48,884 nucleotides of DNA, taken from assembly GCA_016201065.1 (NCBI GenBank), contig JACQDL010000036.1:1-48884 (forward strand), read 5' to 3'. Below are positions 1 to 48,884 of this stretch, one piece after another (the first letter of the stretch is position 1; every line of letters starts with the position of its first letter). Source of the stretch: Actinomycetota bacterium. GTDB taxonomy: Bacteria; Actinomycetota; Actinomycetes; Mycobacteriales; JACQDL01. Both the position numbers and the translations under genes were made by a program. The notes under the pieces were generated by a model, which had not been told where the DNA came from, made no database searches, and worked only from the letters and a program-made list of their open reading frames with translations.

Positions 1-76
1 CCAACACAAAAGAATCAGACCGCTTCTTCCACCGCAGCAGCGAATCCCACTCGGCAGGCTCAACCTCGATGACCAT
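1..76 (-). CDS. N-terminal fragment of an unidentified gene (cut by window edge)
   Basis: The minus strand from an ATG at 76 is open to the window edge and reads 25 residues with natural composition (begins MVIEVEPAEWDSLL). The start lies 9 bases downstream of the stop of the regulator gene at 86-1411, so the two genes are probably co-transcribed. No strong Shine-Dalgarno is visible, which fits translation coupled to the upstream gene. Too little is present to assign a family; it may be the partner or target of the regulator. Confidence 0.5.
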   Translation of the reverse strand, partial: MVIEVEPAEWDSLLRWKKRSDSFVL

Positions 77-85
77 ATGACAATG

Positions 86-1411
86 CTACGCCAACCCGAG
101 AATATTCGAGAATCCGGTTTTGTTTAATGTTCGCCATAGCGTGCCAAGCACGTCTCGCCAGTCGCGAACAGACTCACTCTGTGACGATCCGATCAGTCTG
201 TCGAACTCGCGGGCGCGCGTGACAACGGTGAAGCTGAGGTAGGTGCGCGGGTCCAACAGCGCGGTAGACGCTATTCGACATGCCTCAAGCAGCTCGCCTT
301 CCTGAACGAAGGCGCTCGCCTGCTCGAACCGCACCAAGGCGGGCTCGGTCGTCTCGGTAAAGTCGTACATGCTGGTTGCGCGCTCGGCGGCGATCGAGGC
401 CGCGTCCGCATTGTTCAGCTCAACCCAGCCGCGCGCTTCGTAGAACGCAAGCCTTTCGGGCAGGAACGAGAAGATGCCGGGCTGCATAAGATCGGGCGGC
501 GATCGGTCGAGTGCTTGCTGTGCGTGTTCGATCGATTTCCGGAACGCACATGTCTCGCCGAGCATTGCGTGCGCCTTGGCGCGAAACCCCCAAAGCCAGG
601 CGATCGCGGGCGACGGGGCGTGTCTTGAGTCCAGTCGCGGCATCACGTTGCTCAGCACAGCGCGCGGATCGGGTGTGTACATCGGCAAATACGTGCTTCC
701 GGCCAGAGCGATATCGGCGAGATATTGATCGTCCGCCTCATTTGCGGACCGGAGGGCGATCCCGTACCACTGTCGAGCGAGGGCGAATTGGCCGACGTTG
801 AAGAGAATTTCGCCGAGCACTGTCGCGAACATCGCGCCACACCCGGCGAGTTCTCGTTGCATGGCGAGGGTTTGCTTCGTAGCGACGAGTTCCCGTATGT
901 TGCGGAACTGCGCGAGAGTTTCCTCTACTAGCGTCACAGGTGGGACTTGAACGACTCGGACTCCAAGATTCGCCGCGTCTCGCCGCAGTTCGATCAAGTG
1001 AGCGATGCTCGCAGAGCCACAATCCAGTGCAGAACGCATACGACTGGGTTCCGACCACAATCTCTCGACAAGTGACCCGGATGCTGCCGCGCTACTCAGG
1101 TGAAGCAGCTCTCGTCTGTTCGTGGTCGTCTCCTCTTCCGCCGTCACCCGCGGTTCAACCGCAGGTGAGAACAGCTCCGTGACGGTCCGGCCAGGGAACA
1201 TGCGTTCCAAGACGCGACAGTGGTCTGGATGGGGCTTAGTCTTCACCCGCCCAGACAGCCACCGCTGATATTGCTCACGACCTGGCGCCGTGCTCGACAG
1301 GATCGGATCAATGCGTCTGGCCACCTTGGCATACTCGCGGCAGAACGCGGTGTGCGACTGCATATGACACTCAGCAAGAAGAGCCTTGAGCAAGGTTCGC
1401 GGTCTTTCCAT
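86..1411 (-). CDS. Actinobacterial TPR-type transcriptional regulator (HTH-like N-terminus)
   Basis: A 441-aa cytosolic protein. The first ~75 residues have the form seen in a large actinobacterial family of XRE/TPR-like regulators, with a QYQRWLSG segment followed by a VLERMFPG segment that ends in ELF. The rest is helical and TPR-like (about residues 150-430). I chose the ATG at 1411, not the longer frame from 1591, because GGAGG lies 4 bases before it and the extra 60 residues read like untranslated arginine-rich sequence. Base composition is less GC-rich than the core genes, which suggests accessory DNA. Family members often sit beside small specialised operons and probably sense a ligand or peptide; the target here is unknown. 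Confidence 0.75.
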   Translation of the reverse strand: MERPRTLLKALLAECHMQSHTAFCREYAKVARRIDPILSSTAPGREQYQRWLSGRVKTKPHPDHCRVLERMFPGRTVTELFSPAVEPRVTAEEETTTNRRELLHLSSAAASGSLVERLWSEPSRMRSALDCGSASIAHLIELRRDAANLGVRVVQVPPVTLVEETLAQFRNIRELVATKQTLAMQRELAGCGAMFATVLGEILFNVGQFALARQWYGIALRSANEADDQYLADIALAGSTYLPMYTPDPRAVLSNVMPRLDSRHAPSPAIAWLWGFRAKAHAMLGETCAFRKSIEHAQQALDRSPPDLMQPGIFSFLPERLAFYEARGWVELNNADAASIAAERATSMYDFTETTEPALVRFEQASAFVQEGELLEACRIASTALLDPRTYLSFTVVTRAREFDRLIGSSQSESVRDWRDVLGTLWRTLNKTGFSNILGLA

Positions 1412-2342
1412 CGCACCTCCATCTCGAACGCCTCCGTGTCGATCCAGCGTATCTACGAGGACTCGCCGTTCAAGGTCATTTCGCCTCGGTTCATGCCTCA
1501 TGGCCAATATATGCCACCAAGAAGCCGCCAAGAAGACTCGCCGGCGGCGCGTCAACGCCGCTAGCACAACGCGCAAGGCAGAGGACATCAAGCCTCCCGG
1601 CGGCCGAGGTCGCGGTGGTGGCCAAACGCGTGAGTACCGTCCAGATCCGCGCCCGCGTCGCCACCCTCCGCGCCGGTGGGGTCTTCACCATCGCGACACC
1701 CACCGACCGGCGAACCGGGCTGGCCACGCCGAAGACACGCAGAAGACCGTGGGATTCCGTCGAAGCCAGGACCGGCGACACCGCGATGTCCACCCCCGAA
1801 CGACCAAGGTTGGCCGACCACATCACCACCACGTCGAACACCTGCGGAGCGGAGCCGACAGTGCCTACGGCCTTTGAACTGACGCACAGAAATCGATTCC
1901 GCAGCACTCAACCAGCGCGGCAGCCCGCAGCGACACCCGCACCGCGATGCCTTCGTTCGCGGTGCCTCCCGGAGCGGTGGGGCGGGCGGCGAACCCCCGA
2001 TGTCCGCCCACCCCACCCTCCACCCTTTCCATCGGACGCCCCGCAGGCGGACCGCGACCAACCTACCGCCACCTCTCGGAGGCGAACAGCGATCGATCGG
2101 CTGGAGGCTCCCTCTATCCGAACGCGGGTGCGCTGCGGACACGGGTGAACCCGAGGCGATGGGGTCGCAGGCCGTGTCGGAACTAGTCGTCGGGTCCGTG
2201 GCCAGCACCTCCCGCTCCGCGAGCCTCGGCACGGTCGGCGACTTGTCACAGCGTACGACGCCAGCGGGCCGACATCCGCACACGCAGATGCGGATGGGTC
2301 AAGAGACACAGCCGACGAACTCCGGCCGTAACGGAGGTTGAG
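1412..2342. other. Gene-poor stretch; possible remnant of a small accessory gene
   Basis: No reading frame here has convincing coding character on either strand. The best candidate is the plus frame from 1615 (a GTG with no clear ribosome binding site), which reads KRVSTVQIRARVATLRAGG and then FTIATPTDRRTGLAT before turning into low-quality sequence. This resembles the start of short hypothetical proteins of actinobacterial mobile elements, with a likely frameshift near 1735. The long minus-strand frames are arginine/proline-rich shadows. The regulator's promoter should lie just above 1411. The region looks like decayed accessory DNA. Confidence 0.3.
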
Positions 2343-4695
<2,353 letters not shown>

Positions 4696-4706
4696 CGGAC
4701 GTCCCC

Positions 4707-5681
4707 CTACCAGACCTCGCCCTGCGCCCGCAGCATCCGGCGGTAGGCGCTGGCGAAGACGAGCAGCAGGCTGAGGATGAGGACCCCATAGGTCGCCGCT
4801 CGCGCGATCTGGCCGTTGTAGAAGAGGTTGTAGGAGAAGGTGACCAGGATCTGGGTGTAGTCGTTGCTCCTGGTCAGCAGGAAGATCACCGGGAACATGT
4901 TGAACGTCCAGATCACGCCGAGCAGGATCACCGTGGCGCTGACGCTGCGCAGCCCCGGCAGGGTCACGTTGGTGAACTGTTGCCACGCCGAGGCGCCGTC
5001 GACCTCTGCGGCCTCGTACAGCTCCGGCGGGATGGTCTGCATGCCGCCCAGCAGCGCGACCATCATGAACGGCACGCCCAGCCAGACATTCACCGCGATC
5101 ACCGCGACCAGCGCCCAGTTCGACGGGCCGAGCCAGTCGATCGGGTCGAGCCCCACCAGCCCCATCGCCCGGTTGATCATGCCGTCGTTGCCGTTGAACA
5201 GGAACCGCCAGGCGAAGGCGGACACGAACGCCGGCACGGCCCACGGCAGGATCAGCAGGATCCGGTAGACCGACCTGCCGCGCAGCGGCCGGTTGAGCAT
5301 CATGGCCAGCCCCATGCCCAGCGTGTAGTGCAGCAGCACGCAGGAGCCGGTCCAGATCATGGTGCGCACCAGCACGGTCCAGAACGGGGTGCCGCTGCCG
5401 GTGAGGATGTCGAGGTAGTTGCGCACCCCCACGCCGACCGACCGGTCCGGCTGCCCGAACAGCGGGTTGCCGAGGTTGCGCACGGTGGCGTCGGTGAGCG
5501 ACAGCCGGATGCCCTCGATGAGCGGGTAGAGCACCAGCACCACGAGCACCAGGACGACCGGGGCGATCATCGCCCAGGCGTACCAGTGCCGGTCCCAGCT
5601 CCGGCGCAGCCAGCTCCGGCCGCCGCGGCCGGCCGGCCGGTGCAGCACCGCCCGGCTGGCCGGGCTCGTGATGCTGGTCAT
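4707..5681 (-). CDS. Carbohydrate ABC transporter permease, MalF type
   Basis: A 324-aa permease. A basic N-terminus is followed by the first membrane span (about residues 37-57), a periplasmic segment, and further spans with the EAA loop reading PPELYEAAEVDGASAWQQF. This is the usual CUT1 MalF/LacF architecture, without the long P2 loop of enterobacterial MalF. The start ATG 5681 has a GAGGAG site 6 bases upstream. It lies 77 bases behind the binding-protein gene, with a hairpin in the gap, and forms the pore with the MalG-type permease. Confidence 0.9.
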   Translation of the reverse strand: MTSITSPASRAVLHRPAGRGGRSWLRRSWDRHWYAWAMIAPVVLVLVVLVLYPLIEGIRLSLTDATVRNLGNPLFGQPDRSVGVGVRNYLDILTGSGTPFWTVLVRTMIWTGSCVLLHYTLGMGLAMMLNRPLRGRSVYRILLILPWAVPAFVSAFAWRFLFNGNDGMINRAMGLVGLDPIDWLGPSNWALVAVIAVNVWLGVPFMMVALLGGMQTIPPELYEAAEVDGASAWQQFTNVTLPGLRSVSATVILLGVIWTFNMFPVIFLLTRSNDYTQILVTFSYNLFYNGQIARAATYGVLILSLLLVFASAYRRMLRAQGEVW

Positions 5682-5712
5682 CGCGCGCTCCTCGCGGTGG
5701 GCCGGCGGGTCA

Positions 5713-5748
5713 GGCCCGGGAAGCCCCGTACCGGCGGCTTCCCGGGCC
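5713..5748 (-). promoter_or_regulatory. Intercistronic hairpin between binding protein and permeases
   Basis: A perfect 13-bp inverted repeat, GGCCCGGGAAGCC (5713-5725) and GGCTTCCCGGGCC (5736-5748), has a 10-base loop. It sits in the 77-base gap between the binding-protein and MalF-type genes. Such structures in sugar-transport operons usually stabilise or partly terminate the upstream mRNA so the binding protein is made in excess. That role is inferred. Confidence 0.7.
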
Positions 5749-5758
5749 CGGACGGGCG

Positions 5759-7069
5759 TCAGCCGATGGTGTAGTCGGTGACGACCGATGACTTCCAGGT
5801 GCGGGCCACGGCGTCCAGCGCGTTCTGCGCCGCCTTCGCGTCCTTGGCGTTCTTCACGGCCTTCGGGTACTCCGCGTCCAGCGCGGCGAACAGCCCGCCG
5901 CCCTCGGGGATCCACGGCCGCGCGGTCGCCCCGGCCATGATCTCCTTGAACGCCGCCACCTGCGGGTTGGCCTGCACGTCGGGGAGGTCGTAGGCGGACT
6001 TCCGGGTCGGCAGCAGGCCGAGCTGTTTGGCCAGGAAGGCCTGGTTCTCCGCCGAGTCCATCCAGGTGATGAACTCCACCGCCGCCGCGGTGCTCGCTGA
6101 CTTGCTGTAGACCACGTAGTTGTGGCCACCGACCGGGGAGCCGCGCTTGCCCGAGCTGCCGGCCGGGGTCGGCGCGATACCGAGGTTGGTGCCGTCGGTG
6201 AACAGCGGGCTGCTCTTGATGTTCTTCAGCTCCCACGGCCCGGTGGTGATCATCGCGGCCTTGCCGGTCTTGAACGCGGTCATCATGTTGTTGTAGGCGT
6301 CGGAGGTGGCGTCCGCCTTGACCGAGCCGGCCTTGACCAGGTCGAGCGCATCCTGCAGCCCCCTGACCGCATCGGGTGAGCTGACCGTGATCTTCTTCTC
6401 CGCCGCGTTCAGCAGGTCGCCGCCCTCGGAGTAGAGGAACGGGAGCAGGAAGTAGCCCTGGGCGTTGAGGTAGTACGCATCCGAGCCCGGGTTCGCGCTC
6501 TTGATCTTCGCTGCGGCGGTCTGGAGCTCCGCCCACGTGGTCGGGGGCTGCACGCCGGCCTTCGTCAGCATCGCCTTGTTGTAGAGCAGTGCCGGCGCGT
6601 CGGTGACCTGCGGGATCCCGTACACCTTGCCGTCGAGCTGGTTGCTCGACAGCGGGGTGGGCAGGAAGTCGCTGGTGTCGCCGACCGCGCTGGTGAGGTC
6701 GGCCAGGTAGCCGAGCGAGGCGAAGTCAGGGGTCCAGGCCACCTCGGAACGCAGCACGTCCGGTGCCCCGGAGTTGCTCTGCGCGGCGGTGCGGAACTTC
6801 TCCTGCGCCTGGTCGAACGGCACGGTGACGTAGTTGACCTTGATCTTCGGGTGGCTCGCCTCGAACTTGGCCACTAACTGCTTGAACGACGGCGCCTCGT
6901 TGGTGGCGTCACTGGTGTCCCAGAACGTGACGGTGCCCTCGGCCTGGCCGGTGGCCGTCGTCTGGGCCGGCGCCCCGCCGCCGGTCCCGCTCTTGCCGCC
7001 ACCGCACGCCGCCAGGGTCACCGCGCCAGCGAGACCGAGCGCGAGCCAGCCCAGCCGCTTGATCTGCAT
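5759..7069 (-). CDS. Extracellular sugar-binding lipoprotein of ABC importer
   Basis: A 436-aa solute-binding protein of family 1 (maltose-binding-like). The N-terminus is a lipoprotein signal with lipobox LAAC and modified Cys22, followed by a Gly/Ser/Thr linker. The mature part shows typical features: VTFWDTSDATNEAP near the start, a YGIPQVTDAPALLYNK segment, and a GKAAMITTGPWELKN segment. The start ATG 7069 has GGAGG 9 bases upstream; the longer frame to 7240 runs through the operator region and is rejected. It delivers substrate to the two permeases downstream and is divergent from the LacI gene. Confidence 0.92.
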   Translation of the reverse strand: MQIKRLGWLALGLAGAVTLAACGGGKSGTGGGAPAQTTATGQAEGTVTFWDTSDATNEAPSFKQLVAKFEASHPKIKVNYVTVPFDQAQEKFRTAAQSNSGAPDVLRSEVAWTPDFASLGYLADLTSAVGDTSDFLPTPLSSNQLDGKVYGIPQVTDAPALLYNKAMLTKAGVQPPTTWAELQTAAAKIKSANPGSDAYYLNAQGYFLLPFLYSEGGDLLNAAEKKITVSSPDAVRGLQDALDLVKAGSVKADATSDAYNNMMTAFKTGKAAMITTGPWELKNIKSSPLFTDGTNLGIAPTPAGSSGKRGSPVGGHNYVVYSKSASTAAAVEFITWMDSAENQAFLAKQLGLLPTRKSAYDLPDVQANPQVAAFKEIMAGATARPWIPEGGGLFAALDAEYPKAVKNAKDAKAAQNALDAVARTWKSSVVTDYTIG

Positions 7070-7172
7070 CGATACTGCCCTCCCGTCCGCAAGCCGCCCG
7101 CCACACGCACGGCCGCCGGGCGAGTTGCACAGCCCGGCACCGAGGGCTTGCGGAGCGTGTGGGGCTTGCCTC

Positions 7173-7188
7173 CTGCAAACTCTTGCAG
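7173..7188. promoter_or_regulatory. LacI-family operator (perfect palindrome)
   Basis: The sequence CTGCAAACTCTTGCAG is a perfect 6-4-6 inverted repeat in the intergenic region between the divergent binding-protein and lacI-type genes. Its TGCAA half-sites and central spacing match operators of MalR/CcpA-like LacI regulators in actinobacteria. A second, nearly identical site lies at 7280. Binding by the adjacent regulator is inferred. Confidence 0.7.
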
Positions 7189-7279
7189 GCCTTGCGGGCC
7201 AGATTCGACCCTGCTTGCCCTGTTGGGTCAAGCAGTTCACGGAAACTTGTCGGTAACGTTATGGCCGCCTTCGTACGGC

Positions 7280-7295
7280 CTGCAAAGACTTGCGG
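7280..7295. promoter_or_regulatory. Second LacI-family operator (near-palindrome)
   Basis: The sequence CTGCAAAGACTTGCGG has the same 6-4-6 layout as the site at 7173-7188, with one mismatch in the right half. The two sites are 107 bases apart start to start, about ten helical turns. The second is 70 bases before the regulator's ATG, so it may serve autoregulation. Confidence 0.55.
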
Positions 7296-7365
7296 GCTTA
7301 CGGCACGATGGTCGGACGGCGCGACGGGCGCCGCGGACGGATGCACGCGCAGAAGGAGGGGCACC

Positions 7366-8391
7366 ATGTCCGGCCTCGCCGAGATCGCGGCCGCCGCCGG
7401 GGTGAGCATCTCCACCGTCAGCCGGGTGCTCAACCGCCGCGGTGGCGTCAACGACGCGACCCGACGCCGGGTGCTGGCCGTGCTGGCCGACCTGCCGTAC
7501 ACCTCGCGTGGCGTCGGTGCGCTACAGCGCACCGGGGTCATCGCCCTGCTGGTGCCGGAGCTGTCCAACCCGGTGTTCCCCGCCTTCGCCGAGGCGCTGG
7601 AGACCTGGGCCGCCCGTCGCGGCTACTCCTCGGTGCTGTGCAACACCCGGTCGGCGAGCATGCGCGAGGAGGGGTACGTCCGGATGCTGCTGGCCCGCGG
7701 CATCGAGGGCATGGTCTTCGTCTCGCCGGAGTGCACCGACTCGGCGGCCTCGCACGACCACTACCTGCGCCTGGTCGACGAGGGCGTGCACATGGTGCTC
7801 GTCAACGGCACCCTGCCCGCGCTGGACGTGCCGTCGGTCTCGGTCGACGAGCAGGTCGCCGGGTATGCCGCCGCCCGGCACCTGATCCAGCTCGGGCACC
7901 GGCGGATCGGGTTCGTGTCCGGCCCGGCCCGGTCGATGCCGAGCCGGGCGAAGGCGGCCGGCTGGCAGCTCGCGCTGGAGGGCGCGGGACTCGACGCCGA
8001 TCCCGCGCTGGTCGCGCACGCGCCGTACGGCGCGACGGGCGGCGCGCTGGCCGCGGGCCGCCTGCTGGAGTTGCCGCACCCGCCGACCGGCGTGATCTGC
8101 TCCTCGGACCTGATGGCGATCGGCGCGCTCAGCGAGGCGCAACGGCGCGGCCTGCGGGTGCCGCAGGAGCTGTCGGTGGTCGGCTTCGACGACATCCCGA
8201 TGGCGCAGCACGTGGCACCGGGACTCACCACCCTGGCCCAACCGATCACGGAGATCGCCCGGGCGGCGATCGACGGGCTGATCACCGCGATGGAGGGCGC
8301 CGGCGCCGGATCGGCTCATGCCCGGGTCTTCCGCCCCCGGCTCGTGGTCCGCGAGTCGACCGGACCGCACGGTGCGCCCGCAGGAATTTAG
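7366..8391 (+). CDS. LacI-family transcriptional regulator
   Basis: A 341-aa repressor. The helix-turn-helix and hinge are at the N-terminus (GLAEIAAAAGVSISTVSRVL), followed by a periplasmic-binding-protein-like ligand domain with the conserved C-terminal stretch VVGFDDIPMAQHVAPGLTT. The start ATG 7366 follows AAGGAGG closely; the upstream in-frame extension lacks the HTH start and crosses both operators. It is divergent from the sugar importer and very likely represses it until the transported sugar or a derivative binds. It may also affect the ATPase gene at 9456-10595. Confidence 0.92.
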   Translation: MSGLAEIAAAAGVSISTVSRVLNRRGGVNDATRRRVLAVLADLPYTSRGVGALQRTGVIALLVPELSNPVFPAFAEALETWAARRGYSSVLCNTRSASMREEGYVRMLLARGIEGMVFVSPECTDSAASHDHYLRLVDEGVHMVLVNGTLPALDVPSVSVDEQVAGYAAARHLIQLGHRRIGFVSGPARSMPSRAKAAGWQLALEGAGLDADPALVAHAPYGATGGALAAGRLLELPHPPTGVICSSDLMAIGALSEAQRRGLRVPQELSVVGFDDIPMAQHVAPGLTTLAQPITEIARAAIDGLITAMEGAGAGSAHARVFRPRLVVRESTGPHGAPAGI

Positions 8392-8419
8392 TAGAATTCA
8401 CAACGGTTCACGGTGAACC
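8392..8419 (+). promoter_or_regulatory. Putative pirin promoter with palindromic operator
   Basis: A -10-like TAGAAT is at 8392-8397, directly after the lacI-type stop codon. The 15-base palindrome GGTTCACGGTGAACC is at 8405-8419, ending 16 bases before the pirin ATG. A palindrome over the probable transcription start is a typical repressor site. The binding protein is unknown, and the site does not match the TGCAA operators upstream. Confidence 0.5.
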
Positions 8420-8435
8420 GAGCGAAGGGCGTCCC

Positions 8436-9422
8436 ATGCCGGCCATCACTGTTCCCGACCTGACCACGCTGACCCGGCTGCCCGGGGTCGAGGCGGCAGC
8501 GGTCAGACCCCGCCCCACCCGCACCGTGACCGACGCGCCGAGCGGGTACGAGGGCGAGGGGTTCCCGGTCCGCCGCGCGTTCGCCGGGGTGGACCTGTCC
8601 CTGCTGGACCCGTTCGTGCATCTCGACCAGATGGGCGAGGTGGACTACGCGCCGGGCGAGCCGAAGGGCACCGCGTGGCACCCGCACCGGGGGTTCGAGA
8701 CCGTCACCTACATGATCGACGGCACCTTCGAGCACGCCGACTCGCATGGCGGCGGCGGTGTGATCACCAACGGTGACACCCAGTGGATGACGGCCGGCGC
8801 GGGGATCCTGCACATCGAGAAGCCGCCGGAGGAGCTGGTCGCCAGCGGTGGTCTGTTCCACGGCACGCAGCTGTGGGTGAACCTGCCCCGGGCCCAGAAG
8901 TGGGCGGCCCCCCGCTACCAGGACCTGCGCGCCGGGACGGTCGCGCTGCTCGCCTCGCCGGACGCCGGCGCCCTGGTCCGGGTCATCGCCGGTGAGGTCG
9001 CCGGGCACCGCGGCCCCGGCTCGACGTACACCCCGATCAACCTCGTGCACGCCACCCTCGCCCCCGCCGCCCGGCTGGAGCTGCCCTGGCCGACGGAGTT
9101 CAACGCGCTGGCCTACGTGCTCGCCGGCGCCGGCACGGTCGGCCCGGAGCGGCGCCCGATCCGGGCCGGCCAGCTCGCGGTCTTCGGCCCCGGCGACACG
9201 ATCACCGTCGCCGCCCGCGCCGGCCAGGACGGCCACACCCCGAGCCTGGAGGTGCTGCTCCTCGGCGGTCGGCCGATCCGGGAGCCGGTCGCGTGGGCCG
9301 GCCCGTTCGTGATGAACACCCGCAGCGAGGTCGTGGCGGCGTTCGAGGACTACCAGCAGGGACGGATGGGCCAGATCCCGGCGGTGCACGGCGCACCGAC
9401 CGAGGTCGTCGAGTCGAGCTGA
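8436..9422 (+). CDS. Pirin family protein (bicupin)
   Basis: A 328-aa bicupin. The metal-binding residues of pirins are present: H82 and H84 in WHPHRGFETVTY, then H126 and E128 in GILHIEKP. Known pirins are cytosolic iron proteins; some have quercetin dioxygenase activity and others modulate metabolic enzymes or stress regulation. Length is normal. It begins 44 bases after the lacI-type stop with its own apparent promoter. No clear functional link with the sugar importer is visible. Confidence 0.9.
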   Translation: MPAITVPDLTTLTRLPGVEAAAVRPRPTRTVTDAPSGYEGEGFPVRRAFAGVDLSLLDPFVHLDQMGEVDYAPGEPKGTAWHPHRGFETVTYMIDGTFEHADSHGGGGVITNGDTQWMTAGAGILHIEKPPEELVASGGLFHGTQLWVNLPRAQKWAAPRYQDLRAGTVALLASPDAGALVRVIAGEVAGHRGPGSTYTPINLVHATLAPAARLELPWPTEFNALAYVLAGAGTVGPERRPIRAGQLAVFGPGDTITVAARAGQDGHTPSLEVLLLGGRPIREPVAWAGPFVMNTRSEVVAAFEDYQQGRMGQIPAVHGAPTEVVESS

Positions 9423-9455
9423 CCGGCAGCCGAGCGGCCCAGCCGGGCAGCCGGC

Positions 9456-10595
9456 TCAGCCGGGCAGCCGGCCGCCGGTGGCCGCGTCGAAGAGGTGGAC
9501 CGAGCCGGGTTGCGGACGCAGCCCGATCCGCTCCGCCCGCCGGAACGGCGACATGCCCGGGACCCGGACGGTCAGCGTCGGCGGCGCGGTCTCCGACTCC
9601 GACTCCGCAGACTCGGCGGACTCCGCGGACTCGGCGCCGCCGAGCAGCGCCACGGTGGTGGAGCAGAACAGGAACTGGTCGCTGCCGAGCTCCTCGACGA
9701 CCTCGATGGTCACCGGCAGCCCCTCCTCGGCCGAGGTGACCTCCCACCCCTCGGGGCGCACCCCCACGACCACCTGGTCCCCGGTCAGGGCGGCCCGCTG
9801 GGCTGGGGTGAGCGGGATGGCCTGGCCACCCACGACCGCGCCATCGGCTCCGACCGAGGTCGGCAGGAGGTTCATCGCCGGCGAACCGATGAAGCCGGCC
9901 ACGAACAGGTTCACCGGCCTGCCGTAGAGCCCGATCGGCGTGTCGCACTGCTGCAGCAGGCCGTCCCGCAGCACGGCGACCCGGTCCCCCATGGTCATCG
10001 CCTCGACCTGGTCGTGTGTGACGTAGATCGTGGTGACCGCCAGCCGCCGCTGCAGCGAGGCGATCTGGGTGCGGGTCTGCACCCGCAGCTTGGCGTCGAG
10101 GTTCGACAGCGGCTCATCCATGCAGAACACCTGCGGGCGCCGGACGATGGCCCGCCCCATGGCGACCCGCTGCCGCTGGCCGCCGGACAGCTTCGCCGGC
10201 TTGCGGTCCAGGAACGGCTCCAGGTCGAGCAGCCGCGCCGCCTCGTGGACCCGCTCGACCCGCTCCGCCTTCGGCACCCGCTTGATCTTCAGGTGGAAGC
10301 CGATGTTCTCGGCGACGGTCATGTGCGGGTACAGGGCGTAGCTCTGGAAGACCATCGCGATGTCCCGGTCCTTCGGTGCCAGCTCGGTGACGTCCCGGTC
10401 GCCGATCCACACCTCGCCCTGGTCGACCCCTTCGAGCCCGGCGAGCATCCGCAGCGTCGTCGACTTGCCGCAGCCGGACGGCCCGACCAGGACCAGGAAC
10501 TCGCCGTCCTGGACGTCCAGCTCCAACCGGTCCACCGCCGGCCGCTCGGTACCGGGGTAGAGCCGGGTGGCCTGCCGGAATGACACCGTTGCCAT
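9456..10595 (-). CDS. Sugar ABC transporter ATP-binding protein (MsmK/UgpC type)
   Basis: A 379-aa ATPase. Walker A GPSGCGKST is at residues 38-46, signature LSGGQRQ, Walker B with MDEPLSNLD, and H-loop TIYVTHD. A C-terminal regulatory TOBE/MOP region begins near residue 240. MsmK-type ATPases energise several CUT1 importers, and this one probably serves the permeases at 3787-5681. An unusual Ser/Ala/Glu-repeat insert (about residues 321-337) lies inside the regulatory domain. Start ATG 10595; the upstream in-frame ATG at 10679 lacks an ATPase-like N-terminus. Confidence 0.92.
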   Translation of the reverse strand: MATVSFRQATRLYPGTERPAVDRLELDVQDGEFLVLVGPSGCGKSTTLRMLAGLEGVDQGEVWIGDRDVTELAPKDRDIAMVFQSYALYPHMTVAENIGFHLKIKRVPKAERVERVHEAARLLDLEPFLDRKPAKLSGGQRQRVAMGRAIVRRPQVFCMDEPLSNLDAKLRVQTRTQIASLQRRLAVTTIYVTHDQVEAMTMGDRVAVLRDGLLQQCDTPIGLYGRPVNLFVAGFIGSPAMNLLPTSVGADGAVVGGQAIPLTPAQRAALTGDQVVVGVRPEGWEVTSAEEGLPVTIEVVEELGSDQFLFCSTTVALLGGAESAESAESAESESETAPPTLTVRVPGMSPFRRAERIGLRPQPGSVHLFDAATGGRLPG

Positions 10596-10708
10596 CTGCG
10601 ATCCCTTCTCCGTCGCCGCACAGAGGGTACGACCCGCGACGAACCGTCCGTGCGGGGACAGGCGAGAAAATCGCCCCACACCCGACCCGGGTCGGTCCCG
10701 GTCCCGGC

Positions 10709-13330
10709 TCAGCCCTCCCCGAAACAGACGAACGGCGTCAGCGGCCGCGCCTGGGTCGCTTCGGCCAGCGCTCGCGCCGGCCCGGCGCCGGCCACCCGCG
10801 CCCGGTGGAACGCCGTCATCACCGGCACGGCGGCCTCGTCCGGCACCCGGGACACCCCGGCGATCACGGTCGGCGTACCGGTGTAGAGCAGCGCGGCGGT
10901 GAAGCCCAGCAGCTCGTCCCCCGGCCGGACCACCGACCGGCCGACGTCACACGCGGACAGCACGGCCAGCCGCGGCGGCACGGCGAGCTGCTGCACGTCG
11001 TAGGCCATCAGCGGTCCGTCGGCCAGATCCAGCCGGGAGAACAGCACGTTCTCCCGGTCGTGGTGGCCGTGGGTGGCGAGATGGGCGACCGACGCGCCGT
11101 CCAGCAGTCCCGTGACAGCGCCGACCGTGGCCTCGGCACCGACCAGCTGCCGGCCGCCCGGGTAGATCCGGGCGAGCTCGCGGATCTCCGGCGCGGCGTT
11201 CGGCAGCCCCGGCCCGGCGACCAGCACCGCCGGCCCGGGTGGCGACGCCGGCTCGGCCCTGGCGGCGCGGCGGGCGCTCAGCCAGCTCGACGCCGACGGC
11301 ACGACCGAGACCGGCCGACCCGCCAGCGGTGGCAGCAGCCCCCACGGCAGGCTGGCCAACGCCATGGTCGGCGCGAGCACCAGCTCCCCGTCGCCGAGCG
11401 CGGCGGCGACCGGCGCGACGAGGTCACGGGCCAGGGCGTCAAGCTGGCTGGCGAGGGAGCGCATGATCACGCTCTCCATCCGGGCCGGGAGGCGGCGGCC
11501 GGCCAGCGCGTCGAGGTCGGACAGCAGCCGCTGGGTCGACTCCGCCACCGCGGCGTACCCGGCCAGCCGGAACAGCCGGGCCTGCCCGGCGCGGACCACC
11601 AGCGCGATCAGCTGCCCGCGGTGGCTGGCATAGGTGACCATGGCCTTGCCGTCCTGGTCCAGCTCGGTGGCGACCGCGCGCAGGCCGGTGACCGCGCTGC
11701 TCCGCCCGGTGCCGCGCACCTGCCAGCTCCGGGCCCGGATGAGCCGCTCCAGCTCGGCGCACCGGCGCAGCGCCGCGGGCTCCCGCCCGCCGGTCAGCTC
11801 CGCCTGACGGCTCACCCAGCGCAGCTGCCGGAGCTCGGCGAGCGCCTCTGCGACCTGCGGGTCAGGTGGTGGGCGGACCGGGCGGATCCGGAACGCCTGC
11901 GCCCGCGCCCGCTCCACCCAGTCGAACACCAGCCTGGGTGAGCCGGCATCCAGCGCCGCCGCCAGCCCGACCTCGGCCAGCTCCACCCCTAGCGACGCCA
12001 CCCCGACCTGGAGGTCCAGGCTGCCGAACCGGCTGCGGTGCTCCTGCAAGGTCGCGAGCCCGGCCCGGAGCTGGGTGAACGCCGCCGACCGCCGGCCGCC
12101 CGCCAACGCCAACTCGGCCCGGCCGAGCCGGCCGACCAGCCGCAGCTCCAGGGAGTACGTCGGCCGCGCCGGCAGGGTCGCGGCCCGATCGGCGGCCTCA
12201 GCCGGCCGGCCGGCCGCCACCAGGGCGCGGACCGACAGCCAGCCGGCCAGCTCGGCGTCGATCGGGAGGCCGAGGGCCACCAGCCGGTCGGCGAGCTCGG
12301 CGGCGGCCGCCGCCCTGGCCGCTGGCCGCGCCGCGGCGGCACCGGCGGCCGGTCGGGCCGCCGCCGCGCGCAACCGCAGCAGCTCGGCGAGCGCGGCCCA
12401 CGCCTGGTTGCCGCGCCGGAGGAAACGCCGTTGGGCCCGGCCGGCCCAGCGGCGGGCAGCGGCCGGGTCACCGGCCAGCAACGCGGCCACCGCACGGGTG
12501 AGCTCGGCCTCGGCGTGGTCCTGGCTCAGCCGCTGCCGCCGGAACAGCTCCTGCACCCCGTCCAGCTCGGCACCGGCCTCGATCGCGAGCCCGGCGGCCA
12601 GCAGCGCCCGGGCCCGGTCCAGGCGGAGCACCGGCAGGAAGCCCGCACCCCACTGCCGGTAGGCGTCCTCCGCCAGCTCGAAGGCGCTCAGCGCGGCCGG
12701 GATGTCGCCCGCGAGATGGTCGCAGCAACCGAGGTTGTGCAGGGCCTTGGCGGCGACCAGCGGCAGGCCGTGCCGGCCGGCGAGGCGGCGGCAGTGCCCC
12801 AGATCCTCGCGGGCCGGCCCGACCCGGCCGGCGGTCAGGTGCAGCACGGCCCGGTTGAGCAGGGTCCGGGCCAGCACCTCGCAGTGCCGGCCGTGGCCGA
12901 GCAGCGGGACGGCCCGGTCGAAGAGCGCCACCGCCTCAGCGGACCGGCCGGCCCGCATGAGGATGAGGGCCCGTTGCTGGAGCAGCACACCGCGATCGTC
13001 GGCGGTCAGGAGTTCCGCCGCCTCGTCGAGGAGCCGGAGCCCGAACCGGGAGTTGCCCAGCTCCGCCTCGGCGTGCGCGAGGCTGGTCAGCAACCTGCCG
13101 GCCAGCCCGGCGGCGGCGGGGTCGGGTGACCACTGGCCCGCTCCCGGCCGGGCCGCCGGGACGTCTGCCCAGCCCAGCGCGAACAACCCGGTCCGTAGCA
13201 GGCGGGCGCCCCGGGTCGGATGTCCGGCCGCCGTGGCCTGCACTCCGCTGGCGTGGGACTGCCGGGCACGCTCCAGCGAGCCCTTCACGGCCGGCGCCGT
13301 CCGTCTCCCTCGCCGGGCGCCCGAGCTCAC
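10709..13330 (-). CDS. TPR-CHAT protease (caspase-like)
   Basis: An 873-aa cytosolic protein. About residues 30-530 are tandem TPR-like helical repeats, with an alanine-rich linker near 320-345. The C-terminal CHAT domain (about 560-873) has the caspase-fold dyad His754 in HLATHGHH and Cys794 in LSACDVG, and ends in the usual PFVCFG. CHAT proteins are clan CD cysteine peptidases, including separase relatives and the TPR-CHAT protease of type III-E CRISPR systems. It is last in a cassette with the 164-aa protein (4-base gap), a sigma factor and a subtilase. The start is GTG 13330. Both catalytic residues are intact, so I predict an active protease; its trigger and substrate are unknown. Confidence 0.85.
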   Translation of the reverse strand: MSSGARRGRRTAPAVKGSLERARQSHASGVQATAAGHPTRGARLLRTGLFALGWADVPAARPGAGQWSPDPAAAGLAGRLLTSLAHAEAELGNSRFGLRLLDEAAELLTADDRGVLLQQRALILMRAGRSAEAVALFDRAVPLLGHGRHCEVLARTLLNRAVLHLTAGRVGPAREDLGHCRRLAGRHGLPLVAAKALHNLGCCDHLAGDIPAALSAFELAEDAYRQWGAGFLPVLRLDRARALLAAGLAIEAGAELDGVQELFRRQRLSQDHAEAELTRAVAALLAGDPAAARRWAGRAQRRFLRRGNQAWAALAELLRLRAAAARPAAGAAAARPAARAAAAAELADRLVALGLPIDAELAGWLSVRALVAAGRPAEAADRAATLPARPTYSLELRLVGRLGRAELALAGGRRSAAFTQLRAGLATLQEHRSRFGSLDLQVGVASLGVELAEVGLAAALDAGSPRLVFDWVERARAQAFRIRPVRPPPDPQVAEALAELRQLRWVSRQAELTGGREPAALRRCAELERLIRARSWQVRGTGRSSAVTGLRAVATELDQDGKAMVTYASHRGQLIALVVRAGQARLFRLAGYAAVAESTQRLLSDLDALAGRRLPARMESVIMRSLASQLDALARDLVAPVAAALGDGELVLAPTMALASLPWGLLPPLAGRPVSVVPSASSWLSARRAARAEPASPPGPAVLVAGPGLPNAAPEIRELARIYPGGRQLVGAEATVGAVTGLLDGASVAHLATHGHHDRENVLFSRLDLADGPLMAYDVQQLAVPPRLAVLSACDVGRSVVRPGDELLGFTAALLYTGTPTVIAGVSRVPDEAAVPVMTAFHRARVAGAGPARALAEATQARPLTPFVCFGEG

Positions 13331-13334
13331 AACC

Positions 13335-13829
13335 TCACAGTACGACGGACGGCGTCACCACGGCGCGCGCCCGCGCCACCGCACCCACCGGATGGACGAC
13401 CAGCTGGGCCAGACCGCGCGGCGCGCCAGGGATGGCGAACCGGCCGTCGCGGTCGGCCCGGGTGCGGATCAGCCCACGCTCGGTGCGCAGCTCCACGGCG
13501 TGCTCGTCCGGCGGGGCCAGCCAGCCGTCCAGCCGCACGGTGTCCTGGCCGGTCGCGGTGATGCTGACCATCACGGTGAGGCTGGCCCCATCGAAGGTGA
13601 TCGTGCGGGCCTCGTCGGTGCCACGGGTCAGCGCCAGCAGCTCCGTCCTCCCGGCCGGCCGGAGTACCTCGATGTCGAGGTCCTCCAGCGCGATCGCGAA
13701 CAGGACCCGCTCGATGAGGTGCTCGGGCACCGGATCGAGCGCGGCGTACATGTCCCGGATCTCGTCCAGGAGGGCGATGTCGACCCCGTCAAGGGGGGCG
13801 GCCGGGTCGACCGGGTCGTGGCGGGTCAT
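13335..13829 (-). CDS. Cassette protein of unknown function between sigma factor and CHAT protease
   Basis: A 164-aa soluble protein without signal peptide or membrane span. Residues 1-60 are acidic and helical (DIALLDEIRDMYAALDPVPE). The second half looks beta-rich and ends in a carboxypeptidase-regulatory or Ig-like motif (RTRADRDGRFAIPG). The start ATG 13829 shares its first base with the sigma factor stop (TGATG), so translation is coupled, and the CHAT gene follows after 4 bases. The position suggests an adaptor, anti-sigma-like partner or protease substrate. No family is recognised with confidence. Confidence 0.75.
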   Translation of the reverse strand: MTRHDPVDPAAPLDGVDIALLDEIRDMYAALDPVPEHLIERVLFAIALEDLDIEVLRPAGRTELLALTRGTDEARTITFDGASLTVMVSITATGQDTVRLDGWLAPPDEHAVELRTERGLIRTRADRDGRFAIPGAPRGLAQLVVHPVGAVARARAVVTPSVVL

Positions 13830-14476
13830 CAGGAGCTCCAGGTTGGGTCCGTGTCGATCAGGCGGCGGAGCTTGGCCAGGCACCGTCCCCTGGTCGGGCC
13901 GAGACTGCCGTGCGGCATGCCCAGCGCCGCGGAGATCGCGGCGTAGTCCGGCCTGGGGGTGACCGCCACGATCCGCAGGAGCTGCTGGCACCGGACCGGC
14001 AGGGCGCGGACGAGCGCCCACAACCGGTTCCGGCAATCCGCCATGACCACCTCGGTGTCCGGGGTGGGCGCCGGGTCGCACACCCGATCGACCGGCCAGT
14101 CCTCGACGGGGCGCTCGTACCGCCGGGCGCGGGCCGCGCGCCACGCCTCCCGCTTCGTCACGGTGATCAGCCAGCCGGTCAGCGCGGCAGGGGTGTGTAT
14201 CCCGTGCAGGTGCCGCAACAGGGCCAGCCAGGTGGTCTGGACCACATCCTCAGCGGTGTCCCGGTCCAGCCCCTGCGCGCGGGCCACCTGCCACAGCAGC
14301 GGGGTGAGGGTGGACACGATCTCGCCCACGCTGTCCCGGTTTCCGGCCCGCGCCTCCGCCAGCAGGCTGACCAGCCGGGCGCCGTCGATCCCGCCGCCGC
14401 CCGCGGACCGGCCGGCGGCCGGGGTCTCGGTCGCCGGCCGGCCGCCGGTGGCGAGCGGCGCTGGTCCCTGCGACAT
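13829..14476 (-). CDS. ECF-like RNA polymerase sigma factor
   Basis: A 215-aa sigma-70 family protein. A glycine/alanine-rich N-terminal tail (~30 residues) is followed by region 2 (about 45-115, with DRDTAEDVVQTTWLALLRHL) and region 4 (about 150-210, with LPVRCQQLLRIV, DYAAISAALGMPHGSLGPTR). Regions 1 and 3 are missing, as in ECF factors. It lies 9 bases after the subtilase stop and overlaps the next gene by one base. No classical membrane anti-sigma factor is encoded beside it, so control must come from the cassette proteins or elsewhere. Confidence 0.88.
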   Translation of the reverse strand: MSQGPAPLATGGRPATETPAAGRSAGGGGIDGARLVSLLAEARAGNRDSVGEIVSTLTPLLWQVARAQGLDRDTAEDVVQTTWLALLRHLHGIHTPAALTGWLITVTKREAWRAARARRYERPVEDWPVDRVCDPAPTPDTEVVMADCRNRLWALVRALPVRCQQLLRIVAVTPRPDYAAISAALGMPHGSLGPTRGRCLAKLRRLIDTDPTWSS

Positions 14477-14485
14477 CCCGACCGC

Positions 14486-16195
14486 CTACCCGCTCGCCGC
14501 GCGGGTCTCGACGCTGGCGGCCTTCACCGCGCGGGCGGCCCGCGCGACCATCTCGCCGCGCTCGCAGGACTCCAGCGCCGCATCCCCGGAGTCGGCCTGG
14601 ATGATCAACGCCGCGGCGACCCGGGCGGCGACCAGCGGCGCCGCGAAGGACGTGCCGCTCCAGGAGGCGAACCCGCTGGTGAAGTCGTCCGGGTCGATGG
14701 TGTCCCGGCGCTGTGGCCGGCCGGAAAGGTTCGACGCGGCCTCGGTGAAGGCCACCCCCTCGGCGCCACGGACGCTGGTCGGGTAGGTGCTGACCACCGC
14801 CGCACCGCTGGCCCAATGGGTCACCCAGGCCGGGTTGTCGTCGCTGAACAGCGCCTTGCTGCCATTGGGGTTGAGGGCGCCGACGCTGACCACGGGCGGG
14901 CCGTCCCCGACCGGCCGGCCGGCCAGCGCGGCCGGGAAGAACGGGCGGCTGGTCGAGTAGTTGCCGGCCGCGGCGACCACCACGACACCCATCTCGGTGA
15001 GCTGCCGGATCACCCGGGCCAGCTCGGTGGTGTAGGCCTCGTCATCGGGCGACTCGTCGAAGTACCCGAGCGAGAGCGACACCACGTCGACGAGCTCCTC
15101 CGGTGGCACCGCCGCACCGGCCTGTGCCGCCGCCATCCGCGCGGCGATGGTGTACAGCGCGATCAGCAGGTCACCCTCGTACACCACCCCGTCGCTGTGC
15201 ATGATCCGGATGGCGCGGACCTGCGCGTCAGGGGCGACCTGGCGGATGATGCCGGCGATGAACGTGCCATGACCGGCGTGGCTGTCGACGCTGGCCAGCA
15301 GGGTGTCCCGGTCCAGCGGGGTGTCCCAGGAGTCGGTGAGCAGCTCCACCGGCGCGGCACCGGTGGCCCGCACCCACTGCTCGGCCGCCAGCACCGCCTG
15401 CTGGGCCGCCGGGTCGATGCTGACGAAGCCGTCCGGCGGCAGCGGCCCGCCGTACTCCGGGACGTCGAGCCACGGGTGGGTGCCGATCCCCGTGTCCAGC
15501 ACGGCGACCACCGGACGGCGGCGGAACCCGCAGGACTCGAGGGCTCGCCGGGCCGGTGCCGGGAGCACGACGTCGACCGGGGTGCGACCACCCAGCCCCG
15601 GAGCGACGTACGCGGTCCGCCCGGAACTCCCCTCGGTGGCCGGGCTGCCCTCCGTCGCCGGGCTTCCCTCGGTGGCCGGGCTCCCACCGATCCCGCTGAC
15701 CGCGGACCCCACCAGGAGGTGCTCCAGGCCGATCCGAGCCACCACGTGCCCGTCGAGGAGCGACCGCTCGCGGCTCACCTCGGCCCGCAGCTCCTGGAGG
15801 GCGACCCAGGCGTCCACCCGCCCCGGTGCCGCTTCCTCACGCAGCGTCAGCGGAACGGAGCGTGGCAGGCCCCCGATCTGGCCGGCGTACGGCGTGAGAC
15901 CGGCCACGTCCAGTGGCTCCGGCGGCTGGATCCGCAGGCCGATCCGGGCCAGGACCGTGTCGATCACACCCGCCGTCAGCCCGTCCCGCATCAGGTCGTC
16001 AGGCATCAGCAAGGTGCCGGCGCGGTAGGTCGTCTGCCTGGGGGGTGCGGCACCGGGGAGGGTGACCACCTCGTTCGGCTGCAACCGCCGGCCGCCGTGC
16101 CTGGCCAGCGTCGCCGCCGAGATTGGCAGTCCGCCCGGCATGGTCGCCCTCGGCCGACCCTGGCCTCGATCCGACTCCCCGCCATGAACCCGCAT
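14486..16195 (-). CDS. Cytosolic S8 (subtilisin-like) serine peptidase of the sigma/CHAT cassette
   Basis: Up to 569 aa. The S8 triad is complete: Asp234 in VAVLDTGIG, His309 in HAGHGTFIAG, Ser516 in SGTSFAAP, with oxyanion Asn412 in AAAGNYS. There is no signal peptide or membrane span, so it should act in the cytosol, unlike secreted subtilases. About 200 residues precede the catalytic domain and include three copies of GSPATE (171-188) just before it. ATG 16195 gives the full frame; ATG 16141, with GAGGG 5 bases upstream, is an equally good start. It is the first gene of the cassette. Confidence 0.9.
   Translation of the reverse strand: MRVHGGESDRGQGRPRATMPGGLPISAATLARHGGRRLQPNEVVTLPGAAPPRQTTYRAGTLLMPDDLMRDGLTAGVIDTVLARIGLRIQPPEPLDVAGLTPYAGQIGGLPRSVPLTLREEAAPGRVDAWVALQELRAEVSRERSLLDGHVVARIGLEHLLVGSAVSGIGGSPATEGSPATEGSPATEGSSGRTAYVAPGLGGRTPVDVVLPAPARRALESCGFRRRPVVAVLDTGIGTHPWLDVPEYGGPLPPDGFVSIDPAAQQAVLAAEQWVRATGAAPVELLTDSWDTPLDRDTLLASVDSHAGHGTFIAGIIRQVAPDAQVRAIRIMHSDGVVYEGDLLIALYTIAARMAAAQAGAAVPPEELVDVVSLSLGYFDESPDDEAYTTELARVIRQLTEMGVVVVAAAGNYSTSRPFFPAALAGRPVGDGPPVVSVGALNPNGSKALFSDDNPAWVTHWASGAAVVSTYPTSVRGAEGVAFTEAASNLSGRPQRRDTIDPDDFTSGFASWSGTSFAAPLVAARVAAALIIQADSGDAALESCERGEMVARAARAVKAASVETRAASG
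15632..15685 (-). repeat. Three tandem 18-bp repeats in the subtilase gene
   Basis: Three 18-base units each encode Gly-Ser-Pro-Ala-Thr-Glu, in frame, between the N-terminal region and the catalytic domain. Copies differ at a few synonymous positions. Copy-number change would keep the frame and only alter linker length. Confidence 0.8.
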
Positions 16196-16409
16196 GACAT
16201 CCCCATCTCAGGCACCGCGACCGGCCGGACTGGTACACCGGCCCCTACCTACCGGAACGCGATGCGCCCGCTCAGATACAAAGATCGCTCGAATACCGCG
16301 GTCGAAGTATGCGGCGGCGGCGCCCCTCCCGCCGAATCGCCGGGGCGGGGCTGGGCGGGCGGGGCGACAGCTACCCGCACTGGGTGGTGTTCGCGCACCG
16401 AATGCCCCG

Positions 16410-17834
16410 CTAACGGGCCCGCCTGGACTGCGGCCGCTGGCGGATCGGTGGCCGGAGCCGACGCCGGGGTACGCCGGCCGAGGTCGGCTCCAGCGAGCCG
16501 AACCGCAGCATGACTCGTGCGCCACCGAGCGCGCTGCGCCCGATCCGCAGGGTGCCGCCGGTGGCCTCGGCGGCCCGCCGGGCGATGTCGAGCCCCAGAC
16601 CGGTCGAGCCGGCCCCGCTGGCGCCGCGACGCACCGCGGACTCCGGGTCCACGATGCCCGGACCGCCGTCCTCCACGATCAGGGCGGTGTCGCCGTCCAT
16701 CGGCCGCAGCTCGACCGAGAAGGCGCAGCCCACCGGCGTGTAGCGGAACACGTTGCCGACCAGCGAGTCGATGATCGCGATCAGGTCCGCCCGGGACAGC
16801 GGGACCCACACGGTTGTCTCGGCGCCGACCACCTGGCACTGCCGGCGCTGGTCGGCGGCGAGGGCCGACCAGAACCGCATCCGGGCCCGGACGATCTCCG
16901 CCGCGTCGCAGGCCCCGCCGGTGCCCGAGCCGAGCGGGGAACGGGCCGCCCGGATGATCGCGTCGATCTCACGTTCGAGCTGCTGGGCGGCGTGCCGGAC
17001 CCGCTGCGCGGCCGGGCTGACCCCGACCGCCTCGGCGTCCAGCCGCAGCGCGGTGAGTGGGGTGCGCAGCCGGTGTGACAGGTCCGCCACCAGCTCCCGC
17101 TCGGCGGCCATCAGCTTCACGACCCGGTCCGCCATGGTGTTGAACGCCTGGCCCGCGGCGACCAGCTCGGTGGGACCGGACGGGGTGACCCGGATCTCCA
17201 GGTCCCCACCGCCCAGCCGGCTGGCCGCCTCCGCCAGACCGCTGGCGGCGTGCACCGTCCGGGCCGCCAGCCGGTCGGCGACGAAGATCGACGCCCCGAC
17301 CAGGCCCGCCGCCGTCAGCACCATGAGCGCCCACGCCGCCGCCACCCCCCGGGTGGTCTCCGACGCCGGCACGGCGACCTCGACAACCGCCGCGTTGCCG
17401 CCGGCGACCTCGACCGGCTGGAGCACCAGGCGCCCGTAGGCAGAGTCCATCGACATGGGCTGCAACTGGTCGAGCACGAAGCGGATGTCCTCCGGTCGGG
17501 CGCGGGCGTGACCGATCGCCGTGTCGCCGGCACGATGGACCGCCATCCGCCCGTCCCGGCCGGCCGGGAGGGCGTTGATCGCGCGCTCGATGGCCTCCTT
17601 GCTGCTGGCGATCTCCAGCACCGGAGCCAGCGCGGTGGCCTGCCGCTCGGCGTCGCGCAGCGCCCGGTCATGCGCGACCTGGCGGACCGCCAGCGCCAAC
17701 GGCACCACGAAGGAGATCGCGACCATCGAGGTGACCGCGGCGGTGACCAACGCGAGCGTCCGCCGCATGGGCTTGCCGACCGGTCCGGCCCGGCTGCGCT
17801 CCAGGGCCGGCTGCCGGCGGACCGCATGGGTCAC
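16410..17834 (-). CDS. Sensor histidine kinase
   Basis: A 474-aa membrane kinase. Two membrane segments (about 29-51 and 164-186) flank a ~110-residue extracytoplasmic sensor domain. A HAMP region follows, then HisKA with phospho-acceptor His254 in DLSHRLRTPL, and an ATPase domain with N box DSLVGNVFRYTP, G1 DGGPGI and G2 GSTGLGLDIA. The start is GTG 17834, overlapping the response-regulator stop by four bases (GTGA). The signal is unknown. The asparagine- and glycine-box residues are present, so the kinase looks functional. Confidence 0.92.
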   Translation of the reverse strand: MTHAVRRQPALERSRAGPVGKPMRRTLALVTAAVTSMVAISFVVPLALAVRQVAHDRALRDAERQATALAPVLEIASSKEAIERAINALPAGRDGRMAVHRAGDTAIGHARARPEDIRFVLDQLQPMSMDSAYGRLVLQPVEVAGGNAAVVEVAVPASETTRGVAAAWALMVLTAAGLVGASIFVADRLAARTVHAASGLAEAASRLGGGDLEIRVTPSGPTELVAAGQAFNTMADRVVKLMAAERELVADLSHRLRTPLTALRLDAEAVGVSPAAQRVRHAAQQLEREIDAIIRAARSPLGSGTGGACDAAEIVRARMRFWSALAADQRRQCQVVGAETTVWVPLSRADLIAIIDSLVGNVFRYTPVGCAFSVELRPMDGDTALIVEDGGPGIVDPESAVRRGASGAGSTGLGLDIARRAAEATGGTLRIGRSALGGARVMLRFGSLEPTSAGVPRRRLRPPIRQRPQSRRAR

Positions 17835-18514
17835 ACCGGCTCCGCCAGCTTGACCCCGACGCCACGCACGGTGTGCAGGTACCGGGGCTCGACCGCGCTC
17901 TCCCCCAGCTTGCGGCGCAGCCAGGACAGGTGGACGTCGATGGTCTGGTCATCCGCCCCGTAGGGCTGGTGCCACACCTCGGCCAGCAGCTCGCGCCGGC
18001 TCACCACCCGGCCGGGTTGGCGCGCCAGGAACGCGAGCAGGTCGAACTCCTTGCGGGTCAGCGCCAGCGGCCGGCCGGCAAGAGTCGCCTCCCGGCAGTC
18101 GAAGTCGACCACGAGCTCCCCCACCGTCGCCACCTCGGCGCGCGGCGAGCCCGCAGCGGTCCGGCGCAGCACGGCGGCCAGCCGCGCGCGCAGGTGCTCG
18201 CCCGAGAACGGCTTGACCAGGTAGTCGTCGGCGCCGGCGTTGAGCAGCCGGACGATCTCCTGCTCGGCGTCGCGGGCCGTCGCCACGATCACCGGCACGT
18301 CGACCAGACCGCGGAGCATCTTGAGCGCGTCAACGCCGTCCAGGTCGGGCAGGCCGAGATCGAGGATCACCGCATCGGGTGGATTCTCGGCGACCTCGCG
18401 CAGCGCCTGGAGCGCGGTTGCCGCTGACCGGACGGTGTGTCCGCCCTCGGTCAGGGATCGGATCAACGCCGCCCGGATGTTGTGGTCATCCTCGACAACC
18501 AGCACACTCGCCAC
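17831..18514 (-). CDS. OmpR-family response regulator
   Basis: A 227-aa regulator. The receiver domain has acidic pocket ED(9-10), phospho-acceptor Asp52 in VILDLGLPD, and Lys in the VKPFSGE segment. It is followed by a winged-helix DNA-binding domain (about 128-224, LTRKEFDLLAFLARQPGRVV). It is first in the operon with the kinase and divergent from the gene at 18551 with only 36 bases between them, so it probably controls that gene and itself. Confidence 0.95.
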   Translation of the reverse strand: MASVLVVEDDHNIRAALIRSLTEGGHTVRSAATALQALREVAENPPDAVILDLGLPDLDGVDALKMLRGLVDVPVIVATARDAEQEIVRLLNAGADDYLVKPFSGEHLRARLAAVLRRTAAGSPRAEVATVGELVVDFDCREATLAGRPLALTRKEFDLLAFLARQPGRVVSRRELLAEVWHQPYGADDQTIDVHLSWLRRKLGESAVEPRYLHTVRGVGVKLAEPV

Positions 18515-18550
18515 ACCACGAAAACTACTTCACCAGGGCAAGGTGTCGGG

Positions 18551-19135
18551 ATGTATCGCAGGCTCGGCTATGCCGGAGCCTGGGTGGTGGCAACCAGCGC
18601 CGGTCTCACGGTTGCCCTGCTTTGCGCCGGAATCACCACGCAGCGGACGGATCGGGCCGCGCCGCGGGTGCTGTCCGCCCGGACGACGCCGAACGTCGCC
18701 GGACTGCCGGTGCTGCTGACCGGGCCGCTCACGATCGGGATCCCGCCGGGAGTGCCGCAGGCGTCCGGCAGCGCCGCGCCGTCCGGCTCCCGAGCCGATC
18801 GGGAGTCCCGGGAGCGACCGCAGGTGGCGGTCCCGGGTGGCGGCTCGATCGGCACCGCGGCCAGCGAGCGGAGCCAGCACCCGCCGAGCGCCCAGGTGCG
18901 CACGTACCGTGCCCGGGGCGGCGCGGCGACGCTCCGCCTGTTGGCCGGGCGGCTGGCCGTGGTCGCCGTCGCGCCGCAGGACGGCTACGGCTGGCGGGCC
19001 GATCAGCTCCCCACCGGCAGTGTCGTCGTGATGTTCGTGGCGGCCGACCGCGCGTCCGGCCTGTACGCCCAACCCGGTCCCGGCGAGGCGGCGCTGCCGC
19101 AGCCGGACGTCGCCGTCGTCGAATACTCCTGGTAG
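18551..19135 (+). CDS. Membrane-anchored or secreted hypothetical protein next to two-component system
   Basis: A 194-aa protein. Residues 1-28 form a signal peptide or uncleaved anchor (basic start MYRRLGYAG, then a hydrophobic run ending in CAG). A disordered Ser/Pro/Arg-rich segment (about 40-120) follows, then a compact C-terminal part with VVVMFVAADRASGLYAQ. The start ATG 18551 has an AAGGTG site. The 36-base divergent gap to the response regulator suggests it is a target or accessory sensor of that system. No family recognised. Confidence 0.65.
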   Translation: MYRRLGYAGAWVVATSAGLTVALLCAGITTQRTDRAAPRVLSARTTPNVAGLPVLLTGPLTIGIPPGVPQASGSAAPSGSRADRESRERPQVAVPGGGSIGTAASERSQHPPSAQVRTYRARGGAATLRLLAGRLAVVAVAPQDGYGWRADQLPTGSVVVMFVAADRASGLYAQPGPGEAALPQPDVAVVEYSW

Positions 19136-19199
19136 TCCCCGCCTCCGGCGGATCTCATTAAGAACGTTTAAGCCGGATTTCAGGACTACACAACCTGAT

Positions 19200-19380
19200 C
19201 GCGTGCAGTCTCTAGGTGCCTGGCCATCCCGGACTGCGACGCCCGTAGCGAACCCCTCACCGCGTCCGAGGTGACCGTGTCGGGTGGCGATCGATCGGAA
19301 GGAAGATCGCCACCCGGCTTCCACAACCAGGCACCCTGCGGGCCGGCCGCCTTACCCCCCAAGGCGGCCGGCCCATTTAT
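19200..19380 (+). ncRNA. Candidate structured small RNA ending in a terminator
   Basis: This intergenic stretch of about 325 bases (19136-19461) has no reading frame with coding character but holds nested helices. An outer helix pairs GGTGCCTGG (19215-19223) with CCAGGCACC (19327-19335). A perfect 12-bp hairpin pairs 19281-19292 with 19305-19316. A helix with one bulge pairs 19230-19238 with 19261-19268. A 14-bp terminator closes the 3' end. It could be a trans-acting RNA or a long structured 3' UTR of the gene ending at 19135. The terminator loop has six C's, recalling the 6C motif, but the second C-rich loop is missing. Confidence 0.45.
19340..19374 (+). terminator. Strong intrinsic terminator
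   Basis: A perfect 14-bp stem pairs GGGCCGGCCGCCTT (19340-19353) with AAGGCGGCCGGCCC (19361-19374), with a 7-base loop ACCCCCC, followed by ATTTATT. It terminates plus-strand transcription and lies 87 bases from the stop of the converging operon at 19462. Confidence 0.85.
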
Positions 19381-19461
19381 TGCCGCGCATCGCAGGCTGG
19401 ATCGGCTGCACGTTCTGCGTCCCGCGCGACCCTGGCCGGCGACACCCAGCCTCCCAAAGGC

Positions 19462-21033
19462 CTACAGGTCGTTGCCGGCGTAGGAGAGGTTGAAGCTCTT
19501 GTTGACCAATGGGAAGTCGGCGACGATGGTGCCGGCAAGGGCGACCGGGAGCGCGGGCCAGTTGAAAAACGACGGATCGACGACCTTGTTGCGGCTCAGC
19601 CGGCGAGCGGCCCCGATCTCGACCCGGTGCACGATGGTGCCGCGCCAGCCCTCAACGATCCCCACCCCGGCGGAACCCGGGCCGGCGAGGTGTTGGTGGG
19701 AGGCGGCGGGCCAGCCACCGATCGCACCCGGTACTACGGCACGGACCAGGGTGTCCAGGACGACGAGCGAGGCCTCGATCTCGGCGGCACGCTGCTGGAA
19801 GCGCGCCATCACGTCGCCCGTGGCGTGAGTGGGAACGGTGAGCAGGTCGGCAAGGCGCAGACCCTGGTCGGTGAGGACACCGTCGGGGTGGTCCCGGCGG
19901 GCGTCCACATCCAGTCCGCTGGCGCGGGCAACGTAGCCGACGGTACCGAGGTCGCGGGCCTGCTGGGCGGTCAGCACGGCGGTGGCGGTGAAACGTTCGG
20001 CCACAAGGCTGTTACCCAGAGCGAGCTGGACCACGTCCCGAATATCCGCACCGATCGCGGCCAGCCGGGCAGGGTCAGGCACGCGACGGAGCACGGCACC
20101 GCCGAGCACGATGCCGCCGCGCAACAGGCGGTGCCCGGTGGTCTCCTTGTTGATCCGGAGCAGGGTTTCCCTGATCCGGAGTGCGTGGGCGTTGAGGATG
20201 CCGTGACCAACGTCGTTGCACAGAGCACCCACATCGCCGATGTGGTTGTAGAGGCGCTCCAGCTCCAGGAGGATCGCGCGCATCCGGCGCGCCTCAACAG
20301 GTACCTCCAGGTTCATGGCGTCCTCGACCGCGCGAGCGTAGGCGAGGGTGTGGCCGACCGCGGAGTCCCCTGAAATCCGCTCAGCGAGGGGCAGCCCTGC
20401 CGGCAGTTCGCGTTGCTCGAAGAGCTTCTCGATGCCCTTGTGGACGTACCAGAGGCGGGCCTTGAGCTTGAGGATGGTTTCTCCGACGACGGAGAACCGG
20501 AAGTGGCCCGGTTCGATTATCCCGGCATGGACGGGTCCGACCGGGATCTCGTAGACCCCGGTGCCTTCAACGGTGAGGAAGGGGAACGGGCCGCCGGTCT
20601 CGCCGAATTTCGGTGCTGGGTGGGCGTCGTGACGCATCGGGTACCAGCCGCTGGGCCAGTGGCGGTGCCGGACCAGCCGACGCGGCAGCGGGTGATCAAT
20701 CGGAACAATTCCATACAGGTCATGCATTTCACGCTCGAACCGACCTGCTGGGAACGACAATCCGGCGAGGGTGGGGACGGTCGGGTCACCGCGGTCGATG
20801 GACAGGTGCAGTTCGACCCGGCGGTCCGGCTCCGTAGCGGTGCACAGGTACACGGCCCGCAGCGCGTCGCGGTCATCGAGCCCGGCGACCAGGGCGAGCC
20901 GGAATCCCTGTTGCTGCAGGGTGGCGACGTGCAGGGCGAGGTTAGCGGCGGTGGTGGGGACGGCAACGCGGTGGTGGCCGACGAGTTGTCCGCCGGGAAT
21001 CGGAGACAGCGTCGCGATCGGTGGGTTCGTCAT
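19462..21033 (-). CDS. Hydrogenase-4/NuoCD-like large subunit lacking nickel ligands
   Basis: A 523-aa fusion of a 30-kDa (NuoC-like) domain (about 1-135) and a 49-kDa/[NiFe] large-subunit domain (about 150-523), as in HycE/HyfG. The nickel-binding CxxC motifs are gone: the N-terminal L1 site reads RISGDSAVGH (residues 219-228), with Ser221 and Ser224 in place of Cys, and the C-terminal site reads DPSFFN in place of DPCxxC. It therefore cannot carry a NiFe centre and belongs with energy-converting-hydrogenase-related (Ehr) complexes. ATG 21033 overlaps the upstream stop by four bases. It is last in the operon. Confidence 0.88.
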   Translation of the reverse strand: MTNPPIATLSPIPGGQLVGHHRVAVPTTAANLALHVATLQQQGFRLALVAGLDDRDALRAVYLCTATEPDRRVELHLSIDRGDPTVPTLAGLSFPAGRFEREMHDLYGIVPIDHPLPRRLVRHRHWPSGWYPMRHDAHPAPKFGETGGPFPFLTVEGTGVYEIPVGPVHAGIIEPGHFRFSVVGETILKLKARLWYVHKGIEKLFEQRELPAGLPLAERISGDSAVGHTLAYARAVEDAMNLEVPVEARRMRAILLELERLYNHIGDVGALCNDVGHGILNAHALRIRETLLRINKETTGHRLLRGGIVLGGAVLRRVPDPARLAAIGADIRDVVQLALGNSLVAERFTATAVLTAQQARDLGTVGYVARASGLDVDARRDHPDGVLTDQGLRLADLLTVPTHATGDVMARFQQRAAEIEASLVVLDTLVRAVVPGAIGGWPAASHQHLAGPGSAGVGIVEGWRGTIVHRVEIGAARRLSRNKVVDPSFFNWPALPVALAGTIVADFPLVNKSFNLSYAGNDL

Positions 21034-22511
21034 GGTGCTCCCACGATGGCAGCGGCGGCGTGGAGCAGGCCGTCCAGCGGCCCGAGGCTGATCCCGAGGG
21101 CTGTCACCACGGCAAGCCCGACGATCAGCGGTATCGCGCCGGAAAGGGCAACGGCGCCCGAGCGGTCGCCCGCCCCGACGGTGGCGCTGTCGGCTGCTGG
21201 TCCGAGCAACATCCGCGCCCCGTGCGCGGCCAGGGCCGCGAAAGCCACCACGACCAGCACGATTGCGGCGGCCACCGCCCAACCGAGACCGCTGGCGAAA
21301 CTGGCGCGGACGATGCCCAGTTCGCTGGCGAAGGTGGCGGCCGGGGGGAAGCCGAACAGCGCGAGCAGCGCGAGGCCGAACAGTCCGGCCAGCACCGGCA
21401 GCCGCGTAGCCAGCGCTCGCACGCCGGTGATCTGGGTGGTGGCGTAGTGGTGCAGGATCTGGCCGGCGGACAGGAAAGCGACCGTCTTGGCCACACCGTG
21501 ACCGGCAATGTGCAGCAGCAGTGCGGCGATCGCCACACGGCTGCCGACGGCGGCGGCCAACGCGATCAAACCCATGTGCTCCATGCTGGAGTAGGCCAGC
21601 ATCCTCTTGTAGTCCTGCTGCCCGATCAACAGCACCGCAGCGAGCGCGAGGGTCGCCAGGGCGAGGATGAGGAGCACGGTGCGCAGGTAGGCGGGGCCGA
21701 CGGTGGGGTCCGCGATGGCCTTCACCCGGAGCACCGCGTAGAACGCGACCGAGAGCAGGACCCCGGACATCAGCGCCGACACCGGAGCGGGCGCTTGCGA
21801 ATGCGCGTCAGGTAGCCAGGCGTGCAATGGGACAAGGCCTGCCTTGGCGCCGAACCCCACGACGGCCAGACCGGCGGCGATCCGGGTCACGGCCGGGTCG
21901 AGCTGGTGGGCGTGGCCGGTCAGGCTGATCCAGTCCAGCGCACGATCACTATCGAGACCGGCGTGCCGCGCGGCGTAGTACAGCAGCACCAAGCCGAGGA
22001 AGGCGATCGCAATGGCGGCCGAGCAGATCACCACGTATTTCCACGCCGCTTCCAGAGCCGTCCGGGTGCGGTGGTGCCCGACCAGGAACGCGGTGAAGAT
22101 GGTGGTGGCCTCGATCGCCACCCACAGCACGCCGAGGTTCCCGGCCAGTACCGCGGTGGCCATCGCGGCGATGAACAGGTGCATGAGGATGCCGTACCAT
22201 CGGGCGCGGCGTGCCTCGGTGCGTGCCGCCGCGAGGTAGGCCGGGGACGCCCAGCAGACCAGGAGTGCCACCGCGGCGATGGCGAGCAACATCCACGCGG
22301 ACAGGGCGTCGGCCCGCAGCAGCCCGCCAGCGGTCTGGATGGGCCCCTCCCGCAGCACGGTGCGGGCCAGTCCCGCCGCGTCGGCCAGCAGCAGCGCGGT
22401 GGTCACCACCCCCATCCAGGCGGTACTGCGCCGCCAACCGGCGGCGGCGTACAGCCCGGCCGCGGCGAGTGGCGCCGCAACCGGGACGAGCAGCGACAGT
22501 GTGTGTGTCAT
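21030..22511 (-). CDS. hyfF: Hydrogenase-4 subunit F-like proton-pumping membrane protein
   Basis: A 493-aa polytopic protein (about 14 spans) of the NuoN/NuoM/Mrp antiporter family. Conserved elements are the segment LVPLHAWLPDAHSQAPAPVS with the channel Lys/His residues, and DYKRMLAYSSMEHMG. It overlaps neighbours by one base upstream and four bases downstream. It is probably an ion-translocating arm subunit of the Ehr complex. It could equally be named HycQ-like after the mycobacterial genes. Confidence 0.9.
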   Translation of the reverse strand: MTHTLSLLVPVAAPLAAAGLYAAAGWRRSTAWMGVVTTALLLADAAGLARTVLREGPIQTAGGLLRADALSAWMLLAIAAVALLVCWASPAYLAAARTEARRARWYGILMHLFIAAMATAVLAGNLGVLWVAIEATTIFTAFLVGHHRTRTALEAAWKYVVICSAAIAIAFLGLVLLYYAARHAGLDSDRALDWISLTGHAHQLDPAVTRIAAGLAVVGFGAKAGLVPLHAWLPDAHSQAPAPVSALMSGVLLSVAFYAVLRVKAIADPTVGPAYLRTVLLILALATLALAAVLLIGQQDYKRMLAYSSMEHMGLIALAAAVGSRVAIAALLLHIAGHGVAKTVAFLSAGQILHHYATTQITGVRALATRLPVLAGLFGLALLALFGFPPAATFASELGIVRASFASGLGWAVAAAIVLVVVAFAALAAHGARMLLGPAADSATVGAGDRSGAVALSGAIPLIVGLAVVTALGISLGPLDGLLHAAAAIVGAP

Positions 22512-23173
22512 CAGTCGTGCAACCCTCGCAGTTCATCCAAGTCGCTGCTGCCGAACACGGCGCGCATCCGGGTGGTGAGGACCTGCAGCACGAGCACGAC
22601 CAGCAGCAGGTCGAAGGAGACGCCGAGTTCGACGATGAGCGGAACTCCAGCGGCGGCCAGGAACGCGGTCGCGGTGATCCCGTTGTCCAGCAACAGAAAC
22701 CCCACCACCTGCGCGACGGCCCGGCGGCGGGTGACCAGGGCGAAGAATCCGATGAGCACGACGGCGACGGCGACCGGCAGGACCGACGTGGCCGGCGAGG
22801 GCGCCAGGGCGACGAGCGGTCGGGTCACGACATACGCGAGGAAGGTCAGCGCAGCGGCGGCGAGGAGCGAGGCGGAGACGTTGACCACGGGTCGGGTTTC
22901 GCGGGTCTCGGCGGGCGAGTCGCCCAACGCCCGCCACGTCAGCCACGGCAGCACGCCGGCACGCAACACGCCGAGGCCGATGGCGACCAGGATCAGTTCG
23001 AGTTTGTGCTCGTGGATACCGAGGATCGCGACGATGGCGGCGAGGGCGACACCCTGCAGCCCCAACAGCCGGATCATCGGGGCGAGCTGGTGACGCCACA
23101 GCACGCCAATGGCGGTGAGCAGCAACACTCCGGCCGCAAGATCCAGGAACTGCGGGTAGCTGATGTCGGTCAC
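22511..23173 (-). CDS. hyfE: Hydrogenase-4 subunit E-like membrane protein
   Basis: A 220-aa protein with about six membrane spans. The N-terminal part resembles HyfE (GVLWRHQLAPMIRLLGLQGV) and the later part resembles the NuoK fold (VGFLLLDNGITATAF, with a buried Asp and Glu). The start is GTG 23173 with GGAGAG upstream. Its stop overlaps the HyfF start as TGATG. It connects the antiporter-like subunits to the rest of the membrane arm. Confidence 0.85.
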   Translation of the reverse strand: MTDISYPQFLDLAAGVLLLTAIGVLWRHQLAPMIRLLGLQGVALAAIVAILGIHEHKLELILVAIGLGVLRAGVLPWLTWRALGDSPAETRETRPVVNVSASLLAAAALTFLAYVVTRPLVALAPSPATSVLPVAVAVVLIGFFALVTRRRAVAQVVGFLLLDNGITATAFLAAAGVPLIVELGVSFDLLLVVLVLQVLTTRMRAVFGSSDLDELRGLHD

Positions 23174-23190
23174 GTCAGGCTCTCCATGGT

Positions 23191-24135
23191 TCAGGCCAGG
23201 AAGAAGGAGGAGGCGACGGCCAGCAGGGCCAGCACGAAGGAGCCGGCGAGGAGTTCTGGAACCCGGAACAGGCGGAGCTTGGCGACGAACACCTCGACAG
23301 CGCCGAGTCCCGCGCCCAACGCCGCCACCTTGGCCACGAAGATCACCACGGCGAGGGGTAGCGCCACGAGGCTCGCCCCGGCGATACCCCAGGGCACGAA
23401 CAGCGAAGCCAACAGACCGAGCATGATGGTCAACCGCATCGCGGCAGCGAGTTCGACCAGCGCGAGATCGCTCCCGGCGTATTCGAGGATCATCGCCTCA
23501 TGGATCATGGTGAGTTCCAGGTGGGTATCCGGGTTGTCCACGGGCAGCCGCCCAGTCTCCGCGATCACCACGATGAGCAATGCGGCGGCGGCCAGGAGGC
23601 TGGCTGGGGAGGCGACCCGCAACGGGTCGTGCAGGGTGGCGGTGACGATCGCGGCGAGGTTGGTCGAGCCCACCCGGGCGCTGAGGGCGAAGCCGGCGAC
23701 CAGGATCGTCGGTTCGACCAAGGCGAGGACGGTGATCTCCCGGCTCGCGCCCATACCACCGAACGCGGTGCCGGTGTCGAGCGCCGCGAGAGCCAGCGTG
23801 ACGGTGCCCAGGGCCAGCAGCCCGACCACGGCGAACAGATCCGCCAAGGCGTCCAGCGGTGACGCGACCGTCACCAGCGGTGCGATCGCAGCCAGCACCA
23901 GCGCGCTCCCCACCAGCAGCAGCGGGGCGAGTCGGAACGCCCAGCCGGTGCCCCTCGGGGTCACCGGAGGCCGCCGCAGCAACTTGCGGAGGTCCCGCCA
24001 TGGCTGGCCGACGCCGGCACCGGCCCGGCCTTCGAGGCGCGCTCGGACCTGGCGCATCAGGCCGACCAGCAACGGTGCCCCGGCGACGGTGACCACAAGT
24101 TGCGCGGCGATGGCCGCCAGCGCGGGGCCGTTCAT
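23191..24135 (-). CDS. hyfC: Hydrogenase-4 subunit C / NuoH-like membrane subunit
   Basis: A 314-aa protein with about eight membrane spans, related to NuoH/HycD. Conserved parts include the PWRDLRKLLRR loop, the ETGRLPVDNPDTHLEL segment facing the quinone/redox-arm interface, and the MIHEAMILEYAG helix. ATG 24135 overlaps the HyfB-like stop by four bases (ATGA). It anchors the peripheral NuoB/CD-like module. Confidence 0.92.
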   Translation of the reverse strand: MNGPALAAIAAQLVVTVAGAPLLVGLMRQVRARLEGRAGAGVGQPWRDLRKLLRRPPVTPRGTGWAFRLAPLLLVGSALVLAAIAPLVTVASPLDALADLFAVVGLLALGTVTLALAALDTGTAFGGMGASREITVLALVEPTILVAGFALSARVGSTNLAAIVTATLHDPLRVASPASLLAAAALLIVVIAETGRLPVDNPDTHLELTMIHEAMILEYAGSDLALVELAAAMRLTIMLGLLASLFVPWGIAGASLVALPLAVVIFVAKVAALGAGLGAVEVFVAKLRLFRVPELLAGSFVLALLAVASSFFLA

Positions 24136-26153
24136 CGGGTCACCGCCAGCACCAGCAGCAGGCCGGTCACGCCGAAGAAGCCGTACCCGAGGTAGCGATG
24201 CACGCTGCCGTTGGCCAGCACCGGACCCAGTCGCCCGACCCGACGGGCGGCGGCGAGCACCGGGTCGTAGAGGGCGTGTTCCACTCGATCGGATACCCGG
24301 GCCCGGTAGGCGACCTGCGCGACCAGGTATTGGGACGCCGCGTGCGGGGTGACGTCGATATCGGTTTCCGGGGCGAGGACATCGTCGAAGACCCGTTGCA
24401 GCGGCTGTGCGAAGGACGTGGCGGTGTACTGCATCCGTGCTGTCGGTTGGCCGGCACCGCAGTCCCACAACGCGGCCCCCCGGCGCCGCACCACCCGCGC
24501 TGTCATCAACCTGACCATGGCGGCCACACCCGCCACGGTGGCGCCAAGCAACACTGCGATCAGCAGCGGCGAGACGGTGCTGGCGATCCCCGCCAGCTGC
24601 AGACTGATCCCACCGCCAACCACGTCGGCCGGCGCATGGGTGGCCGCAGTGACGGCCCGCGACAGCGTGCGGCCGAGCGCGGCCGGGACGAGGGCCAGCA
24701 GCGCGCAGCACAGAGCGAGGAGGCTCATCGGGACGAGCATGGTGAGGGGCGCCTCATCGGCCGTATCAGCGGCGTCGCTGCGCGGACGGGCGAAGAAGCC
24801 GACACCGAGCGCCTTGACGAACGTGGCGACGGCGAGCCCAGCGGTCAACGCCACCACCGCCACCGCGACCGGCATCGCGACCGCAGCGACCATCCCGCCC
24901 GTGGGCCGGGCGTGGACGAGGGACTGCAGCAGCAGCCATTCGGAGCCGAATCCGTTCCCCGGCGGCAACGCCACGGCGCCCAGCGCACCGATCGCGAACA
25001 AGGCAGTGGTGACCGGCATGCGGGAGCGTAGCCCGCCCAGCGCGTCGAGATCGCGGGTGCCGGTGGCGCGCAGCACCGAGCCGGCCGCGGTGAACAGCAG
25101 CGCCTTGAACCCGGCGTGGTTGAGCACGTGCAGCAGCGCCGCAGACAGGGCCAGGGCGGCCAGCGTGGTGGCGTGGGAGGCGGCGAAGATCCCGGCGGCA
25201 CCCAGGCCGAGGAAGACCAGACCCATGTTCTCCACGGTGGAGTAGGCCAGCAGGCGTTTCAGATCGGCGGCGACGGCTGCCTGCAGGATGCCGTAGAGCG
25301 CCGACACGGCACCCAGCCCGAGCACCAGCAGCCACCACCAGCGGGCGCCCCCACCGAGCAGGTCGAAGCCGAGCCGGATCACGCCGTACGCACCGAGGTT
25401 GACCATCGCGGCGGACAACATCGCCGACACCGGCGCCGGGGCCTCGGCGTGCGCGCGGGGCAGCCACACATGCAACGGCACCAGACCGGCCTTCGACCCG
25501 AACCCGACCAGCACCAGCACGAAGACGCCGCCACGCAGGCCGGGCGAAAGGTGGGCGGCACGCAGGTCGGCGAAGGACCCGCCGCCCGCGCTGGTGGCGT
25601 AGAGCACCAACCCGAGCAGGATCGCGACGAACCCGACGTGGGTCAGCGCCGCGTACCACCAGCCCGCCTCGGCAACCGCCGAACGCTGTCTGTGCTCGGC
25701 GAGCACCAGCAGCAGCGACGTCAGCGCCATCAGCTCCCACAGCACCAGCAACGTCGACACGCTGCCGGCGGCCGGCACCAGCAGCACCGTCACAGCGAAC
25801 ATCGGAAGCGCCGCCTGCACGCCTCGGGCGTCCGGACCGTGCCCATGGCTCGCGTAACCGACGCCGTACACCGCGGCGGCCGCGAGCACCCCACCGCTCA
25901 CCGCGACGAACCAGCCGCCGAGCGGGTCAAGATCGAACTGCACCCCGGCCAGCGGGAGCAGTCCCGGCAGCCTGGCCTGGAAGGTCTCGCCGCGGAGTGC
26001 GGCGAGACCGGCGACCGAACCGGCGACGCCGATCCCCGCCGTGGCCCACCCAACGAAGGCTGGCCGGACCCGGCCCGGCGCCCCAACCGCGGCGAGAACC
26101 CCCAGCCCGGCCAACACGCACGCGGCGGCAAGGGCCCATCCGATCACGGTCAC
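24132..26153 (-). CDS. hyfB: Hydrogenase-4 subunit B / NuoL-like antiporter subunit
   Basis: A 673-aa polytopic proton-translocating subunit. Key motifs are SKAGLVPLHVWLPRAHAEAPAPVS and DLKRLLAYSTVENMG, followed by a C-terminal extension with ALWDCGAGQPTARMQYTATSFAQPL, characteristic of HyfB/HycC. The start is GTG 26153, which overlaps the NuoB-like stop (GTGA); the longer frame to 26207 would lie inside that gene. With HyfF it gives the complex two antiporter-like subunits. Confidence 0.9.
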   Translation of the reverse strand: MTVIGWALAAACVLAGLGVLAAVGAPGRVRPAFVGWATAGIGVAGSVAGLAALRGETFQARLPGLLPLAGVQFDLDPLGGWFVAVSGGVLAAAAVYGVGYASHGHGPDARGVQAALPMFAVTVLLVPAAGSVSTLLVLWELMALTSLLLVLAEHRQRSAVAEAGWWYAALTHVGFVAILLGLVLYATSAGGGSFADLRAAHLSPGLRGGVFVLVLVGFGSKAGLVPLHVWLPRAHAEAPAPVSAMLSAAMVNLGAYGVIRLGFDLLGGGARWWWLLVLGLGAVSALYGILQAAVAADLKRLLAYSTVENMGLVFLGLGAAGIFAASHATTLAALALSAALLHVLNHAGFKALLFTAAGSVLRATGTRDLDALGGLRSRMPVTTALFAIGALGAVALPPGNGFGSEWLLLQSLVHARPTGGMVAAVAMPVAVAVVALTAGLAVATFVKALGVGFFARPRSDAADTADEAPLTMLVPMSLLALCCALLALVPAALGRTLSRAVTAATHAPADVVGGGISLQLAGIASTVSPLLIAVLLGATVAGVAAMVRLMTARVVRRRGAALWDCGAGQPTARMQYTATSFAQPLQRVFDDVLAPETDIDVTPHAASQYLVAQVAYRARVSDRVEHALYDPVLAAARRVGRLGPVLANGSVHRYLGYGFFGVTGLLLVLAVTR

Positions 26154-26641
26154 CGGCCCGTAAACCCCCGCAGCGCCGCCACGATCGCCGCCGGCTCGGG
26201 CGGGCACCCGGGCAGGTCAACGTCCACCGGAACCACATCCGCAACCGCGCCCCGCACCCCGTACCCGCCAGCGAACTCGCCAGCGTTGACGGCGCAGTCC
26301 CCGACCGCCACCACGATCCGCGGCTCGGACACCGCCTCAAAGGTACGCAGCAGCGGCACCGCCATGTTCCGGGTCACCGGCCCGGTCACCAGCAGCACGT
26401 CAGCGTGCCGCGGCGACGCGACCAGCCGAGCACCGTAGCGTTCGCCGTCGTAGACCGGCCCAAAGGCCGACCCGATCTCGATCTCGCAGCCGTTGCACGA
26501 TCCCGCGTCCACATGCCGCACCTGCACCGACCCGCGCAGAGCAGCGGCCTTCGGGCACGACAGACCGCCCGGATGGGGTGGGCGCGGCTCAGCCGTCCGC
26601 CCGACCTGGCGGATCTTCCGCCACAATGTGAAGACGGCCAT
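26150..26641 (-). CDS. NuoB/HycG-like small subunit (4Fe-4S N2-type cluster)
   Basis: A 163-aa protein of the NuoB/HyfI family. The four cluster cysteines are present: CNGCEIEI, GDCAVN and PGCPPEP. This subunit normally passes electrons to the large subunit, so the electron path survives although the nickel site is lost. The start ATG 26641 has AGGG upstream; the in-frame extension to 26797 translates a pentanucleotide repeat and is rejected. It is the first gene of the six-gene operon. Confidence 0.9.
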   Translation of the reverse strand: MAVFTLWRKIRQVGRTAEPRPPHPGGLSCPKAAALRGSVQVRHVDAGSCNGCEIEIGSAFGPVYDGERYGARLVASPRHADVLLVTGPVTRNMAVPLLRTFEAVSEPRIVVAVGDCAVNAGEFAGGYGVRGAVADVVPVDVDLPGCPPEPAAIVAALRGFTGR

Positions 26642-26657
26642 GGTTGCCCTACTCTGC

Positions 26658-26705
26658 GGGTCGGTCGGGTCGGGTCGGGTCGGGTCGGTCGGGTCGGGTC
26701 GGGTC
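26658..26705. repeat. GGGTC microsatellite upstream of the Ehr operon
   Basis: Forty-eight bases consist of eight GGGTC units and two GGTC units. The tract starts 17 bases upstream of the first ATG of the operon, where the leader or promoter spacing should be. Unit gain or loss could change expression by slippage. Confidence 0.85.
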
Positions 26706-26761
26706 CGGGGGTGCGGCGTGCTGAGCGCCAGCGCGCCGTCACGGACTCCACGATCGGCTGA

Positions 26762-28411
<1,650 letters not shown>

Positions 28412-28416
<5 letters not shown>

Positions 28417-29605
28417 GGACCGGTGCGGCACCGGACCAGTGCGGCACCACCCGCCGGCCGCCGTGCCAGACCTCGGCAACCTGCGGCACACCCGGCCGGT
28501 AGGCCAGGTACATGTGGGTCGGCGCGTCCAGCACCACGAAGTCCGCGCGGGTGCCCTCGCGGAGCCGGCCGATGTCGTCCCGGCGCAGGGCACGGGCCCC
28601 GCCCGCGGTCGCCGCCCACACCGCCTCGGCCGGGGTCAGCCCCATCTCGCGGACCGCGAGGGCGATGCACAGCGCCATGCTCGTGGTGAAGCTCGACCCG
28701 GGGTTGCAGTCGGTGGCCAGCGCGATCGTGGCGCCGGCGTCCACCAGCCGGCGGGCGTCCGGGTACGGCGAGCGGGTGGCGAACTCGGCGCCCGGCAGCA
28801 GCGTGGCGACCGTGCCGGAGGCGGCCAGGGCATCCACGTCGGCGTCGGACAGGTACGTGCAGTGGTCGGCCGACGCCGCGCCGTGCTCCACCGCGAGCTG
28901 CACGCCGGGGCCCGGGCCGAGCTGGTTGGCATGCAACCGCAGCCCCAGGCCGGCCCCGGCCGCCGCGGCCAGGATGACCCGGGTCCGGTCGGCGTCGAAG
29001 GCGCCGTCGTCGCAGAAGACATCCGCCCACCGGGCATGCGGGGCGCAGGCCCGCAGCATCGGCCCGCACACGACGTCCACATAGCTGTCCGGGTCGGTCC
29101 CCGGCGGCACCACGTGCGCGCCGAGGAACGTCGTCTCCGGGGTCAGCTCGCGGGCGATCCGCAGCGACCGCTCCTCGTCGGCCACGGTGAGCCCGTAGCC
29201 GGACTTGCACTCGATGGTCGTGGTGCCCTGCCGCAGCGCCTCGGCGACCAGCCGGGCCAGGTTGGCCCGCAGCAGCTCGTCCGGGGCGGCCCGGGTGGCC
29301 GCCACGGTGGTGCCGATCCCGCCCGTCTCGTAGCGCCGCCCCGCCATCCGGGCGGCGAACTCCACGGCCCGGTCGCCGGCGAAGACCAGGTGAGCGTGGG
29401 AGTCGACGAAGCCCGGCAGCACGGCCCGGCCGCCGACGTCCACCAGACGGTCGGCGGCCGGTGCCGTCCGTTGCGGTCCGGCGTACACCACGGCTCCGTC
29501 CGCGACGACGAGGCTGGCGTCGAGCACCACGCCGAGCGACCCGATGCCGGCCCTCGGGTCGTTGGTGACGAGCTCGCCGATCCCGTCCAGCCGGACGCTG
29601 GTCAC
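28412..29605 (-). CDS. hutI: Imidazolonepropionase
   Basis: A 397-aa metal-dependent amidohydrolase, the third step of histidine degradation (imidazolonepropionate to formiminoglutamate). Motifs include metal ligands in [32 protein letters not shown], the [10 protein letters not shown] strand, [14 protein letters not shown], and [14 protein letters not shown]. The start GTG 29605 overlaps the hutF stop by four bases, so translation is coupled. Length is normal. Confidence 0.95.
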
Positions 29606-30936
29606 CGGGCACCCGCCGGCTCGGTCATGAGCCCCGCGATGTCGCGGGCCAGCGCCGCGCCGACGTCGCCGAGGCGCTGGTGCCGACCGTCCACGACCAC
29701 GTCCCGGCCGTCGACGATGACCCGGACGACATCCGCCGCGGCCGCCGCGAAGACCAGCTGGTCGGGGTCGATGCCGGCGGTGCGCGGGCTGTCCAGCCGG
29801 ACCGTCACCAGGTCGGCGGGAGCACCGACGGCGAGCACGCCCGCCTCGGGCCACCCCAGGCTCGCGTGCCCGGCCGCGGTGGCCGCCCGCAGCAACGCCG
29901 GTCCGTCGAGGTGGCCGCGGCGCCCCGACCGCAGCCGCTGGTCCAGCTCCACCGCACGCGCCTCCTCGAACATGTCGATCACCGCGTGGCTGTCGGTGCC
30001 CAGCGCCAGCGGGGCGCCGGCCGCCACCAGCTCCGGGACCGGCCCGATCCCGTCGGCGAGGTCCCGCTCGGTGGTCGGGCACAGGCACACCGTGGTGCCG
30101 CTGCCACCGACGGCGGCGATGTCGGACGCGGTCAGGTGGGTGGCGTGCACCGCGGTGGTCCGCGGACCCAGCGCGCCGCGCTCGGCGAGCAGCCTGGTCG
30201 GGGTCAGCCCGTACCGCTGCTGGCACGCCTCGTTCTCCGCGGGCTGCTCGGACAGATGCAGGTGGACCGGCGCGTCCAGCGGCGAGGCCCAGGCGAGCAC
30301 GCCGTCCACCGCCGGCGGCGGCACGGCCCGCACCGAGTGGATCGCCGCCCCGACCCGGGCGTGCGGGCCAGGGCGCAGCGCCGAGACCCGCATCCCCCAC
30401 CGCTCCACCGTGCCGTCACCGAACCGGAGCTGCGCCCCGCCGAGCTGCTGGTCCACGTCCCCGGTCAGGTAGCAGGCGTCGAGCAGGGTGATCCGGATGC
30501 CGGCCTCGGCCGCCGCCGCGAGCAGCGCCTCCCCCATCGCGTTCGGGTCCCGGTACGGCTGGCCGCCCGGACCATGGTGCAGGTAGTGGAACTCCCCCAC
30601 GCAGGTGATGCCGGCCAGCGCCATCTCCCCGTACACCGAACGGGCCAGCGCGTGGTAGGTGTCCGGGTCGAGGCGCTGGGCCACGGCGTACATCCGCTCC
30701 CGCCAGCTCCAGAAGGTGCCCCGCTCGGCCTGGGTCCGGCCGCGCAGCACCCGGTGGAAGGCGTGCGAGTGCGCGTTGGCCAGCCCCGGCAGGGTCAACC
30801 CGGCCAGCTGCTCGGCGTCGGGCGGCCGGTCCTGGGCGGCGCGGACCGCGGTGATCCGGCCGCCCGCGGTCTCCACCAGCACCGAAGCGAGGACCTCGTC
30901 GCCGACCAGCGCGCGCTCGCACCAGTACCGGGTCAC
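29602..30936 (-). CDS. hutF: Formimidoylglutamate deiminase
   Basis: A 444-aa amidohydrolase converting formiminoglutamate to N-formylglutamate and ammonia. Metal ligands are seen in [29 protein letters not shown] and [14 protein letters not shown], and the substrate pocket sequence [15 protein letters not shown] is typical of HutF. ATG 30936 overlaps the hutU stop by four bases. This route needs an N-formylglutamate amidohydrolase (HutG), which is not in the window. Confidence 0.95.
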
Positions 30937-32621
30937 GATTCCCGCATCGGGATCCGCAGCCCGGTCCGCGCCGCGACCGCGAGCGCCTCCGGGTAGCCGG
31001 CGTCGACGTGCCTGATCACCCCGGTCGCCGGGTCGTTGGACAGCACCCGATCCAGCTTCGCCGCGGCCAGCGGGGTGCCGTCGGCGACGCTGACCTGACC
31101 GGCGTGGACGGCCCGCCCGATGCCGACCCCGCCGCCGTCGTGGATGGACACCCAGGACGCCCCGGAGGCGGTGTTGACCAGGGCGTTGAGCAGCGGCCAG
31201 TCGGCGATCGGGTCGGAACCGTCGGCCATCCCCTCGGTCTCCCGGTACGGCGAGGCCACCGACCCGCAGTCCAGGTGGTCCCGACCGATCACGATCGGTG
31301 CGCGCAGCTCACCGGAGGCGACCATCTCGTTGAAGCGCAGCCCGGCGAGGTGCCGCTCGCCGTACCCGAGCCAGCAGATCCGGGCCGGCAGCCCCTGGAA
31401 CCGGACCCGCTCCCCGGCCAGCCGGATCCACCGGGCCAGCGGTTCGTTGCCGGGGAAGAGGTCCAGCACCGCCCGGTCGGTGGCCGCGATGTCGGCCGGG
31501 TCCCCGGAGAGCGCCGCCCACCGGAACGGCCCCTTCCCCTCGCAGAACAGCGGCCGGATGTACGCCGGCACGAACCCCGGGTAGTCGAACGCCCGACCGT
31601 AACCGGCCAGCCGCGCCTCGGCCCGCAGCGAGTTGCCGTAGTCGAAGACCTCCGCGCCGGCGTCGGCGAAGCCGACCATGGCCGCGACGTGTGCGGCCAT
31701 CGACTCGCGGGCCCGGGTCGTCGTGCCGCCCGGGTCCGCGGCCCGCAGCGCGGGCCAGTCCTCGAATGCCACCCCGAGCGGCAGGTAGGCCAGCGGGTCG
31801 TGGGCCGAGGTCTGGTCGGTCACCACATCGACCGGGGCGCCCAGGGCCAGCGCCCGGGGAACCATGTCGGCGGCGTTGCCGAGCACCCCGATGGACAGCG
31901 GCCGCCGCTCGGCCCGGGCCTGCTCGGCCAGCCGGAGCGCGGCGTCCAGGTCGTCGGCCCACAGATCCAGGTACCCATGGTCCAGGCGGCGCTGGATCCG
32001 GGACGGGTCGCACTCCACGCAGAGCGCCACGCCCCCGTTCATGGTCACCGCCAGCGGCTGGGCGCCACCCATCCCACCCAGCCCGGCGGTGAGGGTGACC
32101 GTGCCGGCGAGGGTGGCGTGCCCGGCGGCGCTCCCGGCGGTCCGCCGGGCGGCCAGCACCGCGGCGACCGCGGCGAACGTCTCGTAGGTGCCCTGCAGGA
32201 TGCCCTGGGTGCCGATGTAGATCCACGACCCGGCGGTCATCTGACCGTACATCGTCAGCCCGAGGTGCTCCAGCCGGCGGAACTCGTCCCAGTTGTCCCA
32301 CTCGCCGACGAGGTTGGCGTTGGCGATGAGCACCCGCGGCGCCCACTCATGGGTGCGCAGCACCCCGACCGGCCGGCCGGACTGCACCAGCAGCGTCTCG
32401 TCGTCGCCGAGCCCGACCAGCGTCCGGCAGATCGCGTCGAACGACGCCCAGTCCCGGGCCGCCTTGCCGGTGCCGCCGTACACGACGAGCTGGTCAGGGT
32501 GCTCGGCGACCTCCGGGTCGAGGTTGTTCATCAGCATCCGCAGGGCGGCCTCCTGCGGCCAGCCCCGGGCCGAGCGGCTGTTGCCCCGCGGTGCGGTGAC
32601 GGTGCGCGGTCCGCTGGTCAT
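30933..32621 (-). CDS. hutU: Urocanate hydratase
   Basis: A 562-aa NAD-dependent urocanase, the second step of histidine degradation. Hallmarks are [53 protein letters not shown], the active-site region [15 protein letters not shown], and [18 protein letters not shown], which carries the conserved Cys. Full length. It is separated from hutH by about 120 bases, so it is either in the same operon or has a weak internal promoter. Confidence 0.97.
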
Positions 32622-32743
32622 CGTCGTCCTCCCCTGGTCCCCGCGGTGATCCTGACGTGCTCAGCCCCGACGCGCTCCGGACCGATTCTCGCGCCCACCG
32701 CACCATGATCGCTGGGGAAGGCGGCGAATCGGCGCCGGGACAC

Positions 32744-34303
32744 TCATCGCAGCGCCCCGGCCACCGACTCCGCCGCGAGGAGCAGGGTGCCGTCGGTCAC
32801 CAGCGCCACGCACGCGGCGAGCTCGGGGGCGAGGTACCGGTCGGGTCCCGGTCCGGCAACCCGGCGCCGGAGCGCGGCGACCGCCGCGGCGGTCGCCGGG
32901 GCCGGCCGGAGCGGGGCCCGCAGCTCCAACGCCCGGGCCGCGGTGAGGATCTCCACGGCGAGGACCTGGGTGAGCCCGTCCACCGACCGGCGGAGCTTGC
33001 GCGCGGCGCCCCAACCCATCGAGACGTGATCCTCCTGCATCGCGCTGGACGGGATGGAGTCCACGCTCGCCGGCACCGCCAGCCGCTTCAGCTCGCTGAC
33101 GATCGCGGCCTGGGTGTACTGCGCGATCATGTGGCCGGAGTCGACGCCGGGGTCGTCGGCGAGGAAGGCCGGCAGCCCGGCTGACCGGGCGACGTCGAGC
33201 ATCCGGTCGGTGCGCCGCTCGGCGATGCTGGCGAGGTCGGCGGCCGCGATGGCGAGGAAGTCCAGCACGTACCCCACGGGGGCGCCGTGGAAGTTGCCGC
33301 AGGACTCGACCCGGCCGTCGGGGAGCACCACCGGGTTGTCGATGCTCGCCGCCAGCTCCCGCCCGGCCACCGCCTCGGCGTGCGCGAGGGTGTCCCGTAC
33401 CGCGCCGGCCACCTGCGGCGCGCACCGCAGCGAGTAGGCGTCCTGGACCCGGGTGCAGTCCGGGCCCCGGTGCGACGCCATGATCGCCGAGCCGGCGAGC
33501 AGGGCCCGCAGGTTCGCCGCCGAGTCGGCCTGGCCGGGATGCGGCCGCAGCGCCGTGAGGTCGGCGGCGAAGACCCGGTCGGTGCCGAGCAGCGCCTCGA
33601 CGCTCATCGCGGCGGCGAGGTCGGCGGTGGCCACGAGGCGCCGCAGGTCGGCACAGGCGAGCAGCAGCATGCCGAGCATCCCGTCGGTGCCGTTGATCAG
33701 CGCCAACCCCTCCTTGCTGGCGAGCTGCACGGGGTGGAGCCCCGCCTCGGCGAGCGCCCCGGCGGCAGGGCGGAGCTCGCCGGAGTGGTCGCGGACCTCG
33801 CCCTCCCCGATCAGCGCCAACGCGACGTGCGCCAGCGGCGCGAGGTCCCCGGAGCAGCCCAGGCTGCCGTACTCGCGGACCACCGGGGTCAGCCCCGCGT
33901 TGAGCATGCCGGCGAGCGCCCGGCCGACCTCGGGGCGGGCACCGGTCCGCCCGGAGGCGAGGGTGCGCAGCCGCAGCAGCATCAGGGCGCGCACCACCTC
34001 CCGCTCGACCTCCGGGCCGCTGCCGGCCGCGTGTGACCGGATCAGGCTGCGTTGCAGCGCCTCCCGACGATCCGGGGGGATGTGCCGGGTGGCCATCGCG
34101 CCGAAGCCGGTGGACACGCCGTACGCCGGGGTCTCGGCCGTGGCCAGCGCCTCGACCTGCCGGCGGGAGGCGGTCATCGCCGCCAGCGCAGGCTCGGTCA
34201 GCGCCACCGGTGCCCCGTGCCGGGCGACGGCGACGACCTGCTCCGCGGTCAGACCCGCCGGGCCGACCGGCGCCGGCGGCAACATGTTGCTCATGGCCGA
34301 CAT
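32744..34303 (-). CDS. hutH: Histidine ammonia-lyase
   Basis: A 519-aa lyase that deaminates L-histidine to urocanate. The self-processing MIO triad is Cys150-Ser151-Gly152 in GSLGCSGDLAPLAH, the Cys variant common in actinobacteria. The YGVSTGFGAMA segment and QEDHVSMGWGAA are also conserved. ATG 34303 has GAGGG 6 bases upstream, better than the following ATGs at 34294 and 34285 or the frame start at 34366. It is first in the hut gene group; no hut regulator is in the window. Confidence 0.96.
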   Translation of the reverse strand: MSAMSNMLPPAPVGPAGLTAEQVVAVARHGAPVALTEPALAAMTASRRQVEALATAETPAYGVSTGFGAMATRHIPPDRREALQRSLIRSHAAGSGPEVEREVVRALMLLRLRTLASGRTGARPEVGRALAGMLNAGLTPVVREYGSLGCSGDLAPLAHVALALIGEGEVRDHSGELRPAAGALAEAGLHPVQLASKEGLALINGTDGMLGMLLLACADLRRLVATADLAAAMSVEALLGTDRVFAADLTALRPHPGQADSAANLRALLAGSAIMASHRGPDCTRVQDAYSLRCAPQVAGAVRDTLAHAEAVAGRELAASIDNPVVLPDGRVESCGNFHGAPVGYVLDFLAIAAADLASIAERRTDRMLDVARSAGLPAFLADDPGVDSGHMIAQYTQAAIVSELKRLAVPASVDSIPSSAMQEDHVSMGWGAARKLRRSVDGLTQVLAVEILTAARALELRAPLRPAPATAAAVAALRRRVAGPGPDRYLAPELAACVALVTDGTLLLAAESVAGALR

Positions 34304-34375
34304 TGCATGCCCTCGGCGGGCGTGACGGAAGTCGCCCCGCGCAACCTCGACGGAGATCCGCGTCACCCGAGCGAG

Positions 34376-36052
34376 TTACTTCGCGTCGGAGTAGCGCTCC
34401 GCGACGGCCACCCGCACCGGGAACCGCACCGGGGTGTCCCCGAACATCAGCCGCCGTGCCGCCTCGGCGGCGCCGGTGACCGCCTCGGTGACCTCCTCCG
34501 CCAGCTCCCGGCGGCAGTGCACGATCACCTCATCGTGCTGGAAGAACACCAGTTCCGCGTCCGTGCCGGCGAGGCGCTGCCGCAGCGTCGCCAGCAGGAT
34601 CAGCGCCCACTCCGCGGCGGTGCCCTGGATGATGAAGTTGCGGGTGAACCGGCCCCGCTCCCGGCCCCGCTGGACGGCGGCCCGCTCGGCCTCGGCGTCG
34701 GCCCCTGGCCCTCCGGCGACGGCTTGGGCCTCCCGCCACCGCTGACCCGGCGGCGGGCAGGTCCGGCCGAGGTGGGAGCGGACGAGCCGCCCCTCCTCCC
34801 CGGCCCGGGCCGCCGCCTCCACGTGCGCCATCGCCACCGGGAAGCGTTGGTGCAGGATCGCGAGCAGCTCCGCCGCGCCGCCGGTCGCGCCGCCGTACAT
34901 CGCCGACAGCAAGGCCAGCTTGGCCCGCGCCCGGTCCCCGCCGAACGCCCGCTCCGCCAACCCCTCGTACAGATCGTCAACCCCAGCGGCCTCGGCCATC
35001 GCGATGTCGCCGGACAGCGCCGCCAACACCCGTGGTTCGAGCTGGCCGGCGTCGGCGACGACGAGCACCCACCCCGGGTCGGCGACGACCGCGCGGCGCA
35101 CGGTGCGGGGGATCTGCAACGCTCCGCCGCCCCGGCTGGCCCAGCGGCCGGTCACCACCCCGCCGACGACGTACTCCGGCCGGAACCGCCCCTCGTGCAC
35201 CCAGGTCTCCAGCCAGTTCCAGCCGTGCGCGGTGTGCAGCCGGGACAGCTCCTTGTAGGCCAACAGGGCCGGCACGGCCGGGTGCTCCACCTCACGGAGC
35301 AGGTACGAGCGGGTCGAGGCCAACGCGATGCCCTCGCGGGCGAAGGCACGCAACACGTCGGCGGGCGAGTCCGGGTTGACCGGGCGACCACCGAACGCGG
35401 CCGAGATCCGCTCGGCCAGCTCGGCCAACCGGGGCGGCCGGGCGCCAGCGACGGGCCGGGGACCGAGCAGCTCCGACAGGAGGGCGTCGTGGGCGTCGGC
35501 GCGCCACGGCATCCCGACGCGCCCCATCTCCACGGCGGCCAACGCGCACGCGGACTCGGCGGCGGCGAGCAGCCGCATCCGCCCGGCGGGCGCGAGCGCC
35601 GCCATCCGGCGCCGCTGGTCGGCGTACACCGCCGTGACGGCCTGCAGCGGGTCCACACCCGCGGGCATCCCGGCGGCCGCCGGCTCGAACAGCGCCGGTT
35701 GGAGCTGGCGGGACGCCGGCACCGGGTCGTCGGGGACCACGCCGCCCGACAGCCGCGCCCAGGCCGCGGCCAGCGACCGGGGCGCCCCCCACCGGCCGGC
35801 GTGGCCGAGCAGGAGTGCCTCGGTGAGCAGCAGGTCGTGGCAGCGGTCGAGGCGGACACCGGCGTCGAGCAGGCTCGGGTACTCCTGCGCGACCGCCGTG
35901 AGGACCCAGCGCGGCGGTCCCGCGCGTTCCCAGCGGGCCACCGCAGCACCCAGCTCCGGCGCCGCCTCCACCGGACCGGCCGGCTTCCCCGCGGCGTCGA
36001 GCTCGCGCAGGAGGCCGCCGGTTCCCCCGGCGCTGACCACGGCGACCCACAC
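34376..36052 (-). CDS. DNA polymerase I-like bifunctional 3'-5' exonuclease/DNA polymerase
   Basis: About 558 aa. This is the actinobacterial family-A polymerase relative that lacks the N-terminal 5'-nuclease and is shorter than PolA. The polymerase fingers/palm motifs are LVVADAGQLEPRVLAALSGD (motif A, with D-x-x-Q-L-E-x-R), LSAMYGGATGG (motif B region), and VFFQHDEVIVH (motif C, His-Asp-Glu). The exonuclease part is divergent. The start is uncertain: GTG 36052 fits the family N-terminus (VWVAVVSAGG), while ATG 36124 would overlap the divergent ATG at 36123. Likely a repair or specialised polymerase. Confidence 0.88.
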   Translation of the reverse strand: MWVAVVSAGGTGGLLRELDAAGKPAGPVEAAPELGAAVARWERAGPPRWVLTAVAQEYPSLLDAGVRLDRCHDLLLTEALLLGHAGRWGAPRSLAAAWARLSGGVVPDDPVPASRQLQPALFEPAAAGMPAGVDPLQAVTAVYADQRRRMAALAPAGRMRLLAAAESACALAAVEMGRVGMPWRADAHDALLSELLGPRPVAGARPPRLAELAERISAAFGGRPVNPDSPADVLRAFAREGIALASTRSYLLREVEHPAVPALLAYKELSRLHTAHGWNWLETWVHEGRFRPEYVVGGVVTGRWASRGGGALQIPRTVRRAVVADPGWVLVVADAGQLEPRVLAALSGDIAMAEAAGVDDLYEGLAERAFGGDRARAKLALLSAMYGGATGGAAELLAILHQRFPVAMAHVEAAARAGEEGRLVRSHLGRTCPPPGQRWREAQAVAGGPGADAEAERAAVQRGRERGRFTRNFIIQGTAAEWALILLATLRQRLAGTDAELVFFQHDEVIVHCRRELAEEVTEAVTGAAEAARRLMFGDTPVRFPVRVAVAERYSDAK

Positions 36053-36122
36053 GGCGACGATTGTGCGGCCCGACGGCGACGTTCCACCGTGCCGACCTCC
36101 CCAAACCGATACCGTCTGGGAC

Positions 36123-37277
36123 ATGCCCGCGGATCGAGTGATGCCCACGGACGAGGCGGCGGACCTGATCGACCTCGTCCGCCAGATCGTCGCCCGCGAG
36201 CTCGCTCCACGGGTCGCCGACGCCGAGGCGACCGGGGCGTTCCCGCGTGAGGTGTTCCGGCTGCTGGGCCGCTCCGGGCTGCTCGCGCTGCCCTACCCGG
36301 AGGCGCACGGCGGCGGCGGGCAGTCCCACGAGGTGTACCTCCAGGTTCTGGAGGAGCTCGCCGCCGGCTGGCTGACGGTCGGCGTCGGGACCTCCGTACA
36401 CGTCATGTCCTGCTATCCCCTGGCGACCTACGGCACCGACGAGCACCGGCAGGAGCTGCTTCCGGAGCTGCTCAGCGGCGAGCTGCTCGGCGCCTACTGC
36501 CTGTCGGAGCCGCAGGCGGGCTCCGACGTCGCCGCGATGACGACCCGCGCCGTCGCCGACGGCGACCGGTACCTGCTCTCCGGCAGCAAGGCCTGGATCA
36601 CGCACGGCGGCGAGGCCGACTTCTACACCGTGTTCGCCCGCACCTCCGCCGACCGCAACCACGGTGTCTCGACGTTCCTGGTCCGGTCCGGATCGCCGGG
36701 CCTTTCCTTCGGTGTGCCGGAACGGAAGATGGGGCTGACCGGCTCGACGACCACCTCGGTGCAGCTCGACCGGACGCCGGCCCGGCTGGTCGGTGCGGTG
36801 GGCGGTGGGCTCGCCGCGGCACTGTCCGCGCTGGACTCGGGGCGGCTCGGGATCGCCGCGTGCGCGACCGGGCTGGCCCAGGCAGCGCTGGACGTCGCGG
36901 TCGGCTACGCCCGCGAGCGGCAGCAGTTCGGCCAGCCGATCGGGCAGTTCCAGGGGGTCGGCTTCCTCATCGCCGACATGGCGGCCGCGGTGGAGGCGGC
37001 CCGGGCGACGTACCTCGACGCGGCCCGGCGGCGTGACCGCGGGCTGCCGTTCCACCGCCAGGCGGCGGTGGCCAAGCTGCTGGCCACCGACACCGCGATG
37101 CGGGTGACCACCGACGCGGTGCAGGTCCTCGGCGGCGCCGGCTACACCAGCGACTTCCCGGTGGAGCGGATGATGCGCGAGGCGAAGGTGACCCAGATCT
37201 TCGAGGGCACCAACCAGATCCAGCGGCTCGTGATCAGCCGCGACCTGCTGCGTGGACCGGTCGCCGCCCGGGGCTGA
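36123..37277 (+). CDS. Acyl-CoA dehydrogenase
   Basis: A 384-aa flavoprotein of the short/medium-chain acyl-CoA dehydrogenase family. The FAD/substrate motifs are YCLSEPQAGSD and WITHGGEADF. The catalytic base Glu361 lies in FEGTNQIQRLVISR, as in butyryl-CoA-type enzymes. QVLGGAGYTSDFPVERMMR contacts FAD of the partner subunit. It is divergent from the polymerase gene with almost no gap and has no electron-transfer flavoprotein or thiolase neighbours, so the substrate is unknown. GTG or ATG starts a few codons downstream (ATG 36141) are possible. Confidence 0.92.
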   Translation: MPADRVMPTDEAADLIDLVRQIVARELAPRVADAEATGAFPREVFRLLGRSGLLALPYPEAHGGGGQSHEVYLQVLEELAAGWLTVGVGTSVHVMSCYPLATYGTDEHRQELLPELLSGELLGAYCLSEPQAGSDVAAMTTRAVADGDRYLLSGSKAWITHGGEADFYTVFARTSADRNHGVSTFLVRSGSPGLSFGVPERKMGLTGSTTTSVQLDRTPARLVGAVGGGLAAALSALDSGRLGIAACATGLAQAALDVAVGYARERQQFGQPIGQFQGVGFLIADMAAAVEAARATYLDAARRRDRGLPFHRQAAVAKLLATDTAMRVTTDAVQVLGGAGYTSDFPVERMMREAKVTQIFEGTNQIQRLVISRDLLRGPVAARG

Positions 37278-37403
37278 GCCGGCCGGACCGGCGCCGGACC
37301 GGGTGGTCGCGGGACGGCGGGGTTTTGGATACTGGACAACGCCGATAGGTTCCGAATCGTCATTATTCGCGCAACCGCTCGCCGAGTCCCGCACGGAGGA
37401 CCG

Positions 37404-38726
37404 ATGCTGCCCGGCCCGACGACGCCCCTCAACACCGGTCCCACCCTGCCCACAGACCTCCAGCGGACGCTCGTGAACAGCGGCGGACCGCTGGAGTCAC
37501 CCTGGTTGTGGGGCTCGCTGGCCACGGTGACGGTGCTTGCCGGGGTCGGCTGGCTGTGGTGGGCGTTCCGGGCGCCGCCGGGCGGGCGCCGCCGGCGCCT
37601 CCGCCTGGTCGGTGCCGCCGTGACCGTGCCGATCCTGGCGCTGGTCTCCGGTGGCGCCTGGCTGAACAGCCAGGTCGGCTACTTCCCGACCCCGGCGTCG
37701 CTCTCGGAGTTCGTGCTGGGCGGCAGCGAGGTGTCCCTCCCGGCGACGAACGCCGGGCCGGCCGCCGACCAGCTCGGGTCGCCGAACCCGGCCGGCAGCC
37801 GGCTGGTCATGGAGACCCTGGAGGACGCCGCGCTCGGCATCCGGCCCGGGCGGACCTACGTCTACCTCCCCGCGGGATACGACTCCGCCGCAGAGGCGAC
37901 CCGCCGCTACCCGGTGGTCTTCCTGCTGCACGGCTTCCCCGGCCGCGCGGCGGACTGGTTCGAGGCCGGCCGCGCCCAGTACATCCTCGATCTCCTGATC
38001 GGCCGGCAGATCGTTCCGCCCATGATCGTGGTCAGCCCGGACGCGAGCGGCGGGCGCGGTCTCTACGACTCGGAGTGCCTGGACGCGGTGCCACCGGAGC
38101 CGAAGGTCGAGTCGTTCGTGACCCACACCGTGGTGTCCTGGCTGGACCAGCAGTTCCGGACGATCCCGGACCGGTCCGCCCGAGCGATCGGGGGGATGTC
38201 CAGCGGCGGCTACTGCGCCCTCAACGTCGGGCTCCGGCAGCAGGACACCTTCTCGGTGATCCTCGGCATGCAGCCGTACGGCGATCCGGGCGCCACCGGC
38301 TACGCGCACCTCGGCCGCTCACTCGCGCTGAGGCAGGCCAACACACCCTCGCGGTACATCGCGACGATGCGGTTCCGGCACCAAATGTCGATCATGCTCG
38401 ACGCCGGCGCCCTCGATCCCGCCGGGGTGACCCGGGCGCGGACGCTGGCGGACATACTCGTCACGCGGGGGCAGGACGTGGCCTTCCGGTCCGAACCCAG
38501 CCAGCGCCACAGCTGGCTGGCGGCCCGGGCCGGCCTTCCCTACATGCTCGACTTCGCCGGCCAGCGGCTGCGCACCACGGCGGGGGGGCCGCCACCCACC
38601 GCCGGCGGACCGTCAGCGGGCGCCGGGCAGCCGGGCCAGGCGCCCGGTGCGGCCGCCGCCCAGTGGCGCACCGAACCGCACCGCAGGCGCAGGCGCACCC
38701 TGCCGGGCACACCCCCGTCCCGCTGA
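37404..38726 (+). CDS. Membrane-anchored esterase of the mycolyltransferase-like alpha/beta hydrolase family
   Basis: A 440-aa protein. Two to three N-terminal membrane segments (about 33-55 and 68-90) precede an extracytoplasmic alpha/beta-hydrolase domain of the esterase D/antigen 85-like family. The oxyanion segment LLHGFPGRAADW, nucleophile Ser266 in GMSSGG, and final His in SQRHSWLAARAGLPYML form the expected active site. A disordered Gly/Pro and Arg-rich tail follows. ATG 37404 has GGAGG 4 bases upstream. It probably acts on cell-envelope or extracellular esters. The last codons lie inside a palindromic terminator. Confidence 0.87.
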   Translation: MLPGPTTPLNTGPTLPTDLQRTLVNSGGPLESPWLWGSLATVTVLAGVGWLWWAFRAPPGGRRRRLRLVGAAVTVPILALVSGGAWLNSQVGYFPTPASLSEFVLGGSEVSLPATNAGPAADQLGSPNPAGSRLVMETLEDAALGIRPGRTYVYLPAGYDSAAEATRRYPVVFLLHGFPGRAADWFEAGRAQYILDLLIGRQIVPPMIVVSPDASGGRGLYDSECLDAVPPEPKVESFVTHTVVSWLDQQFRTIPDRSARAIGGMSSGGYCALNVGLRQQDTFSVILGMQPYGDPGATGYAHLGRSLALRQANTPSRYIATMRFRHQMSIMLDAGALDPAGVTRARTLADILVTRGQDVAFRSEPSQRHSWLAARAGLPYMLDFAGQRLRTTAGGPPPTAGGPSAGAGQPGQAPGAAAAQWRTEPHRRRRRTLPGTPPSR

Positions 38727-38751
38727 CCGGCATCCGGTCAGCGGGACGGGG
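38713..38751. terminator. Perfect 18-bp bidirectional terminator spanning both stop codons
   Basis: CCCCGTCCCGCTGACCGG (38713-38730) pairs perfectly with 38734-38751 across the 3-base loop CAT. The TGA stops of the esterase (38724-38726) and copA (38738-38740) sit symmetrically in the two arms, and both proteins end in Pro-Ser-Arg because of it. Confidence 0.9.
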
Positions 38752-41029
38752 TGAACCCCCGCAACCGGAGGCTGTTGGTCACCACGAACACCGACGAGAA
38801 GGCCATCGCCGCGCCGGCGATCAGCGGGTTGAGCAGCCCCAGCGCGGCCAGCGGGATCGCCGCTACGTTGTAGGCGAAGGCCCAGAACAGGTTTGCCTTG
38901 ATGGTGCCGAGGGTCCGGCGGGACAGCCGGATCGCGTCCACCGCCGCGGTCAGGTCACCGCTGACCAGGGTCAGGTCGCTCGCCTCCATCGCCGCGTCGG
39001 TGCCGGTGCCGAGGGCCAGGCCGAGATCGGCCTGGGCCAACGCCGCCGCGTCGTTGACGCCGTCGCCGACCATGGCCACGACCCGCCCCTCATCCTGGAG
39101 CCGGCGGATCTCGGCGACCTTGCCGGCCGGGAGCACCTCCGCGACGACCTCGGTGGGTGTGAAGCCCACCTCGGCGGCCACCGCGGCCGCGGCACCGGCG
39201 GAGTCCCCCGTGAGCAGCACCGGCCGCAGCCCGAGCTCCCGCAGCCGCCGGACCGCCGCCGCGCTGCTGGGCTTGACCTCGTCCCCGACCACGAGGGCGC
39301 CGCGGACCGTGCCGTCGACGGTCAGCACCGCGACGGTCCGCCCGGCGAGCTCGGCCGCCCGCACCGCGGCCGACACCTCGGGCGGCAGGACCTCGCCGGT
39401 AGCCCGGCCGACCCGCACCCGCTGCCCGTCGACGGTGCCGGTGACGCCGAGCCCGGCCTCCGCGTGGAAGCCCGTGACCGCGGGCAGCTCGCCGTACCGC
39501 TGGGTGGCCGCCGCCGCGATGGCCCGGCCGATCGGGTGCTCGCTGCCGGCCTCCACCGCTCCGGCGAGGCGCAGCACGTCCGGCGCGCCGTGCACCTCGT
39601 GCAGCACCATCACGCCGGTCGTCACGGTCCCGGTCTTGTCCAGCACGATGGTGTCCACCGTCCGGGTGGACTCCAGCACCTCCGGACCGCGGATGAGGAT
39701 GCCCAGCTGGGCTCCCCGCCCGGTGCCGACGAGCAGCGCCGTCGGCGTGGCGAGGCCGAGCGCACAGGGACAGGCGATGATGAGCACGGCCACGGCGGCG
39801 GTGAACGCCGCCGGGGCGTCGTGGGTGACCAGCAGCCAGCTGAGCAAGGTCACCAGGGACAGGCCGATCACCACCGGCACGAACACGCCGGCCACCCGGT
39901 CCGCCAGCCGCTGCACGGGTGCCTTGCCGGCCTGTGCCTGCTCCACCAGCCGGGTGATCTGGGCGAGCGCGGTGTCCGCGCCGACCCGGTCCGCCCGCAC
40001 CACCAGCCGGCCACCGGCGTTCAGGCAGCCACCGACCACCGGGTCGCCGACGCCGACCTCGACCGGGATCGGCTCCCCGGTCAGCAGCGAGGTGTCCACC
40101 GCGGACTGCCCCTCGATGACCGTCCCGTCGGTGGCGATCTTCTCCCCCGGCCGGACCAGGAACACCGCACCGACCCGCAGCAGCCCCACCGGCACGGTGC
40201 GCTCCCGGCCGTCCTCCAGCACGGTGGCCTCGCGGGCACCGAGCTCGGCCAGCGCGCGCAGCGCCGCGCCCGCCCGCCACTTGGCCCGGCCCTCCGCGTA
40301 CCGGCCGGCCAGGATGAACACGGTGACCGCGCTCGCCACCTCAAGGTAGATCTCGCGGCTGCCGCTGCCGCGCGGCGGCAGCAACGACAGCGCCATCCGC
40401 ATGCCCGGCTGTCCGGCGTCGCCGAGGAACAGGGCGTAGAGAGACCACAGGAACGCCGCCGTGACGCCGAGCGAGATCAGGGTGTCCATGGTCGCGGCGC
40501 CGTGCCGGGCGTTGCGCAGCGCCGCCCGGTGCAGCGGCCAGGCACCCCACACGGCGACCGGGCTGGCCAGGGTGAGGGCGAGCCACTGCCAGCTGGTGAA
40601 CTGCGCCGCCGGGACCATGGAGAGGACGAGTACCGGCGCCGTCAGTGCGGCACTGACCAGCAGCCGCTGCCGCTGCGCGGCCAGCCCGTCGTCACCGCTG
40701 CCGGCGTCGGCGGGGGGCGAGCTGCCGGCGTCGGCGGTCTCGACCGGCGCGGCCACCGGCGGGGGTGGCAGCGTCGCCGTGTAGCCGGCCGCCTCCACCG
40801 CCCGGACCAGCTCGCCGGTGTCGATCGCGGAGGGGTCGAACCGCACGCTGGCCCGCTGCACGGCGTAGTTCACCGACGCCTGCACCCCCACCAGCTTGTT
40901 CAGCTTGCGTTCGACCCGGGTGGCGCAGGAGGCGCAGGTCATCCCGCCGATGTTCAGCTCGACCCGAACACCCTGGTCACCAACGCCCGGGTCACCAACA
41001 CCCGGGTCGGCGAGCGGCGACGACGTCAT
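38738..41029 (-). CDS. copA: Copper-translocating P-type ATPase
   Basis: A 763-aa P1B-type ATPase exporting Cu(I) from the cytosol. One N-terminal heavy-metal domain has CxxC at C32/C35 (GMTCASC). Membrane metal site is CPC at 420-422, phosphorylated Asp464 lies in DKTGT, and the ATP-binding SEHPIGRAI and hinge GDGVNDA follow. The first 20 residues hold a small [10 protein letters not shown] repeat. ATG 41029 overlaps the copZ stop by four bases. The copZ-copA pair sits behind csoR on the same strand and is probably induced by copper through CsoR. Confidence 0.96.
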
Positions 41030-41244
41030 GCTCCGACCGGATCGGCGGCGTAGCCAGCCTCCTCGACGGCGGCCAGCACCTCCAGGTCGTCCCACGCCTC
41101 CCCGGTCACGACCATCGCGCCGGAGGCGAGGTCGACATCCACCGAGGCGACCCCAGGCACCGTACTGACCTCCTCGGTCACCGAGGAAACGCAGTGACCG
41201 CAGGTCATTCCGGTCACGGTGTAGCGACGGCTGTTCATCCTCAC
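41026..41244 (-). CDS. copZ: Copper chaperone, heavy-metal-associated domain
   Basis: A 72-aa single-domain HMA protein with the metal site GMTCGHC and the usual beta-alpha-beta pattern ([12 protein letters not shown]). It carries Cu(I) to CopA. The start is GTG 41244 with GGGAG 4 bases upstream, or ATG 41238. Eight bases separate it from csoR. Confidence 0.93.
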
Positions 41245-41252
41245 CCAACTCC

Positions 41253-41531
41253 CTAGGAACGGACGAGGCGCGCGATCGCCGCGGAGGCCTCCTCGATCTT
41301 CTCGTCGGCACCCTGGCCGGTCGCGATGGCCTCTCGCACGCAGTGCGCCAGATGCTCATCGAGCAACGCCAGCGCGACCGCTTGCAGCGCCTTGGTGGCG
41401 GCTGAGACCTGGGTGATCACGTCGATGCAGTACACATCGTCCTCGACCATCCGCTGCAGGCCGCGCACCTGCCCCTCGATCCGGCGGAGCCGGGCCAGGA
41501 CGGCAGGTTTCGTCTCGGCGTAGCCAACCAT
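41253..41531 (-). CDS. csoR: Copper-sensing repressor CsoR
   Basis: A 92-aa all-helical repressor of the CsoR/RcnR family. The Cu(I)-binding triad is complete: Cys35 in DDVYCIDVI, and His60 and Cys64 in DEHLAHC. It begins [13 protein letters not shown], the DNA-binding helix signature. It is the first gene of the csoR-copZ-copA operon with its operator just upstream, so it should repress the operon until copper binds. Confidence 0.95.
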
Positions 41532-41540
41532 GCCCGAATG

Positions 41541-41557
41541 GTACCCCTGGGGGGTAT
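41541..41557. promoter_or_regulatory. CsoR operator
   Basis: GTACCCCTGGGGGGTAT contains the inverted repeat TACCCC-TGG-GGGGTA (41542-41556), 10 bases upstream of the csoR ATG. TACCCC/GGGGTA half-sites with a G/C-rich centre are typical CsoR boxes. A leaderless or very short leader transcript is likely. Confidence 0.75.
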
Positions 41558-41584
41558 GCCGGGCAACCGGGTCAGGCAACCGGG

Positions 41585-41809
41585 TCAGCCCCGCCGGAAC
41601 CGCCGCACGACGAGCAGCACGACCAGCACCCCGGCCACCCCGACCGCCGTGACCCCGGCAGGTGAGCGGAGGCCCGCGCGAACGGTGCGGCTGCCCCGCT
41701 CGGCGACCGCGCGCGGGCTGTAGCGCGTCGCGATCTGGTCCAGCGCGCCGGCCAGCCGGTCGCGGGCCTGCTCGATCTCGGCCTGGATCGTGTCGGGGTC
41801 GCGCGTCAT
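41585..41809 (-). CDS. DUF3618 small membrane protein
   Basis: A 74-aa protein with an N-terminal amphipathic helix (DPDTIQAEIEQARDRLAGALD) and a single C-terminal membrane span ending VVRRFRRG, the layout of DUF3618 proteins in actinobacteria. Function is unknown. ATG 41809 is used; the extension to 41887 is not typical. Divergent from the membrane protein at 41879. Confidence 0.8.
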   Translation of the reverse strand: MTRDPDTIQAEIEQARDRLAGALDQIATRYSPRAVAERGSRTVRAGLRSPAGVTAVGVAGVLVVLLVVRRFRRG

Positions 41810-41878
41810 GACCACAGCGTGCCACACCCGACCGGGGCGTCCGGAGCGGCGGCGCGGTCGATCTGGTTTGCTGGGCGG

Positions 41879-42661
41879 ATGGCGCACAGCGGCCTCTGGG
41901 GTCTGGTGACCACGACGTTCGTGGCCTCGTTCGTGGAGTTCGTCGAGGCCCTGACGATCGTGCTCGCGATGGGGCTCACCCGCGGCTGGCGCTCGGCGCT
42001 GGCCGGGGTGGCCGCCGCGGTCGCCGGGCTGGCGGCCTTCACGGTGGCGGCCGGCTACGCGCTGGCGACCTGGCTACCGCGCAGCGTGCTCCAGTTCGCC
42101 GTCGGCACGCTGCTGCTGATCTTCGGGCTGCAATGGCTACGCAAGGCGATCTTTCGCAGCTCCGGTCTGAAGGCCCAGCACGACGAGGACGCGGAGTTCC
42201 GGGCGCGGACCGCCACCGCACGGCTGGCCGGCGGGCAACGGCGGCTCGGCCTGGACTGGTTCGGCTTCGTGGTCTCCGCCAAGGGCGTGTTCCTGGAGGG
42301 TGTCGAGGTGGTGTTCATCGTGCTGACCTTCGGGCTCGCCGCCGGCGATGTGCCGGCGGCGACGGTCGCCGCGGTGAGTGCCGGGCTGCTCGTGGTTGCC
42401 GTCGGCCTGGTGGCCAGCCGGCCGCTGACCCGGGTGCCGGAGAACACCCTGAAGTACGGGGTCGGCCTGTTGCTGGCGACGTACGGCACGTTCTGGGCGG
42501 TGGAGGGGCTGGGCGCGTGGCACGGCGGTGGCAGCCTGTCGTGGCCGGGCGGGGACTGGGCGCTGCCGGCGATCCTCGCCGGCTGGGTCACGCTGTCCCG
42601 CGTCGCCGTGGCGGGATTCCGGCCGGCTCGACCGGCCGTCGCCGGGCAGGAGGGGCAGTGA
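41879..42661 (+). CDS. COG4280-like polytopic membrane protein (FTR1-like Glu motifs)
   Basis: A 260-aa protein with about seven membrane spans. Two matching helices carry E-x-x-E motifs, SFVEFVEALTIV (about 17-28) and FLEGVEVVFIV, about 125 residues apart. This internal repeat resembles the REGLE motifs of FTR1/EfeU iron permeases, and the protein may carry a metal cation. The ribosome binding site at 41879 is weak. It overlaps the next small gene by one base (TGATG). Confidence 0.7.
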   Translation: MAHSGLWGLVTTTFVASFVEFVEALTIVLAMGLTRGWRSALAGVAAAVAGLAAFTVAAGYALATWLPRSVLQFAVGTLLLIFGLQWLRKAIFRSSGLKAQHDEDAEFRARTATARLAGGQRRLGLDWFGFVVSAKGVFLEGVEVVFIVLTFGLAAGDVPAATVAAVSAGLLVVAVGLVASRPLTRVPENTLKYGVGLLLATYGTFWAVEGLGAWHGGGSLSWPGGDWALPAILAGWVTLSRVAVAGFRPARPAVAGQEGQ

Positions 42662-42864
42662 TGCGGTTCCTCGGCGCCTTCGGCCGATTCTGGTACGACT
42701 TCGTCATCGGCGACGACTGGAAGATCGCAGCGGCCGTGGTCGCCGCCCTCACCCTCGGCGCGATCGCGCTGGCGGCCGGCCTCCCCGCTGGTGCCGCCGC
42801 TCCGCTCACCGGCGCCCTGGTCGCTGCCGGCTTCCTCGGCGCGCTCTGGGTCGACGCCCGGTAG
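42661..42864 (+). CDS. Small membrane protein coupled to COG4280-like protein
   Basis: A 67-aa protein with an aromatic N-terminus (RFLGAFGRFWYDFVIGDDW) and two probable membrane spans. Its ATG overlaps the preceding stop as TGATG, so the two are translated together and it is probably an accessory subunit. Seen in this pairing, not recognised as a named family. Confidence 0.7.
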   Translation: MRFLGAFGRFWYDFVIGDDWKIAAAVVAALTLGAIALAAGLPAGAAAPLTGALVAAGFLGALWVDAR

Positions 42865-42908
42865 GCCGGTGGTCAGCAGGGCCGCGCCCGGTAGGGCCGG
42901 TGGTCAGC
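42855..42908. repeat. Direct repeat at converging gene ends
   Basis: Two near-identical copies, 42855-42877 and 42885-42908, differ by one inserted G (unit begins CGCCCGGTAGG). The first includes the stop of the 67-aa gene; the second includes the stop of the lipoprotein gene. Probably a local duplication. Confidence 0.7.
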
Positions 42909-43818
42909 GCAGGCCCGGTACGGCGGCGAGCCGGAGCATGTCCGCGCGAAGAGCGTCCAGCCTGCCGCGCAACCGGGACCGGTCCGCTGCCGTCAGGTCG
43001 CCCACCGGCCGGTACCCACCGCCCGCGACCCGCTGGACGGAAACCCCGCTGGTCGCCGCGTCGAAGTCCCGCAGCAGGACCGCGACCAGCGTGGGATCTG
43101 CGGCCGCCACCACCGGGGTGAGCGCCCGGAACACGGCCTGGGCACCGTCGAGACCGGCCGCGAGATCCGCCAGGTCGGTGTGCGAGTACGGCTCCGCCAT
43201 GCCGGCCAGCGTGCGCGTCGCCATCGTCTCGACCGCGCCGCGGGCGCCGAGCACCAGCCCGCCGGGGGTCAGCGGCACGGTGGCCAGCCGGGCGGCCAGC
43301 GTGGCCAGGTCGGCGTCGAGCTGGTCGGCGTACGGGCGGGCGGCGGCGGTGCTGCCGGTGACCCACAGCAGGTACTCCAGCCGGTGCCAGCCGGTGAACG
43401 CCGGATCAGCCGGGCCGGAGTGGGCGGTGGCGAGACCATCGACCCGCGCCGTGATGTCCCTGACCGCGCCGGTGACCGGGCTCAGCCGCCCCCAGTGGAC
43501 CCGGCTCGGCGAATACCGGGCCCTCGCCTTGGCCAGGTCACCGGCGCGCACCGCGGCGGTGAAGGCCGAGGTGCCGGTGCGCAGCGCGGCTACCTCGGCG
43601 AGCAGGTAGCTCCGGTAGGAGTCCACGGCCGCGCGGAGCTGCCGATCCTTGCCCGGGGTGCCCGGATGCTCCTCGGCCAGCGCCTCGGCGCCCGAGGTGG
43701 TTGACGTCGTCCCCGGCGAGCTGGTCGTGGTGGCGGCCGCGCCGCTCCCGGATGAGCCGCAGCCCGCGGCCAGCCCGAGCGCGAGCACACCGGTCACCGT
43801 GCGCACCAGTCGGCGCAT
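42904..43818 (-). CDS. EfeO/imelysin-type iron-uptake lipoprotein
   Basis: A 304-aa lipoprotein with lipobox LAAGC (Cys20) and a Ser/Thr/Gly-rich linker. A helical M75/imelysin-type domain with the conserved HxxE motif in GWHRLEYLLW follows. EfeO-type proteins bind ferrous iron outside the cell for EfeU permeases. No efeB or canonical efeU is nearby, but the FTR1-like membrane protein is two genes away, converging. The start ATG 43818 has a G-rich site; ATG 43830 is an alternative. Confidence 0.82.
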   Translation of the reverse strand: MRRLVRTVTGVLALGLAAGCGSSGSGAAATTTSSPGTTSTTSGAEALAEEHPGTPGKDRQLRAAVDSYRSYLLAEVAALRTGTSAFTAAVRAGDLAKARARYSPSRVHWGRLSPVTGAVRDITARVDGLATAHSGPADPAFTGWHRLEYLLWVTGSTAAARPYADQLDADLATLAARLATVPLTPGGLVLGARGAVETMATRTLAGMAEPYSHTDLADLAAGLDGAQAVFRALTPVVAAADPTLVAVLLRDFDAATSGVSVQRVAGGGYRPVGDLTAADRSRLRGRLDALRADMLRLAAVPGLR

Positions 43819-43892
43819 TGCCCCCACCATCCCCACCCGAACCGACCGCACCGGTCGACCCACCGTGACGGGCCGCTGTTAGCGTTGCCCGC

Positions 43893-44366
43893 ATGCCTGA
43901 AAGCCCCCGCCTCGCGCCCGGCGACCCGGCGCCGCCGTTCACCCTGCCAGACGCCGACGGCGGGCAGGTGTCGTTGTCGGACTTCCGCGATCGTCGCGTC
44001 CTCCTCTACGCCTACCCGGCCGCGATGACCCCCGGCTGCACGACGCAGGCCTGCGACTTCCGGGACAACCTCGCCGACCTGGACGCGGCCGGGTACGTGG
44101 TGCTCGGGCTGTCCCCGGACCCGCCGGCCAAGCTCGCCGCGTTCCGGGACACCCACCAGCTCACCTTCCCGCTGCTCTCCGATGTCGACCGCGCGGTGCT
44201 CACCGCCTACGGCGCCTACGGGGAGAAGCGCCTCTACGGGAAGGCGGTCGTCGGCGTGATCCGCTCCACGTTCGTCATCGACGAGCAGGGCACCATCGAG
44301 CGGGCGCTGTACGGGGTGAAGGCCACCGGGCACGTCGCGAAGATCCGCCGCGACCTCGACGTGTGA
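43893..44366 (+). CDS. bcp: Peroxiredoxin, Bcp/PrxQ type
   Basis: A 157-aa thiol peroxidase. Peroxidatic Cys49 and resolving Cys54 are spaced as in atypical 2-Cys Bcp enzymes (TPGCTTQACDFRD). The usual helper residues are partly altered, with AYPAAMTPGCT where YFYPKDxTPGCT is common. It reduces hydroperoxides with thioredoxin. Divergent from the EfeO-like gene with a 74-base gap, which may link iron handling and oxidative stress. Confidence 0.93.
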   Translation: MPESPRLAPGDPAPPFTLPDADGGQVSLSDFRDRRVLLYAYPAAMTPGCTTQACDFRDNLADLDAAGYVVLGLSPDPPAKLAAFRDTHQLTFPLLSDVDRAVLTAYGAYGEKRLYGKAVVGVIRSTFVIDEQGTIERALYGVKATGHVAKIRRDLDV

Positions 44367-44439
44367 CCCGCCCGGCGGACCGCCCCCGGTTTGTCTCTTG
44401 CCGCACCGAGGACGCCGGGGCTGGGTAGGCTGGCGGCAC

Positions 44440-44523
44440 GCGGGAGTGGTGGAACGGTAGACACGCAGGACTTAGGTTCCTGTGCCTTCGGGCGTGGGGG
44501 TTCGACTCCCCCCTTCCGCACCA
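44440..44523 (+). tRNA. tRNA-Leu (anticodon UAG)
   Basis: An 84-base tRNA with a seven-pair acceptor stem (GCGGGAG with CTTCCGC), an anticodon stem CAGGA/TCCTG around loop CTTAGGT giving anticodon TAG, a variable arm TGCCTTCGGGCG and a T arm GGGGGTTCGACTCCCCC. CCA is encoded. The long variable arm confirms a class II (Leu) tRNA. Its 3' end borders an integrase remnant, so it is a probable attB. Confidence 0.95.
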
Positions 44524-44922
44524 GCATTTGCTCAGGACCGAGGTACTGATTCCCTGGTTGCCCTGGAGCCTGACGCGCGGCTGTTCATCAGCCCGCAGGG
44601 CGAGCCGACCCACAGCGGGCTGTACGGCAGGACCTGGCCGCCAGCCATCCGGCGGACGCAAGATCCGCTCCGCCACGATGTGCCGGCCCTGACCAAGTCC
44701 CCACGGATACATGACCTGCGGCACACGCATACGTCCTGCCTGATCGCCGACGGTGTGAATCTATACACGGTGGCCCGTCGCCTCGGCCACGAGTCGATTA
44801 CGACGACCGCGGATGTCTATGGCCACCTGATGCCCGACCAGCAGGTCCGGGCCGCCCAGGCCGCGACGCGCGCGCTGGCCGGGCATCAGCCGGTCTCGCG
44901 CTCCCTATGGGTGCGCGAATGA
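44524..44922 (+). pseudogene. 5'-truncated tyrosine recombinase (integrase)
   Basis: Only the C-terminal ~130 residues of a phage/ICE-type integrase remain. The second half of the catalytic set is present: HDLRHTHTSCL (His and Arg), RRLGHESITTTADVYGH (His, then nucleophile Tyr). The first catalytic Arg, the SAM-like domain and any start codon are missing. The fragment begins right at the tRNA 3' end and reads away from it, which is typical of a decayed integrated element. Confidence 0.8.
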
Positions 44923-44929
44923 AGATCCG

Positions 44930-45199
44930 TCACACCGTGCTCCTCGGCGGCCCGCGTCCGGTCGCACCGCTCGAACCCGGCCGCTGTTGCCTCTGCGACG
45001 GCGCCGCCGATCCGCCGACCCGCCGACCCGCCGACCCGCCGACCCGCCGACCGAGTATGTCGACGACGATGCTCACGACGAGCACGCCGACCAGGGGGCC
45101 GTGCACCTGCGGTGGCAGGAGCACCTGCCGGGTCAGTTGTAGTGTGGCGTCCGCCGTGACTGACACGGCTGCCAGGATGCGGATGATGGTGCGTACCAC
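44930..45199 (-). CDS. Small membrane protein of the element (repeat-bearing)
   Basis: An 89-aa protein. The start GTG 45199 has AGGAGG 6 bases upstream, the best ribosome binding site in this region. Residues 1-45 include amphipathic and hydrophobic stretches (TIIRILAAVSVTADATLQL; VGVLVVSIVVDIL), giving one or two membrane spans. A basic tail of GRRVGGSA repeats is encoded by an 8-bp tandem repeat. It overlaps the end of the integrase remnant only slightly if at all. Function unknown. Confidence 0.55.
   Translation of the reverse strand: MVRTIIRILAAVSVTADATLQLTRQVLLPPQVHGPLVGVLVVSIVVDILGRRVGGSAGRRVGGSAAPSQRQQRPGSSGATGRGPPRSTV
45012..45051. repeat. Five tandem copies of CCGCCGAC
   Basis: An uninterrupted array of five 8-base units lies inside the 3' half of the small gene 44930-45199. 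Because the unit is not a multiple of three, each copy gained or lost changes the reading frame of the tail. Confidence 0.9.
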
Positions 45200-45338
45200 T
45201 GCGCCCCTCCTATCGCCCGCGACCCCGGAGAGCGATGGAAGATCGAGTCCAGCCGCGGATTCATCACGGAGCGGCGGTCGCCGCGAGACCCGACGTGATC
45301 GGTATCGACCAATAGCCGAGCGGCCCGCGTTCCGGCCG

Positions 45339-45686
45339 TCAGTCCGTCGGTGTCTCGACGAGGCCGAGTTTCTGCTGGATCAGCTCGGCCTTGCCGGCCG
45401 GTGCCTACGGTCGGGTGTGCTCAGTCCACATGGTCCCATCCCACCAGCGCAGACCCGCTCCGTTGGGATCGGCGTACCACGCACCCTGCTCAGCGCCCGA
45501 CAGGACACATGCGCGGTCACCCCCGCGAGCTGCTGGCACAGTGGCCGTCGACACTGGTGCGGGTGATGTCGCTGTCCCCGGAGTCGATCGTCCATGCGGT
45601 ACGCGCCGCCGAGCAGCGGTGGCCTCGCCTCGGGGTGCTCCTCGGGGTGCCAGCGCAACCCACCTACCCGACCCGCACCCGGCCAA
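45339..45686 (-). pseudogene. DUF2510-domain protein with in-frame amber codon
   Basis: The minus frame reads a clear DUF2510 motif (GAWYADPNGAGLRWWDGTMW then TEHT), meets TAG at 45405-45407, and continues in the same frame as APAGKAELIQQKLGLVETPT and an Asp before TGA at 45339-45341. The post-TAG segment looks like a natural C-terminus, so the gene probably carries a nonsense mutation. The upstream part of the frame is poor, and the true N-terminus is not identified; another frameshift is likely. Confidence 0.5.
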
Positions 45687-46079
45687 CAGAGGCCGTTCCG
45701 GCCAATCCAGGCGGCGACTGGTCGACCATGAGGGTTATTCACGGATGCCGATCGACTGCGTAGATCATGCTCTGACCTGCACCGATGAACCTGATGATCT
45801 TGTTCGAATTAGACCGTGAATAAGCCTCCATGACCGTAGCGAAGGACGCTTTCGGCGAGACGACCAGCGTCGGGAAGCGGGCACATGAACAGCTGGGCGA
45901 TGAGCATGGATGATGACCTTGGCTGCGGGTTCTGAGCGGCCTTCCGCCGGGCGTTGTTCAAAAGTTGGGCTATGGAACTTTCGGCTGATCGCGGTCGCGA
46001 CGGCGTCGAGCAAGTCCTGGCCATTCAACTACGCTCGAATTCCCTTACCGGGAGAGGGGAATCCGCTGTGACCGTCGGC
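45687..46079. other. No confident gene; possible remnants
   Basis: Short frames on both strands overlap without clear winners. The best is minus 45809-46024, reading SIAQLLNNARRKAAQNPQ and then LIAQLFMCPLPDAGRLAES, without a good ribosome binding site. It could be a transposase or element-gene fragment. No repeats, RNA genes or promoters stand out. Confidence 0.3.
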
Positions 46080-46277
46080 TCAGTCTTGCTTCGCAGCGCC
46101 CCCTCGATCCTTCCCGCTGCTGTCGGGTTTCTTATCGGCGGATATCGCTGCTACGATGGCAGCAGCACACAACACGAGTCCGATCCGTAGCGACCGGTCC
46201 TGGGATGCCAAGGAATCCCATGGTTGCATGAAAACCGCTGACGCAAGAACCACTAGGAACCACGAGAGCTGTCGCAT
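46080..46277 (-). CDS. Small two-span membrane protein
   Basis: A 65-aa protein from ATG 46277: a first hydrophobic segment (LSWFLVVLASAVFM), a short polar loop, a second (IGLVLCAAAIVAAIS) and a charged tail rich in Lys/Asp/Gly. It lies downstream of the AT-richer secreted-protein gene, across a large hairpin. The ribosome binding site is weak. Function unknown; the gene shares the lower GC of its neighbour. Confidence 0.45.
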   Translation of the reverse strand: MRQLSWFLVVLASAVFMQPWDSLASQDRSLRIGLVLCAAAIVAAISADKKPDSSGKDRGGAAKQD

Positions 46278-46312
46278 TGCGAAATCCGTTCTCGACGGCG
46301 GTGCAAGGTAGT

Positions 46313-46353
46313 GTCGCTTGCCGCCACAGAGAGACTCTGTGGCGGCAAGCGAC
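46313..46353. terminator. 41-bp perfect hairpin
   Basis: GTCGCTTGCCGCCACAGAG (46313-46331) pairs perfectly with CTCTGTGGCGGCAAGCGAC (46335-46353) around the 3-base loop AGA. It lies 33 bases after the stop of the secreted-protein gene (46387) and before the small gene at 46277. There is no U tract, as is common for actinobacterial terminators. Confidence 0.8.
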
Positions 46354-46386
46354 TGCATTCACTACTCGCATGATCCTATCATCTGA

Positions 46387-47214
46387 TCAAAGCGTACGGT
46401 AGATTGGGTTCGTGCCCTTCTGGAGACGTCCGCCGACAGAGCTATAAGAGACGCTAAGCGAGCCCCATCCGGCAGAGACACCGAGAACACTTCCACCATC
46501 TTGGTTGTGCTCGTATTTGAACGCCGCCACAATTGAGTGGGTGCCGCAGCCAGCGCCATTCTGGACGACAACATCCATGGTCCCGTGATCTGTGCTCATG
46601 ACAAATCCTGAGACCCGGTCGCGAACACCACTGATTGGAGCTCCGGAGATAAGTCCTCCATCCTGAAGATACGCCGCGTTCGATGTTTGACGGCCCGTAT
46701 AGTCGAATGTCAGTGTCGTTGTACTTATGATTTGCGAGCATCCTCGAAGTATCTCGACATTGGCAAAATCGTCGGGAGCACTTCCGTTTACGTAGTTGTC
46801 CCGGAAGTCCCAAACACCGTGCGCCTTGACCTGCGGCGGCGGTCCGTAAAGGGGAAGCCACGAGATCGCGACCGTGTAGGCGTCCAGTGGAACCGTGCTC
46901 AATGGCGAAATTGTGCCTGCGCTTCTATGGCTGCGGCGTTCTTGCCAGCGGGTGTCCATAAGTCGTTGAGCCTGGACGCCGTCTATGGTTCCAGCAACGC
47001 CGTTGATGCTGACCTGCATATGCTCACCAGTGAACTGATGAACCAGTCCATCGAGGCCAGCAAGATCGAGTGGGTGCTGCCTGGCAAAGGCGGAAATGAG
47101 TTCGCTTTGCGCCTTCGTGACAGTGAAACCCCGAGCGCCTGCAGCATGAGCTGGAGGACCTCCCAGCAACAACGCCGAGATGAGCATGGCGATCGTCAAC
47201 CATCTGCGCTTCAC
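46387..47214 (-). CDS. Secreted hypothetical protein, foreign composition
   Basis: A 275-aa protein with a Sec signal peptide (basic KRRW, hydrophobic core, cleavage after AHA near residue 24). The mature part has an N-terminal helical region (AQSELISAFARQHPLDLAGL) and a beta-rich C-terminal half with two cysteines that may form a disulfide. Start GTG 47214 with GGAG 7 bases upstream. A possible promoter (TTGTAC-15-TATAGG) lies upstream. The gene is distinctly less GC-rich than the core genes, suggesting recent acquisition. Family not recognised; effector, toxin or surface protein are all possible. Confidence 0.75.
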   Translation of the reverse strand: MKRRWLTIAMLISALLLGGPPAHAAGARGFTVTKAQSELISAFARQHPLDLAGLDGLVHQFTGEHMQVSINGVAGTIDGVQAQRLMDTRWQERRSHRSAGTISPLSTVPLDAYTVAISWLPLYGPPPQVKAHGVWDFRDNYVNGSAPDDFANVEILRGCSQIISTTTLTFDYTGRQTSNAAYLQDGGLISGAPISGVRDRVSGFVMSTDHGTMDVVVQNGAGCGTHSIVAAFKYEHNQDGGSVLGVSAGWGSLSVSYSSVGGRLQKGTNPIYRTL

Positions 47215-47404
47215 CGGCTATCTCCAATCGTCAGAAACATGACGACACGAACCTATAGAACGCCATCCAGGCGTACAAACCAGCTTTCAGTACGCCAAGC
47301 GTGATACGTGATCTTTTTCACATAACGCGTGTCATAGCGCCATATCGTGCAAACAGCAACTATCAACGCCTTGATGAGAACGGATCGCCGCGAGTTCGCG
47401 GGCC

Positions 47405-47743
47405 ATGAGCTTGGTCCCGAGCCTGGATCATCTACTGCACTGGGGCGGCGTGCCGGCCCGCACCCGCGACCTCGATGGGTCGCCCGATCGAGACTTCAGC
47501 CAGTGGCGTGCCGGCGTCCCCGACATGGAACGGTTCGGCTTGCTTGTCGAGCACCCCTCCCCGGATGACCGACCGTGCCGCGGGTTCGTGACCTTCGACA
47601 GCGAGATCGCCCTCCGGGTCTCCCGGGCCGTCTCCGGTGGACGGTCCAGTCGTGGTCGGCGCTGACGCACTCGGGAACGTGCGGCGCCGCCTGCTCGGTG
47701 ACCACGACTTCATTCGTGACGGCCGGTGGATGCCGGACTGACG
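47405..47743 (+). pseudogene. Possible frameshifted small element gene
   Basis: The plus frame from ATG 47405 reads a plausible acidic sequence (MERFGLLVEHPSPDDRPCRG, FVTFDSEIAL) and then degrades near 47630. A second plus frame from about there reads PVDGPVVVGADALGNVRRRL and then LGDHDFIRDGRWMPD before a stop at 47743. Joined, they would make a ~110-aa protein. The join is a guess; no family is recognised. Confidence 0.35.
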
Positions 47744-47892
47744 TATCGGCGCTGCCTCCCCGCGCTGAGCCGGTCGTGGCATGACCCACAGCCTTCGCCG
47801 AGTGCGGGGGCTCACGCGTGACGCGGCCAAGGAAGCGCCCCGGCACCCAACACGCTGGTCCGGGCCTGGCCAACCCCTCCCGAAAGGCTGAC

Positions 47893-48764
47893 ATGACCGA
47901 CAATACCCACCTCCGACCGTTCACGTTCCCAGCGACCGGTGAACAGGTCCGCGTCGTCGGTGATCCCGAACGCCCGCTCTTCCATCTCGGCGACATCTGC
48001 CGCCTGCTCCGGCACACCAACCCCTCGGTTGCGGTGCGGATAGTGGATCAGGAGGAGCGGCAGTTGATCGACATGCGTGCCATTTCCGCAGGTGAGACCG
48101 CCCTAGACTTTGGATACCCCGTCGGCGACAATGCCGAGGCATGGTTTGTCACCGAACCTGGCCTGTACACGCTGATCCTGCGCAGCAACCGACCGGAGGC
48201 CCGCGCTTTCAAGCGCTGGATCACCCATGACGTGCTGCCTACGATCCGCAGGACCGGGGGCTACGGCCGCTGGTCGCCACGTTCGACCCCACCGACCTCG
48301 GCAACGTCGAACTGTTCGTCACCGCGGCCGGCAACGCCGTAGCGGTCGCCAAGGCCGAGTGTGCACGCGCCGAGCTGGCCGAGCACCGCGTCGCCGAGCT
48401 GGAGCCCGACGCGGCCCGCGCCCGGGCGACGATGGACGCCGACGGCCTGGCCCTGGTCGGCACCGTCCCGAAACGCTGGGGCATGCGGGAACGGGCACTG
48501 CGCGACTTCCTGTACTCCGAGCACGTGCTCATCCGCGCCGGCACCCGACACAACGAGCCTTACGCCGTGGCGGTGGCCGCCGGCTGGTTCGAGGTGAAGA
48601 TCCACCTCGTTGAGATCGACCCCGACCGGGTGCCCGTCGAACGCGGCGTCATCTACCTCACCCCACGCGGCGAGGCCCTGATCTGGTCCCGGCTATACCG
48701 GGCCGGCTACGTCACCCAGCCACGACCGCCGGCCCTGCAGGACACACTGAGGCATTCCGCGTAA
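47893..48764 (+). pseudogene. Phage antirepressor (Bro-N plus KilAC) split by a frameshift
   Basis: The first frame, from ATG 47893, gives a Bro-N domain (RVVGDPERPLFHLGDICRLL; AWFVTEPGLYTLILRS; AFKRWITHDVLPTIRRTGGY). Near 48265 the homology moves to another frame (FDPTDLGNVELFVTAAGNAV), runs through a coiled-coil and ends in a KilAC domain (VPKRWGMRERALRDFLY; AGWFEVKI; LTPRGEALIWSRL) with stop at 48764. Such proteins counter phage repressors or act as prophage regulators. One indel separates the halves; sequencing error or programmed frameshifting cannot be excluded. Confidence 0.75.
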
Positions 48765-48797
48765 CTGGTGCTCACGGTGTGTGATTGCCGGTGTGGG

Positions 48798-48884
48798 TCA
48801 GGTGGTGCGGTGGTGCTCGTGGTGAAGCAGGACCAGGGCTGCGGCGACGATATCGCCGATGCGTTGCGGGCAGCCACGCCAGCG
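48798..48884 (-). CDS. C-terminal end of a possible transposase (cut by window edge)
   Basis: The minus strand enters from the right edge open and reads RWRGCPQRIGDIVAAALVLL then HHEHHRTT before TGA at 48798-48800. A basic CPQRI segment and a His-rich tail are reminiscent of actinobacterial IS transposase ends. Only 28 residues are visible, so the assignment is weak. Confidence 0.35.
   Translation of the reverse strand, partial: RWRGCPQRIGDIVAAALVLLHHEHHRTT

Follow-up and report, generated by a model that had tools for sequence, protein, structure and literature searches.

What do four tightly packed genes that encode a subtilase, an ECF-type sigma factor, a protein of 164 amino acids (P3), and a TPR-CHAT protease do for an actinobacterium? 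These genes lie in a 48,884-nucleotide stretch of DNA from an Actinomycetota bacterium (contig JACQDL010000036.1; we refer to the whole stretch that was analyzed as the window). The original prediction was that they form a protease-gated transcription switch similar to the Csx29/Csx30 pair of type III-E CRISPR systems.

A conserved chromosomal cassette

All four open reading frames are on the minus strand, in the order subtilase, sigma factor, P3, and TPR-CHAT protease, with gaps of 9, -1, and 4 nt. The subtilase (family S8; 14486..16195; 569 amino acids) matches Peptidase_S8 from Pfam (PF00082; 4.8e-23). Its catalytic triad is Asp234 (15496-15494), His309 (15271-15269), and Ser516 (14650-14648), and these residues and Asn412 are invariant in 29/29 aligned relatives. 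The sigma factor (13829..14476; 215 amino acids) matches Sigma70_r2 (PF04542, sigma2; 1e-9) and is above the cut-off for the ECF superfamily (TIGR02937; 47.7 bits, cut-off 42.9). For P3 (13335..13829), the sole Pfam match is a weak one to CarboxypepD_reg (0.019). The TPR-CHAT protein (10709..13330; 873 amino acids, with a GTG start) matches CHAT (1.1e-32) and TPR_12 (2.3e-8). It has a TPR solenoid at about residues 71-480 and a CHAT domain at residues 630-860 (11443-10751), whose dyad of His754 (11071-11069) and Cys794 (10951-10949) is invariant in 37/37 aligned relatives. We saw no N-terminal hydrophobic segment in any of the four proteins. The coordinates, gaps, and catalytic residues given in the original prediction all check, and so does its statement that neither protease has a signal peptide.

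These four genes are a conserved unit. A close relative of the CHAT protein is present in 28/61 genomes of the order, and when we ran profiles on the DNA flanking CHAT genes from the order, all four families were present at 21 of the 35 loci. Starting instead from P3 across the class, we found all four families at 51/80 loci, CHAT with P3 and the sigma factor at another 10/80, and the sigma factor and P3 only at 16/80. Because all four families recur at so many of the CHAT-seeded and P3-seeded loci, the arrangement is far beyond chance, and the cassette is a single unit that is conserved within Actinomycetota. P3 is present in 130 of the 395 genomes that we sampled from the class (about a third) and is also found in other classes of the phylum.

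Within the cassette, the sigma factor and P3 are closely associated. In 148/153 cases, the P3 gene directly follows the sigma gene in the same orientation, with a median gap of about 3 nt, and at one locus (L057) the two are fused in a single open reading frame. Because of this obligate adjacency and the natural fusion, we infer that P3 is a regulator that binds the sigma factor.

P3 and CHAT appear to be an obligate genome-wide pair even when they are unlinked. Where P3 is present without CHAT at its locus, a CHAT protein of this family is encoded elsewhere in the genome in 15/15 cases (excluding G305, which is a 75%-complete genome), compared with 0/16 genomes that lack P3. (The Fisher p-value of 3e-9 ignores relatedness, and because the loci are phylogenetically related, such p-values are too small.) The distant CHAT gene is adjoined by a subtilase gene in 14/14 readable cases. 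Conversely, all 28 of the genomes in which the CHAT locus lacks P3 encode P3 elsewhere. The original prediction had expected the four genes to be conserved together, and they are, both locally (51/80 P3-seeded loci) and genome-wide (15/15 and 28/28).

There are variations on this arrangement. At two loci (L037 and L040), the subtilase and CHAT genes are both tandemly duplicated around a single sigma-P3 pair. In Lentzea (L115-L136), the CHAT gene is in a fixed context beside genes for an amidase and a secreted M14 carboxypeptidase, and the sigma-P3 pair is located elsewhere, in two or more copies. The genome that the window comes from contains a second cassette (L032; contig C16, about 61-66 kb) with the sigma factor, P3, and CHAT but no subtilase. 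In this second cassette, a gene for a LuxR-type regulator lies between P3 and CHAT; the regulator is also found in L044, L048, L178, and L183.

The setting of the cassette is chromosomal. Many of the loci, in several families, are between sepH (DUF3071) and a pair of genes encoding a phosphodiesterase and DUF5998. Among 72,556 plasmids we found essentially no homologs of CHAT; there was one record of 11.85 Mb, whose size suggests that it is a chromosome. In 50,697 phages there was one short metagenomic match, and tblastn with distant-family P3 gave no hits on plasmids. When we ran PADLOC on the window, it identified no defense family beyond weak matches of the subtilase to IetS (21 bits). The neighbors in the window are ordinary genes (a LacI regulator, a MalK-type ATPase, a two-component kinase, and complex I-like genes). 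The window also contains genes for a heavy-metal P-type ATPase (38738-41359) and an imelysin-like Peptidase_M75 (42904-43863).

The cassette is chromosomal and old. Because of the chromosomal site, the near-absence from plasmids and phages, the weak PADLOC matches, and the ordinary neighbors, a role in mobile phage defense is not supported, which goes against the phage response in the original prediction insofar as it was part of a mobile defense system. One might still see the cassette as a dedicated anti-phage system, or a stand-alone Craspase-like defense, since circuits of CHAT, a sigma factor, and an anti-sigma factor serve immunity in type III-E CRISPR (PMC10028731) and the CalpL-CalpT-CalpS system is analogous (PMC11229360). 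Given that the loci are chromosomal, are often at one conserved site, have no clear homologs on plasmids or in phages, and match only IetS (weakly) in PADLOC, we consider this very improbable. An immune role of another kind is possible.

P3 and its invariant arginine

We examined the predicted structure of P3. The AF2 model (pLDDT 84.9) has a helical hairpin at residues 15-59 (13787-13653; helices 15-31 and 36-59), a flexible and disordered linker at residues 60-73, and a seven-stranded beta-sandwich at residues 74-164 (13610-13338). The pLDDT is below 50 over residues 56-70. Foldseek found no match to P3 below E = 0.001. With the beta domain only, VIA-align found a resemblance to the CrdA, CBM56, and FnIII folds (Z of about 7-9), which is a common fold. 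CarboxypepD_reg matches at E ≤ 1 in 15/27 members of the P3 family, with a best value of 1.3e-5. We found no similarity between the sequence of P3 and Csx30 or any known anti-sigma domain.

The linker contains one of the least variable residues in the family. Arg69 (codon 13623..13625, minus strand) is conserved in 126/126 non-redundant homologs, if we allow a 2-residue misalignment in the two apparent exceptions, whose arginine is two alignment columns away. Its entropy is 0.13, while most of its neighbors in the linker are at about 1.7-3.3, and the spacing on either side of it is not fixed (for nearly all homologs, 9-20 residues on one side and 9-16 on the other). The residue after it is Ser, Gly, Ala, or Thr in 120/124 homologs, and the motif can be summarized as [VLIT]-R-[SGA]. 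True P3 homologs from other classes, which were not used in finding the site, also retain the arginine. That one arginine stays fixed in a floppy loop whose length varies suggests that it belongs to a recognition site, and Arg69 is a candidate for the P1 residue of a cleavage site. It might instead serve in sigma binding or in a structural contact.

The predicted structure of the TPR-CHAT protein would fit with cleavage after arginine. Like Csx29, it has a TPR and CHAT fold with a His/Cys dyad, and Csx29 is the best fold match for the AF2 model (pLDDT 88; Z = 29.5 over 515 residues). However, it scores just 13.8 bits against the curated model for Csx29 (NF041237), whose cut-off is 300. The best non-CRISPR match is separase (5fc2_B; Z = 27.0, 2.8 Å over 304 residues), and gingipain R is similar as well (Z = 20.5). 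Separase is a eukaryotic cohesin protease without a sigma factor context, which distinguishes it from the cassette's protease, but its cleavage is arginine-specific, which fits the conserved Arg69; an arginine at P1 suits the separase/gingipain side of clan CD. Because of the conserved arginine in a variable loop, the obligate pairing of P3 and CHAT, and the separase- and gingipain-like fold, we predict that CHAT cuts P3 after Arg69.

We also considered that P3 could be a positive cofactor or a ligand sensor of the sigma factor, with the sandwich as the sensor and with proteolysis ending the response. The beta-sandwich does resemble binding domains (CrdA, CBM56, and FnIII), and adjacency to the sigma factor fits any partner role. 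However, this scenario explains less directly why there is an arginine in a loop of variable length and why P3 is obligately paired with CHAT, and it seems to us quite improbable. An analysis of covariation between paired sigma factors and P3 proteins (mean-field DCA; 121 pairs, Neff 101) was noisy and clade-driven, with its top couplings scattered over both proteins.

The promoter motif and the probable output protease

Searching for dyads upstream of the operons yielded TGTATC, about 17 nt, and CTCCT, which is laid out as in ECF promoters. A position weight matrix built from 61 sites had 189 matches in 195 loci and 8 in shuffled loci. The window has a single strong match (18.8, at 16280 on the minus strand; the next best is 12.6). 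This predicted operon promoter (16253..16280, minus strand) has a -35 element of TGTATC (16280-16275), a 17-nt spacer, and a -10 element of TTCCG (16257-16253), and it lies before the subtilase gene, about 80 nt upstream of its ATG (16195). The pattern of the window's promoter occurs 4 times in the whole genome, compared with 2 for the control.

The motif is found before some types of transcription units and not others. It precedes 60/99 sigma-first units and 31/67 subtilase-first units whose locus includes P3; some of the units in each of these two groups served for training. It also precedes 17/18 subtilase-first units without P3 at the locus, which were outside the training set and are mostly from one genus. 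In contrast, it precedes none of the 68 CHAT-first units; the rate in random windows is 6/300. A recognizable motif is absent from the remaining units (36/67 subtilase-first and 39/99 sigma-first), perhaps because the motif has diverged. The strict consensus is found in 28/130 genomes with P3 and in 5/265 genomes without it, and in the genomes with P3, 24 of the 35 matches are within 10 kb of P3. From these patterns, we infer that TGTATC-N17-CTCCT is the promoter of the cassette's own sigma factor. Given how the motif is distributed across transcription units, the targets of the sigma factor very likely include its own gene and the subtilase gene and exclude a CHAT gene that stands by itself.

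The subtilase is therefore the predicted sigma-induced output protease. It is not close to the curated subtilase families that we checked: it scores 16.8 bits against IetS (NF042956; cut-off 900) and 63.2 bits against the T7SS mycosins (TIGR03921; cut-off 278.75), and it lacks a hydrophobic N-terminus. The original prediction had suggested that one protease activates the other. We looked for a conserved site at which CHAT might activate the subtilase, and among 29 relatives, no residue N-terminal to Asp234, upstream of the catalytic domain, is conserved at the 88% level, so that idea is not supported.

Where the subtilase is missing, the motif precedes genes for other proteases: a papain-family protease (Peptidase_C1) in 7 Amycolatopsis/Prauserella-type loci and a trypsin-like protease in 4 Cellulomonas loci. 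Because these genes take the place of the subtilase behind the motif, the output protease appears to be exchangeable (subtilase, papain-like, or trypsin-like). Papain-type enzymes favor a hydrophobic P2 and a basic P1, and trypsin-type enzymes favor a basic P1, so Val-Arg before a small residue suits both. It is conceivable, then, that the output protease cuts P3 after Arg69, which would give positive feedback, and that CHAT acts elsewhere. But Arg69 is retained with any of the three unrelated output proteases, and the constant partner of P3 is CHAT. We think this scenario is rather unlikely and that CHAT is the better candidate for cutting P3.

Several other genes and sites near the cassettes also have the motif. 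LuxR/STAND-type regulators with a sigma motif adjoin the cassette in L211, L213-L215, L220, and L221 (cluster c79) and in L061 and L240. A gene for a HopA1-family protein with a sigma motif is beside the cassette in L141 (5915-4980) and L190 (4898-3966), and a strong motif in L218 precedes a 993-amino-acid orphan protein (2377-5358) with no Pfam match. Also, a strong motif lies immediately past the 3' end of CHAT, in an antisense or downstream position, in L032 (10150-10520; C16:66476-66502 of the source genome, minus strand), and similar motifs are found in L055 (9967-), L050 (6916+), L239 (3172-), and L234 (3384-). These have no obvious open reading frame behind them but do have hairpin-forming sequence, and might drive a sigma-dependent small RNA. 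In a search with Rfam, these presumed small RNAs had no match, and tRNAs were all that was found.

Relationship to known switches

The cassette itself is not new, because its gene context matches that of a catalogued group of sigma factors, ECF54 (Huang 2015; Casas-Pastor 2021, as summarized in PMC8999054), for which a subtilase, a CHAT protein, and a "carboxypeptidase" were described in the gene context and proteolytic control was proposed (PMC8999054). The shared features are an actinobacterial ECF sigma factor with CHAT, subtilase, and carboxypeptidase(-regulatory) neighbors, which are present both in the window and at 51/80 P3-seeded loci; membership in ECF54 is assigned from this gene context and not from the ECF54 HMM. 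Because CarboxypepD_reg matches 15/27 P3 members, the "carboxypeptidase" near ECF54 genes is most likely the CarboxypepD_reg-like P3. In our analysis, P3 is instead a non-enzymatic sandwich with a helical arm and a candidate for a cleaved regulator of the sigma factor.

The published view of ECF54, which was derived from gene context, has the opposite sign: the proteases keep the sigma factor off by degrading it, and there is no anti-sigma factor (PMC8999054). Under such a scheme, the subtilase and CHAT would keep breaking the sigma factor down until some signal stopped them, and P3 might be an adaptor or a chaperone. However, the subtilase gene has the sigma promoter at a rate far above background, which would make the scheme a plain negative feedback loop. 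Also, it is P3 that has the conserved site resembling a cleavage site, with none noted in the sigma factor; P3 is a hairpin and a beta-sandwich, not a peptidase; and the invariant neighbor of the sigma factor is P3, not the subtilase. We therefore view proteolysis as an off-switch as unlikely.

Instead, we propose that proteolysis turns the sigma factor on. The TPR-CHAT protein would be a standing sensor and trigger protease, and the promoter analysis supports the view that, when free-standing, it is not a target of the sigma factor. P3 would bind the ECF sigma factor via its N-terminal helical region and hold it inactive. Once activated, CHAT would cut P3 after Arg69 in the linker, which would part the helical region from the beta-sandwich and free or activate the sigma factor. 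The sigma factor would then drive its own operon from TGTATC-N17-CTCCT, as the promoter statistics suggest, and produce more subtilase, sigma factor, P3, and (in the window) CHAT. The cytosolic subtilase would be the output, with a papain- or trypsin-like protease in its place in some lineages. On balance we lean, by a little, towards this whole circuit of a CHAT trigger, a cleavable P3, a sigma amplifier, and a subtilase output being correct, and towards its being a CRISPR-free relative, in design, of Csx29-Csx30-sigma. The protease-gated sigma switch of the original prediction thus survives as the best reading, given a CHAT fold nearest to Csx29, a P3 tied to the sigma factor, and a candidate cleavage site, but without support for activation of one protease by the other or for mobile phage defense.

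In type III-E systems, Csx29 cleaves Csx30, and an ECF sigma factor is thereby relieved of its inhibition (PMC10028731). The cassette shares with this Craspase/CASP system (Csx29, Csx30, and CASP-sigma) the TPR-CHAT fold, an ECF sigma factor, a partner protein between them, and probably the logic of cutting a sigma inhibitor. It differs in that we noticed no Cas7-11 or CRISPR among the window genes that we scanned, and in that Csx30 is 565 amino acids long and not detectably similar to P3. (A P3 profile matched no Csx30 chain among PDB sequences.) Also, the cassette is predicted to add an extra, sigma-driven protease. DdvA-DdvS of Myxococcus xanthus (8rot, 8rw5) is another case of a CHAT-domain protein in the control of an ECF sigma factor, and the TPR-CHAT protein resembles DdvA in sequence (E = 2.3e-10) and fold (Z = 21.3). 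However, DdvA is described in the PDB titles as a transmembrane anti-sigma factor, whereas the CHAT protein in the window is soluble and P3 is separate.

Two other type III CRISPR systems are more distant. The CalpL protease cleaves the anti-sigma factor CalpT and releases the sigma factor CalpS (PMC11229360), but CalpL is a SAVED-Lon protease with a cyclic-nucleotide trigger, and its family is unrelated to the cassette's proteases. In type III-B SAVED-CHAT systems, a CHAT protease heads a proteolytic cascade (PMC11229360). There, the sensor is SAVED and the trigger is a cyclic oligonucleotide, while in the cassette the sensor would be the TPR region and the second protease is apparently linked by transcription.

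Beyond the gene context, several features appear to be new: P3 as the partner, its Arg69 site, its obligate pairing with CHAT, the promoter, and an output protease that can be exchanged. We did not find them in the literature that we searched, in which ECF54 was covered by the summary in PMC8999054. More broadly, we tentatively suggest, as an idea that may well be wrong, a widespread chromosomal and CRISPR-independent separase-like switch, in which CHAT cuts the P3 anti-sigma factor after a conserved arginine, the freed sigma factor induces an exchangeable executioner protease, and Craspase is a recruited version. With P3 in 130/395 genomes, the cassette may rank among the most common switches of transcription that are gated by a protease in actinobacteria. 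It points to a precise candidate cleavage site (Arg69 of P3), a precise promoter sequence (TGTATC-N17-CTCCT), and a predicted output protease. If our proposal is true, then the published view of ECF54, with no anti-sigma factor and with proteolysis as the off-switch, would be revised; the cassette would be a stand-alone counterpart, and possibly the source, of the CRISPR Craspase circuit; and there would be a separase-like protease outside of eukaryotes.
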